Shown here in pieces: positions 1-64,000 of a stretch of DNA of 64,000 bases. The position numbers and the translations under genes are program-made. The DNA comes from Aurantiacibacter gangjinensis (GTDB lineage Bacteria; Pseudomonadota; Alphaproteobacteria; Sphingomonadales; Sphingomonadaceae), in NCBI RefSeq assembly GCF_001886695.1, contig NZ_CP018097.1, positions 1,631,001 to 1,695,000 of the forward strand, in the 5' to 3' direction. Below the pieces are notes generated by a model. The model did no database searches. It was given only the letters and a program-made list of their open reading frames with translations, and was not told the DNA's origin. Position 1 is the first letter of the stretch. Every line of letters starts with the position of its first letter.

Positions 1-878
1 AGGCCGAGGCCACGTTCAACGGCATCGAGAATTGATTTGCCGCCCGGATGGACGGCCAGGCTGGTATTGGCATCGACCTTGAGGCGCGCGCGCAAATCCT
101 GCCGCGCGAACGCATCGGACAGCCGTCCGGGAACTTCGCCTGACAAATGCATCAGGAAGCCGGTATCGGTAATGGTCCAAGTGATGAGCTCGTCGCTATC
201 GTCCAGCGTGGCGGAGATGCTCTGGCCGAGTGCCAAGCCTTCGCCATACGAGCTGACGATAGCCGCTGCGGCGCCGTCGGCAAACTGGCCCATGGCGAGC
301 AACGCGCCGATGTCAGTCGTTTCCTGCATGTGCAGCGTGCAAAGCTCCACGCTGATGGCGAGGACGCGCGCATCGGGCTCGGCGCGCACAATCTGTCCGG
401 CGGTGCGCAGCAGGGTGACACCGGCATAGCAGCCCATGAAGCCGATGGAGAGCCGCTGGACATCGCTGGCAAGGCCGAGCCGCCTCGCCAGAACCTGGTC
501 GAGGCCCGGCGCCATGAAACCGGTGCAACTGGCGACGATGATATGAGTGATACCTTCCAGCGAAGGCAGCTTGCCCGCCGCTTCGACCGCCAGATCGGGC
601 GCGTGTTCGGCAAAGCGGCGCATCCGCTCTCCGGTGCCCGCAGGCAGGTCGCTGGCGTAGAAACTGCCATCGACGAGTTGCGCATCCTCGCCCGATAGCA
701 CCGAGTGACGATGCGCGATGCCGCCGCGCCCGATCATGCGGTCGAGCATGGCCGCCTCGCGCGTGCCTTCAAGCTGCCTGCGCGCCCAGTCGGAATAGAC
801 CTGATGCACGTCGGCAGCGGGCACGGCGGTGCCGATCGCGTTGATACGGGGTGTGACAGGCTGGGGGACGCGATCCAT
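1..878 (-). CDS. Type III polyketide synthase (chalcone/stilbene synthase-like), 3' end outside window
   Basis: The reading frame opens at an ATG at 878 and runs off the left edge, giving about 292 of the roughly 350 residues usual for the family. Type III synthases condense acyl-CoA starters with malonyl-CoA without an acyl carrier protein. The nucleophilic cysteine motif is visible as GFMGCYAG, and the catalytic histidine as LAVHPGG near the window edge; the third catalytic residue (Asn) lies beyond it. The gene follows the nitronate monooxygenase by 47 bp in the same direction, so it may be the tail of the upstream beta-oxidation operon. That would place an acyl-CoA consumer next to acyl-CoA genes (inference). 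Product class (alkylresorcinol, alkylpyrone or other) cannot be told from sequence. No strong ribosome binding site precedes the ATG. Confidence 0.88.
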   Translation of the reverse strand, partial: MDRVPQPVTPRINAIGTAVPAADVHQVYSDWARRQLEGTREAAMLDRMIGRGGIAHRHSVLSGEDAQLVDGSFYASDLPAGTGERMRRFAEHAPDLAVEAAGKLPSLEGITHIIVASCTGFMAPGLDQVLARRLGLASDVQRLSIGFMGCYAGVTLLRTAGQIVRAEPDARVLAISVELCTLHMQETTDIGALLAMGQFADGAAAAIVSSYGEGLALGQSISATLDDSDELITWTITDTGFLMHLSGEVPGRLSDAFARQDLRARLKVDANTSLAVHPGGKSILDAVERGLG

Positions 879-925
879 TCGCTAGTTCTAACAGATCGCG
901 CCGCCAGTTGTGCCCAATTGTGCCT

Positions 926-1852
926 TCAGCTGCAAAAGCTGGCTTTGGCCGCGGCGTATTCGTCGAGAAGCTGTTGGCAGAGGTCGCGCGTCGGGCGCAC
1001 ATCGCGCACTGCGCCCGTTCCGTGCCCGGCAGACCAGATGGTCTTCCACGCCTTCGCTTCCTCGTTCAGCGACATTTCGCCGGGCACATCGTGCAGCGTT
1101 GCCGCATCGAGGCTGGGGGTGAGGAAATTGGCGCCCACACCCGTCACCTTGTCGGTATAGGTGATGTCTTTCGCGGTCGCGCCGATCATCATGTCCTTCT
1201 GGCCCTGCGGCGCCATACTTTCCTCGGCGGCGATGAAATGGCTGCCGAAGTAGCCGTAATCGCAGCCCATCATTTGGGCCGCTGCCACATGGCCGCCATG
1301 GCTCATCGACCCCGACAGGATCAGCGCGCCGTCCCAGAATTCGCGAATTTCGCTCGTGAGAGCGAATGGGCTGAATGTGCCTGCATGGCCGCCTGCACCC
1401 GCTGCCACCGCGATGATGCCATCGACGCCTGCCTCTGCCGCCTTCTCAGCGTGGCGGCGCTGGATCACATCATGAAAGACCAGCCCGCCATAGGAGTGCA
1501 CGGCTTTCACCAGATCGGGCACCGCGCCGAGCGAGGTGATGATGAGCGGAACCTCATGCTTCACGCACAATTCCAGATCGGCCTGTACGCGCGGATTCGA
1601 CTGGTGGACGATCAGGTTCACGCCGTAGGACGCATCGTCCGGCCCGAGCCGATCTTTGATCTCGAGCAGCCATTCCTCGAACCCTTCGCTGGTGCGCTGG
1701 TTGAGGGCGGGAAAGGTGCCGCAAAGACCGGCCTTGCAGGTTTCCACCACAAGGTCGGGCCCGGAAATCAGGAACATAGGCGCGACGATGGCGGGCATTT
1801 TCAGCCCGCCATCGAAACGGTCCAGTGCGGCGTTCTCTGCCGTGCGGCTCAA
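926..1852 (-). CDS. Nitronate monooxygenase / 2-nitropropane dioxygenase family protein
   Basis: A 308-residue FMN-dependent TIM-barrel enzyme. The family oxidises alkyl nitronates; many relatives have unknown natural substrates. The motif AGAGGHAGTF (His about residue 156) matches the flavin-phosphate and catalytic-histidine region, and PAIVAPMF near residue 20 matches the family N-terminus. The start is a TTG at 1852 that overlaps the stop of the acyl-CoA dehydrogenase by 4 bp (TTGA), implying translational coupling; an internal ATG 18 codons later is the alternative. Its place directly after a beta-oxidation acyl-CoA dehydrogenase suggests it is co-expressed with fatty-acid degradation. 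In this context an enoyl-reductase-like role is possible, because NMO and FabK share a fold, but that is inference. Confidence 0.85.
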   Translation of the reverse strand: MSRTAENAALDRFDGGLKMPAIVAPMFLISGPDLVVETCKAGLCGTFPALNQRTSEGFEEWLLEIKDRLGPDDASYGVNLIVHQSNPRVQADLELCVKHEVPLIITSLGAVPDLVKAVHSYGGLVFHDVIQRRHAEKAAEAGVDGIIAVAAGAGGHAGTFSPFALTSEIREFWDGALILSGSMSHGGHVAAAQMMGCDYGYFGSHFIAAEESMAPQGQKDMMIGATAKDITYTDKVTGVGANFLTPSLDAATLHDVPGEMSLNEEAKAWKTIWSAGHGTGAVRDVRPTRDLCQQLLDEYAAAKASFCS

Positions 1853-3639
1853 AACGCTTCCGCCGGCATGTCCATCATGCTCGACTTGCCGCTGGTGATC
1901 GCCATCATTTGCGCCATGACCGGCGGCAAAAGGCGGTCGAAGAAGAAGCGGGCGGTGATGATCTTGGCTTCGTAGAAGTCCTTCTCATCGGTGCCTTCTT
2001 TCAGCTTCGCGTAGGATTTCTTCGCCGCATTGGCGAAGCAATAGCCCATGGCCACAAAGCCCAGCAGGCGCAGGTAATCGGTGGCAGCGGCACCGGCTTC
2101 CTCCGGGTCTTTCAGGCCCTTTTGCGCGATGTGGCCGGTCGACATCTGCAGCGCACCGAAGGCTTGCTGCAGGCCGCCGATCATCTTGCCGATCTTTTCA
2201 TCGCCTTCATGGTCTTCGATGAACTGGCTGACCGGGTGGAAGAAGCTGCGAAGGTTCCGGCCCATGCGATCGGGCAGCTTGCGCCCGACAAGGTCCAGAG
2301 CCTGGATGCCGTTCGCGCCTTCGTAAATCTGAGCAATGCGGGCATCGCGGGCAAATTGCTCGATCCCGGTTTCCTGGATGTAGCCGTGGCCGCCGTGGAT
2401 CTGGATGGCCATGTGCGAAGCTTCGTGACCCAGATCGGTGAAGAGGGCCTTCACCACCGGAGTCATCAGAGCGACAAAATCCTTGGCGCGCTCGCGTGCT
2501 TCGGGTTCTTTCGCCGCATGTTCCGCATCCAGCGCGCGCGCCACCCATGCAGAAACCGCGCGGCTGCCTTCATTGTAGCAGCGCATGGTCATCAACATGC
2601 GGCGCACATCGGGGTGCACGATGATCGGATCGGCTGGGCCATCCGGGTTCTTTACGCCCGACAGCGAACGGCCCTGAAGGCGTTCTTTCGCGTAATAGAC
2701 GCTGGACTGGTACGCGATCTCGCCCACGCCAAGACCCTGGATGCCCACGGCGACACGTTCGGTGTTCATCATCGCGAACATGGCTTCCAGCCCGCGATTT
2801 TCCTTGCCGACGAGCCAGCCGGTCGCACCGTCGAAGCTCATCTGGCAAGTCGCCGAGGCTTTCAGGCCCATCTTGTGCTCGATGGCGGTGGCAACGGCCG
2901 GGTTGCGATCGCCCAACGATCCATCGTCCTTCGGCATGAACTTCGGCACGAGGAACATGGAAATGCCCTTCACGCCGGGAGGCGCATCGGGCAGGCGCGC
3001 CAGCACGAGGTGGATGATGTTTTCGGCCAGATCGTGGTCACCGGCGGAGATAAAGATCTTGTTGCCGGTGATCTTGTAGCTGCCATCCTCCTGCGGTTCC
3101 GCCTTGGTGCGCAGCATGCCGAGGTCCGTGCCGCAATGCGGCTCTGTCAGGCACATCGTGCCCGACCATTCGCCATTGGCCATTTTCGGCATGTAGAAGC
3201 TCTTCTGGTCCTCGCTGCCATAGGCTTCGAGGCTGACCATCGCGCCATTTGTGAGGCCCGGATAGAGGCCGAATGACAGGTTGGTGGAGCAGCTCATCTC
3301 CTCGACCATCTTGCCCAGCGAGTGGGGTGCACCCTGGCCGCCCCATTTCTGGTCGACCGTCAGGCCGGCCCAACCGCCTTCGCAAAACTGCTTGTAGGCT
3401 TCGGGAAAGCCCTTGGGGGTGCGGACCACGCCGTTCTCTATGCGGCAGCCTTCCTGGTCGCCCGACCAGTTGATCGGCAGCAGCACGTCGCGGCACAGCT
3501 TGTTCGCTTCTTCGAGAATGGCGGACGTCATGTCCTCATCGAAATCCTCGAACCCTTCCAGGTCGCCGAAACCGTCTTCAGCGTGAAGCTCTTCGAGGTT
3601 GAACCGCATATCGCGGATGGGGGCGTCATAGACTTGCAT
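1849..3639 (-). CDS. Acyl-CoA dehydrogenase with C-terminal extension
   Basis: 596 residues, longer than the roughly 380-residue short-chain enzymes and matching the subgroup with an extra C-terminal alpha-helical domain (DmdC-like or long-chain). It catalyses FAD-dependent alpha,beta-dehydrogenation of acyl-CoA, the first step of beta-oxidation. Visible signatures are CLTEPHCGTDLG in the middle domain, GHEASHMAIQIHGGHGYIQE and IYEGANGIQ, whose Glu is the usual catalytic base. The gene lies 23 bp downstream of the hydroxyacyl-CoA dehydrogenase gene and overlaps the nitronate monooxygenase. Order and direction (thiolase, multifunctional protein, dehydrogenase) resemble the fadN-fadA-fadE arrangement known from Bacillus. 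The exact chain-length preference cannot be assigned. Confidence 0.92.
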   Translation of the reverse strand: MQVYDAPIRDMRFNLEELHAEDGFGDLEGFEDFDEDMTSAILEEANKLCRDVLLPINWSGDQEGCRIENGVVRTPKGFPEAYKQFCEGGWAGLTVDQKWGGQGAPHSLGKMVEEMSCSTNLSFGLYPGLTNGAMVSLEAYGSEDQKSFYMPKMANGEWSGTMCLTEPHCGTDLGMLRTKAEPQEDGSYKITGNKIFISAGDHDLAENIIHLVLARLPDAPPGVKGISMFLVPKFMPKDDGSLGDRNPAVATAIEHKMGLKASATCQMSFDGATGWLVGKENRGLEAMFAMMNTERVAVGIQGLGVGEIAYQSSVYYAKERLQGRSLSGVKNPDGPADPIIVHPDVRRMLMTMRCYNEGSRAVSAWVARALDAEHAAKEPEARERAKDFVALMTPVVKALFTDLGHEASHMAIQIHGGHGYIQETGIEQFARDARIAQIYEGANGIQALDLVGRKLPDRMGRNLRSFFHPVSQFIEDHEGDEKIGKMIGGLQQAFGALQMSTGHIAQKGLKDPEEAGAAATDYLRLLGFVAMGYCFANAAKKSYAKLKEGTDEKDFYEAKIITARFFFDRLLPPVMAQMMAITSGKSSMMDMPAEAF

Positions 3640-3662
3640 GGGACAAATCCTCTCTTGTCAGG

Positions 3663-5993
3663 TTAATTGCGAAGCGGCTTGCCGGTTTCGAGCATATGCT
3701 CAACCCGCGCCTGCGACTTCGGGTTGCGGACCAGGCGCATGAAGGCTTCCGCCTCAAACTTGAGCATCTGGTCTTCGGTCACGACGTCGATCATGTCAGT
3801 ATCGCCGCCCGTCAGCACATAGGCAAGCTCGTGGGCGACGGTCTCGTCATGCTCGGTGGCGAGGCCCTGCTTGCGGAAGCTGTCGACCGCCAGCTTGAGC
3901 GCCGCAGCGCCGGTGGGGCCGGGCAAGCGGTATTCCGGCTTTTCCGGAGCCTCGTAGCCATCTACCATAGCGAGCGCGCGCTGCTTCGCATCGTAAAGCA
4001 GGCGGTCGCGGTTCATGGTGATGCCGTCGTCGCGGCGCAGGAAACCGTGGTCTTTCGCCTCGGCAGCCGATTTGGCGACCGTTGCCGTCGAGATCAGCTC
4101 GAAACTTTTCGAGACGGCGGGCATCGGGCCATTGGGATGGCGCGGATTTTCTTCCCAGCGAGAAATCATCTCGCCGCAGCCGCCCCAGCCCGGGATGATG
4201 CCAACGCCCGTTTCGACGAGGCCGATATAGGTCTCGGCATGGGCCTGAATGGCATCGGAATTGAGGCAGACTTCGCATCCGCCGCCCAGTGCGAGGCCAA
4301 ACGGTGCGGAGACGACGGGGAAGGGCGCGTATTTCAGCGCCTTGTAAGCTGCCTGGCCGCCCTTGACGGATTTCTCCACTTCGCCCCATGCCGCGATGTT
4401 CAGCGCGAACAAGGCGAGGCCGAGATTGGCACCGGCGGAGAAGTTGGAGCCCTCGTTGTAAACGACAAGCGCCTTGTAATCCTTCTTCACCAGCGGGATG
4501 GCCTTCTGGATCAGGCGCATCACCTGTTCGTCCAGCGCGTTCATCTTGCCAGTGAATTCCAGCGCGACAACGCCGTCGCCGAGGTCCCAAAGGGCGGCAG
4601 AACCGTTCTTGATGAGTGGCTCGCCGGTGAGCTTGATATCCTCCAGCAGCAGCACACCTTCGGGGCGCACCACGTCGTGGTATTCGCCGTCGGTGCCGAA
4701 ATACTGGCGCTTGCCGTCCTGCACGCGGTAGAAGGTCCTGTCGCCAATCTGCTCGAGGATGGCGGGGACGGGATAGTCGCTTTCTTTCAAACGCTCGACC
4801 AGATGAGCCGCGCCGATCGCATCGATCATCTCGAACGGACCGCGCTTCCAGTTATAGCCGAGCTTCATCGCATCATCGACGCCCACAATCGTGGCAGTCG
4901 CTTCCGGCACGATGCTGGCGGCGTAGGACAGAGTGGGGCCAAGCACGGCCCATGCATAGTCACCGACCTTGCCCTTTGCAGAGATCAGCGCCTTCAAATC
5001 GCCCTTGGCGGCTGGACCGCGCACGAGACCCGGGCGGGCCGCCGCGCGATATTCGCCGCTTTTCAGGTCTTTCGCTTCTTTCACCTTGCCGCCGCCATCG
5101 CGGTTGATGCGATAGAAGCCGCCGAGGCCTTTGCGACCGGTGTAGCCGTCCTTGATCATAGCTTCGATCAACGGCTCGCTTCGAGCGATCTTCTGGTACC
5201 AGTCGTCGGCCGGCAGGGTGCTGGTCAGCGACTTCATCAGATGCGGCATCAGATCAATGCCGATAAGGTCGATCAGGCCGAACAGACCGGTCTTGGGCAC
5301 ACCCATGGGCCGCCCGCCGATCTCGTCCGCTTCTTCCACCGTGATGCCCAGATCGAAAGCGGAATTGACCGCCTGCTGTATCCAGAAGGTGCCCACGCGA
5401 TTGGCGATAAAGCCGGGGGAGTCCTCCGCATCGACCACCGTCTTACCGAGTTTCCTGTCTACAAAATCGCTGACCATATCGACGGTGTCGGCATTGCTCT
5501 GCGGGCCGGCCACAATCTCGATCAACCGCATGTAACGCGGCGGATTGAAGAAGTGGGTGATCAGGAAGTCCTGCTTGAACTGGTCGCTGCGGCCGTCGGT
5601 CAGCTGCGCCAGCGGAATTGTGGAGGTGTTGGACGACACGGCGGTGCCGGGCGTGCGAACCTCTTCCAGCTTGGCGTAGAGATCCTGCTTGATGTCGAGC
5701 CGTTCGATAATGGCTTCCACCACCCAATCGCACTCGGCAACCTTGCCAAGATCATCCTCGATATTGCCGGTCTCGACGAGCTTGGCAGCGCGTTTGCCCA
5801 TGAAGGGCGCGGGCTGCGTTTTCAGCATCTTGGCTACCGCACCTTCGGCCACGGCGTTGCGATTGTCGCCTTCCTTGGGAAGGATATCCAGCAACAGAAC
5901 GGGCACGCCGGCATTGGCGATCTGGGCAGCGATGCCGGCACCCATCGTGCCGGCGCCGATCACGCAGACTTTCTTGATGGATTTTTCCGACAT
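3663..5993 (-). CDS. 3-hydroxyacyl-CoA dehydrogenase / enoyl-CoA hydratase fusion (FadN-like)
   Basis: A 776-residue bifunctional beta-oxidation enzyme. The N-terminal Rossmann domain carries VIGAGTMGAGIA (about residues 8-19), and HFFNPPRYMRLIEIVAG includes the catalytic His-Glu pair of 3-hydroxyacyl-CoA dehydrogenases. A C-terminal crotonase-like domain follows from about residue 440, with SNFSAGANLG and LALGGGCEV forming the oxyanion region. The dehydrogenase-before-hydratase order is that of FadN and archaeal enzymes, the reverse of E. coli FadB. The ATG at 5993 is preferred over upstream codons because MSEKSIKKVCVIGAG starts the fold properly; this ATG overlaps the thiolase stop by one base (TAATG), indicating tight coupling. 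Confidence 0.94.
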   Translation of the reverse strand: MSEKSIKKVCVIGAGTMGAGIAAQIANAGVPVLLLDILPKEGDNRNAVAEGAVAKMLKTQPAPFMGKRAAKLVETGNIEDDLGKVAECDWVVEAIIERLDIKQDLYAKLEEVRTPGTAVSSNTSTIPLAQLTDGRSDQFKQDFLITHFFNPPRYMRLIEIVAGPQSNADTVDMVSDFVDRKLGKTVVDAEDSPGFIANRVGTFWIQQAVNSAFDLGITVEEADEIGGRPMGVPKTGLFGLIDLIGIDLMPHLMKSLTSTLPADDWYQKIARSEPLIEAMIKDGYTGRKGLGGFYRINRDGGGKVKEAKDLKSGEYRAAARPGLVRGPAAKGDLKALISAKGKVGDYAWAVLGPTLSYAASIVPEATATIVGVDDAMKLGYNWKRGPFEMIDAIGAAHLVERLKESDYPVPAILEQIGDRTFYRVQDGKRQYFGTDGEYHDVVRPEGVLLLEDIKLTGEPLIKNGSAALWDLGDGVVALEFTGKMNALDEQVMRLIQKAIPLVKKDYKALVVYNEGSNFSAGANLGLALFALNIAAWGEVEKSVKGGQAAYKALKYAPFPVVSAPFGLALGGGCEVCLNSDAIQAHAETYIGLVETGVGIIPGWGGCGEMISRWEENPRHPNGPMPAVSKSFELISTATVAKSAAEAKDHGFLRRDDGITMNRDRLLYDAKQRALAMVDGYEAPEKPEYRLPGPTGAAALKLAVDSFRKQGLATEHDETVAHELAYVLTGGDTDMIDVVTEDQMLKFEAEAFMRLVRNPKSQARVEHMLETGKPLRN

Positions 5994-7129
5994 TATACGG
6001 CCTCCAGGATCGTAGCGATGCCCTGGCCGCCGCCAATGCACTGGGTGGAAAGCGAGTACTTTTTGCCTTCACGCTGCAGCAGGCTGGCAGCCTTGCCCAC
6101 GATGCGCGCGCCGGTGGCGCCCAGCGGGTGGCCGATGGCGATTGCGCCGCCATCTAGGTTCAGCTTGGCCTCGTCCACGCCCAGATCGCGGATCGTGGCG
6201 ATGGACTGACTGGAGAAGGCTTCGTTCAGTTCGACGATATCGATATCGTCGATGGTAAGGCCCGCACGCTCCAGCGCTTTCTGGCTGGCACCGACCGGGC
6301 CGATACCCATGATCTCCGGCGCGCAGCCGGAAATGGCCATGCTCTTGATCTTCGCCATGACCTTGAGGCCATTTGCAGCGGCATAGTCAGCCGAACATAC
6401 CAGCACGGCGACGGCGCCATCGGTCAATGGGCTGGAAGTGCCTGCGGTAACGGTGCCGTTCTGGTCGAAGGCCAGCTTCAGGCCCGCGAGGTCTTCCGCC
6501 GTGGTGGAGGGGCGGGGCGTGCCATCCTTGTCGACAACGGTACCGTCGGGCAGAGTGAAGGGCACGATCTCGTCATCGAAGGCATTATTCTCCAGCGCCT
6601 TGCCAGCCTTCTGCTGGCTTTTCACGGCAAAGGCTTCCTGCTCTTCGCGGCTGATCTCGTACTTCTTCGCTACATTCTCAGCCGTGTCGCCCATGCCGAG
6701 ATAGGCCGCACTCTTCTTGGCGAGTTCCGGATTGGGCATCGGGTTGAAGCCGGTCATCGGAACGCGGCTCATGCCTTCAACGCCTGCGCAGATAAACACA
6801 TCGCCCGCGCCCATGGCGATCTGACCGGCAGCATAATGGATGCTGCTCATGGATGAGCCGCAGAAGCGGTTCATGGTGATGCCGCCCACATCCAGTGGCA
6901 GGTCTGCAAGCAGGCCGACGAGGCGGGCGATATTGAAGCCCTGCTCGCCTTCGGGAAAGGCGCAGCCCATCACGATGTCTTCAATATCCTCCGGCTTTAC
7001 GCCGGTCTTTTCCACCAGGCCACGAATGGTGTTCGCCGCCAGATCGTCGGGGCGGGTTTTCGCCAGCGCGCCCTTATATGCGGGGTGGAAGGGGGAGCGG
7101 ACATACCCTGCAATTACGACATCGGTCAT
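5993..7129 (-). CDS. Acetyl-CoA C-acyltransferase (thiolase, FadA-type)
   Basis: 378 residues. Thiolases cleave 3-ketoacyl-CoA to acetyl-CoA and a shortened acyl-CoA. The three catalytic elements are present: nucleophile Cys about residue 90 in NRFCGSSM, His about 334 in AIGHPLGATG, and Cys about 364 in TQCIGGGQG. The ATG at 7129 is chosen because MTDVVIAGYVRSPF aligns with family starts; a longer frame reaches 7162 but adds an unlikely extension. It is the first gene of the leftward operon and faces the acyl-CoA ligase across a roughly 180-bp control region with a palindrome. It could be annotated as acetyl-CoA acetyltransferase, but the adjacent dehydrogenase and hydratase favour a fatty-acid degradation role. 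Confidence 0.94.
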   Translation of the reverse strand: MTDVVIAGYVRSPFHPAYKGALAKTRPDDLAANTIRGLVEKTGVKPEDIEDIVMGCAFPEGEQGFNIARLVGLLADLPLDVGGITMNRFCGSSMSSIHYAAGQIAMGAGDVFICAGVEGMSRVPMTGFNPMPNPELAKKSAAYLGMGDTAENVAKKYEISREEQEAFAVKSQQKAGKALENNAFDDEIVPFTLPDGTVVDKDGTPRPSTTAEDLAGLKLAFDQNGTVTAGTSSPLTDGAVAVLVCSADYAAANGLKVMAKIKSMAISGCAPEIMGIGPVGASQKALERAGLTIDDIDIVELNEAFSSQSIATIRDLGVDEAKLNLDGGAIAIGHPLGATGARIVGKAASLLQREGKKYSLSTQCIGGGQGIATILEAV

Positions 7130-7168
7130 GATAGTGTTTTGCCTTTCCTCTGCAATGTGCAAGGTCGA

Positions 7169-7240
7169 TTGACCTTTTGCGTCGAATGGTTACGATAAAG
7201 TCTGTTACCTGACGTATACGTTAGGTAGATGGAAAATCAA
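7169..7240. promoter_or_regulatory. Divergent promoters with a 22-bp palindromic operator
   Basis: The palindrome at 7206-7227 reads TACCTGACGTA then TACGTTAGGTA; its two 11-bp arms match with one mismatch. A rightward promoter can be drawn as TTGACC (7169-7174), 16 bp, TACGAT (7191-7196), which puts the operator just past the start site. A leftward promoter can be drawn as TTGATT (complement of 7235-7240), 16 bp, TATACG (complement of 7213-7218), inside the operator. Binding here would control both the thiolase operon and the acyl-CoA ligase/MerR operon. The ACGTNNACGT core resembles sites of MerR-type LiuR regulators as I recall them. The promoters are inferred by eye. Confidence 0.6.
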
Positions 7241-7309
7241 GATGCTCCCGTGAGCCATTTCGCTTTTTCCGGCGTTGGCTGAATGCGGGAGTTGGAGAAA
7301 GGATGTTTC

Positions 7310-9052
7310 ATGGTCGAGGTGCCCGAAGGGTTCCGCCTGATGGATACGAGCCGGTTTACCGATAGCGAGGGCAACATTCGCCCGCGCCTTTTGACCGAGC
7401 TTCTCGACCACGCCGTGTCCAACTATCCGGAAAGGGTCTGCGTCGATTTCCTCGGCCGCGAATGGACCTATGGCGAGATCGGAGACCTGGTGGACCGCGT
7501 GGCGACCGGCCTGCAGGCGCGCGGACTTAAGCCCGGCGACCGGTTCGGCCTGTGTCTGCCCAACACGCCCTATTCCGTGATCATGTATTATGCCGTTCTC
7601 CGTGCCGGTGGCATGGTGGTGAACATCAATCCTCTCTACTCCACCAGCGAGGTGGAGTTCCTGATTCTGAACTCCGGCGCGAAGATGATCGCCGTGCCCG
7701 ATCTGGAAATGCTGCACGAGAAAGTGGCAGCGGCATGGGGCAAGGCGGATGATGATGGCAACGTGCTGCTCGAACACATCGTACTGTGCCCGATGGCAGA
7801 CGTGCTGTCTTTCTGGAAATCGGTGGGTCTTCGCACGCTGAAGCGATCTTCCCTCGCGAAGAAGCAGTCCGGTGTTTCCTATATCCACTATAGCGACCTT
7901 GCCGCGCACCCGGCCAATCCTGCGAAAGTGGAGCAGACGCCCGACGATGTGGCGGTGCTGCAATATACCGGCGGCACGACCGGCAGGCCCAAAGGCGCCA
8001 TGCTTACTCATGCCGGCTTAGCCGCCAATTCCGCGCAGATGATGCTGCATATCGGCGTGGTGCGCGACCAGCAGGAGCGCACACTGGGCGTCTTGCCGCT
8101 ATTCCACGTCTTTGCTCTTACTTGCGTGCTGAATTTCGGCATCGATACTGCGTCGGAACTGGTGCTGCTTCCGCGCTTCGAGATGGACGAGGTGCTGAAA
8201 ACGGTGAAGCGCAAACCCCCGACGCAGATGTTCGGGGTGCCGACGATTTACAACGCGCTCGGCTCGCTACCTGATGATAAGGTGCCGGACCTGTCCAGCG
8301 TTTTGACAAGCTGCTCGGGCGGTGCTCCACTCCCGTTGGACGTCCGCACCAAATTCGAGAAGCGCACCGGAGCGCTGGTATCCGAAGGCTACGGCCTGAC
8401 CGAAGCCTCCCCCATCATCACCAGCAACCCGCTGCTTGGTCGCCAGCCGAACAAGGAGAACTCGACCGGTCCGGCCTTCCCTCAAACCGTCATCGAAATC
8501 CGTGATCCCGAGACTGGCGAGATGATGCCACAGGGCGAAAAGGGCGAAATTTGCGCGCGCGGACCGCAGCTGATGAAAGGCTATTGGAACAGGCCGAATG
8601 CAACAAAAGAAACCTTCGTCGATGGGGCGCTGCGCACAGGCGATATCGGCTATCTGGACGGTGACGGTTACCTGTTCATCGTCGACCGTATCAAAGATTT
8701 GATCCTGTGCAGCGGATACAATGTCTATCCGCGCGTGATCGAGGATGCGGCTTACGAACATCCGGCCGTAAAAGAGGCGATCGCCATCGGCATTCCAGAC
8801 GATTATCGCGGCGAAGCCCCAAAGCTCTTCATCGCGCTGCATGACGATGAGGAGCTGGATGCCGGCACGCTCGAAGCCTTTCTGAAGATGCGCCTCAATC
8901 CCATAGAAATGCCCGACGCCTACGAGTTCCGCGACGAGCTGCCCAAGACGCTGGTCGGCAAACTGGAGAAGAAGGAATTGGTGGCGGAGGAAAAGGCCAA
9001 GTACGAAGCACGCAAGGCTGCCCAAGGGGATGGAGCTGCCGATGCCGGATAG
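7310..9052 (+). CDS. Long-chain fatty-acid-CoA ligase (AMP-forming, FadD-like)
   Basis: 580 residues. It activates fatty acids with ATP and CoA to acyl-CoA, feeding the neighbouring beta-oxidation genes. The P-loop-like motif YTGGTTGRPKGAM lies near residue 219, followed by SEGYGLTEASP, the adenylate-binding RTGDIGYLDGDGYL and the hinge DRIKDLILCSGYNVYP. The C-terminal catalytic lysine sits in LPKTLVGKLEKKE. The ATG at 7310 is chosen because AGAAAGGA ends 6 bp upstream; an ATG at 7283 would add nine residues and ignore this site. The gene is transcribed divergently from the thiolase operon and overlaps the start of the MerR-type regulator by 11 bp, so the two form one operon. Confidence 0.93.
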   Translation: MVEVPEGFRLMDTSRFTDSEGNIRPRLLTELLDHAVSNYPERVCVDFLGREWTYGEIGDLVDRVATGLQARGLKPGDRFGLCLPNTPYSVIMYYAVLRAGGMVVNINPLYSTSEVEFLILNSGAKMIAVPDLEMLHEKVAAAWGKADDDGNVLLEHIVLCPMADVLSFWKSVGLRTLKRSSLAKKQSGVSYIHYSDLAAHPANPAKVEQTPDDVAVLQYTGGTTGRPKGAMLTHAGLAANSAQMMLHIGVVRDQQERTLGVLPLFHVFALTCVLNFGIDTASELVLLPRFEMDEVLKTVKRKPPTQMFGVPTIYNALGSLPDDKVPDLSSVLTSCSGGAPLPLDVRTKFEKRTGALVSEGYGLTEASPIITSNPLLGRQPNKENSTGPAFPQTVIEIRDPETGEMMPQGEKGEICARGPQLMKGYWNRPNATKETFVDGALRTGDIGYLDGDGYLFIVDRIKDLILCSGYNVYPRVIEDAAYEHPAVKEAIAIGIPDDYRGEAPKLFIALHDDEELDAGTLEAFLKMRLNPIEMPDAYEFRDELPKTLVGKLEKKELVAEEKAKYEARKAAQGDGAADAG

Positions 9053-9470
9053 CGTCGCAACCATGAACGAGGCTCAGGGTAACGAGCCACTCAAATCCAT
9101 TGCCGAGGCCGCCGAAGCGCTCAGCGTCACTCAGCGGACATTGCGCTTTTACGAAGACAAAGGCCTGATCGCACCGCAGCGCGTGGGCACGATGCGCGCT
9201 TATTCGAAACGCGAAATGGGCCGGATGCAGCTGATCCTGCGCGGCAAGCGGCTTGGCTTCTCGATCCGCGAGATCGGCGAGTTCCTCTCGCTTTATGACG
9301 AGGACGACACCCAGAAAGTCGAGCAGATGCGGCACCTGCAGATGCAGATCAACCAGCGCCTCACGGAGCTGGAAGAGCAGCAGAGCGCGATCCAGCAGAC
9401 CATTCGCGAACTCAAGCAGATGGATGCCGAAGCGCAGGACAAGATCGCCCGGCTCAAGGCCCAGCGTTAG
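9042..9470 (+). CDS. MerR-family transcriptional regulator, likely of fatty-acid degradation
   Basis: 142 residues. An N-terminal winged helix-turn-helix is visible in KSIAEAAEALSVTQRTLRF followed by YEDKGLIAPQR, the typical MerR opening. Residues about 85-140 form a predicted coiled coil (dimerisation) rich in Gln, Glu and Leu. There are no cysteines, so a metal-sensing role is unlikely; the C-terminal half is short, as in LiuR/PsrA-like acyl-CoA-responsive MerR proteins. The ATG at 9042 has GGAG 6 bp upstream and overlaps the ligase gene; ATGs at 9030 and 9063 are alternatives. Being co-transcribed with the ligase and close to the palindrome at 7206-7227, it is the obvious candidate to bind that site (inference). 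Confidence 0.88.
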   Translation: MPDSVATMNEAQGNEPLKSIAEAAEALSVTQRTLRFYEDKGLIAPQRVGTMRAYSKREMGRMQLILRGKRLGFSIREIGEFLSLYDEDDTQKVEQMRHLQMQINQRLTELEEQQSAIQQTIRELKQMDAEAQDKIARLKAQR

Positions 9471-9513
9471 CACCGCTTTGAGCGGTGGCTGCCGAAAGAT
9501 TTTCAGGAGCGAA

Positions 9514-9588
9514 TGGTGGGCGTACCAAGGTTCGAACTTGGGACCCCTACGATGTCAACATAGTGCTCTACCACTGAGCTATACGCCC
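9514..9588 (-). tRNA. tRNA-Val (GAC), CCA encoded
   Basis: On the minus strand the cloverleaf is complete. The acceptor GGGCGTA pairs with TACGCCC, the D-arm is GCTC/GAGC, the anticodon stem CTATG/CGTAG encloses loop TTGACAT with anticodon GAC, and the T-arm CCAAG/CTTGG encloses TTCGAAC. Discriminator A and a genomically encoded CCA follow (9514-9516). It lies between the MerR gene and cpdR. Confidence 0.96.
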
Positions 9589-9678
9589 ACACCATTCGGG
9601 TATGGCCAAGCCGCTTTCGCGCTCGGCAGGCGGGCCATCTAGCGCCGCCTTATGCGATGCGCAAGGCCCGATTGCGGC

Positions 9679-10053
9679 TTACAGCATCAGCGCTGCGCTA
9701 TCCTCGAACATGCGCTCCACTTCCATGACCAGGTCTTTGAGGTGGAAGGGCTTGGACAGCATCTTCGCATGCGGCGCTTCGCGGTTGGCTTTCAGGGAAA
9801 CCGCGGCGAAGCCGGTGATGAACATCACCTTGGTAGAAGGGCTTATCTCGTTGCAGCGCTGGGCCAGCTCGATCCCGTCCATTTCCGGCATCACGATGTC
9901 GCTCAGCAGCAGATCGTAGATCTCGGTCTGGATCAGCGGCAGCGCTTCCGTGCCGCAGGAAACTGCCATGACCGAAAAGCCAGCCTGCTCCAGCGCGCGC
10001 TTCAAATAGGTGCGCATCGCGGTATCGTCTTCGGCCAGCAAAATTCGGATCAT
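9679..10053 (-). CDS. cpdR: CpdR-type single-domain response regulator
   Basis: 124 residues, a lone receiver domain with no output domain. The acidic pocket is E8-D9-D10, the phospho-acceptor is D52 in LLSDIVMPEMDG, and the conserved Lys lies in MLSKPFHLKDLV. The stretches VMFITGFAAVSL and SKPFHLKDLVMEVERM match CpdR, which in Caulobacter acts in the unphosphorylated state to bring ClpXP to the cell pole and prime degradation of substrates such as CtrA-pathway proteins; phosphorylation comes through CckA-ChpT. The protein ends in ALML rather than two alanines, a possible difference in its own turnover. The gene is monocistronic, with a purine-rich leader before its ATG. Confidence 0.92.
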   Translation of the reverse strand: MIRILLAEDDTAMRTYLKRALEQAGFSVMAVSCGTEALPLIQTEIYDLLLSDIVMPEMDGIELAQRCNEISPSTKVMFITGFAAVSLKANREAPHAKMLSKPFHLKDLVMEVERMFEDSAALML

Positions 10054-10166
10054 GCCCTTGGTCTCTTCCCTTGGTTAGCGTGGATGCAGCCCCTACGCCT
10101 GAGAGGTTGAAAAAGCATTGGCCGGATCGGGGCTGACCAGCTTTGGCACATTCGCGGACATGGTAA

Positions 10167-11162
10167 ATGTACCTACGCTTTGACACAACCGCTGTCAGGG
10201 CCCAGCATTTGCCTGTGCAGCACGGTGCTTTTCCCCGAGACGATTCGCAGGCCATTTGCGGCGGGAGCATCCCTGAAGGCGACGGACGCCCCGCTTTCGT
10301 GCTGCGCCGCCCGCCGCATTTTGCCATCCCGATCCTCATCGCCGTGCCCCATGCCGGGCGCGATTATCCGGCCAGCCTGTTGTCACGCATGCGACTGGCA
10401 GATGAAGCGGCGCCGCGGCTGGAGGATCGCTATGTCGACCTGATCGCGCGCAAGGTGGCCGACGCCACAGGTGCCGCGCTGCTGGTGGCCAATGCGCCGC
10501 GCGCGATGATCGATCTCAACCGTTCCCCCGACGATGTGGACTGGGAAATGATCGCAGGAGCTCGTGCCCGAACGCAAAGGAGCCGGCTGGCGGCAGGTCG
10601 CCGCTCTCGCAGCGGGTTGGGATTGGTTCCGCGCCGCCTGCCTGGGATTGGCGAATTGTGGAACCAGCGCATCCGCGCCGCCGAGCTGAAAGCACGGATC
10701 GACCAGGTTCATTCGCCCTATCATCTGGCGCTGACGCGAACGCTGGAGAGCCTGCGCGACCGGTGGGGCGCTGCGCTATTGGTCGATATGCACTCCATGC
10801 CGCCGCTCGGACCGAAAACGGGCGAGGGAAGGGCAGCCGATTTCGTGATCGGAGACAGGTTCGGCGGATCCTGCGAAAGCGCCCTCGTCGCCGCTGCGCT
10901 GGGTCATCTCGATGCGGCGGGTGCGCATGTCGTGCACAACCGGCCCTATGCGGGTGGCTATGTGCTTGATCGCCACGGCGCTCCGGCGCGCGGACTGTCG
11001 GCGATGCAGCTGGAAATCTGCCGCGCGACCTATCTCGATGCTGGCTTGCGTGAACCGTCCGCCGGGGTCGACGAGGTGGCGCAGACCGTGACCGGCCTCA
11101 TCCGACGTCTGGCCGACCAGATGACCCGCGGCGCGCAAGGTTTCGCGCAAGCGGCCGAATAG
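10167..11162 (+). CDS. N-formylglutamate amidohydrolase family protein
   Basis: Up to 331 residues. Family members are zinc hydrolases that release formate from N-formyl-L-glutamate in histidine degradation or act on related formyl amides. Visible motifs are VPHAGRDYP (zinc ligand region), DLNRSPDDVDW, LLVDMHSMPPLG and HNRPYAGGYVLDRHG. No other histidine-utilisation gene is nearby, so the physiological substrate is unclear. The start is uncertain: the ATG at 10167 lacks a clear ribosome binding site, and in-frame TTG and GTG codons about 40-50 bp further in are alternatives. The GGSIPEGDGRPAF stretch is probably inside the real protein. It faces cpdR divergently. Confidence 0.82.
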   Translation: MYLRFDTTAVRAQHLPVQHGAFPRDDSQAICGGSIPEGDGRPAFVLRRPPHFAIPILIAVPHAGRDYPASLLSRMRLADEAAPRLEDRYVDLIARKVADATGAALLVANAPRAMIDLNRSPDDVDWEMIAGARARTQRSRLAAGRRSRSGLGLVPRRLPGIGELWNQRIRAAELKARIDQVHSPYHLALTRTLESLRDRWGAALLVDMHSMPPLGPKTGEGRAADFVIGDRFGGSCESALVAAALGHLDAAGAHVVHNRPYAGGYVLDRHGAPARGLSAMQLEICRATYLDAGLREPSAGVDEVAQTVTGLIRRLADQMTRGAQGFAQAAE

Positions 11163-11175
11163 ACAATTCTGCATG

Positions 11176-11279
11176 AAAAAACCGCCCCGTGCGCGAAGCA
11201 CGAGGCGGCCAAGGTTCAGGGAGGAGGGACACCGAGGTGCCCCTGTCCAGCCGAGCCATGAGGGGAGCGCCGACCGGAC
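11176..11279 (-). ncRNA. Candidate CUCCUCCC-type trans-acting small RNA
   Basis: On the minus strand a promoter can be drawn as TTGATG (complement of 11308-11313), 16 bp, TACATA (complement of 11286-11291). The predicted transcript of about 105 nt contains a hairpin formed by GGGCA and TGTCCC, a single-stranded CUCCUCCCUGAACCUU, and a strong intrinsic terminator (stem within 11182-11209, then six U). An unpaired anti-Shine-Dalgarno CUCCUCCC before a GC-rich terminator is the layout of alphaproteobacterial sRNAs such as suhB/MmgR (alpha-r8). Assignment to that family is by memory of its architecture, not by a covariance search. No convincing protein frame fits the space. Confidence 0.5.
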
Positions 11280-11327
11280 ACATCCTATGTAGGTGCAATC
11301 ACCTGAACATCAACGGAACGAACGAAA

Positions 11328-11351
11328 AATGCGGCCCCGCAAGGCCGCATT
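11328..11351 (-). terminator. Intrinsic terminator of the SapC gene
   Basis: Arms AATGCGGCC and GGCCGCATT are perfect complements around CCGCAA. On the minus strand the hairpin ends in a T-run (A-run at 11325-11329 on the plus strand), 60 bp past the SapC stop. Confidence 0.8.
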
Positions 11352-11411
11352 TGTCGTATGGGCAGAGCGGTTCGCCGCCGCCACCCGAAAAGGCTCGAAA
11401 AGCCGCCTAGA

Positions 11412-12203
11412 TCAGGCCGCGGGAGCGGTGGCCGACAGGCCTTCCGGACCCTTGCCCAGATCGACCTGCTTAGCGAACACGCCGCGCATCAGGTCGAGCG
11501 AGAACAGGTGCGCGAAAATCAGCGGCAGCAGGCCGTTCTCGTTCCACTTGCGCAGCTGGTCACCGCGCAGTTCGCGCAGCTTCTCCTGATTGACCATCTT
11601 GAAGCCGCGATAGGTAAAGGGCTTGTCCGGATCGTTTGCGCGCTGGATGGAAATTTCGCCATCCATCAGTAGGTCGTTATCGGTCAGTTCCTTCATGAAA
11701 GCCTGCGTGCGCATACCAGCTTCCTCGAACTTTTCGCAGAACTGCAGCAGGCCCTTGGTGTGATCGCTCGGCTCCGTGCCGTCGAACAGCTTCTGCCCGT
11801 CATCGAACTTGCCAACGAGGTCGCTGGTCGGATCGAAGCAGAGCGAGAGGTTGTCGGTGTCCGGCTGCAGCTTGGCGAGCAGGAACGGATAACGACGGAC
11901 ATAGGCCGGCACGTAAGGCGTCGTATCGCCGCGAACCGAGCCTTCTTCATCGAAGAACACGTTCACGCCTTCGTTAAGGCCCATCAGGGCGAGTGGCACC
12001 GAATTGTCGCCGCTGGAGAAAACGATGGGGAAATCGCGCTGCGCCACCGGGAATTCTTCCACGGTCAGCGGAATGGCGTGCTGCTTGCCGATCCAGGGTG
12101 CCTTGTCGACAGTGCGCGCGGCGAAATCGCCATGCTCTTTGTTGTTGAGGGGCACGAGGTCTTTGTAAAGGACGGGCAAATTCTGCTTCGGCGCGCTGGC
12201 CAT
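11412..12203 (-). CDS. SapC family protein
   Basis: 263 residues, soluble, no signal peptide. Motifs such as FPVAQRDFPIVFSSG, PYVPAYVRRYPFLLA and FDDGQKLFDG match the alphaproteobacterial family annotated SapC, named after a gene next to S-layer genes in Campylobacter and Caulobacter-type organisms. It is unrelated to the SapC permease of peptide uptake systems. The molecular function is not established; the family often occurs with outer-surface or regulatory genes. The second of two consecutive ATGs (12203) is preferred because GGAG lies 6 bp before it; the first is only 3 bp away. The gene stands alone, with its own terminator downstream. Confidence 0.85.
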   Translation of the reverse strand: MASAPKQNLPVLYKDLVPLNNKEHGDFAARTVDKAPWIGKQHAIPLTVEEFPVAQRDFPIVFSSGDNSVPLALMGLNEGVNVFFDEEGSVRGDTTPYVPAYVRRYPFLLAKLQPDTDNLSLCFDPTSDLVGKFDDGQKLFDGTEPSDHTKGLLQFCEKFEEAGMRTQAFMKELTDNDLLMDGEISIQRANDPDKPFTYRGFKMVNQEKLRELRGDQLRKWNENGLLPLIFAHLFSLDLMRGVFAKQVDLGKGPEGLSATAPAA

Positions 12204-12291
12204 CATACTCTCCGATCAAATATGGATGTCGAATATCCGGGATAGGAACCACCGGTTCCCTCGCGGACTCCGTAAAGTTCAGCGTGCGCGC

Positions 12292-13740
12292 TTATAGGCT
12301 CTTGCCCTCCGTTTCAAGCCGCACGAGCTTGCCGGGGTTGAGAATGCCGGCAGGGTCCAGCGCCTGCTTCACCGCGCGCATGAGGGCAAGTTGGGCGGGG
12401 TCGGCGAGACGGGCGAGTTCCTCCACTTTCATCTGGCCGATGCCGTGCTCCGCGCTGATCGTGCCGCGCCATGCGGTCACCTCGTCATGCACGAAGCGGC
12501 TGACGGTTTTGCCTTGCTCCGCTTCCCATGCTCCCGGCCTTGCGCCTTCGGGCGCGATGGCGTGAAAGTGGACATTGCCATCGCCAAGATGACCGAAAGC
12601 GACGGCGCGCACACCGGGGAAGGCGCTCTCCACCTTGGGAACGGTCTCGGCGATGAAATCGGCCATATCCTCCACAGGTACGGCGATATCGTGCTGCATG
12701 GCCGGGCCGATGGCGCGCTCTGCGGGAGAGATGCTGTCGCGGATCGTCCAGAAGGCTTCGGCCTGTGCCTCGCTTTGCGCAATGGTGGCATCTTCGATCA
12801 ATTCCGCTTCCATCGCCGTTTCCAGCAGCGATCGGGCGAGATCGGCTAGCGAGGCGGCAGCGGCTCGGTCGGCCACCAGCTCGATCAGCACATGCCAATG
12901 GTGCGGTCCGGCCAGCGGCGGCCTGCTGTCCGGACTGTAGCGCATCACGGCGTCATGCGAGTGCCGGGGGATGACTTCGAACCCTTCCAGCGCCTGCGGC
13001 GCATGGCGCTGGGCGTGGAGCAGCAGGCGGCGCGCCGTGCGAATGTCGTTGACGCCTGCCCACAGCACGGCGCGCTCTGCGATGCCGGGCAGGAGGCGCA
13101 AGGTCGCCGCCGTAACGATGCCCAGCGTCCCTTCGGAGCCGATCAGCAATTGCTTCAGGTCGAAGCCGCGATTGTCTTTCTTCAGTGCGCGCAGGGCGTC
13201 GAAAACCGAGCCATCGGCCATTACCGCTTCCAGCCCCAGCACTTGCGCGCGCATGTTGCCGTGCCGCAGCACCTGCGTGCCGCCTGCATTGGTTGCAATC
13301 AGACCGCCGACGGTGGCAGAGCCCTTGCCGCCCAGCGTGAGCGGGAAGCGCAATCCTTCGGCCTCGACCGTGTCGTGCAGCGTTTGCAGCACCAAGCCGG
13401 CATCGCAGGTGATCTGCATCGCTTCGGACGCAAAATGGCGGATGGCGTTCATCCTCCGCAGGGACAGGATGACGGACGCTCCGCTCTCGTCGGGCGTCGC
13501 TCCGCCGGACATCCCACTGTTCCCGCCCTGTGGCACGATGGGCACGCCGTATCGGGCGCACAGCTTGACCAGATCGGCGACTTCCCGAGTGTTCGCGGGC
13601 GAGGCGAGGCCCAGCGCCTTGCCGGTATAGCGACCGCGCCAGTCGGTCAGCCACGACGCCATAATATCGGCATCGCGGGTGAAGCCGCGCTCTCCCAGCA
13701 GGCGCTGTGCAGCGTCGCAAAAGGCACTTGTGTCACTCAT
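12292..13740 (-). CDS. FAD-linked oxidase (GlcD / D-2-hydroxyacid dehydrogenase type)
   Basis: 482 residues of the vanillyl-alcohol-oxidase fold. The N-terminal FAD-binding PCMH domain shows PIVPQGGNSGMSGGATP, TLGGKGSATVGGLIATNAGGTQVLRHGNM and GSEGTLGIVTAATLRL; the C-terminal half shows AFGHLGDGNVHFH (metal-binding histidines) and ISAEHGIGQMK. Such enzymes oxidise D-lactate, glycolate or D-2-hydroxyglutarate, passing electrons to quinone or a flavoprotein. Without glcE/glcF neighbours, a single-subunit D-2-hydroxyglutarate or D-lactate dehydrogenase is more likely than glycolate oxidase (inference). The ATG at 13740 is preferred to an upstream start that would add a glycine-rich leader. It is divergent from the secreted protein at 13896. 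Confidence 0.9.
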   Translation of the reverse strand: MSDTSAFCDAAQRLLGERGFTRDADIMASWLTDWRGRYTGKALGLASPANTREVADLVKLCARYGVPIVPQGGNSGMSGGATPDESGASVILSLRRMNAIRHFASEAMQITCDAGLVLQTLHDTVEAEGLRFPLTLGGKGSATVGGLIATNAGGTQVLRHGNMRAQVLGLEAVMADGSVFDALRALKKDNRGFDLKQLLIGSEGTLGIVTAATLRLLPGIAERAVLWAGVNDIRTARRLLLHAQRHAPQALEGFEVIPRHSHDAVMRYSPDSRPPLAGPHHWHVLIELVADRAAAASLADLARSLLETAMEAELIEDATIAQSEAQAEAFWTIRDSISPAERAIGPAMQHDIAVPVEDMADFIAETVPKVESAFPGVRAVAFGHLGDGNVHFHAIAPEGARPGAWEAEQGKTVSRFVHDEVTAWRGTISAEHGIGQMKVEELARLADPAQLALMRAVKQALDPAGILNPGKLVRLETEGKSL

Positions 13741-13895
13741 AGCGCCGCTCCTGCCACCGAAGCCGCCCCCTTGCAAAGTGCGCCGCGCGGGTTAAGCCAA
13801 CATTCAATCCGCGCTGTTAGGAGGGGGCCTGACATCAAGCGGCAGTGAGATCGTGCTGCATAACAGTCACGGGAACTGCCGACTTCGCATCTATC

Positions 13896-14474
13896 ATGAA
13901 ACGCCTGATCGCCATCCTGGCCTGCCTGGCCCTTCTGCTGCCGCTGTTCGCTGCGCCTATGCCGGTCAGCGTCGCGGCGCAGGATGCGAGGGAGCGCACC
14001 GGGCCGCAATCGCCTGTTCCATTGGGCTTCGACCAGACGGCCCCTGCGCCCTTCCGCATGCTCGACGATGCCGTGCGCAACATGCAGCAGCACCAGGTGC
14101 GCATCGAACAGCGCGTGATTATCCGCGTCTCGCCCGCGCCTCCGCGTGCCCGCACGCAGATGATGGCAGATCTGCCCCGCCGCCCCATGCCGCGCAGCTT
14201 TGCCGAGGTGGAACATGGCGACTGTGTCGATATCGACAGCATCATGGGCGTGCAGCCGACCCGGGACAATCGCTTGCTGATGTTCACGCGCCAGCGGCAA
14301 ATTATCGCTGCCAGCCTCGAACAATCGTGCACGGCCAGCGCCTTTTATGCCGGTTTTTATGTCGAGCAGAACGAGGACGGGCGGCTGTGTGTGGCGCGCG
14401 ACCAGTTGCAATCCCGCGCCGGTGCGGCCTGCCAGGTCGCAGGCTTTACGCGGCTCGTTGCGGCCAGTCAGTAA
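13896..14474 (+). CDS. Secreted hypothetical protein
   Basis: 192 residues starting MKRLIAILACLALLLPLF, a clear Sec signal peptide with likely cleavage after SVAAQ-type residues near position 28. The mature part is basic, with four cysteines (HGDCVDID, EQSCTAS, RLCVARD, AACQVAG) that could form two disulfides in the periplasm. The SFAEVEHGDCVDIDSIMGVQP and LLMFTRQRQIIAASLEQSC stretches look like a conserved sphingomonad family of unknown function. I do not recognise a catalytic motif. The start was set at the ATG that opens the signal peptide; an upstream ATG at 13845 would bury it. The gene is followed by the DEAD-box helicase after 85 bp and may share its transcript. Confidence 0.75.
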   Translation: MKRLIAILACLALLLPLFAAPMPVSVAAQDARERTGPQSPVPLGFDQTAPAPFRMLDDAVRNMQQHQVRIEQRVIIRVSPAPPRARTQMMADLPRRPMPRSFAEVEHGDCVDIDSIMGVQPTRDNRLLMFTRQRQIIAASLEQSCTASAFYAGFYVEQNEDGRLCVARDQLQSRAGAACQVAGFTRLVAASQ

Positions 14475-14559
14475 GGCTGTCCTGCCGAAGTTTGCAATTT
14501 TTCCCGTTCGCGCGTAGGGAGCGCGGGCAAACTGGCGTGCCGCGCAGCACGCCTTTATT

Positions 14560-16008
14560 TTGCGCGATACCAATTTACCGGAACCCATCGATTTGACCAC
14601 TTTTGCCGATCTCGGCCTGTCTCCAGACCTCCTGAAAGCCGTTGAAGAGGCAGGCTATACCGAGCCGACTCCGATCCAGGCGGAAGCCATCCCCGCCGTG
14701 CTGATGATGAAAGACCTCATCGGCATCGCGCAGACCGGCACGGGCAAGACGGCAAGCTTCGTGCTGCCGATGATCGATGTGCTGGCCAGCGGCCGCCGCC
14801 GCGCGCTGATGCCGGGCAGCCTGATCCTGGAACCGACGCGCGAACTGGCCGCGCAGGTGGCCGAGAATTTCGAGAAATACGGCCAGAACCACGACCTGAA
14901 GATGGCGCTGCTGATCGGCGGCGTGCAGATGGGCGACCAGGTCAAGGCGCTGAACGAAGGCGTCGACGTGCTGATCGCCACGCCGGGCCGCTTGATGGAC
15001 CTGTTCGAGCGCGGCAAGATCCTGCTCTCTGCCTGCGAGCTGGTGGTGATCGACGAAGCCGACCGGATGCTCGACATGGGCTTCATTCCCGATATCGAGT
15101 TCATCTGCGACAAGCTGCCAGAGCAGCGCCAGACACTGCTGTTCAGTGCAACCATGCCGCCGCCCATCGCCAAGCTGGCGAAGAAGTTCCTCACCAATCC
15201 CAAGCGGATCGAGGTGAGCCGCGCGGCGTCCACCAACGACAATATCGCAGCCTTCAAGATTCCGGTGAAGACCCGCGAGAAGCGCGAGACGCTGCGCTGG
15301 CTGCTGCGCAACGATCTGGTGGACACAGCCATCATTTTCGCCAATCGCAAGACCACTGTACGCGAGCTCAACAAGAGCCTGCAACGCCACGGCTTTGCCA
15401 GCGGCGAAATTCATGGCGATATCGACCAGGCGCAGCGCAACAAGGAATTGCAGCGCTTCAAGGATGGCGAGATCAACATCCTCGTCGCCAGCGACGTTGC
15501 CGCGCGCGGGCTCGACATCAAGGGCGTGAGCCATGTCTTCAATTTCGACACGCCTTGGCATCCCGACGACTATGTCCACCGCATCGGCCGCACGGGCCGT
15601 GCCGGAGCCAAGGGCAGGGCGTTCACCTTCGTCGCGCCGGAGGATGCCGAGGCGATCGACAATGTCGAGAAGCTGACCGGTGCCAAGGTGCCGACATTCG
15701 GCAAGAAAGATGTGCGCGTCGCTCTGCCCGATCCGTCGCAGCAGACCGAAGAGCGGCGCGAAGATACGGAAGCGGCGGAAAAGCCGAAGCGGTCGCGCCG
15801 GAGGCGTGAGGACGATGGCGAGGCGGATCGTAAGCCGGCAAGGCGCGAGCAGCCGGAGCGGCAGCAAGCCGAGCGCCAGAAACCCGCAAGAGGGCCGCGC
15901 GAGGATCGCCAGCCGCGCGGACGTCGCCGCGACCAGGATGATGAGCCGGTCCCCGCAGGCGAATGGAACGGGCCGAAGCCCGACTTCCTCGCCGTCGGGT
16001 TCGATTGA
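14560..16008 (+). CDS. DEAD-box ATP-dependent RNA helicase (RhlE-like)
   Basis: Up to 482 residues. All helicase motifs are present: Q motif YTEPTPIQ, motif I AQTGTGKT, Ia PTRELA, Ib TPGR, II VVIDEADRMLD, III FSATMP, V ASDVAARGLDI and VI HRIGRTGRAG. The C-terminal tail from about residue 390 is highly charged (Arg, Glu, Gln) and disordered, typical of RhlE proteins that bind structured RNA during ribosome assembly and mRNA turnover. The longest frame starts with TTG at 14560. A second TTG at 14593 gives a start just before TTFADLGLS, closer to family N-termini, and may be the real one; neither has a strong ribosome binding site. Confidence 0.92.
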   Translation: MRDTNLPEPIDLTTFADLGLSPDLLKAVEEAGYTEPTPIQAEAIPAVLMMKDLIGIAQTGTGKTASFVLPMIDVLASGRRRALMPGSLILEPTRELAAQVAENFEKYGQNHDLKMALLIGGVQMGDQVKALNEGVDVLIATPGRLMDLFERGKILLSACELVVIDEADRMLDMGFIPDIEFICDKLPEQRQTLLFSATMPPPIAKLAKKFLTNPKRIEVSRAASTNDNIAAFKIPVKTREKRETLRWLLRNDLVDTAIIFANRKTTVRELNKSLQRHGFASGEIHGDIDQAQRNKELQRFKDGEINILVASDVAARGLDIKGVSHVFNFDTPWHPDDYVHRIGRTGRAGAKGRAFTFVAPEDAEAIDNVEKLTGAKVPTFGKKDVRVALPDPSQQTEERREDTEAAEKPKRSRRRREDDGEADRKPARREQPERQQAERQKPARGPREDRQPRGRRRDQDDEPVPAGEWNGPKPDFLAVGFD

Positions 16009-16019
16009 CGGGCCCTCAA

Positions 16020-16123
16020 GCGAAGTTGACACAGTTGACACAGTTGACACTACGCGGTGGGCGCTTTTCGCTAGATTTGCCTTTGTATAGAGGTGCTTAG
16101 CCCGCAAATCGCGAAGTTGACAC
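16020..16123. repeat. 9-bp direct-repeat element, copy 1
   Basis: GCGA is followed by three exact tandem copies of AGTTGACAC (16024-16050). After a 60-bp gap comes a solitary GCGA plus AGTTGACAC (16111-16123). The solitary unit is flanked by TCGCGAAG and CTTTGCGA, an imperfect inverted repeat. A second element with the same geometry is at 49471-49566. This one lies between the convergent helicase and GST genes. Confidence 0.8.
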
Positions 16124-16153
16124 TTTGCGAAAGAAAAACGGTGCATAAAAGCA

Positions 16154-16181
16154 AAAAGCCCCGCAGCGATGCGGGGCTTTT
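16154..16181. terminator. Bidirectional intrinsic terminator
   Basis: Perfect arms AAAAGCCCCGC and GCGGGGCTTTT flank a 6-nt loop. The A and T tracts let it terminate both the rightward helicase transcript and the leftward GST transcript. Confidence 0.85.
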
Positions 16182-16269
16182 CATTCGTGTCTGCGATGAT
16201 CGCCAAATGCCAAAACATCGCGCGGCCATGACAGCACCAAGCGCTGTAGGACAGCGCCGTCTAGAAGCG

Positions 16270-16896
16270 TCAGTCCATCGGGTCCATGTCCTGCCGCGCC
16301 AGCGCAGTCTTCACGCCGTCATCCATCTCCATGCGCACGCGGAAGGCTTTCAGGCCAGGATAGTCCTCGATGGCGATCGGCGTCTGGTCGATCCAGCGCG
16401 TCAGCACGTAGAGGAATGCATCGGCGAAGCTGCGCTTGCCGAGGTAATACTGCCCACCAGCATGGGCGAGATTGTGCTCCAGCCGCTCATACTTGTCGCG
16501 CAGCGTAGTGTAGGCGGCCTGCTTCACCTCTTCTTGTGCGTCCTCGCTCTCGGCAAAGCGCTGGGCGGCGAAATGCGGGCCATAGGCGGCGTGGACTTCG
16601 CTCGACATGTAGGACAGCGCTTCGGCCTCGCGATAACCGAGCCGCTTGTCGCGCGCATAGCCTTCGCTGCCATGCTCCGCGCCCAGCCACGCCATGATCG
16701 CTGCCAGCTCGGTCAGCACCTCGCCATCGTCGAACTTCAGCGCGGGCACCTGCCCCTTGGGATTGATCTTGAGGTACTCGTCCTTCTTGTGGTCGCCATA
16801 GGCAAGATTGTGGATCTCCACCGGCGCATCGAGCCACGCCACCGCGATGTTGCAGGCGAGCGAGCAGGTTCCGGGCATGGTGTAGAGGGTCGTCAT
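16270..16896 (-). CDS. Glutathione S-transferase
   Basis: 208 residues. The N-terminal thioredoxin-like domain begins TTLYTMPGTCSLACNIA, where the PGTCSL motif is that of bacterial beta-class-like GSTs with a cysteine near residue 11. NPKGQVPALKFDDGEVLTE contains the cis-Pro and the glutathione-binding D/E-S/T region, although Leu-Thr replaces the usual Glu-Ser. The all-alpha C-terminal domain includes YYLGKRSFADAFLYV, the N-capping box with Ser-x-x-Asp. It conjugates or binds glutathione, and the substrate is unknown. An AGGAGA-like site precedes the ATG. It is convergent with the helicase, separated by the repeat element and a terminator. Confidence 0.9.
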   Translation of the reverse strand: MTTLYTMPGTCSLACNIAVAWLDAPVEIHNLAYGDHKKDEYLKINPKGQVPALKFDDGEVLTELAAIMAWLGAEHGSEGYARDKRLGYREAEALSYMSSEVHAAYGPHFAAQRFAESEDAQEEVKQAAYTTLRDKYERLEHNLAHAGGQYYLGKRSFADAFLYVLTRWIDQTPIAIEDYPGLKAFRVRMEMDDGVKTALARQDMDPMD

Positions 16897-17006
16897 CGAT
16901 AATCTCCTTTATTTTGCGAATGCATGGGAGCCGCAAAAGGTTCGCATTACGTCGGTCCGGAGGCGCGATAACGCGTCCTTAACCGTGATCTGCCACGCGT
17001 GTGTGC

Positions 17007-17846
17007 ATGGAGAATTTCCTCGCCGCCTTTGCCAAGCTGCTGAGCGATACGTGGCCTTATGCGCTCACCTTTGCTGTGCTGGCACTGGTGACGAAGCGCG
17101 GCGCGATATTGGCTGCGATTCGGCGCGCCGGCCCGGAATTCCGCACGAACCTGCTGCTGATGATTTTCAACGTCGTGCTGGTGCTGCCCTTCTTCCTGCC
17201 GAGCAATGCCGCGCTACGCGAATGGATCGGCGGCTTCCGGCTTGTCGAGCCGACATTGTGGGAGCCGCTGCCGCAAGTCATCACCCTGCTGGCCGCCATC
17301 CTGGTGATCGATTTCGGCGCGTATTGGCGGCACCGCTTCGAACATTCGCGCCCCATGTGGCGTTTCCACGCAACGCACCACGCCGACACGGCGCTGCACT
17401 GGCTGACCGTGGCGCGCAAACATCCGATTGCGCGTCTGCTCAGCCTCTATGCCGACCTGCTGTTCGCTTATATCCTTGGCTTCCCGGTATGGGCGATTAT
17501 CGGTGCGGGCCTGCTGCGCAGCTGGTGGGGGCACTTCATCCACGCGGACGTGCCGTGGACGCTGGGCCTGTTCGGCAATGTCCTGATCTCGCCCGCCGCC
17601 CACCGCCTGCACCACATCCGTGACGAAGCGCTGATGGGCTACAATTACGGCAACACCTTCACCCTGTGGGACCGCCTGTTCGGCACCTACAAAGACCCTG
17701 CACCCTATGTCGATTGCGAGACCGGCATCGCTGAAGGCACGCGCGGCTTCTTCGGAGAACTCGCACGGCCCTTTGAGAAGCGGTATCACTGGGGGCGGAA
17801 GGTGGATGAGGTGCCTGCCGCGGAAAGCGGAGAGGCGCGCACCTAG
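17007..17846 (+). CDS. Sterol desaturase / fatty-acid hydroxylase superfamily membrane protein
   Basis: 279 residues with about four to five transmembrane segments in the first 180 residues. Three histidine clusters that bind a di-iron centre are visible: HRFEH, HATHH and, near the C-terminus, HRLHH. Relatives hydroxylate or desaturate lipids such as carotenoids, sterols and fatty acids in the inner membrane using O2. No carotenoid or hopanoid genes are adjacent, so the substrate is unknown. The ATG at 17007 is chosen; a GTG two codons upstream is the alternative. Its stop overlaps the stop of the convergent lipoprotein gene (CTAG). Confidence 0.88.
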   Translation: MENFLAAFAKLLSDTWPYALTFAVLALVTKRGAILAAIRRAGPEFRTNLLLMIFNVVLVLPFFLPSNAALREWIGGFRLVEPTLWEPLPQVITLLAAILVIDFGAYWRHRFEHSRPMWRFHATHHADTALHWLTVARKHPIARLLSLYADLLFAYILGFPVWAIIGAGLLRSWWGHFIHADVPWTLGLFGNVLISPAAHRLHHIRDEALMGYNYGNTFTLWDRLFGTYKDPAPYVDCETGIAEGTRGFFGELARPFEKRYHWGRKVDEVPAAESGEART

Positions 17847-18400
17847 CCGCCGATCGTGCGATAGCTGTTGCCGTCGGCTTCGAGCCACATTCCCTGGCCC
17901 GCTTCGCCCAGGAAGGCTTCCAGCCCGGGTCCAAGAAATGGCTCGGGCGGAATGTCAATTGCGCAGTCCTCTGCATATTGCATGAGCGTGGCAGCCAAGC
18001 GTTCCCGCAGCACCTGCATCTGCGCTTCGAAAGAGCGCGTGCGGAAATCGGCAGGCAGGTCGCTATGGTCGCTACTTGTGTTGGGACATCGGATCGAGAC
18101 GATGTCCCAGAATACGCCGGGCGAAACGCCGTCGCCGCCGTAAAGCTGCAGCCCGTCCACGTGGAATTGCACGACCACATCATCGACGCTGACATCGCCG
18201 TAAGTGACATGCGCGTTTCGGATGGAGTTGAACTGTCCGTCGTTGTCAGGCTGGCAACCGTGCCGCACTGTAGCCTGCTCCGACACGGTTTCGGTCGCCG
18301 CAGGCGGTGCCATCGCTTCCACATTCGGCACCGGTTCCTCGCATGCTGCAACCAGCGCTGCGCCAGCTGCCGATGCAAAGACTGCAGCCGCGCGCATCAC
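17843..18400 (-). CDS. Predicted lipoprotein of unknown function
   Basis: 185 residues. The N-terminal hydrophobic stretch ends in ALVAACEE, a lipobox, so the protein should be lipidated and anchored in the periplasm or outer membrane. Four further cysteines occur in the mature part (about HGCQ, IRCPN and EDCAID). No known domain is recognised; CPNTSSDHSDLPADFRTRSF and FLGEAGQGMWLEADGNSY may be family signatures. A GTG at 18400 is followed directly by ATG, and the GTG overlaps the uvrD stop by 4 bp (GTGA), so translation is coupled to uvrD. Whether there is any functional link to the helicase is doubtful; similar overlaps are common in this genome. Confidence 0.72.
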   Translation of the reverse strand: MMRAAAVFASAAGAALVAACEEPVPNVEAMAPPAATETVSEQATVRHGCQPDNDGQFNSIRNAHVTYGDVSVDDVVVQFHVDGLQLYGGDGVSPGVFWDIVSIRCPNTSSDHSDLPADFRTRSFEAQMQVLRERLAATLMQYAEDCAIDIPPEPFLGPGLEAFLGEAGQGMWLEADGNSYRTIGG

Positions 18401-20703
18401 GCCAGCGTCACGAAGCTGTCGATCACCCGCTTCGTGCCTGCCTTCTCGAAGTCGATTTCCAGCTTGTTGCCTTCCTGTCCGATCACTTCGCCATAGCCGA
18501 ATTTCTCGTGAAAGACGCGCGCGCCCATTTCTACGTCGGTGCGCGGTTTGGCGGCGAAGCTGGCTGCGGAGCGGGTGCTTTCCTTCACGCGGGTCTGCTT
18601 CGTGTCATAGCCCGTAGCGAGCGCGCGTTGCCAGCCGGGGCCGCGGGCGGAGGAGCGATCCGGGCGGCTGGTGGAGACATGGGCGAAGGGGTCTTCGCTC
18701 TCGCTCCAATTCGCCTGCCAGAGCGATTTGCCGCCGGTCATCGTCGTTTCGGTCTCGATATGCTCGTCGGGGAGTTCCTCGATGAAGCGGCTGGGGATGC
18801 TGCTCGTCCACTGGCCGTAAATGCGGCGATTGGCGGCGTGCATGATCGTGCATTTGCGCCGCGCGCGGGTGATGGCGACGTAAGCCAGGCGACGCTCTTC
18901 CTCCAGGCTGGCGAGGCCACCCTCGTCGAGCGAGCGCTGCGAGGGAAACACACCTTCCTCCCAGCCGGGCAGGAAAATATGGTCGAACTCGAGCCCCTTC
19001 GCCGCGTGCATCGTCATGATGGTAACTTTCTCGTCGGTGTCCCCCCGGTCGCTGTCCATCACCAGAGATACGTGTTCGAGGAAATCGCCCAGCGTCTCGT
19101 ATTCTTCCATCGCGCGGGCGAGTTCGACGAGGTTGTCCGCCCGACCGGCCGCCTCGGCGGAGCGATCGGCTTTGAGCATGGCATCGTAGCCAGATTCTTC
19201 CAAAACGGTGCGCAGCAGGTCGGCTGGTGTGACGGTTTCTGCCATCAGCGACCAGTTTTGTAGCATGTCGTGTAAATTGCCGAATGCATTCCGAGCGCGC
19301 GGAGCAAGCTCATCTCCGTGGGCGAGATGATACGCCGCTCTCAAAAATGGCATTCCGCCGCCGACCGCTTTACGGTGCAATTCCTGCAGAGCCTTTTGGC
19401 CGAGCCCGCGCTTGGGCTGGTTGTATATCCGCTCGAACGCCAGATCGTCCGCAGGCTGCGCAATCACCCGCAGATAGGCCAGCGCATCGCGGATTTCGGC
19501 ACGCTCGTAAAAGCGGAAACCCCCGATGATACGGTAATTGAGGCCGATCTGGATGAAGCGGTCTTCGAATTCACGCGTCTGGTATTGCGCGCGAACGAGG
19601 ATGGCGACCTGTTCGAGGCTGAGGCCCTCGCGCTCCAGCCGCTCGATCTCTTCGCCCACGCGGCGCGCTTCCTCGGGCGCGTCCCACACGCCTATGACGC
19701 GCACTTTCTGGCCTTCGGGCAGCTGTGTCCACAGCGTCTTGCCCAATCGCTGGCTGTTGCCGGCGATAAGGCCCGATGCCGCGGCAAGGATTTGCGGGGT
19801 GGAGCGATAGTTCTGCTCCAGCTTCACCACCTTCGCACCGGGAAAATCCTTCTCGAAGCGAAGGATATTGGCCACCTCCGCGCCGCGCCAGGAATAGATG
19901 GACTGGTCGTCATCCCCGACGACGCAGATATTCTTGCGCTCCTGCGCCAGCAGCCGCAGCCAGAGATACTGGACGGCATTGGTGTCCTGATACTCGTCCA
20001 CCAGGATGTATTTGTAGCGCTGTTGGTAGCTCTTCAGCACATCGGAATGCTGGCGGAAGATGTTGAGCATATGCAGCAGCAGGTCGCCGAAATCGCAGGC
20101 GTTCAGGCTCTTCAGCCGCTCTTGGTAGAGCGCATACATCTGTTGGCCCTTGCCATTGTCGAAGCTCTCATTGTCGACGACATCGAGGTCGGCAGGGTTG
20201 AGGCCGCGGTTCTTCCAGCTGTCGATAAGCCCTGCCAACATGCGCGGCGGCCAGCGCTTTTCGTCGATATCGTTTTCACTGATCAGCGTTTTCAGCAGAC
20301 GCAGCTGGTCGTCCGTGTCGATGATGGTGAAATTGCTTTGCAGGCCCACGATTTCCGCGTGGCGGCGCAGCATCTTGGCGCAGATGGAGTGAAACGTGCC
20401 GAGCCACGGCATCCCCTCCAGCGCGCCGCCGGTGAGCTTCGCCACACGCTCGCGCATTTCGCGCGCGGCCTTGTTGGTGAAAGTGACGCAAAGGATCTCG
20501 CTTGGCCACGCCATGCGCTCGCGCACGATATGGGCCAGCCGGTGGGTGAGGGCGGCAGTCTTTCCGGTGCCGGCCCCTGCCAGCATCAGTACCGGCCCCT
20601 CCGTCGTCAGGACGGCCTCTCGCTGCGGCGGATTGAGATGGGCAAGCCATTCCGGCGCGCTGGCGGCGAGTGCGGTTTCGGTCGATTGAGGGGTATCTGT
20701 CAC
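18397..20703 (-). CDS. uvrD: ATP-dependent DNA helicase UvrD/PcrA
   Basis: 768 residues, an SF1A 3'-5' helicase acting in nucleotide-excision and mismatch repair and in clearing replication blocks. Motifs: Q motif LNPPQREAV, Walker A LAGAGTGKTAAL, Ia CVTFTNKAAREM, II LVDEYQDTNAVQ, III GDDDQSIYSWRGA, IV LEQNYRS, V TMHAAKGLEFDHIFLPG and VI RRLAYVAITRARR. The C-terminal end GARVFHEKFGYGEVIGQEG is the Tudor-like domain that contacts RNA polymerase in PcrA/UvrD. The start is a GTG at 20703 (VTDTPQS), because upstream codons belong to the divergent intergenic region. The lipoprotein gene overlaps its stop. Confidence 0.95.
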   Translation of the reverse strand: MTDTPQSTETALAASAPEWLAHLNPPQREAVLTTEGPVLMLAGAGTGKTAALTHRLAHIVRERMAWPSEILCVTFTNKAAREMRERVAKLTGGALEGMPWLGTFHSICAKMLRRHAEIVGLQSNFTIIDTDDQLRLLKTLISENDIDEKRWPPRMLAGLIDSWKNRGLNPADLDVVDNESFDNGKGQQMYALYQERLKSLNACDFGDLLLHMLNIFRQHSDVLKSYQQRYKYILVDEYQDTNAVQYLWLRLLAQERKNICVVGDDDQSIYSWRGAEVANILRFEKDFPGAKVVKLEQNYRSTPQILAAASGLIAGNSQRLGKTLWTQLPEGQKVRVIGVWDAPEEARRVGEEIERLEREGLSLEQVAILVRAQYQTREFEDRFIQIGLNYRIIGGFRFYERAEIRDALAYLRVIAQPADDLAFERIYNQPKRGLGQKALQELHRKAVGGGMPFLRAAYHLAHGDELAPRARNAFGNLHDMLQNWSLMAETVTPADLLRTVLEESGYDAMLKADRSAEAAGRADNLVELARAMEEYETLGDFLEHVSLVMDSDRGDTDEKVTIMTMHAAKGLEFDHIFLPGWEEGVFPSQRSLDEGGLASLEEERRLAYVAITRARRKCTIMHAANRRIYGQWTSSIPSRFIEELPDEHIETETTMTGGKSLWQANWSESEDPFAHVSTSRPDRSSARGPGWQRALATGYDTKQTRVKESTRSAASFAAKPRTDVEMGARVFHEKFGYGEVIGQEGNKLEIDFEKAGTKRVIDSFVTLA

Positions 20704-20842
20704 CTGTGAACAGCTAGGGAACAGGGGCGCTCCGTGCAAGCTTTGCGGCCAAATGTGGAACGCTATTTTTTCGGAACAACGGCCTTCTCCAGCCCATTGA
20801 TCGGGCAATTGCAACATGCCGAAAGGCAAAGGAGAAACCATT

Positions 20843-21340
20843 ATGAAAAAGGCACTTATCGCTGCCGCAACCGCGCTGAGCATCGCCGCCGCCCCCGCTA
20901 TGGCACAGGACCGCGACGATGACCTGCCGAGCATGTATCCGATGGCAGCGGTCGATAACGACAACCGCGACGAAATCGAAACTTACGACGCCGATCGCCA
21001 GCGTATGTATTACGGCTGGCCACTTGAAGTGCGCTCCTATTACTGGACGCTCGACGAGAACGACCGGATGATGTTCTGGAACATGGATAGCGATGCCGAC
21101 CGCGTCGCCTATTACAACGCCAACCGCATGACAGGCGACATGACCTTTGTGCGCACCGGCATGGTGCAGAATGCGCCCATTGCCCGCGCCAATCATGATG
21201 GCACCTATCCGATCTGCGAAAGCGATGCCGACGACCATTGCATGAACGCATGGGCAGCCGGACAGCGCGGCCCCGGTGTGGACCGTCCGCTGAACTACTG
21301 GCCGGGTCAAACCACCACCATGCGCGATTATGGTGGCTGA
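20843..21340 (+). CDS. Secreted protein with two modules shared with its downstream neighbours
   Basis: 165 residues. MKKALIAAATALSIAAAP plus AMAQ gives a signal peptide cleaved before QDRDDD. AAAGGAGA lies at good spacing before the ATG. The mature protein has two halves. The first contains GWPLEVRSYYWTLDENDRMM followed by FWNMDSDADR, matching a motif in the gene at 21567. The second contains YPICESDADDHCMNAW and LNYWPGQ, matching the gene at 22113. It therefore looks like a fusion of the two neighbouring families, or they like its split products. Aromatic and acidic residues dominate. Function is unknown; a periplasmic location is inferred. It has its own terminator downstream and faces uvrD divergently. 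Confidence 0.75.
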   Translation: MKKALIAAATALSIAAAPAMAQDRDDDLPSMYPMAAVDNDNRDEIETYDADRQRMYYGWPLEVRSYYWTLDENDRMMFWNMDSDADRVAYYNANRMTGDMTFVRTGMVQNAPIARANHDGTYPICESDADDHCMNAWAAGQRGPGVDRPLNYWPGQTTTMRDYGG

Positions 21341-21361
21341 TCCAGCTTCTCGACTCATTAC

Positions 21362-21389
21362 AAAAGGCCGTCCTTCGGGGCGGCCTTTT
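21362..21389 (+). terminator. Intrinsic terminator
   Basis: Arms AAAAGGCCGTCC and GGGCGGCCTTTT (one G-U pair) enclose a stable TTCG loop, 21 bp past the stop of the secreted protein gene, with further T residues after the stem. Confidence 0.88.
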
Positions 21390-21566
21390 CTTTTGCGCGA
21401 TGGTCATTCGTCCGGTTTTTGCCACGCCCACGCGGTGAGAGTGCCAGCACGCGCGATGGTTGAGATACAGCGCTTGCCAGCAGTCGGGCATCCGCGCAGC
21501 CTTGCGTCGAAGTCGTCAGATCGGACGGCTCCCGTTCGTCACGTATGAAAGCTATGGAGTGCTTTT

Positions 21567-21989
21567 ATGCGATTGAAATTATCATATGTTCTTGGCGGTT
21601 TACTGGCCGCCATGCCGATTTTGGCAACTGCTCAGGATCAAGGGCCGCCTGGCAATACTTCGAGCGATCCGATGGAGGAAGCTTTTGCCTCCACCCAGAT
21701 GACCGAAGAGCAATCGGCCACCTATGCCTCATGGCCGCCCGACATGCAGGCGCTCTACGATGCGTGGTCGGCGGACCAGCAGGGCTATTACTGGACCCTG
21801 CCGCCCGAGCGCGCAGAGCTGTTCTGGCGGCTTTCCACCGAGGACCGGATGTCGCTGATGCGGATGGATGATACAACACGCGAGCGGGCGTGGACCATGA
21901 TCGAAGCGCAGGCGGCTTCGCAGGCACCGGAAGGCGAAACCGTGGAACCAGACGACATCCCCGAGCCACCCGATCCCGAAGGCCTCTAG
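21567..21989 (+). CDS. Secreted protein, family member carrying the YYWTL module only
   Basis: 140 residues. The signal peptide MRLKLSYVLGGLLAAMPILA is cleaved near ATAQ-DQG. The core WSADQQGYYWTLPPERAELF then WRLSTEDRMS matches the first module of the upstream gene: Trp, six to eight residues, YYWTL, about six residues, FW, then DR. A second related segment ATYASWPPDMQALYDAW looks like a half-repeat. The C-terminal tail is acidic and proline-rich (EPDDIPEPPDPEG). There are no cysteines in the mature part, unlike the other module. Function unknown. Terminators stand on both sides, so it is transcribed alone. About 225 bp without a gene precede it, apart from the terminator of the previous gene. 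Confidence 0.72.
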   Translation: MRLKLSYVLGGLLAAMPILATAQDQGPPGNTSSDPMEEAFASTQMTEEQSATYASWPPDMQALYDAWSADQQGYYWTLPPERAELFWRLSTEDRMSLMRMDDTTRERAWTMIEAQAASQAPEGETVEPDDIPEPPDPEGL

Positions 21990-22015
21990 ACCCGGCAGCC
22001 TTCAAGATCGGAGGG

Positions 22016-22050
22016 AAGGGCCGCCCGGCGTGACGCGGGCGGCCCTTTTT
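22016..22050 (+). terminator. Intrinsic terminator
   Basis: Perfect 12-bp arms AAGGGCCGCCCG and CGGGCGGCCCTT with an 8-nt loop and a T-run to 22050, 27 bp past the preceding stop codon. Confidence 0.9.
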
Positions 22051-22112
22051 CCTTTTCGGAACCGCCATCCGCCGCGCGCCGTTATGGCGCTGGAAGAAAA
22101 GGAGAAGGTTCC

Positions 22113-22442
22113 ATGAAAGCCCTGACACTGACAGCAGCACTTGGCCTTGCCATGCTGGCGACCCCGGCCATGGCCGATCACCATGGCGGTGGTCACGATG
22201 ACGACAATGCCAACCAGCAGCGCGCCGAAGTAATCGAGCGCGACGATCGCGGCCGCGCGACCCGCGTCCGCATGAACGGTCAGGAATATGCGGTTTGCAC
22301 GCAGAACGAACAGGATAGCTGCATCAACCCGCGCGAAGCAGGGCTGAATTTCGGCAACCGCGCGCTTGGCTATTGGCCGGGACGTCCGGCCAGCCAGATC
22401 GACGGCCCGCTTCCCGCAGAACGTTCGGGCAGCAGCGATTAA
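22113..22442 (+). CDS. Secreted protein, family member carrying the cysteine/YWPG module only
   Basis: 109 residues. The signal peptide MKALTLTAALGLAMLATP plus AMA is cleaved before DHHGGGHDDD, a His/Asp-rich segment that could bind metal ions. The module EYAVCTQNEQDSCINPREAG with ALGYWPGRP matches the second half of the protein at 20843: two cysteines eight residues apart, then a YWPG about 18 residues on. A disulfide between the two cysteines is likely in the periplasm. AAAAGGAGAAGG precedes the ATG. The stop codon overlaps the stop of the convergent rsmD gene (TTAA). Function is unknown. Confidence 0.72.
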   Translation: MKALTLTAALGLAMLATPAMADHHGGGHDDDNANQQRAEVIERDDRGRATRVRMNGQEYAVCTQNEQDSCINPREAGLNFGNRALGYWPGRPASQIDGPLPAERSGSSD

Positions 22443-22993
22443 TCCTGCCGGTCGGGCCAGCGCAGCAGGACCAGCTTCGCCGGCCCGACCCGCCTCTCGC
22501 TCTCGATCTCGAGCTTGCGGATGGCAACATCCTCTTTGGCGGCAACCTCCAGCGCGACCCACGTAGCCGGGCCGATCCAGCCCAGCCGCGCCAGCCGGTC
22601 TATCGCGACGGCACCGGCGCCCGTTTCATAGGGCGGGTCGAGCAATACAAGATCGCGCGGCACTTTTGCCGGACCCAGCGACAGCACCGATCCCGCGACG
22701 ATATCGCTTCGTTGCTGCGCCCGTAGCGCGGCGACGTTCTGGCGCAATGTGCGTATGGCGGCGGCATCCTGCTCCACGAACAGGCAATTGGCCGCCCCGC
22801 GCGACAGAGCCTCCAACCCGAGCGCGCCCGACCCGGCAAACAGGTCCGCCACGCTCAGGCCCTCGAAGCTGCCGAGGCGGCTGGTGAGCATCGAAAACAG
22901 CGTCTCGCGCGTACGATCCGCCGTGGGCCGTGTGGTATCGCCCGCAGGCGCGCGCAACTGGCGGCGCTTCCATTCTCCGGCGATGATTCTCAT
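22439..22993 (-). CDS. rsmD: 16S rRNA (guanine(966)-N(2))-methyltransferase
   Basis: 184 residues. It uses SAM to methylate G966 of 16S rRNA in the assembling 30S subunit. The start MRIIAGEWKRRQL is the family N-terminus; TADRTRETLFSML and VADLFAGSGALGLEALSRGA hold the SAM-binding glycine loop, and LVLLDPPYETG is the DPPY catalytic motif of N2-guanine methyltransferases. The ATG at 22993 overlaps the stop of the upstream pseudouridine synthase gene by 4 bp (ATGA), so the two rRNA-modifying enzymes are translationally coupled. Confidence 0.95.
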   Translation of the reverse strand: MRIIAGEWKRRQLRAPAGDTTRPTADRTRETLFSMLTSRLGSFEGLSVADLFAGSGALGLEALSRGAANCLFVEQDAAAIRTLRQNVAALRAQQRSDIVAGSVLSLGPAKVPRDLVLLDPPYETGAGAVAIDRLARLGWIGPATWVALEVAAKEDVAIRKLEIESERRVGPAKLVLLRWPDRQD

Positions 22994-23742
22994 GATTTCA
23001 AGCTCGAGCGAAAACGCTCGATATCTTCCTTGCGGATTTCCTGCGCAGCGCCGCGTGGCAGGTCTGCGAGGCCGAAGGGACCGTAGGCGGTGCGGATCAG
23101 GCGGCTGACTTCCAGCCCGAAATGTTCGAGCACCCGGCGCACTTCGCGATTCTTTCCTTCTGTCAGCGTCAGCTCGATCCACTGGTTGCGGCCGGTGCGC
23201 CGTTCGAGATTGGCGTCGATCCGGTCGTAGCGCATGCCTTCGATCTCCACGCCTTCCATCAGCGTTTCGAGCTGTTCCTGCGTGATCTCGCCGAAGGTGC
23301 GTGCGCGATAGGTGCGCGGGATCTCGCTGGAGGGCAGCTCCATCATCCGCTTGAACTCGCCATCATTGGTCAGCAGCAACAGCCCTTCGGTATTCAGGTC
23401 GAGGCGGCCGACGGGCATCAGGCGCGGTGTGCCCTTGGGCAGGGCGTTGCGAAGCGCGGTGTAGATCGTCGGCCGGCCCGAGAAATCGCGCTCCGCCGTC
23501 AGCAGGCCTGTGGGCTTGTGAAATGCGAAGAGGCGTGTGCGCTCCGGTTTGCCGACCGGCTTGCCGTCCACGCTCACGCCTTTCAGGCTGGTGAGGAAGG
23601 TAGCGGGCGTCGTCACCACCTCGTCTCCGATTTTAATGCGGCGATCTTCGATCATCCGCTCCACCTCGCGGCGGCTGGCAACACCGGCACGGGCCAGCAA
23701 TTTGGCGATACGATCGCCTTCGGGACGCGGTTCGTTGGACAT
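22990..23742 (-). CDS. rluB: 23S rRNA pseudouridine synthase, RluB-type
   Basis: 250 residues. An N-terminal S4 RNA-binding domain (DRIAKLLARAGVASRREVER) precedes the RsuA/RluB catalytic domain with GRLDLNTEGLLLLTNDG, where the Asp is the catalytic residue, and LTLTEGKNREVRR near the C-terminus. RluB-type enzymes convert U2605 of 23S rRNA to pseudouridine; RluE and RluF are alternatives that cannot be fully excluded by eye, though the S4 domain argues against RluE. The ATG at 23742 is preferred over a frame that extends to 23787. It forms an operon with rsmD and is divergent from the AmpG-like gene. Confidence 0.9.
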   Translation of the reverse strand: MSNEPRPEGDRIAKLLARAGVASRREVERMIEDRRIKIGDEVVTTPATFLTSLKGVSVDGKPVGKPERTRLFAFHKPTGLLTAERDFSGRPTIYTALRNALPKGTPRLMPVGRLDLNTEGLLLLTNDGEFKRMMELPSSEIPRTYRARTFGEITQEQLETLMEGVEIEGMRYDRIDANLERRTGRNQWIELTLTEGKNREVRRVLEHFGLEVSRLIRTAYGPFGLADLPRGAAQEIRKEDIERFRSSLKS

Positions 23743-23837
23743 ATCCGGCCCCTTAGGCGTTGAGAGCCCGTTCATCCAGCCTTCCATTGCGATGGAATAC
23801 GGCTAGACCGGCACGAAATAAAAAAGGGAACGCCCGC

Positions 23838-25589
23838 ATGGCCGACGCCGCAGCCGAAACGAAGACGAAGAAGAAACCCGGCTGGGGCACGCTCGCCCGC
23901 TCGCTCAAGAACCCGAAAAGCGGCTTCATGGCGCTGTTCGGGTTTGCCAGCGGCCTGCCATTCGCGCTGTTCCTCGGCACGCTGTATGCGTGGCTGAGCG
24001 AAGCCGACGTCGATCTGGAAACGATGGGCGTCTTCTCGCTGATCGGGCTGGCCTACGCGTTCCAGTTCCTGTGGTCGCCATTGCTCGACAAGGTCGACAT
24101 TCCCGGCCTCAGGCGTCTGGGCAAGCGCAAGCAGTGGATTGCGCCGATGCAGCTGGTGCTGGCTGCCGTCCTGCTGACCATGAGCATCCTCGATCCGAGG
24201 AGCCAGCTCGGCGTTTTCAGCCTGCTCGCCGCCATCGGCGCCTTTGCCAGTGCGACGCAGGATATTGCCATCAACGCGTGGCGCATCGATGTGGCGGACG
24301 AGGAAGCGACGATCGATATCCTCTCCACCATCACCCAGATGGGCTTCCGCCTCGCCAGCCTTGTCGGCGGTGCGCTGGGCCTGATCATCGCAGAGCGGAT
24401 CGGCTGGCCGCAGACCTATGTGATGATGGGCATCATCATGCTGGTGATCGGCATTGCCGGCCTGTTCGCGCCCGATGCCGATGTGGAAAAACGATCCGCC
24501 GCCACTGTCGCCGCCAGCCGCGACGAAGTGGCCGAGCTCTACAATGCAGGCGAAGTGGACCAGAAAACGCGCAACTGGGCGCTGCTGGCTGTCGGGCTGC
24601 TGTGGGCATGGGCGATCGGCACGGTCATCCTCTTCATGTATCGCTCCATGACGTATGCGCCGGAATTGCGGCCCAACCCGACCGAGTTCACGGCAACCTA
24701 CGGACCGCTGATCATCGTCGCCACCATCGTGGTGCCTGCCTTCATCGCCGCATGGCTCGCCAAACTGAAAAAAGATGGCCGCAACGTCATCAGCCACACC
24801 GCAGCAGCGTTCAATCCGCAGGATGTGCGCTTTACCGACCATCTTTATCGCGCGCTGGTGCTGCCGCTGGTCGAGTTCGTCGGACGTATGGGCTGGGCGC
24901 TGGTGCTGATCTTGGCGCTGGTGCTGACCTATCGCATTACCGATGCCATCTGGGGCACTTTCGCCTATCCGTTCTACCTTGGCGAGCTGAACTACACGGG
25001 TGACGAAGTGGCCTTCGCGTCCAAGTTCTTCGGCGTGGGCGCGATCATTGCCGGACTGGCGCTGGGCGGGTGGCTGATCACCGTGATCGGCCGCATGTTC
25101 ACGCTGACGCTGGGCGCGGCATTGGCTGCTGCAACGAACCTTCTGTACGCCGATCTCGCGGTGGGCGGGGCGACCATGCAGGCGGGCAGCGACCTCATCG
25201 GCTTTACAGCGCTCATCAATGCCATGGCCCCGTTCGGCTCCGAAGGGCTGGCGCGGCTGACGTTCACCATCATGTGGGAGAACCTCGCCATCGGCATTGC
25301 GGGCGCCGCCTACATCGCCTGGCTCTCCAGCATCGTGAACAAGAAATACGCCGCCGTGCAATATGCGCTGCTCGCCTCGCTAACTTTGCTGGTAGGCACG
25401 CTTGGCCGCGGCGCGCTGGGCGAAATGATCGAGGACCGTGGCTATTACTACGTCTTCATCTTCACCACGCTGATCGGCCTTGTCGCCGTGGTGCTGTGCG
25501 TGCTGGAATGGATCCGCGAACGCCGCGCCGGTGCGAAAAGCGGCGTGCTGGCGCCCGACCAGACGCCCGAACTGGCAACGGGAGCCTAG
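23838..25589 (+). CDS. AmpG-family MFS transporter (muropeptide-type permease)
   Basis: 583 residues with about 12-14 transmembrane helices separated by a central loop. FGFASGLPFALFLGTLYAWLSE is the typical AmpG opening, and ATQDIAINAWRIDV in the fourth to fifth helix is the AmpG signature (QDIAxDAxR). AmpG proteins import anhydromuropeptides for cell-wall recycling by proton symport; several alphaproteobacterial paralogues have unknown cargo. The N-terminal 20 residues are Lys/Thr/Ala-rich and cytoplasmic. The start at 23838 follows GGGAACG at 7 bp. The stop overlaps that of convergent folC (CTAG). Neighbouring recycling enzymes are absent. Confidence 0.87.
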   Translation: MADAAAETKTKKKPGWGTLARSLKNPKSGFMALFGFASGLPFALFLGTLYAWLSEADVDLETMGVFSLIGLAYAFQFLWSPLLDKVDIPGLRRLGKRKQWIAPMQLVLAAVLLTMSILDPRSQLGVFSLLAAIGAFASATQDIAINAWRIDVADEEATIDILSTITQMGFRLASLVGGALGLIIAERIGWPQTYVMMGIIMLVIGIAGLFAPDADVEKRSAATVAASRDEVAELYNAGEVDQKTRNWALLAVGLLWAWAIGTVILFMYRSMTYAPELRPNPTEFTATYGPLIIVATIVVPAFIAAWLAKLKKDGRNVISHTAAAFNPQDVRFTDHLYRALVLPLVEFVGRMGWALVLILALVLTYRITDAIWGTFAYPFYLGELNYTGDEVAFASKFFGVGAIIAGLALGGWLITVIGRMFTLTLGAALAAATNLLYADLAVGGATMQAGSDLIGFTALINAMAPFGSEGLARLTFTIMWENLAIGIAGAAYIAWLSSIVNKKYAAVQYALLASLTLLVGTLGRGALGEMIEDRGYYYVFIFTTLIGLVAVVLCVLEWIRERRAGAKSGVLAPDQTPELATGA

Positions 25590-26920
25590 TCCGGATATTC
25601 GCGGTTGGCGCTCAGCACCTTGCCCGCGAGGTAGAGCGAGCCGGTGATCAGCACGGTGCCATCGCCGGATGGCAGCGTCTCCATGGCGGTTTGCAGGTCT
25701 GGCGCGGTGGCGACCGGCTGAACGCCGGCGTTCCGGGCAATGTCGGCCAGCGCGTCCACCGCGACATGGTCGTTTCCGGCAATCGGCACGGCTGTCACAC
25801 TCGCCAGATGCGGCCCGAGAATGGCGAGGAAGCGGCGCGCATCCTTTGCCGCCATCATGCCCACCAGCGCGTGGACCGGGCCTTCCAGCGTCGCCAGATG
25901 CGCGGCGATCGCCTCCGCCGCATCGGGATTGTGACCGCCATCCAACAGCACTGCGCGGCCTTGCGCCAACTCCGTTAGCGGACCGGCGGAGAGATATTGC
26001 AAGCGCGCGGGCCAGCGCGTGGTGCGAATGCCTTCCGCCATCGCTGCAGGCGAGACCGGTACGAAATCCTGGTGCCGCAGCATGGCAACCGCAAGTGCGG
26101 CATTGTCCGCCTGGTGTCGCCCGTGCATTTGCGGGAGCGGGAGCGTCAGCTCGCCATGCCGGTCGCGATAGGCGATGCTGGCAGGGCCGGCATCGGCCCA
26201 CCAGTGAGACCCCCGCATGTGCAGGGGCGCGCCAGCAAGACCGGCGCGGCGCTCAATCTCCGCCTCGACATCGGGCGTGTAGCCTTGCGTAACGAGAGGT
26301 GAGCCCGGGCGCGCTATGCCGGCTTTCTCGAACGCAATCCGGACAAGCGGCCGGTCGGGCGAGGGCGCTGACGGGTCTTCGTTCAGAAGGAATGCTTCAT
26401 GATCCACACCGAGAGAGGCGATGCCGCAGGCGGCGGGGCGTTCCATCACATTGGTCGCATCGAAGCGGCCGCCAAGCCCCACCTCGATCACGCAGGCATC
26501 GGCGGGGGTGCGGGCGAAGGCCAGGAAAGTCGCGGCGGTGGTGACCTCGAAGAAGCTTGGTGAGAGGCCCTCGGCAGTATCGAGAACCTCTTCCAGCAGA
26601 TCGGCAAGCAACCTGTCCGATATCAGCACGCCTGCGATGCGAATGCGTTCGTTATAGCGCACCAGATGCGGCTTCGTGGCGACGTGGACGGTCTTGCCAT
26701 CCGCCTCCAGCATGGCGCGCAGGAAGGCGCAGGTGGAGCCCTTGCCATTGGTGCCCGCGACATGGAAAACGGGCGGCAGCCTCTTCTGCGGATCGCCGAG
26801 CCGGCTGAGCAGCGTGCGGATCACATCCAGCCCGATGCGCCCCTGCGGCAGCGATAGCGCGCCCAGCCGGTCCAGTTGCTTCTGGACCGCAGGATCGTCC
26901 GAGATGGCGAAGTCTTTCAT
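25586..26920 (-). CDS. folC: Bifunctional folylpolyglutamate synthase / dihydrofolate synthase
   Basis: 444 residues, a Mur-ligase-like enzyme that adds glutamate to dihydropteroate and to folates. FHVAGTNGKGSTCAFLRAML is the ATP-binding P-loop, KPHLVRYNERIRI follows, EVGLGGRFDATNV is the second nucleotide motif, and LDGGHNPDAAEA lies in the C-terminal domain. The gene is 17 bp downstream of accD in the leftward cluster trpF-trpB-trpA-accD-folC, an order conserved across many proteobacteria, so it is probably cotranscribed. Confidence 0.95.
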   Translation of the reverse strand: MKDFAISDDPAVQKQLDRLGALSLPQGRIGLDVIRTLLSRLGDPQKRLPPVFHVAGTNGKGSTCAFLRAMLEADGKTVHVATKPHLVRYNERIRIAGVLISDRLLADLLEEVLDTAEGLSPSFFEVTTAATFLAFARTPADACVIEVGLGGRFDATNVMERPAACGIASLGVDHEAFLLNEDPSAPSPDRPLVRIAFEKAGIARPGSPLVTQGYTPDVEAEIERRAGLAGAPLHMRGSHWWADAGPASIAYRDRHGELTLPLPQMHGRHQADNAALAVAMLRHQDFVPVSPAAMAEGIRTTRWPARLQYLSAGPLTELAQGRAVLLDGGHNPDAAEAIAAHLATLEGPVHALVGMMAAKDARRFLAILGPHLASVTAVPIAGNDHVAVDALADIARNAGVQPVATAPDLQTAMETLPSGDGTVLITGSLYLAGKVLSANREYPD

Positions 26921-26937
26921 CGCATCCCGGGTTCTAC

Positions 26938-27789
26938 TCAGGCAGCCTTTGCAGGCGCGAGGAATTCCAGCAGCTGCGCCAACGTCGCGCGCAGATCCTT
27001 TCGGTGCACCACCATGTCCACCATGCCGTGCTTGTGCAGATATTCGGCGCGCTGGAAGCCTTCAGGCAGCTGCTCGCGGATCGTTTCCTGGATCACGCGC
27101 TGTCCGGCAAACCCAATCAGCGCGCCCGGCTCTGCAATATGCACATCGCCCAGCATGGCGTAGCTGGCGGTAACGCCGCCCGTGGTCGGGTCCGCCAGAA
27201 TGACGATGTACGGCAGGCCCGCCTCTCGCAGGCGGCGCGTCATCACCGTGGCGCGCGGCATCTGCATCAGGCTGAGAATGCCTTCCTGCATGCGCGCACC
27301 GCCAGCAGCGGTCACGCAGATGAAGGCGCATTTCTCGTCCAGCGCGCGCTGGGCCGCGGCGCAGAAAGCATCGCCCACCGCCATGCCCATGCTGCCGCCC
27401 ATGAAGGTGAAATCCTGCACGCCGACCACCGCGCGGTGGCCCTTGATCGTGCCGACAGCGGCGGTGAAGGCATCATTATGCGGATTGGCCGCGCGCGCCG
27501 CTTTCAGCCGGTCGACATAGCGCTTGCTATCCTTGAAACGCAGCGGATCCTCGGTGACCTTGGGCGCGGGCAACATTTCGACATCGCCGTTGTCGAGGAT
27601 CTGGTCGAGCCGGGTATCGGCGCCGATGCGGCCATGATGGTCGCATTGCGGGCACACGCTAAGATTTTCCTCGTACTCGGTGCGGAAAACCATTTCCTGA
27701 CATCGCGGGCATTTCACCCAGAGATTGTCGGGCGTCTCGCGCTTGGCGACGAATGGCAGGCGCTCGCGGACTTTCGTAAACCAGTTCAT
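26938..27789 (-). CDS. accD: Acetyl-CoA carboxylase carboxyltransferase subunit beta
   Basis: 283 residues. The N-terminal zinc ribbon is complete: CPRCQEM followed by CPQCDHHG, four cysteines that also bind mRNA and DNA in E. coli AccD. The crotonase-like carboxyltransferase core shows [42 protein letters not shown] and [17 protein letters not shown], which form the biotin/acyl-CoA site with AccA. The enzyme makes malonyl-CoA, the first step of fatty-acid synthesis and the extender for the type III synthase at the left end. It starts 9 bp after trpA and is followed by folC. Confidence 0.96.
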
Positions 27790-27798
27790 GGGCTGCGC

Positions 27799-28578
27799 CT
27801 ATCGGGCAGAATGTACGGCCTTGGCAAGCTTTTCGGTCAGCGCGCGCAGGTGCTGCGGTGCATCGTCCCCATGTTCGCCCACCAGCTCCACCAGTGCGCT
27901 GCCGACGACGACGCCATCGGCCACGCGGGCGATCTCGGCAGCCTGTTCCGGCGTGCGGACGCCGAAGCCGACAGCGACGGGCAAGTCGCTATGCGATTTG
28001 ATGCGCGCGACGTTCTCGGCGATGGATTCGATTGCAGCAGACTGCTTGCCGGTTATGCCCGCGACGCTGACATAATAGAGGAAGCCCGCCGACTTATCGA
28101 GCACTGTAGGCAGGCGCGCATCGTCCGTCGTGGGCGTGGCGAGACGGATGGGCGCGATGCCTCTCGCGCGAAGGGCGGGGCCGAGATCGTCGTCCTCTTC
28201 GGGCGCGAGGTCGACGCAGATTACGCCATCGACGCCGGCCTTCTTCAGCGCATCGGCGAACCATTCCGGCCCACGCCGGATCATCGGGTTGGTATAGCCC
28301 ATCACCACCAGCGGCACGTCCGGATGACGCTCGCGAAATGCGGTAGCGATGGCGAGGACGTCAGCGGTGGTCGTGCCCTTGCCGAGCGAGCGAATATTCG
28401 CCGCCTGGATCGCCGGACCATCCGCCATGGGATCGGTGAACGGCATCCCCAGCTCGATCACATTCGCTCCGCCTGCAACCAGCGCATCGAGATTCGCCGC
28501 CGTGTCGCCATCGCCAGCGGTGATGAACGCGACGAGAGCGGGGTGAGTGGCGGCAAAGGTGGTGGAGAGGCGGGTCAT
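27799..28578 (-). CDS. trpA: Tryptophan synthase alpha subunit
   Basis: 259 residues. It cleaves indole-3-glycerol phosphate and channels indole to TrpB. Catalytic Glu and Asp are visible in VIELGMPFTDPMADGP (Glu about 49) and ICVDLAPEE (Asp about 60-130 region); GFGVRTPEQA and VVGSALVELV bind the phosphate. The ATG at 28578 opens MTRLSTTFAA, the usual start, and overlaps the stop of the unknown membrane gene upstream by 4 bp (ATGA). The normal trpB-trpA junction is thus interrupted by that gene and a palindromic repeat, so trpA expression now depends on coupling to the inserted gene or on another promoter. Confidence 0.95.
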   Translation of the reverse strand: MTRLSTTFAATHPALVAFITAGDGDTAANLDALVAGGANVIELGMPFTDPMADGPAIQAANIRSLGKGTTTADVLAIATAFRERHPDVPLVVMGYTNPMIRRGPEWFADALKKAGVDGVICVDLAPEEDDDLGPALRARGIAPIRLATPTTDDARLPTVLDKSAGFLYYVSVAGITGKQSAAIESIAENVARIKSHSDLPVAVGFGVRTPEQAAEIARVADGVVVGSALVELVGEHGDDAPQHLRALTEKLAKAVHSAR

Positions 28579-29087
28579 TTGCGTTCGGAGAACCATGTCG
28601 AGATCGAGATGCCCGCTTTGGCTACGACTAAAAGAAGTGCAAGGAAAATTGCCGCCAACGATGACCACTCTAGCCATTTCGGCATTGTGATATAGCAGGT
28701 TGTAAACATCGCTTCCGGTAGTTCGTCGCAGCTGTTGTGATTAAATATACTGGTGCCCTCGACGGCCGAGAGCATCATTGTGGCGAGCACGACCGAGCAA
28801 AACGTCCTATATTCAGCAAGACGCTCCTTCCATAAAGAATCAGGATTTTCACGTTGTAAAAAATCGAACAAATGCCACGGCGCTACAATAATGAAGTAGA
28901 ATGCGAAATAAATGACCGCTTCGCCAATACCCCAGATCGACCATTCTAGGTCGTATTCGCCGTAATCGAGGTATGATTTTGGAAGATCGTAAAACCACTC
29001 CCAATTCGCCAGGAAGGTAGGAAGCGACATGCACAGTAGCATGCTCATGAACCAATGCAGCAGCTTTTGGCGGTAAGCTTCGTTCAA
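28575..29087 (-). CDS. Low-GC hypothetical membrane protein inside the trp cluster
   Basis: 170 residues, not recognised. It has a hydrophobic N-terminal segment (LLHWFMSMLLCMSLPTFLA), a second around AVIYFAFYFIIVAPWHLF, a third around FCSVVLATMMLSAV, and a C-terminal one (SSLAAIFLALLLVVAKAGI), so four membrane helices are likely. Two cysteines lie between helices three and four (NSCDELP and TTCYITMP). The DNA is visibly poorer in GC than the flanking trp genes and uses A/T-ending codons, which suggests recent acquisition. It sits between trpB and trpA and overlaps trpA by 4 bp. No SD-like sequence is obvious before the ATG. A small immunity or envelope protein is possible but unproven. Confidence 0.65.
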   Translation of the reverse strand: MNEAYRQKLLHWFMSMLLCMSLPTFLANWEWFYDLPKSYLDYGEYDLEWSIWGIGEAVIYFAFYFIIVAPWHLFDFLQRENPDSLWKERLAEYRTFCSVVLATMMLSAVEGTSIFNHNSCDELPEAMFTTCYITMPKWLEWSSLAAIFLALLLVVAKAGISISTWFSERK

Positions 29088-29126
29088 TTAGTCACGCGCC
29101 TCTTCCCAACGAAACGCGCGCACCAG

Positions 29127-29212
29127 CGTCACCCCGGCCTCCGAGCCGGGGTCCAGCTGCCTTTCGCGCGGCGCCGGAAGAAGCTGGACCCCGGATCAAG
29201 TCCGGGGTGACG
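29127..29212. repeat. 86-bp palindromic intergenic element, copy 1
   Basis: The element starts CGTCACCCCGGCCTCCGAGC and ends GGATCAAGTCCGGGGTGACG. Outer and inner inverted repeats fold it into a long hairpin with small side stems. A second copy of the same 86-bp length lies at 52210-52295 with nearly identical arms and a different centre. It occupies the gap between trpB and the low-GC membrane gene. Confidence 0.85.
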
Positions 29213-29231
29213 TCGTGCTTTGTAACGCAAA

Positions 29232-30482
29232 TCAAATTGCCACTCCCAGCGCTTCGGCGACGGTGAAGATGTCTTTGTCGCCGCGGCCGCAGAGGTTCAT
29301 CAGGATCGTCTCATCCTTACCCATCTGCTGAGCGCGTTTTGCTACCGCCGCAATGGCGTGGCTGGGCTCAAGCGCGGGGATGATGCCTTCGGTGCGGCAG
29401 AGCAGCTGGAAGGCTTCCAGAGCCTCGTCATCGGTCGAAGAGGTGTATTCCACGCGCCCCGTCTCTTTCAGCCATGCATGTTCCGGCCCGATGCCCGGAT
29501 AATCCAGCCCCGCGCTGATCGAGTGGCCTTCGGTAATCTGGCCGTCCTCGTCCTGGAGCAGATAGGTTTTGTTGCCATGGAGCACACCGGGGAAGCCGCC
29601 GGCGAGGCTTGCTGCGTGTTCGTCTCCATCGAGGCCCTTGCCCGCCGCCTCGACACCCAGCAGCTTCACCTCGGGGTCGTCGAGAAAGGGATGGAACAGT
29701 CCGATGGCGTTCGAGCCTCCGCCGATGCAGGCGACCGCGAGGTCGGGCAGCTTGCCGGTCCGCTCCAGCATCTGCGCGCGTGCCTCGGTGCCGATCACGC
29801 TCTGGAAATCGCGGACAAGCTCTGGATAGGGATGCGGGCCGGCCGCCGTGCCGATGATGTAGAACGTGTCATGCACATTGGCGACCCAGTCGCGCAGCGC
29901 CTCGTTCATGGCATCCTTCAGCGTGCCGCGACCGCTGGTAACGGGACGCACTTCCGCGCCCAGCAGCTTCATCCGGAAGACATTGGGCGATTGGCGGCGC
30001 ACATCCTCGGCGCCCATGAAAACGGTGCAGGGCAGGCCGAAGCGCGCACAAACGGTGGCGGTGGCAACGCCATGCTGGCCCGCGCCCGTTTCCGCGATAA
30101 TGCGCGTCTTGCCCATGCGGATCGCCAGCAGGATCTGCCCGATGCAATTGTTGATCTTGTGCGCGCCGGTATGGTTCAGCTCGTCCCGCTTGAACCAGAT
30201 CTGCGCGCCGCCCAGTTCTTCCGTCAAGCGCGGCGCGAAATAGAGCGGGCTGGGGCGACCGACATAATGCGCCAGCAAATCGTCGAACTCAGCCTTGAAG
30301 GCAGGGTCCACCTTGGCGGCCTTGTATTCCCGCTCCAGATCGAGGATCAGCGGCATCAGCGTTTCCGCTACGTAGCGCCCGCCGAACTGGCCGAAATGGC
30401 CGCGAGAATCCGGCATTTGCCGAAAGCTATTCGCTTTCGAGGGGGGCGGGTTGCGGAAGGAAATGGGGGTGGTCTGTGTCAT
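29232..30482 (-). CDS. trpB: Tryptophan synthase beta subunit
   Basis: 416 residues, PLP enzyme that joins indole and serine to give tryptophan. The PLP lysine is in [10 protein letters not shown], with AGQHGVATA upstream of the cofactor pocket and [15 protein letters not shown] the phosphate-binding glycine loop. [11 protein letters not shown] and [16 protein letters not shown] are diagnostic for TrpB1. The start is set at ATG 30482; an in-frame GTG at 30500 would add six residues. It is 71 bp downstream of trpF, and its usual partner trpA is displaced by a repeat and a low-GC gene. Confidence 0.96.
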
Positions 30483-30553
30483 CGCCCCGTCGCTTGTCAC
30501 AGGGCTGCGCGCCTGTCCAGCAAGTCCAAATACCGTGGCCGATAGCGCGCCTG

Positions 30554-31204
30554 TCAGGCAGCCTCTGCCCGCGCGGCAAGCGCCGCTTCGCAGAATGCCC
30601 TGATCTTGCCGATGTCCTTCTTGCCCGGCTCGCTTTCAAGGCCGGAGGATGCATCCACTAGCGGCGCGCCGGTATAGCGTATGGCATTGGCGACGTTCGA
30701 CGGGCCGAGCCCGCCCGCCAGTCCCCATGGCAGGGCATGCCGGTGGCCGACCAGCAGCCGCCAGTCGAGGGCGAGCCCATTGCCACCCGGCAGCGCGCCA
30801 GCCGCCGCATCGTAAAGCAGCCGGTGCGCGCTATCCTTGAAGCGCGCGGCATTCTCCAGCGCGGTGCGATCCTTGATGCCGACAGCTTTCCAGACCTCGA
30901 TCGGTGCCTTCGACTTGATGAGCGCCAGCCATTCGGGCGTTTCCTTGCCGTGCAGTTGCAGCACGTCGGGCTGCACTTCCTGCAAGGCTTCGGCGGTCGG
31001 CTGGGGTTCCATATTGACCGTCAGCAGCACCACCTTGACCGAGTCCGGCACGCGCATGCGCAGCTTTGCTGCGTCGGCGATGGAGAGGTGGCGCGGGCTC
31101 TTCTCGAAATGCACCAGGCCGACATGTGTGGCACCTGCATCGACGGCGGCATCGACCGTATCGGACGTGGTGAGGCCGCAAATCTTGATAAGCTGTTCTG
31201 GCAT
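30554..31204 (-). CDS. trpF: Phosphoribosylanthranilate isomerase
   Basis: 216 residues, TIM barrel. It isomerises phosphoribosylanthranilate in tryptophan synthesis. The catalytic cysteine is in [11 protein letters not shown] and the general acid Asp in [31 protein letters not shown] and [12 protein letters not shown] bind the substrate phosphate. The gene heads the trpF-trpB segment, and a short membrane-protein gene and pyrF lie immediately upstream in the same direction. Confidence 0.95.
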
Positions 31205-31280
31205 GGCGCTTCCGTTAGGTGATTCGACAGCTTGGGGAAAGTGGGGCGATGCGGCTTAACAAATCGCTGCGCCGGATCGT

Positions 31281-31592
31281 TCAATCGCCAGCGTTTACAC
31301 TGCGATTGCTGCGGGCGTAACCGAGGCCGATCAGGAAGGCGACCAGCCAGCTCGCCCAGAACGGCGAGAGGATCGTCCAGCCCATGCCATAGCCATAGCA
31401 ACGCTCGCCCTCTTCGAGAGGCAGGCAGGCCCAAGCCAGCCCGATGATCGCATAGACCAGCAGCGGCAGCAGCGGGCCGACTACATAAAGCAGACGGCGG
31501 ACCGTCACGTTGCGTATGCGCGCCGTAAGCCATGCCGCGAGGATTGCGGCAGCCATGATGGCGAAGACGATGAGCCAGCCGGTGAAAGTCAT
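31281..31592 (-). CDS. Small hypothetical membrane protein
   Basis: 103 residues with three hydrophobic helices: WLIVFAIMAAAILAAWL, RLLYVVGPLLPLLVYAIIGLA and ILSPFWASWLVAFLIGLGYA. A basic loop RIRNVTVRR follows the first helix. A pair of cysteines flanks an acidic stretch (LACLPLEEGERCYGYG region) between helices two and three. No domain is recognised. It starts 3 bp after the pyrF stop, so it is almost certainly cotranslated with pyrF, and it ends 76 bp before trpF. Confidence 0.65.
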   Translation of the reverse strand: MTFTGWLIVFAIMAAAILAAWLTARIRNVTVRRLLYVVGPLLPLLVYAIIGLAWACLPLEEGERCYGYGMGWTILSPFWASWLVAFLIGLGYARSNRSVNAGD

Positions 31593-31595
31593 GCG

Positions 31596-32270
31596 CTACA
31601 GCGTCGCCTCGATATCGCGCGCGGCTTGCAGCGGATCGTCGGCCTTGCTGATCGGGCGGCCGATCACCAGCACGGATGCGCCATCGTCGCGCGCCTGGCG
31701 CGGGGTGACGACGCGTTTCTGGTCGCCCGTTGCCTTTCCGCCGGGGCGCAGGCCGGGGACGACGAAGAAGCCGTTCTTCCATTGGTCGTGCACCGATTTC
31801 ACTTCCTTGCCGGAGCATACGATGCCGTCCAGCCCGCTCGCTTCGGCCAGTTCGGCGAGGCGCATGACATGATCGTGCGGCGTGCCCTCGATGCCGGTGC
31901 GCTGCATGTCGCGTTCGTCCAGGCTGGTCAGCATGGTGACGGCGACGACCTTGGTATTCTCGCCAGCCGCCGCCTTGGCATCCTCCATCATCGCGCGTCC
32001 GCCGCTGGCATGGACCGTCATGATGGCGGGCTCCAGCACATGCAACGAATGCATCGCGCCCGCGACGGTATTGGGAATGTCATGCAGTTTCAGGTCTAGA
32101 AAGATTGGTAGGCCCAGATGGGCGATCTCGTGCACGCCGTGCGCACCATGGGCACAGAAGAATTCCAGCCCCAGCTTCACCCCGCCGATATGACCGCGCA
32201 CTTTTTCCGCCAGCGCTTTCGCCGCATCGAGTTGCGGCACATCCAGCGCGAGATAGACGGGATTGCTCAC
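31596..32270 (-). CDS. pyrF: Orotidine 5'-phosphate decarboxylase
   Basis: 224 residues. It converts OMP to UMP, the last step of pyrimidine synthesis. The motif IFLDLKLHDIPNTV supplies the catalytic Lys-Asp array; LALDVPQLDAA, TMLTSLDE and FVVPGLRPGG complete the ligand pocket. The start codon is a GTG at 32270 that overlaps the stop of the LapA-domain gene by 4 bp (GTGA). Placement between lapA and trpF is a recurrent alphaproteobacterial order. Confidence 0.95.
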   Translation of the reverse strand: MSNPVYLALDVPQLDAAKALAEKVRGHIGGVKLGLEFFCAHGAHGVHEIAHLGLPIFLDLKLHDIPNTVAGAMHSLHVLEPAIMTVHASGGRAMMEDAKAAAGENTKVVAVTMLTSLDERDMQRTGIEGTPHDHVMRLAELAEASGLDGIVCSGKEVKSVHDQWKNGFFVVPGLRPGGKATGDQKRVVTPRQARDDGASVLVIGRPISKADDPLQAARDIEATL

Positions 32271-32788
32271 GTCAGGTTGCCGCGATCTTTGGCCGGGGCG
32301 ACTGTGTCGTCCGGATCGACAGGAGAGGTGTTTGCGGCCTGACCGTCATCCTCTATTCCAATGCTGTTTTCCTGCATGTCGTCAGCATGCACCGTTTCGG
32401 CTTCCGCCGGTTCGGACACCGGCTCTCGCGGGCGAAGCGGCGTCGCCGGATCGCTGCGCAGGTCCGGCTCTGCCTGCACGGTGTCTTCGGGCTCGGCTTC
32501 CGTGGACGCGGCCACCGGTGTTGCAGCCGCAGTGCGCGCCGCGTTTTCGAGGCTGGCGATCTTGCGATTGAGGCGCCACTTGCTGCCGCGGTGATACAGC
32601 CACATCGGCAGGAAGCCGATCAGGAACGAGATGATGACAAGAACGGGGATTTTCGTATCGACCACGAGGTCGGGCGAAGGCTCGGCGCCCGGCCAGATGG
32701 TGACCGTGATCTCCTCCCAATTGAGGATGGAAAACAGCAGCAGGGCTACCAGCAGCAGGACCCAGATGATGGTACGCACAATCTGCAT
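32267..32788 (-). CDS. LapA-domain (DUF1049) inner-membrane protein
   Basis: 173 residues. Two transmembrane helices, IIWVLLLVALLLFSIL and IPVLVIISFLIGFLPMWLY, flank NWEEITVTIWPG, the typical LapA/YciS layout. A basic segment with a short coiled coil (RGSKWRLNRKIASLENAA) follows, and then a long acidic, alanine- and proline-rich disordered tail of about 80 residues. In E. coli LapA helps assembly and quality control of lipopolysaccharide with LapB and FtsH; sphingomonads carry glycosphingolipid instead of LPS, so the role here may differ. Its usual upstream neighbour ihfB is absent at this locus. Confidence 0.85.
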   Translation of the reverse strand: MQIVRTIIWVLLLVALLLFSILNWEEITVTIWPGAEPSPDLVVDTKIPVLVIISFLIGFLPMWLYHRGSKWRLNRKIASLENAARTAAATPVAASTEAEPEDTVQAEPDLRSDPATPLRPREPVSEPAEAETVHADDMQENSIGIEDDGQAANTSPVDPDDTVAPAKDRGNLT

Positions 32789-32874
32789 CGATGTATTCCT
32801 TCCCGAACCCTGTTTGCCGCAATGCTAGGCGCAAGGGCGGCATTTAGACAAGAGCGTGTTGGTAGCGCGCGGCC

Positions 32875-34188
32875 TTAGCCCGCGAATACGCGGTCGAAGA
32901 TCGTGTCGACATGCTTGAAGTGATAATCGAGGTTGAACTTCTCTTCGAGCTCTTCCTCGCTCATCGCGACGCGCACTTCATCGTCGGCCTTCAGCAGCTC
33001 CAGCAGCGAAAGCTGGCCGTCCGATTCCCACACTTTCATGGCGTTGCGCTGCACCAGCCGATAGGCATTGTCGCGCGTAATGCCCGCCTGCGTCAGCGCC
33101 AGCAGCACACGCTGCGAGTGGACAAGGCCGCCCATCTTGTCGAGGTTCTTCTGCATCCTCTCGGGGTAAACCAGCAGCTTGTCGACCACGCCGGTCAGGC
33201 GGGCCAGCGCAAAATCCAGCGTGATGGTGGCGTCGGGACCGATAAAACGCTCGACCGAGCTGTGCGAAATGTCCCGCTCGTGCCACAGCGCCACGTTCTC
33301 CAGCGCGGGCAGGGCGTAGGCGCGGATCATGCGCGCCTGGCCGGTGAGGTTTTCGGTGAGGATCGGATTGCGCTTGTGCGGCATGGCGCTCGAACCTTTC
33401 TGGCCGGGCGAGAAATACTCCTCCGCTTCCAGAACCTCGGTCCGTTGCAGATGGCGGATTTCCACCGCCAATCGCTCCATCGAAGAGGCAATGACGGCCA
33501 GCACGCTAAAATACATGGCATGCCGGTCGCGCGGGATAACCTGTGTGCTGACAGGTTCGGCAGTCAGGCCCAGCTTCTCGGCGACATATTCCTCCACCGA
33601 GGGATCGATATTGGCAAAGGTGCCCACCGCGCCGGAGATGGCGCAGGTGGCGATTTCGCTGCGTGCCGCGCGCAGGCGATCGCGGCAGCGGTCGAACTCG
33701 GCATAGGCTTGCGCCAGCTTGAGGCCGAAGGTGGTCGGCTCTGCATGGATGCCGTGGCTGCGGCCGATGGTGGCGGTGTATTTGTGCTCTTCGGCGCGGC
33801 GTTTCAAAGCGTCCAGCAGCGCGTCCATATCCTCAAGCAGGATGTCGGTGGCGCGGGTCAGCTGCACGGCCAGCGTCGTGTCGAGCACGTCGCTGCTCGT
33901 CATTCCCTGGTGCATGAAGCGCGCTTCGGGGCCGACTTCATCCGCGACCCAATCGAGGAAGGCGATCACATCGTGCTTCAGCACGCGCTCTTTCTCGTCG
34001 ATGGCGGCAACGTCGATCTCGGGATTGGTGTCCCACCAGTCCCACAGCGCTTTCGCTCCGCTTTCCGGCACCACGCCCAGATCGGCGAGCTTTTGCGTCG
34101 CATGCGCTTCGATCAGAAACCAGATTTCGTATTTCGATTCCGGCTCCCAGATCGCGGTCATGGCGGGGCGGGCGTAGCGGGGGACCAT
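32875..34188 (-). CDS. purB: Adenylosuccinate lyase
   Basis: 437 residues of the fumarase/aspartase superfamily. It removes fumarate from SAICAR and adenylosuccinate in purine synthesis. The signature [11 protein letters not shown] (flexible catalytic loop with its serine) is near residue 265, with [11 protein letters not shown] and [14 protein letters not shown] forming the rest of the active site. The start MVPRYARP is typical of alphaproteobacterial PurB. The gene stands alone between lapA and the divergent DUF3857 protein. The opposite strand has an artificially long open frame here, caused by GC-rich codon use. Confidence 0.96.
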
Positions 34189-34362
34189 CGGGAAACTCCG
34201 GATTCGTTATTGTCGTGCAGGAAGCGGGTTTGGCTGCGCGGCTATAGGCCAGCGCAGCTATTGGCAAGATGTGCTCAGCACACCGTTGCTTTCATTAACA
34301 CTCCATGTTCAAATAGACCACAATACGCGCGGTCGATGTCGGCTGCGCCAAGGGGGTATTTC

Positions 34363-37140
34363 ATGCACAAGTCCATCGCTGTCCTGCCGCTTATCGCCAT
34401 CGCCTGGAGTGCGCCGGCTATTGCAGGGGAAGAACCGCTTTACGCCGATGCGCCGGAATGGGTGGAGCCGGTCGATACCGATGCCGCCATTGCCGCCGGG
34501 CACGAAGTGGTGATTTTCGACCGGCATTACCGCCTGGAAGACGGGGTGGTCTCGCAATACACCGATATTGCCTACGAAATGCGCTCTTCCCAGACGCTGC
34601 AGCGTTTCGGCACGCTGCAATTCGGCTGGCTGCCGGACAAGGGCGACCTTATCATCCACCGCGTGCACATCATCCGCGATGGTGAGGTTGTGGACGTCAT
34701 CGCTGGCGGTGCGCAGCCGGAAATCCTGCGCCGCGAACGGCGGCTGGAAGCGCAATCGCTCGATGGCGCGCTGACCGCGGCACTGCCGGTCCCCGGTCTG
34801 CAGGTCGGCGATATCCTGCGCTATTCCTTCAGCACGACGCTTTCGGACCAGGCGCTGCAGAACGCGATGCAGGCACAGGCGCAGCTGACGCCCGAGCCGG
34901 CCCAACTGGGCTTTGGCCGCGTGGTTTTCAGCTGGCCGGAAGACGCCGACATCCACTGGCGCGCCGTTGGTCAGGCGGGCGAGCATCAGGAGGTTACGCG
35001 CGGCGGATACGACATGGTCGAAATCGCGCTTCCCATTGCCGAGCCGGAGGAAATGCCGACCGATGCGCCCGGGCGCTACGCAGTCGGCCCGACGTTGCAG
35101 GCGGGTACTTTTGCCAGCTGGGAAGATGTGAGCCGCCTGATGGCACCGCATTTCGCCACCGAGGGTACCATCGATCCCAACGGGCCCGTTGCAGCGGAAA
35201 TCGCCCGTATTGCGGCGGCGACGGATGACAAGACGCAGCAGGCCGCGCTGGCACTGCAAGTGGTGCAGGACGAGATCAACTATCTGATGAACGGCCTCGA
35301 TGGCGGCAATTACCTGCCGCAAATGCCCGAGGAGACGTGGGAACTGCGCTATGGCGACTGCAAGGCGAAGAGCATGCTGCTGCTCGCCATGCTGCGCGAG
35401 CTGGATATCGAAGCGGTCGCGGTTCTGGTCGATACCAACAATTCCGATGCCGCCGCCGTTTTCCAGCCGCTGCCCGGCGCATTCAACCACATGATCGTGC
35501 GCGCCGAGATCGACGGCACCACCTATTACATGGACGGCACCAGCGCGGGCACGCGTGTCGATACGATGTACGAAGTGCCCGACTACATCTACGCCCTGCC
35601 GCTGGTCGAAGGCGGGGCGGACCTCGCCCGCGTCGAACAGCGCTGGCCCATCGCGCCAGACCAGATCGTGCGCGTGACCTACGACATGAGCGGCGGTGTC
35701 GACTTGCCAAGCCTTTACGATATCGAGGTGGAGACGCGCGGCGTCTATGCTGCGCAGTTCCGAGCACAGGCGGCGGAAACCAACCCGCAGGCCATCATCG
35801 GCAACGCCCACACCTACCTCACCAACATCGTCGATGGCATTCTGGTGGATGCGGAATACCATTATGACGAGGCGACGGGCGTGGGCACTCTACGCGCGCG
35901 CGGCCTGCAGCTGGACCGCTTCGCCCTGGACCGCGACACGGCGACCCATGCGCTGGCGACCGCTACCACCAATTGGGAATTCGCCCCCGACCGCGCGCGG
36001 CGCGCATGGCGCGACATTCCCTATGCCGTGGGCGGGCCGCTGACGATTGCGTATGAAAGCACGTACCTGCTTCCCGAGGGGGAAAGCATTGCCGTCAACG
36101 GCACGCATGACTTGGACGGCGTGACCGCTGGCACGCGCTTCAATCGCAGCATCACGGTGGAGGGGCGCCGCGTGCATATGGAAGACGGCTATAGCTATAT
36201 CCCGACCGAAATTGCCGCCGGGGACATTGCCGAAGGTCGCGCGCAGATGCGGCAATTGGCCAGCGGCGATCCCCAGATTGTCATCACCGATCCCGTCCGC
36301 AGTTGGGAGCTGGACGATGCCGAGCTGGCGCGGCGCATGGCTTCGTTCGAGCAGCCGATCGACACCATGCTGACCATCGACCGCGACAATGCCGGCTATC
36401 CGCTGATGGCCGGCGTGCTGTGGATGTATGCCCGCGATCACGAGCGTGCCCTCGATTTCTTCGACCGATCGCTGGAGATCGAGGACAATCCGCAGACGCA
36501 CCTTCTCAGGGCCAATGTGCTGACCCAGCTGGGCCGGTACCACGATGCACTGGCGGCGGCAGAGATCGCGCATGACCAGCAGGGCAATTTGGAAAGCGCA
36601 TCGGCGCTGGCGCAGATGCTGGTGGAAATGGACCGCGCCGACGATGCGCTGGACCTGCTCGATTCGCTTGGCCTGTCCGGTCAGGATGCCAACAATGTCG
36701 TGACCTTGTGGGCCGACATTTCGGGCCATGCCGGGCGGCAGGAAGAGGCTTGGGCGCGCTTGTCGGAGGCGCTGATGGATCGTCCCGGCGACGGGCAATT
36801 GCTCAACGCGCAATGCTGGCTTGCGGGCACTTGGGAAACCAACCTCGATGCGGCAGGCGAGGTTTGCGACGAGGCGGTGAGCGCGCTCAACTACTCCGCC
36901 AGCGTGCTCGATAGCCGCGCGCTCATGCATTACCGCGCGGGCAATGTGGATGCGGCCATGGCCGATCTGGACGCCGCGCTTCGCAAGGAACCCGGTATTG
37001 CCGCCAGCATGTATCTGCGCGGCCTCATCAAGCTGGAGCAAGGCGACAGGTCCGGGGCGCAAGACCTCGAGCAGGCGCGCCGGATCGCCCCGACCATCGA
37101 CCGGCAATATGGTCATTGGGGTTTGGCTCCGACGAGCTGA
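34363..37140 (+). CDS. Secreted DUF3857 / transglutaminase-like / TPR protein
   Basis: 925 residues. A signal peptide (MHKSIAVLPLIAIAWS plus APAIA) is followed by a DUF3857 beta-rich domain (about residues 60-240) and a transglutaminase-core domain whose Cys-His-Asp triad is intact: YGDCKAKSMLLLAML, AFNHMIV and TYYMDGT. From about residue 690 there are TPR-like helical repeats (DHERALDFFDRSLEIED, YHDALAAAEIAH and ALMHYRAGNVDAAMADLDAA). Such proteins are common in sphingomonads and Bacteroidetes; roles in periplasmic protein processing are assumed but not established. AGGGGGTA precedes the ATG. It is divergent from purB and convergent with radC. A 1409-codon frame starting at 32911 is an artefact. 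Confidence 0.85.
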   Translation: MHKSIAVLPLIAIAWSAPAIAGEEPLYADAPEWVEPVDTDAAIAAGHEVVIFDRHYRLEDGVVSQYTDIAYEMRSSQTLQRFGTLQFGWLPDKGDLIIHRVHIIRDGEVVDVIAGGAQPEILRRERRLEAQSLDGALTAALPVPGLQVGDILRYSFSTTLSDQALQNAMQAQAQLTPEPAQLGFGRVVFSWPEDADIHWRAVGQAGEHQEVTRGGYDMVEIALPIAEPEEMPTDAPGRYAVGPTLQAGTFASWEDVSRLMAPHFATEGTIDPNGPVAAEIARIAAATDDKTQQAALALQVVQDEINYLMNGLDGGNYLPQMPEETWELRYGDCKAKSMLLLAMLRELDIEAVAVLVDTNNSDAAAVFQPLPGAFNHMIVRAEIDGTTYYMDGTSAGTRVDTMYEVPDYIYALPLVEGGADLARVEQRWPIAPDQIVRVTYDMSGGVDLPSLYDIEVETRGVYAAQFRAQAAETNPQAIIGNAHTYLTNIVDGILVDAEYHYDEATGVGTLRARGLQLDRFALDRDTATHALATATTNWEFAPDRARRAWRDIPYAVGGPLTIAYESTYLLPEGESIAVNGTHDLDGVTAGTRFNRSITVEGRRVHMEDGYSYIPTEIAAGDIAEGRAQMRQLASGDPQIVITDPVRSWELDDAELARRMASFEQPIDTMLTIDRDNAGYPLMAGVLWMYARDHERALDFFDRSLEIEDNPQTHLLRANVLTQLGRYHDALAAAEIAHDQQGNLESASALAQMLVEMDRADDALDLLDSLGLSGQDANNVVTLWADISGHAGRQEEAWARLSEALMDRPGDGQLLNAQCWLAGTWETNLDAAGEVCDEAVSALNYSASVLDSRALMHYRAGNVDAAMADLDAALRKEPGIAASMYLRGLIKLEQGDRSGAQDLEQARRIAPTIDRQYGHWGLAPTS

Positions 37141-37155
37141 GCGGCCCGAAAGGGC

Positions 37156-37902
37156 CTAGATCAGTCCCTTGGCGCGCAGCGAGGCATGGCCCTCGCTGCC
37201 GACGATGACATGGTCATGCACCATGATACCGAGCGGACGCCCCGCTTCGGCAATGCGCTTGGTGATCTGGATGTCCGCCTGGCTCGGCTGCGGATTGCCG
37301 CTGGGGTGGTTGTGCACCAGGATCAGCGCCGATGCGCCAAGATCCAGCCCGCGCTTGATGACCTCGCGCGGATGGATCGCGGCTTCGTCCACCGTCCCAT
37401 CGCCCACATGGTGATCCAGCAGTAAGCGGTTCTTGGCATTGAGATAAAGGACGCGCACGCGCTCCACGGTGAGGTGCGCCATATCGATGGCGAGATAATC
37501 CAGTAGCGCCTGCCAACTGCCCAGCACGGGCTTGTCCTGCACCTCGCTGCGCGCCATGCGACGGGCGACCAGCGCGGCGATCTTGATCTGGCCGACACTG
37601 GCTTCGCTCACGCCCTTCACCTGTTTGAGCGCGGAGGGATCGGCATTCAGCACGCCTGCCAGCGTCCCGAACCGCGCCAGCAGCGCCTTGGCCTGCGGTT
37701 TTGTGTCGCCTCTGGCGAGCGCGCCGAACAGCAGATATTCCAGCACCTCGTAATCGGCCAGAGCCTCCGCCCCGCCTTCCAGCAGGCGCTGGCGCAGGCG
37801 CGCGCGGTGGCCTGCCGTGGTCGACTTCGCGCGCGGCGCGGCATCGCTGTCAGCTGGCGCTAGCGCACTCAGCAATTCCGTCTGTCGCTCGTCAGATGCC
37901 AT
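37156..37902 (-). CDS. radC: RadC family JAMM-domain protein
   Basis: 248 residues. A helix-hairpin-helix-like N-terminal part (LKQVKGVSEASVGQIKIAAL) precedes the JAB1/MPN metalloprotease-like domain with LILVHNHPSGNPQPSQADI, the metal-binding HxH-x(8)-D signature. Once linked to DNA repair, RadC is not required for it in E. coli, so its role is open. The protein is chromosomal here with no mobile genes nearby, unlike the many plasmid and prophage copies. A 5-bp hairpin (GGCCC GAAA GGGCC) separates its 3' end from the convergent DUF3857 gene. Confidence 0.9.
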   Translation of the reverse strand: MASDERQTELLSALAPADSDAAPRAKSTTAGHRARLRQRLLEGGAEALADYEVLEYLLFGALARGDTKPQAKALLARFGTLAGVLNADPSALKQVKGVSEASVGQIKIAALVARRMARSEVQDKPVLGSWQALLDYLAIDMAHLTVERVRVLYLNAKNRLLLDHHVGDGTVDEAAIHPREVIKRGLDLGASALILVHNHPSGNPQPSQADIQITKRIAEAGRPLGIMVHDHVIVGSEGHASLRAKGLI

Positions 37903-37968
37903 GCGTCCCCCGCCCGAATACGACCAGCATTGCCTTTAGCCTGCCATGCGCGCAAGTGTTGCAGCGCA

Positions 37969-40900
37969 ATGGCGCAGGATGCCGATCAGGCCGAAGAGGC
38001 GCGTCCCGCTGGGCGCAAGCGCCGCATTGCGGGCAAGTCGGCTGGCATATTGTGCATCGCACTTCTGCTGGCACTGGCCATCGCATGGCTCCAGCGCGAA
38101 CGAATCGTCGACGATGTCATCGCGGACGAGTTGGCGAAGCGCGGGATAGAAGCGACTTATACCGTGGAAAGCATTGCGACGGGCAGGCAGGTTCTGACCG
38201 ATATCGTCATCGGCGATCCGGCCTTGCCGGACCTTACGATAGAGCGGATGGAAGTGCTGACCAATCCGCGCTTCGGCATGCCGGAACTGCGCGAATTGCG
38301 CCTGACACGTCCGCGCCTCTACGGCAGTTATCGCGACGGGCAGGCGAGCTTCGGTGCGCTGGACCCGCTGCTTTTCACAGACGGGGAGGAGCCGTTCGAA
38401 ATTCCCGACCTGTCCGTGGTCATCGACGACGGCCGCGCCTTGATGGTGACCGACTATGGCCGGGTCGGCGTGAAGCTGGAAGGCGCCGGGCACTTGCGCG
38501 GCGGCTTTTCAGGAGAACTGGCCGCTGTCGCGCCGGAGGTGGATGCAAGCGGATGTAGTGTGCGCGAGGCTTCGCTCTACGGCACGGTCGCCATCGACGC
38601 GGAGCGTCCGCAATTCGCAGGGCCGCTGCGCTTCGCGCGTCTGCTTTGCGAAGATGGCGGAGTGGAGGTGGCCGGTGCCGGTGTCGAGCTGGTGTTGCAG
38701 GCAGAGCGCAATCTCGGCAATCTCTCGGGAAGTTACGATCTCGCTGCCGAGAGTGTCGCCATATCGGAAATACAGGCCGCGCTGCAGGGCGAAGGCCGCT
38801 TTGCCTGGCGAGATGATGACCTGACGCTGGACTATGATCTCGTGGCCGGGGATGCCAAAACGCCTTACGCCGATTTCGCCAGCCTCGCGGTGGAAGGCCG
38901 GGTGCGAGCCACCGGCAGTTTCGCGCAGATCGAAATCGAAGGCGATCTCGCGGGCGAGGACCTGCGGATGGGACCGCAGCTCGATGGTGCGATCGCCTCG
39001 CTTGCCGAAGCCGGGCAGGGTACTCTCGTCGAACCGCTCGTCAACAGGCTCGGTCTCAATCTCGCCCGCGCGCTGCGGGACAGCCGGATCGATGGCAGTT
39101 TCAACCTGCGCTTGCAGGACGGGCGCGCCAGCCTCGCCATACCCCGCGCGAACCTGCGCGGACAATCGGGCGGGAGCATCCTGTCGGTTTCGCGCGGACA
39201 GGCGACATTCGGCGATGGCGGCCTTCCGCGGTTCGCAGGCAATATTCTGACGGGCGGCGAGGGTCTGCCATTTATTCGTGGGCGAATGGAGCAGGGCGCA
39301 AGCGGCGCTGTCGAGATGCGTTTGGCGATGCGCGAATACAGCGCCGGGGCATCGCGGCTCACAATTCCCGATCTCATAGTGCGGCAAACCGCTGCTGGCG
39401 GTCTCACGGTAGACGGTAGCGCCATCGCCAGCGGTCCGATCCCGGGCGGGATGGTACGGTCGCTGGCCGTGCCACTTAATGGCTCTGTCGCACCGAATGG
39501 CGACCTGGCTTTCTGGCGCGAATGTACGCAAGTCCAATTCGCCGGGCTCGTTGTAGCGAACCTGACGCTGGAGCGCGATGCCATCCGCCTGTGTCCAGAA
39601 GGGGCGCAGCCGATCTTCAGGCAGACGGACGCCGGACTTCGATTCGCCGCCACCACCGATAGTTTGGACTTGGCAGGCCGCCTGTCGGAGACGCCGCTGC
39701 GTATTGCCTCCGGACCGGTCCGGCTTGCCTATCCCGGCACCGCTACGGCGCAGAATGTCGATGCCATCCTCGGTGGCGACGAAAGCGAACAGCGCTTCAG
39801 CTTCGCGGCGCTCACCATGACGCTGGATGGCGGCGACCCGTCGGGTGCCTTCACCGGCGGCGATATCAAGCTGGCAGCAGTCCCGCTCGACATCGGGGAT
39901 GCGGATGGCGGTTGGGCATTCGCTGATGGCGTATTGCGTATCGACGACGCGGAACTGACCGTGCAGGACCGGGAGGGCCCCGACCGTTTCGAACCCATCA
40001 TCGCGCGCGGCGCCTCTCTCGTGCTCGCCGATAACGTGATCAACGCCAACGCTCTCCTGCGTAATCCTGGCACCGGAATACCGCTCAGCCGCATCGACAT
40101 CCGCCACGATCTCGATACCGGCGCCGGCTTCGCCGATCTCGACATCGACGGCGTGACCTTTGGCGAGGCGCTGCAGCCCGACGACCTCACGCGGCTGGCG
40201 TTGGGCGTCGTCGCGAATGTCGAAGGAACCATCACCGGCAACGGACGCATAAATTGGAACGAGGGCGGTGTGACATCGACCGGGCGCTTCTCCAGCGAAT
40301 CGCTCAATCTCGCCGCCGCTTTCGGGCCGCTGCAGGGCGCCAGCGGCACTGTCGAGTTCACCGACCTGCTCGGCCTCACCACCGCGCCGGACCAGCGCAT
40401 CCGCATCGCCGCAGTCAATCCCGGCATCGAGGTCTACGAGGGCGAAGTCTCCTTCCAGCTTGTCGAAGGTGAAGTTCTGCAATTGCAGCGCGCCAGCTGG
40501 CCCTTCATGGGCGGTACGCTTACCATGCGACCTATCACCATGCGGTTCGGTGAGGCGGAAGAGCGCAGCTACGTCTTCGTCATCGAAGGGCTGGAAGCCA
40601 GCCGCTTCGTCGAAAGGATAGAACTGGGCAACCTCGCCGCTTCGGGGATCTTCGATGGCACGATCCCTGTCATCTTCGATGCCGACGGCAATGGACGGCT
40701 GGAAAATGGCCTGCTCATGTCGCGCCCGCCGGGCGGTCACATTTCCTATATCGGCGAGCTGACCTATGAGGACATGTCCTTCTTCGCCAATTACGCTTTC
40801 GCCGCCTTGCGTGATCTGCGCTACGACCGGATGGAAGTGAGTATGAACGGTCCGCTGACCGGCGAGTTGGTAACGCAGGTGCGGTTCAACGGGATCGGCC

Positions 40901-41226
40901 AAGGCGATACGGCAGAGCGAAACATTATTACCCGCGCCATTGCCGACCTGCCAATCGATATGCGCATCAATATCCGCGCGCCGTTCCACAAGCTGATCAC
41001 CTCGATCCGCGCGCTCTACGATCCCAGCGCCGTGCGCGATCCGCGCAGCCTCGGCCTATTGTCTGACGATGGCGTGCGTTTGCGCGAAGCGGTCGATCAG
41101 GAAACGGTCGACGTCATGGATGCCGCCGCCGCTGCCGAAGCGGAACGCGAATTGCAGCAGCGGCTCGATGCAGAGCCGGGCGCTGAACCCGATATTCAGG
41201 ATGACGAAAGCGACGACTTGCCATGA
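37969..41226 (+). CDS. ydbH: YdbH-family AsmA-like intermembrane lipid transport protein
   Basis: 1085 residues. After a cytoplasmic Arg/Lys-rich start, one transmembrane helix (GILCIALLLALAIAWL, about residues 28-43) anchors a very long periplasmic beta-rich domain built of repeating strands, as in AsmA/TamB/YdbH proteins that bridge inner and outer membranes with a hydrophobic groove. The C-terminal region (LTYEDMSFFANYAFAALRDL, PIDMRINIRAPFHKLI) matches the YdbH family. In E. coli TamB, YhdP and YdbH redundantly move phospholipids to the outer membrane. The following genes encode YnbE- and YdbL-like proteins, confirming the assignment. The ATG at 37969 is chosen; a TTG 39 bp upstream is possible. 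The ATGA at its 3' end couples it to ynbE. Confidence 0.88.
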   Translation: MAQDADQAEEARPAGRKRRIAGKSAGILCIALLLALAIAWLQRERIVDDVIADELAKRGIEATYTVESIATGRQVLTDIVIGDPALPDLTIERMEVLTNPRFGMPELRELRLTRPRLYGSYRDGQASFGALDPLLFTDGEEPFEIPDLSVVIDDGRALMVTDYGRVGVKLEGAGHLRGGFSGELAAVAPEVDASGCSVREASLYGTVAIDAERPQFAGPLRFARLLCEDGGVEVAGAGVELVLQAERNLGNLSGSYDLAAESVAISEIQAALQGEGRFAWRDDDLTLDYDLVAGDAKTPYADFASLAVEGRVRATGSFAQIEIEGDLAGEDLRMGPQLDGAIASLAEAGQGTLVEPLVNRLGLNLARALRDSRIDGSFNLRLQDGRASLAIPRANLRGQSGGSILSVSRGQATFGDGGLPRFAGNILTGGEGLPFIRGRMEQGASGAVEMRLAMREYSAGASRLTIPDLIVRQTAAGGLTVDGSAIASGPIPGGMVRSLAVPLNGSVAPNGDLAFWRECTQVQFAGLVVANLTLERDAIRLCPEGAQPIFRQTDAGLRFAATTDSLDLAGRLSETPLRIASGPVRLAYPGTATAQNVDAILGGDESEQRFSFAALTMTLDGGDPSGAFTGGDIKLAAVPLDIGDADGGWAFADGVLRIDDAELTVQDREGPDRFEPIIARGASLVLADNVINANALLRNPGTGIPLSRIDIRHDLDTGAGFADLDIDGVTFGEALQPDDLTRLALGVVANVEGTITGNGRINWNEGGVTSTGRFSSESLNLAAAFGPLQGASGTVEFTDLLGLTTAPDQRIRIAAVNPGIEVYEGEVSFQLVEGEVLQLQRASWPFMGGTLTMRPITMRFGEAEERSYVFVIEGLEASRFVERIELGNLAASGIFDGTIPVIFDADGNGRLENGLLMSRPPGGHISYIGELTYEDMSFFANYAFAALRDLRYDRMEVSMNGPLTGELVTQVRFNGIGQGDTAERNIITRAIADLPIDMRINIRAPFHKLITSIRALYDPSAVRDPRSLGLLSDDGVRLREAVDQETVDVMDAAAAAEAERELQQRLDAEPGAEPDIQDDESDDLP

Positions 41227-41468
41227 TCCGTGCCAAATTGACGTGTGGTGCGAGCCGTGCGCATACTTCCCGCATGAATGGGGCAAGGCGCATTTTTGCA
41301 TCGGTGATGCTGATAGCGGGGCTGGCCGCGACGGGCGGGTGCATCAATCTGGAAGCACCAGATGAACCCATCGTTATCGAGCTCAACATCAACATCACGC
41401 AGGAAGTGATCTACCGCTTGGCCGACGATGCCGAGAACACGATTGACGAGAATGCCGACATCTTCTGA
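41223..41468 (+). CDS. ynbE: YnbE-family lipoprotein
   Basis: 81 residues from the ATG that overlaps the ydbH stop (ATGA), or 64 residues from an ATG at 41274 that opens a cleaner signal peptide (MNGARRIFASVMLIAGLA). The predicted lipidation cysteine follows ATGG. The mature protein, INLEAPDEPIVIELNINITQ with EVIYRLADDAE, matches the short YnbE lipoproteins. In E. coli YnbE is an outer-membrane lipoprotein that interacts with YdbH to complete the intermembrane bridge, and YdbL modulates it. Position between ydbH and ydbL supports the same role. Confidence 0.85.
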   Translation: MIRAKLTCGASRAHTSRMNGARRIFASVMLIAGLAATGGCINLEAPDEPIVIELNINITQEVIYRLADDAENTIDENADIF

Positions 41469-41490
41469 TGCGGCATGTGGAGAAAGCGAT

Positions 41491-41877
41491 ATGACGATGC
41501 GCAATTCTGTCTGGAAAGCGGCGACCGGTGCGATGGCGCTGGCCTTGCTCGCCACGCCCGCGCAGGCCCAGCGCGATCCGGCCTACCAGGCGGCACGCGA
41601 AAGCGGGCAGGTGGGCGAGAAGATGGACGGCTATCTCGGCATTGTCGGCGCGTCCAACCCGACGCTTCAAGCCTTGGTGGACGATATCAATATCCGCCGC
41701 CGCGCAGTCTACGCCCAGCGCGCGCAGGCCGAGAATGCGACGCTTGAAGAATATGCGTTCACCGCTGGCTGTCTCGCCATCAGCCGCACCACTCAGGGCG
41801 AAATGTACCAGGCGCCCGATGGCAGCTGGCAACGCCGCGGTGCCGGCGCGCCGCAACGCGATCCACGCTGTCCGTAA
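41491..41877 (+). CDS. ydbL: YdbL-family (DUF1318) periplasmic protein
   Basis: 128 residues. The signal peptide ends near TPAQAQ. The mature domain AYQAARESGQVGEKMDGYLG with ALVDDINIRRRAVYAQRA matches DUF1318; in E. coli YdbL tunes assembly of the YdbH-YnbE bridge by limiting YnbE multimers. Two cysteines are present (AGCLAIS and the C-terminal RCP). GGAGAAAG lies 7 bp before the chosen ATG; an in-frame start at 41428 is too far upstream and would hide the signal peptide. It closes the three-gene operon, 22 bp after ynbE. Confidence 0.87.
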   Translation: MTMRNSVWKAATGAMALALLATPAQAQRDPAYQAARESGQVGEKMDGYLGIVGASNPTLQALVDDINIRRRAVYAQRAQAENATLEEYAFTAGCLAISRTTQGEMYQAPDGSWQRRGAGAPQRDPRCP

Positions 41878-41948
41878 GCGGGCTTGAACCTTCTGCGCAT
41901 CCCGCCTAGCCCCGCGTGCAAATTCTTTGCACCAAACCGAGGCTTTCC

Positions 41949-42455
41949 ATGCGCACTTCCATTCTCGCCATTCCCCTTCTCGGCCTAGCTGGCCTTGGCC
42001 TTGCCGCCTGTCAGGATACCGACCAGCCGCTGACCGAAGAGAGCGCGGCCATCTGCGACAGCATCAATGACAGCATTACCGAACTGCAAAAGCGGCACAG
42101 TTCCGAGCTGGGCGAGGCCGTGCTTATGAACCAGATGCGCTCGCAGGGGCAGCTGCCTGACGAGAACCTCGACCCTGCCGCGCTCGCGCAGTTTGCCTTG
42201 CTGCATTACGAGGCCCAGCTTTCCAACATGCTGCTGATCCTCGATGGCAATGGCTGCGCATTGCCGACCGAACCTGTCGATGGCCGCATCTATTCGCAGG
42301 CTGCCGGTCGCTGCCTGCAGGCGCGCGCCAGCGGGATTGGCGATGTCGAAGCCGCCTGCAATCGCGAAAGCTGGGAGCCCAATGCCGCGCCCGCGGAAGA
42401 GGTGGACGTGACCCCCGATGTCGAGGCGGAAGAGGACGCGCCTGCCGACGGCTGA
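41949..42455 (+). CDS. Hypothetical lipoprotein
   Basis: 168 residues. MRTSILAIPLLGLAGLGLAA followed by Cys is a clear lipobox (LAAC). The mature part is mostly alpha-helical and acidic: EESAAICDSINDSITELQKR looks like an amphipathic helix, and ALAQFALLHYEAQLSNMLLI another. Five cysteines in the mature protein suggest disulfides. The C-terminal 30 residues are Glu/Asp/Ala-rich and likely disordered. No family is recognised. It lies 71 bp downstream of ydbL and may be read through from that operon; it is followed by a 150-bp gap containing a CCCCCTT/AAGGGGG hairpin before atpI. Confidence 0.7.
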   Translation: MRTSILAIPLLGLAGLGLAACQDTDQPLTEESAAICDSINDSITELQKRHSSELGEAVLMNQMRSQGQLPDENLDPAALAQFALLHYEAQLSNMLLILDGNGCALPTEPVDGRIYSQAAGRCLQARASGIGDVEAACNRESWEPNAAPAEEVDVTPDVEAEEDAPADG

Positions 42456-42608
42456 TTTCACGCCCGGAGGCGATGTCATACTTTCCGCCGAAACCGCCCG
42501 AAATCGCTTCGCCCGCGGTTGACTCGCCACAGCCCCCCTTCTAAGGGGGCGGCGCCCTTGGCGGGCACCTCTTTGCCCGTGCCATTTCCCTAATCTTGAG
42601 GAGCAGGC

Positions 42609-42926
42609 ATGAGCGACGAGAAGCCCGCACGGGAGCCCATCGGTGAAGATGCGCGGATCGACGCGCTCGAAGAGCGGCTTAAGGCTGCACGCGAGCGGGA
42701 GGATCAGCGCAACGAACCGAAGGTCAAAGGTGCCGATGCCAGCTACAAAGCCGGCAGCCGCGCGCTGGCAGACCTGCTTGGTGGGCTTCTTGGCGGAGCG
42801 GTCGTCGGCTGGACCATCGGGTACTTTACCGACACCAATCCCTGGGCTCTGTTGATCGGCCTCGGTCTTGGTATCGTGGTCGCCTTCAGGAACATCATAC
42901 GCAATTCCAGCCGGCCGCCCGAGTAG
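42609..42926 (+). CDS. atpI: ATP synthase protein I
   Basis: 105 residues. An acidic/basic cytoplasmic N-terminus of about 45 residues precedes two helices (LADLLGGLLGGAVVGWTIGY and WALLIGLGLGIVVAF). AtpI-family proteins aid assembly of the c-ring or Mg transport for ATP synthase. GAGGAG lies just before the ATG. It opens the atpI-atpB-atpE-b'-b cluster, with the standard alphaproteobacterial order. Confidence 0.92.
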   Translation: MSDEKPAREPIGEDARIDALEERLKAAREREDQRNEPKVKGADASYKAGSRALADLLGGLLGGAVVGWTIGYFTDTNPWALLIGLGLGIVVAFRNIIRNSSRPPE

Positions 42927-42961
42927 GGCAGCCGGTTCGTGCATTAGAGGGTATCACCGAC

Positions 42962-43759
42962 GTGGCAGGCGCAGCGCCCCAACAGACGGCAAGTGTCGAT
43001 CCGATGTACCAGTTCACCGTCGAACCGATGTTCGGCGAGAGCATGGAACTGGCCGGTTACAACATCGCCTTCACCAATTCCGCCATGTGGATGGTGATCA
43101 CCGCGGTCGTGCTGTTCCTGTTCATGCTGGGCGGCATGAAGCGCGAGCTGGTGCCGGGGCGCTGGCAGATGACGGTGGAGACCTTCACCGGCTTCATCGA
43201 CGACATGCTGGAAGCCAATGTCGGCAAGGAAGGGCGCAAGTATGTGCCCTACATCTTCAGCCTCTTCATGTTCATCCTCATCGCCAACCTGCTCGGCCTG
43301 TTGCCGCTGGGCATTGTCGGCGTGCACCCGTTCACATTCACCAGCCACTTCACCGTTACAGGCGTGCTGGCGATCATTAGCTTCTCGATCGTACTGATAG
43401 TCGGCTTCTTCAAGCACGGGCTGAAGTTCTTCACCCTGTTCGTGCCGCATGGCACGCCGGTGGCGATGATCCCGGTGATCTTCCCGATCGAACTGATCAG
43501 TTTCCTCGTGCGCCCCTTCAGCCTCGCACTGCGCCTGTTTGTCGCCATGATGGCCGGCCACGTGCTGTTGAAAGTGCTCTCCAGCTTCGTCATCGACGGC
43601 TGGAATGCGGGCGCCGGTTTCGGCCTTTTGGTCGGCGTTCCCAGCTTCATCCTGATGATCGGCATCTCCGCACTGGAGATCCTCGTGGCCGGCATCCAGG
43701 CCTACGTTTTTGCGCTGCTTTCGTCGCTTTACATCAACGACGCAGAGCACCTGCACTAA
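42962..43759 (+). CDS. atpB: ATP synthase F0 subunit a
   Basis: 265 residues, five to six transmembrane helices. It forms the proton half-channels next to the c-ring. The essential arginine lies in LVRPFSLALRLFVAMMAGHV, and the C-terminal AGIQAYVFALLSSLYIND is the conserved helix bearing the half-channel residues. The start is GTG at 42962 (VAGAAPQQ), preceded by GAGGGTATC. It follows atpI by 35 bp. Confidence 0.95.
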   Translation: MAGAAPQQTASVDPMYQFTVEPMFGESMELAGYNIAFTNSAMWMVITAVVLFLFMLGGMKRELVPGRWQMTVETFTGFIDDMLEANVGKEGRKYVPYIFSLFMFILIANLLGLLPLGIVGVHPFTFTSHFTVTGVLAIISFSIVLIVGFFKHGLKFFTLFVPHGTPVAMIPVIFPIELISFLVRPFSLALRLFVAMMAGHVLLKVLSSFVIDGWNAGAGFGLLVGVPSFILMIGISALEILVAGIQAYVFALLSSLYINDAEHLH

Positions 43760-43804
43760 GTTTTCAATCCAACGCTCAACGATACTTTTTGAAAGGAATT
43801 TATA

Positions 43805-44032
43805 ATGGACGCAGAAGCTGCAAAGCTGGTTGGTGCCGGCCTCGCTGCAATCGGTGCCGGCATGGCCGCCATCGGTGTGGGTAACGTATTTGGCTCCTTC
43901 CTCGAAAGCGCGCTGCGCAATCCGGGTGCCGCAGACGGCCAGCAGGGCCGCCTGTTCATCGGCTTCGCCGCAGCCGAGCTTCTCGGCCTGCTGGCCTTCG
44001 TCGTCGCGATGATCCTGATCTTCGTCGCCTAA
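43805..44032 (+). CDS. atpE: ATP synthase F0 subunit c
   Basis: 75 residues, two-helix hairpin that forms the rotor ring. The glycine-rich first helix (VGAGLAAIGAGMAAIGVGN), the polar loop ALRNPGAADGQQG and the proton-carrying Glu in GFAAAELLGLLAF (about residue 58) are all present. AAAGGAA precedes the ATG. A carboxylate of Glu type without the Na+-binding Gln in helix one indicates a proton-driven ring. Confidence 0.96.
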   Translation: MDAEAAKLVGAGLAAIGAGMAAIGVGNVFGSFLESALRNPGAADGQQGRLFIGFAAAELLGLLAFVVAMILIFVA

Positions 44033-44113
44033 CACGACATGTTCGCGCCGGGCGGCCCGTAATGTCCGTCCGGCACGAAACACCCTGACGCGAATTACAC
44101 CCGGAATCCGCCC

Positions 44114-44608
44114 ATGCCCCAGATAGCCCAGATTATGGAAACGTGGTCCAGCCAGATGTTCTGGCTGCTGGTCACGTTCGGCTTTGTCTATTTCGTGATC
44201 GGTCGCGGCATGGTGCCCAAGGTAATGGATACGGTGGGCATGCGCGACAAGCAGATCGCGGATGACCTTGCCGCAGCGCAGGGCGCGCGCGACGCCGCCG
44301 ACGAAGCGGAAGAGGCGTGGCGCAAGCGTGAGAACGCCAATCGCGAAGCGGCGCAGGCGCTGGTAAGCGAGGCCAAGGCCAAGTCGCAGGCCCGCACCGA
44401 AGCGAAGCTCGCCGAAGTGCAGACCCGCATCGACGCGCAGCTTGACGAGGCCGAGACCGGCATCGCCACGGCCCGTGCCGAAGCCGCCAAGGAAATCGAG
44501 ACCGTTGCTGCCGAAGCCGCGCAGGAAATCGCTGCCCGCCTCGCGCATGTGACAGTCAACAAGACGGCGGCCCGTTCCGCCGTGAAGAAGGCAATGGCCA
44601 ATGGCTAA
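44114..44608 (+). CDS. ATP synthase F0 subunit b' (second b-type stator subunit)
   Basis: 164 residues. A single N-terminal helix (MFWLLVTFGFVYFVIGRGM) anchors a long Ala/Glu/Lys-rich coiled coil, the peripheral stalk. Photosynthetic and alphaproteobacterial enzymes use a b'/b heterodimer. It comes first of the pair (b' then b) and overlaps the b gene by 8 bp, so their stoichiometric synthesis is coupled. The ribosome binding site is weak (CCGGAA). Confidence 0.93.
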   Translation: MPQIAQIMETWSSQMFWLLVTFGFVYFVIGRGMVPKVMDTVGMRDKQIADDLAAAQGARDAADEAEEAWRKRENANREAAQALVSEAKAKSQARTEAKLAEVQTRIDAQLDEAETGIATARAEAAKEIETVAAEAAQEIAARLAHVTVNKTAARSAVKKAMANG

Positions 44609-45185
44609 TCCCGAAACCTCCGACCTGCCCGAAGTCTTTGCCACCGACGCTGCCGATGCGGTTGTCGAGGTAGAGCCCGGCCAGGCTGGCGAGCATATCG
44701 AACCCTCGCTGCTGGGGCTGGAGCCTTATCAGTGGGTGTCCATTGCCATGGTCGCCCTGCTGCTGATCGCTTTCGGCATGATGAAAGTTCACAAGACCAT
44801 CGCCGGCGGGCTGGATGGCAAGATCGCAGCCATCAAGGCCAATCTGGACGAAGCCAAGCAGCTTCGCGCCGAGGCCGAGGCGCTGCGCGAGGAATATGCC
44901 GCCAAGATCGCCGGTGCCGAGAAAGACGCCGAAGCGATGCTGGAAAATGCGCGCCGTGAGGCCGATGGCATCGTCGCCAAGGCCGAGGAAGACACTGCCG
45001 CCATGATCGCGCGCCGCGAACGCATGGCGCAGGACAAGATCGCCGCCGCCGAGCGCCAGGCCATTGCCGACCTCAAGGCGCGCGCTGCCGACGCCAGCAC
45101 CGCAGCTGCCGCGCAACTGATCGCCGCCAATCACGATGCCGCCGCCGACAAGGCTCTGGCCGACGAAGTGATCGCCAATATCTGA
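44601..45185 (+). CDS. atpF: ATP synthase F0 subunit b
   Basis: 194 residues. Compared with the b' subunit it has a longer acidic N-terminal extension (about 45 residues) before the membrane helix WVSIAMVALLLIAFGMM. The remainder is a continuous coiled coil (KANLDEAKQLRAEAEALREE and onward) that reaches the F1 head. A strong terminator follows, so the F0 cluster ends here; the F1 genes (delta, alpha, gamma, beta, epsilon) are not in this window, as is usual in alphaproteobacteria. Confidence 0.93.
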   Translation: MANPETSDLPEVFATDAADAVVEVEPGQAGEHIEPSLLGLEPYQWVSIAMVALLLIAFGMMKVHKTIAGGLDGKIAAIKANLDEAKQLRAEAEALREEYAAKIAGAEKDAEAMLENARREADGIVAKAEEDTAAMIARRERMAQDKIAAAERQAIADLKARAADASTAAAAQLIAANHDAAADKALADEVIANI

Positions 45186-45209
45186 TCGCCGCTTGCGAGC
45201 GAAAGCAAG

Positions 45210-45241
45210 GCGCGCCGCGAGCAATTGCGGCGCGCTTTTTT
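45210..45241 (+). terminator. Intrinsic terminator of the F0 operon
   Basis: Arms GCGCGCCGC and GCGGCGCGC enclose an 8-nt loop and are followed by six T residues, 25 bp after the atpF stop. Confidence 0.9.
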
Positions 45242-45328
45242 GTTGGCTTTTCGCTGCAAGCTGATATTGCGACCCAATTGCAATAAGGCCGCGCCGAGCG
45301 GCCTCGCTCTCAAGGATCGTTACTTCTC

Positions 45329-45889
45329 ATGAACCGCGCTTTTCTCACCAAGCTGCATCTGGTTGCAGCTGCCTTCATGTTCCCTGCCGTGCTGATGTTT
45401 CTCGTCACCGGTGCGCTGTATACGTGGGGCAATAAGGGCGCGTGGTATGAAAGCAGCCAGACGGTGGCGCTCGATCGCGCCTTTGCCGAGCTGGACGAAG
45501 CGGGCTTGCGCGATGCGGCCTTGAGCGCACTTGCGGTGGAAGACCTGCCCGAACCCAGCGGCGCGATCAGCGTGAGCGGGGAGGGCGCGGAGCAGTCGCT
45601 TAGCTGGGTCGGCGCGCGCAGCGAGGCCTCCGTCAGCGCGGGTGCGGAGCCGGCTACGGCGGAAGTCGCGGTGAAGGAAGCGAGCGTGCACCGTTGGCTG
45701 GTGCAACTGCACAAGGCGAAGGGCAGCGTGTGGTTCAAGGTGTACGCCACGCTGCTGGCCGTGGTGCTGTTCATGCTGGTCGTGTCCGGTGTCATCATGG
45801 GCATGCAGGTCAAGGCGCTGCGCCGGATGACCGTGGTGAGCAGCCTGGCCGGCGCGGTAGCTTTCGTCGGCTTCGTCCTGCTGGGCTAG
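45329..45889 (+). CDS. PepSY-associated-type membrane protein
   Basis: 186 residues. The first helix begins RAFLTKLHLVAAAFMFPAVL, the second part VHRWLVQLHKAKGSVWFKVY leads into helices AVVLFMLVVSGVIMGMQ and VSSLAGAVAFVGFVLLG. The paired LHLVAAAF/VQLHKAKG motifs with histidines resemble PepSY-associated transmembrane proteins, which often work in metal or heme-related redox steps. The region between about residues 45 and 120 is periplasmic and variable. It stands alone, between the F0 terminator and dodecin. Assignment is at family level only. Confidence 0.7.
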   Translation: MNRAFLTKLHLVAAAFMFPAVLMFLVTGALYTWGNKGAWYESSQTVALDRAFAELDEAGLRDAALSALAVEDLPEPSGAISVSGEGAEQSLSWVGARSEASVSAGAEPATAEVAVKEASVHRWLVQLHKAKGSVWFKVYATLLAVVLFMLVVSGVIMGMQVKALRRMTVVSSLAGAVAFVGFVLLG

Positions 45890-45979
45890 CCTCACAGCCC
45901 GGCGCGTTCGCCCGGCTCTTTTGGAACATCGGCGGCTTCCAACCCTTGGTTGCATGACGCACATCAAGGGAGAACCGTC

Positions 45980-46183
45980 ATGTCCATTGCCAAGGTTACC
46001 GAAGTCATTTCCTCCTCCACCGTGGGTATCGAGGATGCCGTGAAGCAGGGCGTGACGCGCGCTTCGAAAACGCTGAGCGGCATTACCGGCGTCTGGGTAA
46101 GCGACATCAAGTGCACGGTGAACGACAACGCCATTACCGAATGGCGCTGCACGCTGAAAATTACCTTCGTCCTGAACGACTAG
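45980..46183 (+). CDS. Dodecin family flavin-binding protein
   Basis: 67 residues, the expected size. Dodecins assemble as hollow dodecamers that store flavins or related ligands. The core matches the family: MSIAKVTEVISSSTVGIEDA, GVWVSDIKCTVND with the flavin-stacking Trp (about residue 36), and ITEWRCTLKITFVLND. AAGGGAGA precedes the ATG at 45980. The stop overlaps the convergent gloB stop (CTAG). No regulatory element is evident. Confidence 0.93.
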   Translation: MSIAKVTEVISSSTVGIEDAVKQGVTRASKTLSGITGVWVSDIKCTVNDNAITEWRCTLKITFVLND

Positions 46184-46938
46184 AACGCATCCTTTGCGGC
46201 ACGCAGGGCGGCGAATGTCTCATGCGGGGCTTCGCCGCCCCACCGTGCCTGCATTTCGGGCGTATCGGCGCGGAGAAACGGATTGGCATCCAACTCCCGC
46301 TCCAGCGTGGTGGGAACGGTCGGCTCGCCGCGCCCACGCATATCCGTCACCCAGTCCGCATATTCGCGCAAGGCTGCATTGTCCGGATCGGCATGGAGCG
46401 CGAATTTCGCATTCGCTTCAGTGTATTCATGCGCGCAGAGCAGCACGGTTTCGGGCGGTAGCGCCTTGATGCGTTGAAGGCTCGTCCAGAACTGCTCGGG
46501 CGTGCCTTCGAACATCCGCCCGCAGCCGAGCGCAAACACGCTATCGCCCACGAAAGCGAGCGCCTTTTCGGACAGGTGATAGGCGATGTGGCCCTTCGTG
46601 TGCCCGCCTACATCGATGATCCGCGCGCGGTGCTCGCCTAGTTTCACGACATCGTCATGGCTCACGACGCGGTCGATGGGCGCGATACGCTCCACCTCCT
46701 GCGGGGCGACGATAGTGCAGCCGGTCGCGTTCTTGATCTTAAGATTTCCGCCCGCGTGATCGGGATGCCAGTGCGTGTTCCAGATCTGCGTGATTGTGAG
46801 GCCGCGCTCTTCGGCCTGTTTCAGGATTTCGTCCGCATCGGGCGTGTCGATGCAGGCGACCTCGCCGCTATCGGTATCATGCAGCAGGAAACCGTAATTG
46901 TCGGAGAGGCAGGGAAATTGGTGGACCGAAAGCGTCAT
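46180..46938 (-). CDS. gloB: Hydroxyacylglutathione hydrolase (glyoxalase II)
   Basis: 252 residues, metallo-beta-lactamase fold. It hydrolyses S-lactoylglutathione in methylglyoxal detoxification. The metal-binding THWHPDHAGG is intact, VGGHTKGHIAYHL and FVGDSVFALGCGRMFEGTPE supply further ligands, and CAHEYTEANAKFAL is a GloB signature. The ATG at 46938 overlaps the stop of the GFA gene by 4 bp (ATGA), forming a two-gene operon of glutathione-related proteins. Confidence 0.95.
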   Translation of the reverse strand: MTLSVHQFPCLSDNYGFLLHDTDSGEVACIDTPDADEILKQAEERGLTITQIWNTHWHPDHAGGNLKIKNATGCTIVAPQEVERIAPIDRVVSHDDVVKLGEHRARIIDVGGHTKGHIAYHLSEKALAFVGDSVFALGCGRMFEGTPEQFWTSLQRIKALPPETVLLCAHEYTEANAKFALHADPDNAALREYADWVTDMRGRGEPTVPTTLERELDANPFLRADTPEMQARWGGEAPHETFAALRAAKDAF

Positions 46939-47336
46939 CGTCCATCCCTTCCGCGCGCAAAGTGACTTTCGGCAGCCGACATGTCGACCCACGGGTGCCG
47001 ACAGTCCTCGAACACAGAGCGTGCGGGCGGCGCGCTGTCGTGCCCTTCATGCGCACCGACAGCGATTCCTATTCCGCCCGGGTGCTTCGCCGTGGTGAGC
47101 CATAGCGGCGTGCCGCAGGTCGGGCAGAACCCGTGTGTCAACTCGTCGCCGCTATCGGCGATGCGAGTGTATTCGGCCGCCTCGCCGGATACGCTTACCT
47201 GGTCGACCGTGTAGTAGATCATCATGCCGAAGGGCGATCCGGTGCGACGCTGGCAGGCCTTGCAATGGCACAGCACGCCGGTGCCTTCGCCGCTTATGTC
47301 CGCAGTCAGCGATCCGCATTGGCAGTGTGCTTTCAT
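46935..47336 (-). CDS. GFA (glutathione-dependent formaldehyde-activating) family protein
   Basis: 133 residues. Zinc-binding cysteines are all present: HCQCGSL, LCHCKACQRRTG and FCPTCGTPLW. The family shares the fold of Gfa/centromere protein V and includes S-hydroxymethylglutathione synthase, though most members have no proven activity. Coupling to gloB by a 4-bp overlap supports a role in glutathione-based aldehyde detoxification (inference). The ATG at 47336 or one three codons upstream may be used; a longer frame to 47393 is unlikely. Confidence 0.87.
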   Translation of the reverse strand: MKAHCQCGSLTADISGEGTGVLCHCKACQRRTGSPFGMMIYYTVDQVSVSGEAAEYTRIADSGDELTHGFCPTCGTPLWLTTAKHPGGIGIAVGAHEGHDSAPPARSVFEDCRHPWVDMSAAESHFARGRDGR

Positions 47337-47411
47337 GGCCGCCATTTTACACGAGGCGCGAATGTAGGAAAGGCCCGCCTGCCGGGATGGCAAACGGGCC
47401 TTTCGCTATCA

Positions 47412-47480
47412 CGTCATCCCAGCGTAAGCTGGGATCGTCGTAGGATCGGCATGAGATCCCCGCTTTCGCGAGGATGACGG
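47412..47480. repeat. Palindromic intergenic repeat (CGTCATCCC class)
   Basis: Outer arms CGTCATCCCAGCG and CGCGAGGATGACG are inverted. Inner GCGTAAGC-type and GGGATC/GATCCC segments make a cruciform-like fold. It lies between the rpsA 3' end and the GFA 5' end, and only one copy is in this window. This type (ATCCCAGC...GAGGATGACG) recurs in many sphingomonad genomes as far as I recall. Confidence 0.7.
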
Positions 47481-47522
47481 TGCGGTAGGCGCGCCGCTAC
47501 GCAGCGCGCCAACCTGTTACCG

Positions 47523-49229
47523 TCACTTCTTCTCGTCTTCGCCCTTGAGGGCTGCGCCGAGAATGTCGCCCAGCGATGCGCCGGAATCGGCCGAACCGTA
47601 CTGTTCCACAGCCTGCTTCTCTTCGGCGATCTGATAGGCCTTGATCGAGAAGTTGGGCTTCTTGGAACGGTCGAAACCGGTGACCATTGCATCCACCTTC
47701 TGGCCGGTCTGGAAGCGATCGGGACGCTGTTCGTCGCGGTCGCGGCCCAGGTCCGAGCGCTTGATGAAGCCGGTCGCGCCATCATCGCCCACCTGCACTT
47801 CGAGGCCGCCATCGCGGACTTCGAGCACGGTAACGGTGACGACTTCGCCGCGGCGCAGCGAGCCGGCAGGGCCGCCTTCTGCGGGCGCACCCTTTTCAAG
47901 CTGCTTCATGCCGAGGCTGATGCGCTCCTTGTCGGTGTCGACATCGAGAACGACGGCTTCGACTTCCTCACCCTTGCGGTGCAGGGCGAGGGCGTCTTCA
48001 CCCGAAATGCCCCAAGCGATGTCGGACATGTGGACCATGCCGTCCACATCGCCCGGCAGGCCGATGAACAGGCCGAACTCGGTGGCGTTCTTGACTTCGC
48101 CCTGCACGGTGGAGCCCACCGGATGCTTCTCGGCGAACTCTTCCCACGGATTGCGCTGGGCCTGCTTGAGGCCGAGGCTGATGCGACGCTTCTCGCTGTC
48201 CACTTCCAGCACCATCACTTCGACTTCCTGCGAAGTCGAGACGATCTTGCCCGGGTGGACGTTCTTCTTGGTCCAGCTCATTTCGGAAACGTGGACCAGG
48301 CCTTCGATGCCCGGCTCCAGCTCCACGAAAGCGCCGTATTCGGTGATGTTGGTCACCTGGCCGGAGACCTTCGCACCCACGGGATACTTGGCGCCGACGC
48401 CTTCCCACGGATCGCTTTCCAGCTGCTTCATGCCCAGCGAAATGCGCTGCGTTTCGGCATTGATGCGGATGATCTGCACGGTCACGGTCTGGCCGATCTC
48501 GATCACTTCGCTGGGGTGGTTGACGCGCTTGTAGCTCATGTCGGTGACATGCAGCAGGCCGTCGATACCGCCCAGGTCCACGAAGGCACCGTAATCGGTG
48601 ATGTTCTTCACCACGCCATCGGTGATCTGGCCCTCGGCCAGCTTGTCGATCAGCTCGCTGCGCTGTTCGGCGCGGGTTTCTTCCAGCACGGCACGGCGCG
48701 AAACGACAATATTGCCGCGGCGACGGTCCATCTTGAGGATCTGGAAGGGCTGCGGCACGTCCATCAGCGGGGCGACATCGCGCACGGGGCGGATGTCCAC
48801 CTGGCTGCCGGGCAGGAAGGCAACGGCGCCGTCGAGATCGACGGTGAAGCCGCCCTTCACGCGGCCGAAGATGCGGCCTTCGACGCGCTTACCTTCGCCA
48901 TATTCGCTTTCCAGCTTGTCCCAGGCGGCTTCGCGGCGAGCGCGGTCGCGGCTGAGCATGGCCTCGCCATCGGCGTTCTCGACACGGTCAACGAAGACTT
49001 CGACTTCGCTGCCCACTTCGAGATTGTGGTCGTCCTCGCCACGTTCGAATTCTTTGAGATTGACGCGGCCTTCGCTCTTCAGGCCGACATCGATGATCGC
49101 CATGCCGTTTTCGATGGCAGTGACGGTGCCCTTGACGACGCGGCCTTCGAAGCCGCCCTCGGCACCGCCGAGCTGTTCGTCGAGCATTGCCGCGAAATCG
49201 TCGCGGCTGGGATTGGCAGAAGTTGCCAT
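47523..49229 (-). CDS. rpsA: 30S ribosomal protein S1
   Basis: 568 residues with six S1 (OB-fold) RNA-binding repeats, each recognisable by GAFVDLGGIDGLLH- or GAFVELEPGIEGLVH-type motifs. It helps 30S bind mRNAs with weak ribosome binding sites, which suits the many weak starts in this window. The ATG at 49229 is preceded by GAGGAAAC; the longer frame to 49304 is leader. S1 genes are autoregulated through their leader in E. coli; here a CGGG/CCCG hairpin stands in the leader. It is the third gene of the separated aroA, cmk, rpsA set. ihfB, the usual next gene, is missing. Confidence 0.97.
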   Translation of the reverse strand: MATSANPSRDDFAAMLDEQLGGAEGGFEGRVVKGTVTAIENGMAIIDVGLKSEGRVNLKEFERGEDDHNLEVGSEVEVFVDRVENADGEAMLSRDRARREAAWDKLESEYGEGKRVEGRIFGRVKGGFTVDLDGAVAFLPGSQVDIRPVRDVAPLMDVPQPFQILKMDRRRGNIVVSRRAVLEETRAEQRSELIDKLAEGQITDGVVKNITDYGAFVDLGGIDGLLHVTDMSYKRVNHPSEVIEIGQTVTVQIIRINAETQRISLGMKQLESDPWEGVGAKYPVGAKVSGQVTNITEYGAFVELEPGIEGLVHVSEMSWTKKNVHPGKIVSTSQEVEVMVLEVDSEKRRISLGLKQAQRNPWEEFAEKHPVGSTVQGEVKNATEFGLFIGLPGDVDGMVHMSDIAWGISGEDALALHRKGEEVEAVVLDVDTDKERISLGMKQLEKGAPAEGGPAGSLRRGEVVTVTVLEVRDGGLEVQVGDDGATGFIKRSDLGRDRDEQRPDRFQTGQKVDAMVTGFDRSKKPNFSIKAYQIAEEKQAVEQYGSADSGASLGDILGAALKGEDEKK

Positions 49230-49666
49230 AGTGGTGAGTTTCCTCAGTTCATGTTTGCTACCGGCCACGGGTTTTTCCCGGGTCTTGGTCCGCCTCCTTC
49301 GCACTATTGCAAAGGCGTACGGGGCAAGAGGCCGACGTCCACGCGGGGCCGGATGCCACCGTGCGGGTTTCTTCCATCGGGAGATGTGAAGGAACGGGCG
49401 CGCGACTAGGCGAAATCGCGTGCGAAGGCAAGCGAATTGCGCCCGGCGAACCGGGGCTGAGCGGCGCGCGGCGAAGGTGACAAAGGTGACACGGCGAAGC
49501 GCCCCTCAACGAAGCCTTTCCTGGCAGTTTCCTGCGGGTTTGCGGCGCGCCGTGCGAAGTTGACACTTGGTCGGAGAAAACAGGACAATCGAATGCAGTC
49601 ATGGCGATCTTCCTGCCAGACGCTTTTGTCTGTAGGACAGGGGCAGCGAATGAGAGGAGACCGGGC
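49230..49666. promoter_or_regulatory. Divergent control region between rpsA and the Mpo1-like gene
   Basis: 437 bp without a gene. It contains the rpsA leader (49230-about 49310) with a hairpin of CGGG and CCCG arms, a direct-repeat element at 49471-49566 and, near 49650, the GAGGAGA ribosome binding site of the Mpo1-like gene. No clear sigma-70 promoter could be drawn with confidence for either side. Confidence 0.5.
49471..49566. repeat. 9-bp direct-repeat element, copy 2
   Basis: GCGA is followed by two tandem units AGGTGACAA and AGGTGACAC (49475-49492). After 61 bp comes GCGA plus AGTTGACAC (49554-49566), then TT. The geometry repeats that of the element at 16020-16123 (three units, 60-bp gap, solitary unit), while the DNA between is not conserved. 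Confidence 0.78.
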
Positions 49667-50191
49667 ATGACGGCGCTTGCCGAGACGCTTGCCGGATATG
49701 GCGAATATCACCGCGACCATCGCAATGTGCTGACCCATGCGGTGGGCGTACCGATGATCGTGCTCGCGCTGGACGTGCTGCTGGCGCGGCCCGTCTTTAC
49801 CATGCCCTTGCTGGGCGTGGAGCTGACGCCGGCCATTATTGTGAGCGCATTGGCGGCTGTCTGGTACCTGCAACTCGACCTCAAGGCGGGCTTGCTGATG
49901 ACGGTCCTGCTGGCGGTGTTCGTGGCACTTGGCGCGCAGATTGCGGCGATCTCCACGCTGGCATGGCTGGGCGGCGGGATCGCGCTGTTCGTGGTCGGCT
50001 GGGCCTTCCAGTTTATCGGCCACCACTGGGAGGGCCGCAAGCCTGCTTTCGTGGACGATCTGCGCGGCCTGCTGCATGGCCCGCTCTTCATGGCCTATGA
50101 GGGCCTATGGGCGCTGGGACTGGCGAAAGGCACGAAGCGCGAGGTGGATGCGCTGTATGGCTCCAGCGAGAATAGACTCCGCTCATCCTGA
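49667..50191 (+). CDS. Mpo1-like (DUF962) membrane protein
   Basis: 174 residues. DUF962/Mpo1 proteins are iron-dependent dioxygenases of the ER in yeast, acting in 2-hydroxy-fatty-acid alpha-oxidation; bacterial members are little studied. The histidine motifs YHRDHRNVLTHAVGVP and FIGHHWEGRKPAF (HH and E) match the catalytic set, with four membrane helices between them. The start at 49667 has GAGGAGA 8 bp upstream. Its last codons and stop lie in a palindromic repeat (50184-50280): the TGA is part of the repeat sequence CATCCTGAGCC, so the C-terminus NRLRSS may be a recent replacement. Confidence 0.84.
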   Translation: MTALAETLAGYGEYHRDHRNVLTHAVGVPMIVLALDVLLARPVFTMPLLGVELTPAIIVSALAAVWYLQLDLKAGLLMTVLLAVFVALGAQIAAISTLAWLGGGIALFVVGWAFQFIGHHWEGRKPAFVDDLRGLLHGPLFMAYEGLWALGLAKGTKREVDALYGSSENRLRSS

Positions 50192-50280
50192 GCCGGTCGC
50201 GCTGCGCACCCTCTTCGGTTTCCGAAGGGCGACTAACTCGCGCGCTGCCATTTCGTACTTCGACAAGCTCAGCACGAACG
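50184..50280. repeat. Palindromic repeat, class CTTCGACAAGCTCAG, copy 1
   Basis: A degenerate left arm (CATCCTGAGCCGGTC at 50184-50198) and a well-kept right arm (ACTTCGACAAGCTCAGCACG at about 50257-50276) are inverted relative to each other, with TTCGG/CCGAA hairpins between. It overlaps the 3' end of the Mpo1-like gene and ends 25 bp before the cmk stop. Confidence 0.75.
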
Positions 50281-50305
50281 ATGTGGTGCGGGACTCAGCG
50301 AACCA

Positions 50306-50938
50306 TTATCGCGGCGACCGCCCCGTCACCTGCACCACAACCGCAATCGCCTGCGCGATGGCATCGTCCTTACCCAATTCGGTCGTGTCGAGCACGAAGG
50401 CATCCTTGGCGATGGCGAGCGGGGCATCCTTGCGGCCCTTGTCGCGTTCGTCGCGGGCTTCCAGCTGGTCGACGAGGTCGCGCAAAGGCACTTCGCGGCC
50501 CAGGTCGCGCATTTCGCGAAAGCGGCGCTCTGCGCGCGCGGCGGTGCTGGCTGTGACGTAGAGCTTCACCTCGGCTTCCGGCGCGATCACCGTTCCAATA
50601 TCGCGCCCGTCCAACACGGCTCCGCCCGCCTGCGTCGCAAAAGCGCGCTGGCGTTCGAACAGCGCCTCGCGCACCTGCGGATGCACGCTCACCTTGCTGG
50701 CCAGCCCGCCGACGGCCTCGCTGCGCAATTCGGTATTCGCCAGCAGGCTGTCGTGGAAACCGCACGCGGCGAGCGCATCCTCGGCATTGTCGGGATCGCC
50801 GCCATTCAGCTTGGTCTGCCAGCCGACCGCGCGATAGAGCAGGCCGGTGTCCAGATGCGGCAGGCCGAAATGCGCGGCCAGCGCCTTGGCAATCGTGCCT
50901 TTGCCCGAAGCTGTGGGGCCGTCGACGGCAATAATCAT
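50306..50938 (-). CDS. cmk: (d)CMP kinase
   Basis: 210 residues. It phosphorylates CMP and dCMP. The P-loop is VDGPTASGKGTIAKAL at the N-terminus; HLDTGLLYRAVGW, VLDGRDIGTVIAPEA and the LID-type stretch RDLGREVPLRDLVDQLEARDERD complete the nucleotide-binding sites. Its ATG overlaps the stop of the upstream secreted peptidase by 4 bp (ATGA). The canonical aroA-cmk-rpsA run is interrupted here by two genes between aroA and cmk, and by the divergent Mpo1-like gene before rpsA. Confidence 0.96.
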   Translation of the reverse strand: MIIAVDGPTASGKGTIAKALAAHFGLPHLDTGLLYRAVGWQTKLNGGDPDNAEDALAACGFHDSLLANTELRSEAVGGLASKVSVHPQVREALFERQRAFATQAGGAVLDGRDIGTVIAPEAEVKLYVTASTAARAERRFREMRDLGREVPLRDLVDQLEARDERDKGRKDAPLAIAKDAFVLDTTELGKDDAIAQAIAVVVQVTGRSPR

Positions 50939-51927
50939 TCAGGATCCTTTCGGGATAACCAACCGCGCAGGATGGCTTCCGTTTCCAGCGGGCGTTCGGA
51001 GAGAAACGCATGGCTGCCGCCCGGAACGACGGCGAATTCCGCGCCGGGGGTGAGGGTGAGGAAGTCATGCACGGTGTCGATGCGCGCCTCGTCATACTGA
51101 CCGATCATAAATAGCACGCGGCTCCCATCGACGCGCGAGAGCAGCGGCGTGCCGTCATAGCCGACCAGCGATCCGCGCGCGGAGAACTCGCTGGGCCCCC
51201 ACATGGCGTTGTAGAGCGTCTCGTTCCATCCGCGCCCGCCATAGGCCTCGCGATAGGCGCGCGCTTGGGGAGATGGCAAGGGGCGGTCCGGGCGACCGTT
51301 ATAGGCGCGATAGAACGCAGCGGTGGCGGTGCTGCATGTTTCCGCAGGGGGCGGGGCCCTCGCGGTTTCACAGGCGATCAGGTCCGCCTGCACATGGTCC
51401 GGCAGTTCGCGGATCAGCAGGTTCGTGCCCATGATCCAGTGCGGGGTGGAGATGTAGGTGCCGCCCAGCACGGCAGAGGCGGTGTGGTCGGGATAGGCCG
51501 CGGCATATTCCAGCGCCAGCGCAGCGCCCCAGCTATGGCCGACGACATGCCAGCGTTCGATGCCCAGCGCCTGCCGGATGGCTTCCAACTCGCTTACGAA
51601 GCGCTCGACGCGCCAGTTGGCCGGGTCTTCGGGCCGGTCCGACATGCCGGAATCGAGCTGGTCATAAAGAATGACGGCGCGCTCATCGGCAAGGCTGATG
51701 AGGTTGCCGAACCCCATATGCGTGCCGCCGGGGCCGCCATGGATGAAGATCGCGGGCTCGGCTTCGGCGTCGAGATCGCCATTGACCCGCACCCACACCT
51801 CGCCGCCCTCGACCGCGACGCGCAGTTCCTGCTCCGGCGCGGACCAGTCGAGTTCGTCGGCTTGTTGCGCGGCGGCCGGGGTGGCGCCAAAGGAGGCGAG
51901 GGCGAGCGTGGCTGCGATCAGTCTCAT
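50935..51927 (-). CDS. Secreted alpha/beta hydrolase, proline-iminopeptidase-like (S33)
   Basis: 330 residues. The signal peptide MRLIAATLALASFGATP plus AAAQ is cleaved near residue 21. The oxyanion motif IFIHGGPGGTHMG (HGGPG), the nucleophile elbow VGHSWGAALAL, a later Asp in MIGQYDEARI and a His in VPGGSHAFLS complete the S33 prolyl aminopeptidase layout. It would release N-terminal residues from peptides in the periplasm. Its ATG overlaps the CBU_0592-like gene stop (ATGA), and its stop overlaps cmk; all three are probably one transcript. Confidence 0.88.
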   Translation of the reverse strand: MRLIAATLALASFGATPAAAQQADELDWSAPEQELRVAVEGGEVWVRVNGDLDAEAEPAIFIHGGPGGTHMGFGNLISLADERAVILYDQLDSGMSDRPEDPANWRVERFVSELEAIRQALGIERWHVVGHSWGAALALEYAAAYPDHTASAVLGGTYISTPHWIMGTNLLIRELPDHVQADLIACETARAPPPAETCSTATAAFYRAYNGRPDRPLPSPQARAYREAYGGRGWNETLYNAMWGPSEFSARGSLVGYDGTPLLSRVDGSRVLFMIGQYDEARIDTVHDFLTLTPGAEFAVVPGGSHAFLSERPLETEAILRGWLSRKDPE

Positions 51928-52193
51928 GCGGCGGTGTCCTTCTTGCGGCGCGCGATCCATGCCTTGCCAAGGCCCCAAAGCGCAATCGCGGCCCAGAACC
52001 CTTCGAGCACGAGGCTCGGGATGTTGGTGTGGACCAGCAGCGACACCGTCAGCAGCGCCGCGCCTGCCAGATTGGTGCCATGCAGGATGAAGGGGTTCGG
52101 CTCCTCCACCGCCGTGAGGTAGAAATACGCGCTCATGATGCAGGCCGTGCCGAGAAAGCCGATGAGGCTGTATATATCGAGCGGGGTGGTCAT
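51924..52193 (-). CDS. CBU_0592-like small membrane protein
   Basis: 89 residues, three helices. The pattern LIGFLGTACIMSAYFYLTAVEE, ILHGTNLAGAALLTVSLLVH and VLEGFWAAIALWGLGKAW fits the CBU_0592 family (DUF, unknown function), with a conserved Asn-Leu-Ala-Gly between helices one and two. The basic tail RRKKDT is cytoplasmic. It heads a three-gene leftward operon with the secreted peptidase and cmk, each joined by 4-bp overlaps. An 86-bp palindromic repeat separates it from aroA. Confidence 0.72.
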   Translation of the reverse strand: MTTPLDIYSLIGFLGTACIMSAYFYLTAVEEPNPFILHGTNLAGAALLTVSLLVHTNIPSLVLEGFWAAIALWGLGKAWIARRKKDTAA

Positions 52194-52209
52194 AACTTCG
52201 AACCCTTAG

Positions 52210-52295
52210 CGTCACCCCGGCCCCCGAGCCGGGGTCCAGCTTGTTCCGTCGCGACGAAGTAAAAAGCGGGACCCCGGATCAAGTCCGGGGTGACG
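52210..52295. repeat. 86-bp palindromic intergenic element, copy 2
   Basis: Starts CGTCACCCCGGCCCCCGAGC and ends GGATCAAGTCCGGGGTGACG, like copy 1 at 29127-29212 (arms almost identical, same length, centre different). It fills the gap between aroA and the small membrane protein gene. Confidence 0.85.
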
Positions 52296-52308
52296 TGAAT
52301 GGAAAAGA

Positions 52309-53646
52309 TCACCCCTGCGCTCCTTCCAGTAAATCCATGAATGTCGGGAAGCTCGTCGCGATCGGTGTGGTGTCGTCCACCTCCACGCCGTCGCTGCTGG
52401 CTAGCCCCGCCACGGCCATGCTCATGGCGATGCGGTGGTCGAGATGGGTGGTGACAGCGGCGCCATCGGGCGTGCCGGGCAGCGGATCGCCGCCGGTGCC
52501 GCGGATGATGAGGCCGTCCTCCCGCTCCTCGACCCGCGCCCCGGCCAGTGTGAGCGCATTGGCCATGGCGGTGATGCGGTCGCTTTCCTTGACGCGCAGC
52601 TCTTCCAGCCCTCGGGTCGTGGTGGTGCCGCTCGCCATGCTGGCGGCGATGAAGAGGATTGGAAATTCGTCCACCATCGCAGGCACGATGGCGGGGTCGA
52701 CATCGACGCCTGTCAAAGCCGAGTGGCGCACATGCAAATCGGCCACCGGCTCGCCGCCGACTTCGCGCCGGTCCAGTTCCTCGATCTGCCCGCCCATGTC
52801 GCGCAGCACATCGAACAGCGCGGCGCGCGTGGGGTTGAGGCCGACATTCTCGATCACGAGATCGCTGCCTTCCACCAGCAGTGCCGCGACAGCGAAGAAG
52901 GCAGCGGAAGACGGGTCGCCGGGCACGGTGATTGTCTGGGGTTGCAAGTCAGCCTCGCCATGGACGGTGATAATCCTTGCGCCATTCTCCTCGCCCACCT
53001 CCAGCTTCGCGCCGAAGCCGCGCAGCATCCGTTCGGAATGGTCGCGTGTGGGCACCGGCTCGATCACGCGGGTAGTGCCGGCGGTGTTCAGCCCCGCCAG
53101 CAGCACGGCGCTTTTCACCTGCGCCGATGCGACCGGAAGGCGGTAGGTGATCGGCACGGCGGGGGAGATGCCGCGCGACAAGAGCGGCAAACGGTCGCCG
53201 TCGCGCGCTTCGTACGCCGCACCCATTTGCGAGAGCGGCGTGATGACACGCTGCATCGGGCGTTTGGACAGGCTCGCGTCGCCGACAAACGTCACATCGA
53301 TCGGATGGCTGGCAACCAGGCCCATCAACAGCCGCGTGCTGGTGCCTGAATTGCCCATGTCGAGCGCGCTTTCGGGCTGCAGCAGGCTGCCGACGCCCAC
53401 GCCGTGCACGCTCCACACGCCGTCCGGCCCGCGCTCCACGCTCGCGCCCATCGCCCGCATGGCGGCAGCGGTGGCCAGCACGTCTTCGCCTTCCAGCAGG
53501 CCCGACACGCGCGTTTCGCCCACGGCCAGCGCGCCCAGCATGATTGCGCGGTGACTGATCGATTTGTCGCCCGGCACGCGGATGCGACCCTTCAAGGGGC
53601 CATTGCCCGCGAAACGGTGCGGCGAGGGCGGGTTGGAATGGCTCAA
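52309..53646 (-). CDS. aroA: 3-phosphoshikimate 1-carboxyvinyltransferase (EPSP synthase)
   Basis: 445 residues from a TTG at 53646; another TTG at 53673 would add nine residues. It joins shikimate-3-phosphate and PEP in aromatic amino-acid synthesis. VPGDKSISHRAIML, FVGDASLSKRPMQRVITPL, YRLPVASAQVKSAVLLAGLN, RDHSERMLRGFGA and GLEELRVKESDRITAMANAL show the class II type, closest to the Agrobacterium CP4 enzyme. At the position of the CP4 Ala100 this protein has Gly (in DMGNSGTSTR). It heads the aroA/cmk/rpsA group, which is interrupted by two genes and the 86-bp repeat. Confidence 0.95.
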   Translation of the reverse strand: MSHSNPPSPHRFAGNGPLKGRIRVPGDKSISHRAIMLGALAVGETRVSGLLEGEDVLATAAAMRAMGASVERGPDGVWSVHGVGVGSLLQPESALDMGNSGTSTRLLMGLVASHPIDVTFVGDASLSKRPMQRVITPLSQMGAAYEARDGDRLPLLSRGISPAVPITYRLPVASAQVKSAVLLAGLNTAGTTRVIEPVPTRDHSERMLRGFGAKLEVGEENGARIITVHGEADLQPQTITVPGDPSSAAFFAVAALLVEGSDLVIENVGLNPTRAALFDVLRDMGGQIEELDRREVGGEPVADLHVRHSALTGVDVDPAIVPAMVDEFPILFIAASMASGTTTTRGLEELRVKESDRITAMANALTLAGARVEEREDGLIIRGTGGDPLPGTPDGAAVTTHLDHRIAMSMAVAGLASSDGVEVDDTTPIATSFPTFMDLLEGAQG

Positions 53647-53798
53647 CGCGGTGCCTATCTGCTGCGGATGCAAGGCGAGCGCTTTGACACTCGCATGACC
53701 CTATGGCAAGGCGCGCCCGCTCGTGATTCTGCTATGGTGCGGGACACGCAATCTATTCCCCGGACGCACGATCCGGACGAGACTTAAGGACTTTGCAA

Positions 53799-54125
53799 AT
53801 GGCCAAGGCTGAATGGGGCACCAAGCGCACCTGCCCGAAATGCGGGACGCGCTTTTACGATCTGGGCAAGGAAGACCCTGTCACCTGCATCGAATGCGGC
53901 AATGAATGGACGCCCGAGCCCGTGCTCAAGTCCAAGCAGCCCATCCCCTTCGACGAACAGGACGCGAAGAAGAAAGACGACAAGGAAGCCGATTCCGATC
54001 TGGCCGATGACGATCTGGAAGATATCGACGAGGACGACGATTCGCCCGACAACGATGTCGACCTGGGCGGCGATGACGACCTCGGCGTCGACACCGCCGA
54101 CAAGGATGGCGAAGAGGATAGCTGA
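53799..54125 (+). CDS. TIGR02300-family zinc-ribbon protein
   Basis: 108 residues. The N-terminal zinc ribbon AEWGTKRTCPKCGTRFYDLG plus CIECGNEWTPEP has the CxxC...CxxC pair and the FYDLG signature of this alphaproteobacterial family of unknown function. The C-terminal half is strongly acidic (Asp/Glu-rich repeats such as DLADDDLEDIDEDDD) and disordered. AAGGA is 8 bp before the ATG. It is divergent from aroA and followed by a palindrome-rich gap. Confidence 0.86.
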   Translation: MAKAEWGTKRTCPKCGTRFYDLGKEDPVTCIECGNEWTPEPVLKSKQPIPFDEQDAKKKDDKEADSDLADDDLEDIDEDDDSPDNDVDLGGDDDLGVDTADKDGEEDS

Positions 54126-54441
54126 GTTTGTGTCGCGAAGCCGCATCCGCGGCTTCGTCCTCGCTAGACGCACTCCGCTACGCTGCGTGCCCGCTGCGGG
54201 CGGGCTTTGCCCTTTGTCGCTCGCTTTTGACGAGCGAATATGCACTGGTTTCCGTGTTGGCGGTGTATCGGTGTCTGAAAGGCACCGACAGCCCGCGACC
54301 GCGGGCCGCCCGGTAGGGCGAGCCAAGTGAGCGGATGCGAACGCCGGCTCTTGAGGCAAACAAAAATCCCTTGCCCTCCGCGCCGCGCGGGCATAAAGGG
54401 CCACTCCGCATCCCTTCGGGGGTGCGAAAATCGATGGTTAC
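54126..54441. other. Gene-free, hairpin-rich spacer before tRNA-Ala
   Basis: 316 bp with no convincing gene. It begins with a long GC hairpin (GCGAAGCCGC and GCGGCTTCG). Later hairpins come from CTCGC/GCGAG-type arms, CGGTGTC/GGCACCG and GCATCCC/GGGGTGC. Short open frames on both strands here (about 60-77 codons) have no start signals and show Arg/Ser/Ala-rich composition typical of GC-rich noncoding DNA. The spacer leads directly into the tRNA gene. Confidence 0.6.
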
Positions 54442-54517
54442 GGGGCCTTAGCTCAGCTGGGAGAGCGCAACACTGGCAGTGTTGAGGTCAGCGGTTCGAT
54501 CCCGCTAGGCTCCACCA
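54442..54517 (+). tRNA. tRNA-Ala (GGC), CCA encoded
   Basis: Complete cloverleaf: acceptor GGGGCCT with AGGCTCC (one G-U), D-arm GCTC/GAGC, anticodon stem CAACA/TGTTG around CTGGCAG with anticodon GGC, and T-arm AGCGG/CCGCT around TTCGATC. Discriminator A and an encoded CCA finish the gene. Confidence 0.96.
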
Positions 54518-54857
54518 TTGCATTGCCTTTCGGCCCAGGGCGGGCTGCAAATGGCGGATCGCTGCGCTTCCGGTGCTCACGGCCTTAATGGCCGCTCCGC
54601 TCCGGTTCTCGCACTCCACCATTTTCGCTTCCACCCTGAACCGAAATCCAACGCAATGGCATTCGGTAAACACCTCGTCATTGCGAGGAGCGAAGCGACG
54701 AAGCAATCCAGCTTCCCACTTCGCAAACTGAAAAAGCCGGTTCCGACTACGGGATCGCACGCTGGCCGACGAGGTTTCGTCCGCCGGCGTTTTTGGCATT
54801 TGGCGCATGGCTACCCATTTTGGGAACACCAAGCGCTGCAAAGGAGCAAAGACGCGC
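54518..54857. other. Gene-free spacer between tRNA-Ala and ffh
   Basis: 340 bp with no gene. It holds a second copy of CTCCACCATT (54614-54623) that repeats the end of the tRNA (54510-54519), preceded by CCGGTTCTCGCA, somewhat like a T-arm. It also holds half of a CGTCATTGCGAGGAGC repeat at 54674-54713, and, at 54841-54846, the AAGGAG for ffh. Confidence 0.6.
54674..54713. repeat. Half copy of the CGTCATTGCGAGGAGC repeat
   Basis: Reads CTCGTCATTGCGAGGAGCGA, then AGCGACGAAGCAATCCAGCT. The matching inverted arm is missing, in contrast to the full element at 61375-61482 with which it shares CGTCATTGCGAGGAGC and GAAGCAATCCA. Confidence 0.75.
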
Positions 54858-56336
54858 ATGTTCGATACGCTGTCCGATCGCCTGAATTCCGTCTTCGACC
54901 GCCTGCGCGGTCGCGGGGCGCTGGGCGAGCAGGATGTGCGCGATGCCATGCGCGAGGTGCGCATTGCGCTGCTCGAAGCCGATGTCGCCCTGCCGGTCGC
55001 CCGCGATTTCATCGCCCGGGTTACGGAGCGCGCCGTCGGGCAGGAAGTGCTCAAGTCGGTCACGCCCGGCCAGCAGGTCATCAAGATCGTCAATGACGAG
55101 CTGGTCACCATGCTGGGCGGTGACGATGATGGCGCGGGCGCGGCGACGCCGCTCAATCTCGGCGTCAAGCCGCCGGCCGTCGTGATGATGGTCGGCCTGC
55201 AAGGCTCGGGCAAGACCACGAGCACTGCGAAGATCGCCAAGCTGCTGCGCGAGAAAGAGGGCAAGAAGGCCATGATGGCCTCGCTCGACGTCAATCGTCC
55301 GGCCGCACAGGAGCAGCTTGCGGTGCTGGGCGAGCAGGCCGAAGTCGCCACACTGCCAATCGTGCCGGGCCAGCAGCCCGTCGATATCGCCAAGCGCGCG
55401 CTGCAGGCCGCGCAGTTGCAGAATGTCGACGTGCTGCTGCTGGATACCGCTGGCCGCCTGCATGTCGATGAAGCGCTGATGGCCGAGATGAAGGCTGTCG
55501 CCTCGGTTTCTATGCCTGCCGAAGTACTACTGGTTGTCGACAGCCTGACCGGCCAGGACGCGGTCAATGTGGCGCAGAGCTTCACCGATGAAGTGCCGCT
55601 GACCGGCGTGGTGCTTACCCGTATGGATGGCGATGCGCGTGGAGGTGCTGCGCTTTCCATGCGTGCCGTAACCGGCAAGCCGATCAAGTTTGCCGGCACG
55701 GGCGAGAAGCTCGACGCGATCGAGCGCTTCCACCCCGCGCGCGTGGCCGACCGCATCCTCGGCATGGGCGATGTGGTGTCGCTGGTTGAGAAGGCTGCCG
55801 AGACGATCAAGGCCGAAGAGGCCGAAGAGCTCGCCAATCGCATGATGAAGGGCAAGTTCGACCTGAACGACCTTCGCAAGCAGTTGCAGCAGATGCAGAA
55901 TATGGGCGGGCTGGGCATGCTGGCGGGCATGATGCCGGGCATGAAAAAGGCCAAGGCCGCGATGGCGGGCGCCGACATGGATGACCGCGTGCTTGTCCAC
56001 ATGGATGCCATCATCGGCTCGATGACCAAGAAGGAACGCGCCCATCCGCAGCTGCTCAACGCCAAGCGCAAGAAGCGCGTCGCGGCGGGCAGCGGGCGCA
56101 GCGTGCAGGAGGTCAACAAGATCCTCAAGATGCACCAGGAAATGGGCCGCGCAATGAAGCAGATCCGCAAGATGGGCGGGCTGAAAGGCCTCGCCGCCAT
56201 GTTCGGCGGCGGCGGTATCGGTGGCGCGACACCGGGCGGGGCTCCGGGAGTTCCGGGCGGTGCGCCTGGCGGCATGCCGGGTCTTCCCGGCGGCCAGCTG
56301 CCGCCGGAAATGCAAGAATTTTTGAAGAAAAAGTAA
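54858..56336 (+). CDS. ffh: Signal recognition particle protein
   Basis: 492 residues. The NG domain shows VGLQGSGKTTSTAKIAKLL (P-loop), DVNRPAAQEQL, LLLDTAGRLHVDE and LTRMDGDARGGAALSM with TGKPIKFAGTGEKLD; the methionine-rich M domain (LGMLAGMMPGMKKAKAAM and on) binds 4.5S RNA and signal peptides. The C-terminal tail is Gly/Pro/Met-rich (GGAPGVPGGAPGGMPG). It targets membrane proteins to FtsY and the translocon. The ATG at 54858 follows AAGGAG by 11 bp; the longer frame from 54807 is leader. It begins the ffh-rpsP-rimM-trmD-rplS cluster. Confidence 0.96.
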   Translation: MFDTLSDRLNSVFDRLRGRGALGEQDVRDAMREVRIALLEADVALPVARDFIARVTERAVGQEVLKSVTPGQQVIKIVNDELVTMLGGDDDGAGAATPLNLGVKPPAVVMMVGLQGSGKTTSTAKIAKLLREKEGKKAMMASLDVNRPAAQEQLAVLGEQAEVATLPIVPGQQPVDIAKRALQAAQLQNVDVLLLDTAGRLHVDEALMAEMKAVASVSMPAEVLLVVDSLTGQDAVNVAQSFTDEVPLTGVVLTRMDGDARGGAALSMRAVTGKPIKFAGTGEKLDAIERFHPARVADRILGMGDVVSLVEKAAETIKAEEAEELANRMMKGKFDLNDLRKQLQQMQNMGGLGMLAGMMPGMKKAKAAMAGADMDDRVLVHMDAIIGSMTKKERAHPQLLNAKRKKRVAAGSGRSVQEVNKILKMHQEMGRAMKQIRKMGGLKGLAAMFGGGGIGGATPGGAPGVPGGAPGGMPGLPGGQLPPEMQEFLKKK

Positions 56337-56373
56337 TCGAATTCAAGACTTAAGACTGGAAAGGTAATCTAAC

Positions 56374-56916
56374 ATGGCAATCGCACTTCGTCTCGCCCGT
56401 GGCGGCGCAAAGAAGCGTCCCTATTATCGCATCGTGGCTGCCGACAGCCGCCGTGCGCGTGACGGCAAGTATCTGGAGCAGCTGGGCACCTACAACCCGA
56501 TGCTCGCCAAGGATGACGAGAACCGCGTCAACCTGAACGAAGACCGCATCCGCTACTGGCTGGGCGTCGGTGCCAAGCCGAGCGACCGCGTGCTGCGCTT
56601 CCTCGATGCTGCCGGCATCATGGAGCGTCCCGCTCGCAACAACCCGAAGAAGGCTGAGCCGGGCGAAGCCGCCAAGGAACGCGCCGAGGAAAAGGCCGCC
56701 AAGGAAGCCGAGAAGAAGGAAGCTGAAGAGGCTGCCAAGGCTGAAGCTGAAGAAGCCAAGAAGGCTGCCAAGGAAGCACCGGCCGAAGAGGCTCCCGCCG
56801 AGGAAGCTGCTGCCGAGGACACCGCTGCCGCTGAAGGCGAAGGCGCTGCAGCCGAAGCTGTGGAAACCGCTGACGAGGCCAAGGAAGAGGCCGCTGACGA
56901 GAAGTCGGAGGGCTGA
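56374..56916 (+). CDS. rpsP: 30S ribosomal protein S16 with long charged C-terminal tail
   Basis: 180 residues against about 80-90 in most bacteria. The first 85 residues are canonical: [33 protein letters not shown] and [20 protein letters not shown]. From about residue 95 the protein is an Ala/Glu/Lys-rich low-complexity tail that turns more acidic toward its end. Extensions of this type are seen in other alphaproteobacterial S16 proteins, but their function is unknown. GGAAAGGT precedes the ATG. A palindromic repeat lies between it and rimM. Confidence 0.95.
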
Positions 56917-56946
56917 TCGCAGGCAAATCGCGCCGCCGTTTCCCGT

Positions 56947-57021
56947 TTGTCCTGAGCTTGTCGAAGGGCGAAATAGATACGGCGGCGCGAATTCGCACTT
57001 CGACAGGCTCAGTGCGAACGG
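56947..57021. repeat. Palindromic repeat, class CTTCGACAAGCTCAG, copy 2
   Basis: Inverted arms GTCCTGAGCTTGTCGAAGGG (56949-56968) and ACTTCGACAGGCTCAGTGCG lie about 27 bp apart. They are flanked by a further inverted pair, GCGCCGCCGT and ACGGCGGCGC. It sits between rpsP and rimM and ends 9 bp before the rimM start, so it lies within the operon transcript. Confidence 0.85.
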
Positions 57022-57030
57022 ATTGCCCTT

Positions 57031-57540
57031 ATGGTTATTGATAAAAAACCCATCATCTTGGCCGCCATCACCGGCGCGCATGGGGTGACGGGCGAAGTGC
57101 GCCTCAAGCTCTTCGGCGACGGGCTCGCCTCGCTCAAACAGCACAAGAGTTTCAATGACGGCGCGCTCACGCCGAAAAAGCTGCGCGACGACAATAAAGG
57201 CGGCGCGATCGCCCGCTTTGCTGAGGCGCAGAACCGCAGCGAGGCGGATAAGCTGCGCGGTACCACGCTCACCGTCAGCCGCGACGCGCTCCCTGCGCTG
57301 GAGGATGGCGAGTATTACCACACCGACCTGATCGGCCTTGCCGCCGTCTCCACCGATGGCAGTGCACTGGGCGAAGTCACCGCCGTGCACAATTTCGGCG
57401 CGGGCGATGTGATCGAGATTACCCTGCCGCCGGTCGAGGGCAAGAAAGCGAAGACCTTCATGGTGCCGATGCGCGTGGAGGCGGTGCCGTCGTGGAATCA
57501 TTCCACACTCACAGTGCATGAAGACTTTGCGGAACGCTGA
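57031..57540 (+). CDS. rimM: 16S rRNA processing protein RimM
   Basis: 169 residues. RimM helps mature the 30S head by binding S19. The N-terminal domain starts IILAAITGAHGVTGEVRLKL, the family signature, and the PRC-barrel domain contains GEYYHTDLIGLAAVSTDG with GEVTAVHNFGAGDVIEI. The ATG is preceded by a palindromic repeat and a poor ribosome binding site, so coupling to rpsP is weak. In most relatives trmD follows directly, but here five unrelated genes intervene. Confidence 0.95.
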   Translation: MVIDKKPIILAAITGAHGVTGEVRLKLFGDGLASLKQHKSFNDGALTPKKLRDDNKGGAIARFAEAQNRSEADKLRGTTLTVSRDALPALEDGEYYHTDLIGLAAVSTDGSALGEVTAVHNFGAGDVIEITLPPVEGKKAKTFMVPMRVEAVPSWNHSTLTVHEDFAER

Positions 57541-57604
57541 GGTTCCGGTTTAGACCGAGCGGATCGAAGGCAAGCCTGCTGCAACCGGCAAGAGGTCATC
57601 CCGC

Positions 57605-57952
57605 ATGGAATTCGTCATCCTTTTCATCCCCTTGCTGCTGGTGCTGGTCGTGCCCCAGCTGGTCGGCCGCGCATTGGGGCGTCGCGACAGCCGCATGAGC
57701 GCCATGCGCGGCGCGTTGCTGGCGGCTCTCCCTGCGCTCTTCCCTTTCCTCCTGCTCGGCCTGCTGATTGCCGCGTCCGACCAGCCGATGAACCTCTCGG
57801 TCTGCACGGCGCCGCTTTGCGATGCCGATACCGGCTGGTGGGAACTGCTCGCCGTACTGGCCGTGCCGTGCTTCATCATTGCCCTGCTCCTGGGCTGGTG
57901 GGGCTTTCGCATGGGCCGGCGCGAGCGTGACGAGGATGTGGTCGGAGGCTAG
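57605..57952 (+). CDS. Hypothetical membrane protein
   Basis: 115 residues with three helices: FVILFIPLLLVLVVPQLVG, LLAALPALFPFLLLGLLIAAS and LLAVLAVPCFIIALLLGWWG. The loop SVCTAPLCDADTGWW has two cysteines, and a basic C-terminal tail (RMGRRERDEDV) is cytoplasmic. No family is recognised. It lies in the DNA inserted between rimM and trmD and is followed at once by another membrane protein gene. Confidence 0.62.
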   Translation: MEFVILFIPLLLVLVVPQLVGRALGRRDSRMSAMRGALLAALPALFPFLLLGLLIAASDQPMNLSVCTAPLCDADTGWWELLAVLAVPCFIIALLLGWWGFRMGRRERDEDVVGG

Positions 57953-57955
57953 GTG

Positions 57956-58288
57956 ATGGCGGGCTCCGTACTTGTCGGCGCGATCTTCCTGCTGTTCGGC
58001 GCGGTCATCCTGAACGGCTTTGCCGCAGGCGTGGCGGCTGCGCTTTACCTGCGGGATCCGAACCAGACGCGCGGCAGCCGCATCGCCTGGTCCGTCCTCA
58101 TCAGTGGCATCGCTTTCATCTCTCTTTTCACCGGCGTCTTCCTTGTCGACCTGGCGGACGGGCCGGTGGTGAGCATGCTGGCGCTGCTGGTACTCGGCGC
58201 GATGGGCACGGTCGTCTCGCTGCCCGGCGCGATCATCATGTCGCGCAAGATCGAGGCCGTGTCGACCGTGGGGCGGACGTTCGATTAG
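57956..58288 (+). CDS. Hypothetical membrane protein
   Basis: 110 residues with four short helices (VLVGAIFLLFGAVILNGFAAG, IAWSVLISGIAFISLFTGVF, LALLVLGAMGTVVSLPG). A GTG immediately upstream of the ATG at 57956 may also serve. It begins 3 bp after the stop of the previous membrane protein gene, so the two are very likely cotranslated. No known domain. Confidence 0.6.
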   Translation: MAGSVLVGAIFLLFGAVILNGFAAGVAAALYLRDPNQTRGSRIAWSVLISGIAFISLFTGVFLVDLADGPVVSMLALLVLGAMGTVVSLPGAIIMSRKIEAVSTVGRTFD

Positions 58289-58330
58289 CGCGCATTGCGC
58301 CGCGCCACGCGCCCGTTTAACGCAGCGCGC

Positions 58331-59290
58331 ATGACCAAGCTCAACGTTGCCATCTGCCAAGCCGCACCCGTTCCGCTCGCCGTGTCGGACGGGATCGACA
58401 AGGCCGTGCGCCTCGCTACCGAAGCGGTGGAGGGCGGCGCGCAGCTTGTGGCCTTTGGCGAGACGTTTCTCGGCGGCTATCCGCTCTGGCTGGACGAAGC
58501 GCCCGGCGCGGCCCTGTGGGACCATCCCGGCACGCGCGCCATGCACCGCATCCTGCTGGAACAGGCCGTGGTGCCGGGTGACGAGCGGCTGCTGCCATTG
58601 CAGGAACTGTGCGACCGCACGGGCGCGGTCATCTCCATCGGCGCGCATGAGCGGGTGCGCCAGAGCCTCTACAACAACCAGATGACCTTCCGCCCCGGCC
58701 TGCCGGTGCTGGACCATCGCAAGCTGGTGCCCACCCATGGCGAGCGGCTGATCTGGATGCGCGGCGACGGCTCCACACTTGGCGTGCATCAAGCGGTCTG
58801 GGGCAGCGTCGGCAGCCTCATCTGTTGGGAACACTGGATGCCGCTCGCGCGCGCGGCGATGCACAATCTGGGCGAGAGCGTGCATGTCGCCTGCTGGCCG
58901 ACCGTGCGCGAAAGCTATGCCATTGCGAGCCGCCACTACGCAATTGAAGGCCGCTGCTTCGTGCTGGCGGCGGGGCTGGTGCAGACGAAGGCGGATGTGT
59001 TCGACGGGCTGGAGCGGCTGGGCGAAAACAGTGGCGCGGCGAAGGAGTTGGTCGAGGCTATCGAAGCCGACGTGCTGAACCGTGGCGGCTCCCTGATCGC
59101 CGCGCCCGATGCCAGCGTGATCGCGCAGGCGGGCGAGGATGAGGAAACGCTGCTGGCCGAGCTGGACCTGTCAGCGCGCGATGAAGGGCTGACGAGTTTG
59201 GACACCGATGGGCATTATTCGCGGCCCGATGTGTTCGAGCTGAGCGTCGATACGCGGGCGAAGGATGGGGTACGGTGGGACATTGCCTGA
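58331..59290 (+). CDS. Nitrilase / carbon-nitrogen hydrolase family protein
   Basis: 319 residues. The catalytic triad is visible: Glu in GETFLGGYPLWLD, Lys in DHRKLVPTHGE and Cys in SLICWEHWMPLAR. The sequence is of the true nitrilase branch (CWEHWMP is typical), which hydrolyses organic nitriles to acids and ammonia; the physiological substrate is unknown. ATG 58331 opens TKLNVAICQAAPVPLAV. The gene is inserted between rimM and trmD along with four membrane-protein genes, and the following gene overlaps its 3' end. Confidence 0.9.
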   Translation: MTKLNVAICQAAPVPLAVSDGIDKAVRLATEAVEGGAQLVAFGETFLGGYPLWLDEAPGAALWDHPGTRAMHRILLEQAVVPGDERLLPLQELCDRTGAVISIGAHERVRQSLYNNQMTFRPGLPVLDHRKLVPTHGERLIWMRGDGSTLGVHQAVWGSVGSLICWEHWMPLARAAMHNLGESVHVACWPTVRESYAIASRHYAIEGRCFVLAAGLVQTKADVFDGLERLGENSGAAKELVEAIEADVLNRGGSLIAAPDASVIAQAGEDEETLLAELDLSARDEGLTSLDTDGHYSRPDVFELSVDTRAKDGVRWDIA

Positions 59291-59642
59291 ATCGGCCATA
59301 ATTCTACTTGTGCTAACCGGCGCAATTGCGCTGTCAGTTGTTGCAGTGCTGTGTGCAAACAACGTCGCAAGCAGACTCGCGCGGCAGACGAGTGGTTTCG
59401 AGTATTGGTCCATCAGCTTAGTTCCGCTGCCGACGATCTCCGTTCTGTACGGTTCATATGTGCTTCTATTCGCCTCCGACTGTGAACCAGTGCCGCCCGA
59501 CTTGATCGTGTTCTGGCATCGCGACACGGTCTTCAACCGGTTTGAAACCGCCTTCTGGTTTTATCTTTTCTGGCCGCTTTATAGCTTGTGTATCGCCATT
59601 CCGACGTCGATGTGGTTCGCACGAAGAAAGCAGAAAAACTGA
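59265..59642 (+). CDS. Hypothetical membrane protein of lower GC content
   Basis: 125 residues with helices AIILLVLTGAIALSVVAVLC, SISLVPLPTISVLYGSYVLL and FWFYLFWPLYSLCIAIPTSM. The ATG at 59265 lies within the end of the nitrilase gene (26-bp overlap); an in-frame TTG at 59283 is an alternative start. Codon use is visibly less GC-rich than neighbours, as for the low-GC gene at 28575, which suggests acquisition. No domain recognised. Confidence 0.6.
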   Translation: MGYGGTLPESAIILLVLTGAIALSVVAVLCANNVASRLARQTSGFEYWSISLVPLPTISVLYGSYVLLFASDCEPVPPDLIVFWHRDTVFNRFETAFWFYLFWPLYSLCIAIPTSMWFARRKQKN

Positions 59643-59721
59643 TTTTCACTGTCGCCGTTCTCACGGTTTAGGCTGGCATCGATCAGGTCTAATGCGGTCC
59701 AAAACTTTTAGGCTTCCTGAA

Positions 59722-60063
59722 ATGAACCTCATCCAATTCACCCCCGACATCCTCATCACCGCGCCCATCATCGCTGCGTTCTGCTGGATGATTGCGCGCG
59801 GGCTGGGCGGGGCGGGGTGGCGGCGCATTGCTGTCGCCGCTTTGTGCGTGCTAATTGCGGTTCCGGTGGCGGCTTATGTGCTTGCCAGCCTTGAGATCGG
59901 CGCGATGCTCGATCCGATGGACGGGCCTGCGGGTCGGCTTGCTATAGCGATCGTCGTGTCGAAGGCGCTTTCCATTGCACTGGTGGCGGCCATCGCGCTG
60001 GCGCTGCTTGCAATCTTCTCGCCGTTTCGGAAGAAAAGTGCGGCGCAGTCCGACGCGGCATGA
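59722..60063 (+). CDS. Hypothetical membrane protein
   Basis: 113 residues. Helices at [40 protein letters not shown] and [20 protein letters not shown], with a basic C-terminal end (FRKKSAAQ). The ATG at 59722 is chosen; a longer frame starting at 59542 overlaps the preceding gene in another frame. Its stop overlaps the trmD start by 4 bp (ATGA), so trmD is now coupled to this gene and not to rimM. Function unknown. Confidence 0.62.
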
Positions 60064-60917
60064 CTTTCGCCGCCACCATCCTCACCCTCTATCCCGAGAT
60101 GTTTCCCGGGCCGCTGGGCGTCTCGCTGGCAGGCCGCGCGCTGGAGCGCGGGGACTGGTCTTGCGAAACCGTGCAGATCCGCGATTTCGCGACGGACAAG
60201 CATCGCACGGTGGACGATACCCCTGCCGGCGGCGGGGCGGGGATGGTGCTGAAGGCGGATGTGCTGGCGGCGGCTTTGGACTCGATCGACGCCCCCTTGT
60301 CCGCTCATGCTGAGCCTGTCGAAGCATCGTCCTTTTTTTCGAGCGCAACGCCAGAAGAAAAAAGCAGCCCTTCGACAAGCTCAGGACGAGCGGGTTTAGA
60401 GGCGGCAGACCTAGCGCCCACCATTCCCATCCTCGCAATGACGCCGCGCGGCAAACCCGTCACGCAAGAGCGGATCCGTCAGATTGCCGCTGGCCCCGGC
60501 GTCACGCTGATTTGCGGCCGGTTCGAAGGGTTCGACGAGCGGTTCTTCGACGCGCGCCCGCAGATCGAACAGGTGAGCCTTGCCGATATCGTGCTGTCTG
60601 GCGGAGAGCCTGCCGCGCTCGCCATACTCGATGCTTGCATTCGCCTGCTTCCCGGCGTAATGGGCGCGGCTTCCAGTGGGACTGAAGAGTCGTTTGAGGA
60701 CGGCCTGCTTGAGTATCCGCAATATACCCGACCTCAGGAATGGGAAGGGCGCACGATCCCTGAAGTGCTGCGATCGGGGGATCATGCGAAAATCGCTGCT
60801 TGGCGCAAGGCGAGGAGCGAGGAAGACACACGGTTACGCAGGCCGGATCTTTGGGAGCGCCACGGTGGCGCTGCGGATCTGTCTGCCTCTGGCGAGCGGC
60901 GAAAAGACAAGGACTGA
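60060..60917 (+). CDS. trmD: tRNA (guanine-N1)-methyltransferase with a repeat-derived insert
   Basis: 285 residues against about 230-250 in relatives. TrmD methylates G37 of tRNAs using SAM, preventing frameshifts. The knotted SPOUT fold is present: [74 protein letters not shown] and [10 protein letters not shown]. Between about residues 81 and 112, just before ILAMTPRG, lies extra sequence encoded by a palindromic repeat (60301-60393), read in frame without a stop. The insert ([20 protein letters not shown] and [11 protein letters not shown]) looks disordered. The gene overlaps the previous membrane-protein gene by 4 bp (ATGA). Confidence 0.94.
60301..60393. repeat. Palindromic repeat inside trmD, class CTTCGACAAGCTCAG, copy 3
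   Basis: The left arm starts CCGCTCATGCTGAGCCTGTC at 60301 and the right arm starts CCCTTCGACAAGCTCAGGAC at 60368. The arms are 26 bp, inverted, with about five mismatches. An inner TTTTTTTC/GAAAAAAG pair closes the central part. The element matches intergenic copies at 50184 and 56947 in its core, but lies wholly in the coding sequence, in a frame with no stop codon. Confidence 0.88.
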
Positions 60918-60920
60918 CCA

Positions 60921-61292
60921 ATGGGTCTGATTCAAGAGCTCGAGGCTGAAGCCATCGGAGCACTCACCGAGGGGAAGGACATCCCCGAATTCCGCGCCGG
61001 TGATACGGTGCGTGTCGGTGTGCGCGTGGTCGAAGGCCAGCGCACCCGTGTGCAGAACTTCGAAGGCGTGGTGATCGCGCGTTCGAACCGTTCGATCAAT
61101 TCCAATTTCACCGTCCGCAAGATCAGCTTCGGCGAAGGTGTGGAGCGTGTGTTCCCGCTCTATTCGCCCAATATCGACAGCATCACCGTGGTTCGCCGCG
61201 GCGTCGTGCGTCGTGCGAAGCTCTACTATCTGCGCGGCCGTACCGGTAAGCGCGCACGTATTGCGGAGCGCCGGGAGAACGTGGCCAAGTAA
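60921..61292 (+). CDS. rplS: 50S ribosomal protein L19
   Basis: 123 residues, the standard length. [40 protein letters not shown] and [20 protein letters not shown] are L19 signatures. L19 lies at the 30S-50S interface. It starts 3 bp after trmD and is closed by a strong terminator, ending the cluster. Confidence 0.97.
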
Positions 61293-61320
61293 GGCGCGTT
61301 TCTCTTTGAAGAGACAAGGA

Positions 61321-61350
61321 AAGGGCGGCCTGTTCGGGCCGCCCTTTTTC
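61321..61350 (+). terminator. Intrinsic terminator of the ffh-rplS cluster
   Basis: Arms AAAGGGCGGCC and GGCCGCCCTTT around a 6-nt loop, followed by TTTTT, 28 bp after the rplS stop. Confidence 0.9.
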
Positions 61351-61374
61351 GTTGTACTCTTGCGTTTCTATCTC

Positions 61375-61482
61375 GTCATTGCGAGGAGCATGGCTCCGAA
61401 GCAATCCATGGCCCGATGGTCTGCAAACCAGCGGGTCGCTCCATGGATTGCCGCGCGACCTTCCGGTCGCTCGCAATGACGG
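61375..61482. repeat. Full CGTCATTGCGAGGAGC palindromic element
   Basis: 108 bp. Outer arms CGTCATTGCGAGGAGC and GCTCGCAATGACG are inverted; inner arms GAAGCAATCCATGG and CCATGGATTGCCGCG likewise. The centre includes CGACCTTCCGGTCG-type hairpins. It ends 14 bp before the start of the S9 peptidase gene, so it forms most of that gene's leader. A half copy is at 54674-54713. Confidence 0.85.
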
Positions 61483-61495
61483 GGTTTGTTTTGAA

Positions 61496-63727
61496 ATGCG
61501 TCACCTTTTTCTCGCTGCGCTTGCTGCATCGACCATGGCCACGCCTGTAATGGCACAGGATGCGCCCGAACTGACTTTCGAGCGTGTCTTCGCCAGCCCG
61601 TCGCTCGACGGACCTTCACCGCGCCAGGCAAAGCTGTCGCCCGATGGTCGCTACCTCACCGTGCTGCGCAATCGCGAGGATGAGCGCGAGCGGTACGATC
61701 TGTGGGCCTATGACCGCGAGAGCAGCGAATGGTCGATGCTGGTCGACAGCGAGGCGCTGGGCACGGGCCGCGAGCTGAGTGAAGACGAGCGCATGCAGCG
61801 CGAGCGGGCGCGGGTCGGCAATTTGCGCGGGATCATCTCCTACCAATGGACGCCGGACGGTTCCGGCCTGCTGGTACCGCTGGATGGCGACCTGTATCTC
61901 GCGCGCATCGGCGGCGAGGTGACACGGCTGACCGATACCGAGGAAACCGAGCTCAATCCCTCGCTCAGCGAGACGGGCGAATACGTGTCCTTCGTGCGCG
62001 ACCGCCGCCTTTGGGTGGGGGAAACCGGCGCTGACCAGCAGCCGATCACGCCGGAAGAGGAAGACACGATCCGCTGGGGCGAGGCGGAATTCGTGGCGCA
62101 GGAAGAAATGAGCCGGTTGACCGGCTATTGGTGGGCACCCGACGATAGCCGCATCGTGGTGCAGCGCACCGATGAAAGCCCTGTCGGCATCGTCACCCGC
62201 GCCGCCATCGGCGCGACAGGCACGGAGGTGTACGACCAGCGCTATCCGGTTGCGGGCAGTGCCAATGCGATTGTCGAACTGTTCGTAATGAACCCCGATG
62301 GCAGCGAGCGGGTTCAGGTCGATTTGGGCGAAAACACCGACATCTATGTCGCGCGCGTCGATTGGGCGCCCGATGGCAGCGAGTTCTACGTGCAGCGGCA
62401 GAACCGCGAACAGACCGTGATGGACGTGCTGCGGGTCGATCCGGTGTCGGGCGCGAGCGATATCCTCTTCACCGAAAATGCCGCGGTCGAGGATTACTGG
62501 ATCAATCTCAGCGACAATTACCGCTTCCTGGAGGATGGCCGCCTCATCTGGTGGTCCGAGCGGGACGGGTTCGGCCATCTCTATCTGCTGGACGATGGCG
62601 GCTGGCAGCAGCTGACCGAAGGCGAGTGGGTCGTCACCAGCCTTGTGGGCGTGGACCAGTCGGCAGGCACGGTGTTCTTCCAGGGCACGCGCGACGATGT
62701 GCTGGAGCAGCATGTCTACAGCCTCGACCTCGCCGATCCCGGCAGTGTCCGTCGCCTGACGCAGCCCGGCTTCACCTATTCGGCCAGCATGGATGGGCAG
62801 GGGCAGACCATGCTCATCACCCGCTCCAACGACGATACGCCGCCGCAGATCTACATCGCCGACCAGCAGGGCCAGCGCCTCGCATGGGTGGAAGAGAATG
62901 CGCTGGATGCGGACCATCCCTACGCGCCCTTCGTCGCCAGCCATCGTCCCACGCAATATGGCACGATCGCAGCCGAGGACGGCACACCGCTTTATTGGGA
63001 AATGGTGACGCCGGAGATGGAACCGGGCGTGCAATATCCGGTCTACTTCTATCATTATGGCGGGCCGGGTCCGCAGATCGTCAATCGCGGCTGGAACGGC
63101 GCGCTGCGCCAGGCCATCGTCGATCGCGGCTATATCTGGTTTGCGCTGGACAATCGCGGCTCCAACAATCGCGGCGTGGCGTTCGAGCAGCCGCTCTACC
63201 GCGCCATGGGCGGCGTCGAGGTGCGCGACCAGCGCGCGGGCGCGGAGTATCTGCGCACACTCGATTTCGTCGATCCGGACAAGATCGCCATCGATGGCTG
63301 GTCCTATGGCGGGTACATGACGCTCAAGCGCATGCAGGCCGATCCCGGACTTTACGCCGCCGGCATCAGCGGCGCGCCCGTCACGCGGTGGGAGCTGTAC
63401 GATACCCATTACACGGAGCGGTATATGGGCACGCCGCAGGCGGATGCGGCGGCCTATGAAGCGGCGAGCGCCATTCCCGATGCGACGGCCATTTCCGATC
63501 CGCTGCTGATCATCCACGGCATGGCGGATGACAATGTGGTGTTCGAGAACGCGACCGAGATCATTTCGGTCTGGCAGGAGAACAACATCCCCTTCGAAAT
63601 GATGCTCTATCCCGGCTACACGCACCGCGTTTCGGGCGAGCAGATTTCGCCGCACCGCTACAATACGGTCTTCAACTTCCTGGAGCGAAACGGGGTCACC
63701 CCGCCCGAGGAGCATGGCGGCGAATAG
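61496..63727 (+). CDS. Secreted S9 family peptidase (dipeptidyl-peptidase IV-like)
   Basis: 743 residues. The signal peptide MRHLFLAALAASTMATP plus VMAQ is followed by a beta-propeller (DPPIV N-terminal domain, about residues 60-480) and an alpha/beta hydrolase domain. The catalytic triad is Ser in DGWSYGGYMTL, Asp in GMADDNVVF and His in YPGYTHRVSG; SRLTGYWWAPDD with its Glu-rich RWGEAEFVAQEEM contains the double-Glu N-terminal anchor typical of dipeptidyl-peptidases. It would remove X-Pro or X-Ala dipeptides from peptides in the periplasm. The ATG has no strong ribosome binding site because a repeat occupies the leader; a frame from 61352 runs through the repeat and is not credible. Confidence 0.93.
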   Translation: MRHLFLAALAASTMATPVMAQDAPELTFERVFASPSLDGPSPRQAKLSPDGRYLTVLRNREDERERYDLWAYDRESSEWSMLVDSEALGTGRELSEDERMQRERARVGNLRGIISYQWTPDGSGLLVPLDGDLYLARIGGEVTRLTDTEETELNPSLSETGEYVSFVRDRRLWVGETGADQQPITPEEEDTIRWGEAEFVAQEEMSRLTGYWWAPDDSRIVVQRTDESPVGIVTRAAIGATGTEVYDQRYPVAGSANAIVELFVMNPDGSERVQVDLGENTDIYVARVDWAPDGSEFYVQRQNREQTVMDVLRVDPVSGASDILFTENAAVEDYWINLSDNYRFLEDGRLIWWSERDGFGHLYLLDDGGWQQLTEGEWVVTSLVGVDQSAGTVFFQGTRDDVLEQHVYSLDLADPGSVRRLTQPGFTYSASMDGQGQTMLITRSNDDTPPQIYIADQQGQRLAWVEENALDADHPYAPFVASHRPTQYGTIAAEDGTPLYWEMVTPEMEPGVQYPVYFYHYGGPGPQIVNRGWNGALRQAIVDRGYIWFALDNRGSNNRGVAFEQPLYRAMGGVEVRDQRAGAEYLRTLDFVDPDKIAIDGWSYGGYMTLKRMQADPGLYAAGISGAPVTRWELYDTHYTERYMGTPQADAAAYEAASAIPDATAISDPLLIIHGMADDNVVFENATEIISVWQENNIPFEMMLYPGYTHRVSGEQISPHRYNTVFNFLERNGVTPPEEHGGE

Positions 63728-63753
63728 AAAGTTCCGATTTTAGGCAAAAAGAA

Positions 63754-63785
63754 GGGGCGGTGTCCGGGCATTGGACGCCGCCCCA
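63754..63785. terminator. Intrinsic terminator shared by convergent genes
   Basis: Arms GGGGCGGTGTCC and GGACGCCGCCCC (one G-U) flank GGGCATT. The plus-strand 5' side has AAAAAG and the complementary side ends in CTTTTTG, so leftward termination is the stronger. It sits between the S9 peptidase and the partial hydrolase gene. The rest of the gap (63786-63912) shows nothing recognisable. Confidence 0.75.
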
Positions 63786-63912
63786 TTGCCTTTAGAGGCA
63801 CAGATCGAATCGATCATGGCGATGATTGCGGGACCAGGGTTTCCCTCACCACCTTTCGCAAACTTGAGCGCGAGCGGTTAATATCGGCCTATCGAAACTG
63901 GTTAGCATGAAG

Positions 63913-64000
63913 TTAAGCATGTCCGCTTGCCAACCATTCGCCGATGAGGGCGAGCACACGCTCCGGCGCCTCGATCTGCGGGTAGTGCCCGACATTCTCC
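63913..64000 (-). CDS. Alpha/beta hydrolase, C-terminal end only
   Basis: Only the last 28 codons are in the window. On the minus strand the frame reads GHYPQIEAPERVLALIGEWL and ends ASGHA before TAA. The GHYPQIEAPERV motif, with the catalytic His of the triad, is typical of the C-terminus of alpha/beta hydrolases of the haloalkane-dehalogenase/epoxide-hydrolase type. The rest lies to the right of the window, so the substrate class is unknown. Confidence 0.75.
   Translation of the reverse strand, partial: ENVGHYPQIEAPERVLALIGEWLASGHA

Follow-up and report, generated by a model that had tools for sequence, protein, structure and literature searches.

How does the gene for TrmD, an essential enzyme in bacteria, come to carry a DNA palindrome within its reading frame, and what becomes of such an insert in related genomes? 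The question is raised by a 64,000-nt stretch of the Aurantiacibacter gangjinensis genome (the window), for which a preliminary description proposed that a 93-bp palindromic repeat lies in frame inside trmD.

trmD carries a palindromic element in frame

The window protein scored 273 bits against the NCBIfam TrmD equivalog (cutoff 220), and no second TrmD locus was found in this genome. Two further matches to the TrmD query are valS and glyS, in both of which this repeat is present. The proposed palindrome is borne out. Its arms are 71% complementary across 93 nt, RNA of positions 60295-60400 is predicted to fold at -46.5 kcal/mol (z = -5.9; none of 200 shuffles as low), and the 285-aa frame stays open (Table 1). 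Together with about one codon per side, the element yields a 32-residue in-frame reading ahead of the ILAMTPRG segment.

The element accounts for most of an unusually long loop. Alignment of TrmD with the two best-matching solved chains runs to residue 76 and resumes at 123, indicating that residues ~77-122 are extra. The loop has 71 residues versus 29 in an insert-free congener (L020), a gain of 42, of which the palindrome contributes 31. In the AlphaFold model of the window protein, the insert is a predicted coil (pLDDT ~45-56) with the flanking helix and strand retained, in line with the disordered loop that had been expected. This model is moderate (mean pLDDT 73.7, pTM 0.63), as is that of L020 (mean pLDDT 75.2), which also has helix 66-74 and places the next strand at 82-91. 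The best 50 of 307 PDB structure matches were all TrmD, with an rmsd of 12.7-15.7 Å, so domain placement in the TrmD model is unreliable.

Table 1. Positions in the window of trmD, its insert and related repeat copies
Feature	Position	Strand	Description
trmD, tRNA (guanine-37-N1)-methyltransferase	60060..60917	+	285 aa, insert in frame
Family A palindromic element	60301..60393	+	93 nt, 31 codons, wholly inside trmD
Left arm of trmD element	60301..60345	+	core 60310-60324, match on - strand
Right arm of trmD element	60349..60393	+	core at 60370-60384
Extra TrmD loop	60288..60425	+	residues ~77-122, predicted disordered; helix 66-74 precedes it and strand 124-133 follows
Intergenic family A copy	56943..57021		two good arms; between ORFs 56374-56916 and 57031-57540
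Degenerate family A copy	50184..50280		one intact core 50258-50272

The element belongs to a dispersed repeat family

The trmD element belongs to a repeat that we call family A, the CTTCGACAAGCTCAG type, which consists of two cores ~45 nt apart. With up to two mismatches allowed, the core CTTCGACAAGCTCAG occurs five times in the window versus 0.10 expected, and the core CTTCGACARGCTCAG occurs 72 times in the 2.72-Mb genome versus 0 for a reversed control. Combined with the fold, which 0/200 shuffles equalled, these counts rule out a chance resemblance of the core. The stretches of this genome that we read contain 23 family A core pairs.

Two intergenic copies had been cited as sharing the layout of the trmD element. 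One has two good arms, and the other is degenerate: an inverted-arm search reported no matching arms in it, and 23/200 shuffles fold as low (z = -1.1, not significant). The left end of the degenerate copy touches the end of ORF 49601-50191, and the copy adjoins ORF 50306-50938 on the - strand, which we take to be cmk.

The two-armed copy lies in a region of its own interest (56374-61292). The ORFs that it separates are presumably rpsP (56374-56916) and rimM (57031-57540), and other ORFs stand between rimM and trmD. The order rpsP-rimM-trmD-rplS, usual in many bacteria, is therefore interrupted here.

One TrmD loop holds unrelated palindromes in many relatives

We examined the same loop in 121 deduplicated trmD rows (140 loci minus 9 same-genome repeats, 7 unread loops and 3 identical rows). 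Inserts were present in 44 rows, and 75 loops were short; L055 is scarred and L051 unassigned. This row set is enriched for inserts, since 80 loci entered as top matches to a query that bears an insert and 30 more were chosen for split or weak matches. Among the 80 best matches, 24 have a palindromic insert, 2 have a short extra loop (L051, L055) and 2 are unreadable. The presence of inserts in many separate genomes rules out a single faulty assembly.

Within the genus, 6/37 genomes have an insert, as established by reading 30 loops and judging the other 7 from hit gaps. Measured from GMV to PRG, genus loops are either short, at 29 or 32 residues, or long; close relatives therefore exist from which the extra loop is missing. 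In the rest of the bacterial family, 18/195 genomes have an insert confirmed by loop reading. These 195 are the genomes outside the genus in a sample of 199, 3 of which gave no match. Loops were read in the 30 genomes with split or weak matches, and single strong matches were counted as empty. Five of the 30 loops were unreadable; in two of these genomes, G218 and G233, the parts of trmD lie on different contigs. In other families of the order, hit gaps indicated an insert in 0/22 judgeable genomes of 24 (one had no match, one a partial match only). None of the 18 order-level loops read, out of 20 fetched, resembles the inserts described below, and some are naturally longer.

The DNA of the long loops is mostly palindromic and differs in sequence among relatives. 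Sorted by eye, the 44 occupants fall into six families: A (11 inserts), B (4; the TTCGTCTCGAGCGCAGTCGAGA type), C (1), D (11), E (8) and F (9). Families C, D, E and F are GC-rich paired hairpins. The preliminary description had reasoned that loops of the same length with unrelated DNA would mark the match as chance and not insertion. Such loops do occur in many relatives; their DNA, however, is mostly palindromic and belongs to other repeat families. Since the DNA of the other loops is itself mostly palindromic and short-loop relatives exist, these data indicate insertion at a recurrent site.

To assess kinship among the families, we compared local alignments of insert pairs with those of shuffled sequences and scored them against the shuffled maximum. 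No pair joining A or B to C-F exceeded this maximum (0/435), and 5/44 A-B pairs did. Sequence kinship links families C, D and E with one another and, weakly, with F (18/99 D-F pairs and 8/72 E-F pairs above the maximum). As judged by sequence, the six families make at least three unrelated groups.

We also counted the cores of families A and C in 16 genomes. G010, the only genome with a C occupant, ranks first for C (76 and 74 per strand). For A, two genomes with A occupants, G021 (146 cores) and G000 (this genome, 72), rank first and third. G023 is second for both A and C cores, yet it has a D insert in trmD.

Occupants of the loop probably turn over

We mapped occupancy onto a tree built from TrmD without the loop together with RplS (a quick search, with 41 open forks). 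Labelling loops as short or filled requires 22 changes, at least 12 of which are forced by starred branches, and labelling all occupants requires 39. Some clades are fully occupied, yet by different families, and insert-free relatives are common. Occupants differ, for example, between the neighbouring rows L047 (D) and L120 (E), L060 (E) and L126 (F), and L127 (A) and L132 (E), and one clade holds three families in L135 (F), L136 (E) and L137 (A). These neighbour groups have SH-aLRT values of 87-93, below the 95 that earns a star. Starred forks join filled and short-loop rows in L006/L016, L057/L109 and L031 with L098/L099. The number of changes overcounts insertions, because family D inserts from different genera have a common interior and common edges, which suggests one old allele kept or spread.

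Two loci point to how occupants are lost and moved. In L055, 75 nt of an L002-type element are missing in frame, which suggests a deletion scar and a way in which occupants disappear. In a comparison of L031:3001-4250 with L032:1782-3035, 243/250 columns agree around the insert (97%), versus ~84% in the rest of the gene; the insert itself is 99% identical and its flanks 86-90%. Recombination in trmD is likely, and this near-identical tract likely reflects recombination between species, by which occupants would move.

These observations bear on two other accounts of the loop. We hold it as a tentative possibility that the occupant is chiefly swapped as an allele: unrelated palindromes would arrive in one lineage and then cross species through homologous recombination in the conserved trmD flanks. 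Inteins and introns likewise share conserved sites; an allele swap in trmD, in contrast, would involve neither splicing nor a homing enzyme.

The second account, which we consider unlikely, supposes one ancestral insertion that was rewritten by gene conversion with the palindromes of each genome, with few or no new insertions. It would fit the likeness of family D inserts across genera, the kinship of C, D and E (and weakly F) and the change of family within occupied clades, and switches among C-F may indeed represent conversion rather than insertion. However, A and B have no sequence in common with C-F, so homology-based conversion inside the element would be hard, and many relatives retain the short ordinary loop.

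Folding of the inserts and conservation in the 3' third of trmD

Most of the inserts fold strongly as RNA: 38/44 are matched by no more than one of 60 shuffles. Selection for an mRNA hairpin that tunes trmD or its neighbours, for which any strong palindrome would suffice, could account for this folding and for clades that remain occupied as the family changes. However, hairpins are weak in L037, L137, L033 and L134 (matched by 48, 15, 8 and 5 of 60 shuffles, respectively), although the frame is open. In ten family D inserts, the one family covered by this analysis, none of 30 predicted pairs shows a kept two-sided change, and several are broken in some rows. Moreover, 75/121 rows have a short loop, and an Rfam scan found no family near its gathering score. 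The missing two-sided changes in D and the weak hairpins with an open frame disfavour an RNA function of the insert, and we regard the selected hairpin as quite unlikely.

A separate part of the gene, its 3' third, shows strong conservation of synonymous codons at 60621-60668, 60705-60788 and 60813-60860. In 119 trmD genes, excess codon homozygosity is ~0.3-0.56 there versus mostly 0.02-0.23 elsewhere. The DNA of this region is near-invariant in 116 rows, with little covariation; inspection by eye of 11 order-level relatives showed no such conservation. We found no Rfam match, no sigma-70-type hit and no terminator hit in it. It lies just upstream of the ORF at 60921, presumably rplS, and might serve that gene as an embedded leader RNA or a promoter.

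Palindromes lie in frame in other genes

The search of this genome for further in-frame copies of the core was fruitful. At least 5 of 48 family A core clusters lie in frame inside recognised genes, namely trmD, valS, glyS, truB and one 2-oxoacid dehydrogenase E2 gene. This is a lower bound from Pfam or NCBIfam scans of 16 distinct ORFs that lie over family A elements; in one batch of ten, seven had no family, and in the other three the element precedes the domain. The glyS gene (L164:716-3187) carries two in-frame palindromes at different places, one of family A and the other, we assume, of a dRS3/CGTC-1-like type. Other genomes have palindromes in sufC, hrpB, carA and a pyruvate dehydrogenase E2 gene. 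In G010, 8 of 40 listed family C clusters are inside genes: one each in trmD, gcvPB, metH and uvrA, two in valS and two in uup (one of them a single unit).

Recurrence at one position is also seen outside trmD, as placed by alignment or by eye. One position in valS holds family A in this genome and in L210, and family C in L193, L206 and L211, and one in glyS holds three kinds of palindrome (L236-L238, L246, L251). Family A occurs at a similar place in truB of four genomes (L142, L258, L267, L270), and likewise in sufC of two (L186, L260) and hrpB of two (L181 and a partial copy in L275).

These genes bear on whether a specific DNA target in trmD, recognised in a homing-like manner, explains the single position. 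L135, L136 and L137, of one genus, do carry F, E and A near one point, by eye. However, one target would have to serve unrelated families, the flanking bases vary among lineages, and members of these palindrome families also lie in valS, glyS, truB, sufC, hrpB, uvrA, metH, gcvPB, uup and carA, which makes such recognition very unlikely.

We also considered whether only tRNA enzymes are hit, as seemed the case from this genome, which sufC, hrpB, carA, pyruvate dehydrogenase E2, uvrA, metH, gcvPB and uup in other genomes rule out. Four of ~13 distinct hit genes act on tRNA (trmD, valS, glyS, truB). A lean of the inserts toward tRNA enzymes is possible on this count, which carries no control for gene length and essentiality.

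The inserts read as short, Gly/Pro/Ser-rich peptides

The 44 inserts encode 35-55 aa (median 41) that are rich in Gly, Pro and Ser (38%) and poor in I, F, M, Y, W and C (<4% together). The used frame is open in all 44, by construction. It is the least hydrophobic forward frame for A, B and D, and it is tied for F, where the tied frame is open in 7/9. For C and E the used frame is not the least hydrophobic, and the less hydrophobic frame is closed. Where the arms of family A are intact, the used frame reads AEPVEA or PELVEG, and PSTSSG; the second forward frame is open in 5/11 and more hydrophobic, and the third is open in 0/11. Each of the three family A pairs inside genes (trmD, valS and E2) covers 75 nt, a length divisible by three; of the 20 remaining pairs read here, 6 have a span that is likewise divisible.

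It is highly improbable that a flexible loop is adaptive for TrmD and other tRNA enzymes, with the peptide under selection: the DNA is unrelated, yet length and composition are similar, and several hit genes act on tRNA, but the loop is absent from many relatives and apparently deleted in L055, its length and composition may reflect the elements themselves and the requirement that the frame stay open, and most hit genes have no tRNA role.

Relation to known repeat systems

The preliminary description likened the trmD element to the Rickettsia palindromic elements (RPEs), for which NCBIfam includes models. Protein scans with NCBIfam and Pfam (E ≤ 0.001) gave TrmD families only, in a comparison by protein profiles. 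The likeness holds in effect, as an in-frame palindromic insertion in trmD. A MITE review describes RPEs as short palindromes of several families, present in intergenic DNA as well as in frame within genes (PMC10969869), and the trmD repeat is likewise a short palindrome found in both settings. In contrast to RPEs, it has a different host, and unrelated families occupy one loop of one gene across genera.

Intragenic REPs are a closer parallel. Di Nocera (2013) places GTAG/CGTC REPs, units of 20-40 bp that form their own stem-loop and terminate in GTAG or CGTC, within the ORFs of numerous species (PMC3733652). Among the genes it names as hit are truB and tRNA synthetases in 'E. lithoralis' and S. 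alaskensis, as well as recB of two Xanthomonas, where different REPs lie at roughly one position. The words "trmD" and "methyltransferase" are absent from its main text. The REP same-site case comprises a single gene from two species; the TrmD loop, in contrast, is used across a bacterial family and is found filled, empty and scarred. Family A, in which two cores lie ~45 nt apart and some copies read CGTCCTGAGC, may or may not belong with these REPs.

REPINs consist of paired inverted repeat units with a spacer and are moved by RAYT (Y1) transposases. Family A likewise has paired inverted units with a spacer in tens of dispersed copies (72 cores, 23 core pairs), and the trmD element has the terminal inverted repeats of a MITE. 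Unlike a REPIN/RAYT system, this genome gave 0 hits with Y1_Tnp (PF01797), the one transposase profile searched; a control search with PF01797 was positive in 5/14 known genomes. Inverted repeats also occur inside protein genes of Nematomorpha mitochondria (PMC6649704); these are animal mitochondrial genes, and the accessible part of that source describes no dispersed bacterial repeat family.

In-frame palindromes are thus of an already known kind, represented by Rickettsia and by intragenic REPs, including those in tRNA enzymes of Erythrobacter. Our literature search, which most subscription papers lay beyond, found no paper on palindromes in trmD. What appears to be new, with no printed precedent found, is that unrelated palindromes occupy one trmD loop across a bacterial family, with occupants apparently turning over.

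Discussion

We conclude that the trmD insert is probably a dispersed palindrome in a permissive TrmD loop that is repeatedly filled, emptied and given a new occupant. Palindromes would land widely, moved in this genome without a Y1 transposase. Copies within genes would survive only where they have a frame-keeping length, an open frame and a flexible Gly/Pro/Ser-rich peptide. The helix-strand loop of TrmD would meet these needs easily and so serve as a permissive landing pad. Because the loop would tolerate such peptides easily, occupants would arrive at the site, be deleted, and be replaced or swapped anew, in part as trmD segments recombine between species. For TrmD function, the insert itself is most probably neutral or close to it. 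The TrmD loop thus has the look of a site at which small repeats arrive, are exchanged and decay while the gene is kept open.

A tolerated loop of ~40 residues, which we take to adjoin the cofactor-binding region, may also be of some practical note, since many of the solved TrmD chains among the matches listed are inhibitor complexes. For the bacterial family, neighbouring species whose trmD loop is filled with unrelated palindromes, empty or scarred provide a naturally replicated experiment on how repeat DNA gives rise to disordered loops in proteins. They make it testable how short palindromes spread without a known transposase and whether in-frame palindromes are passengers or useful.
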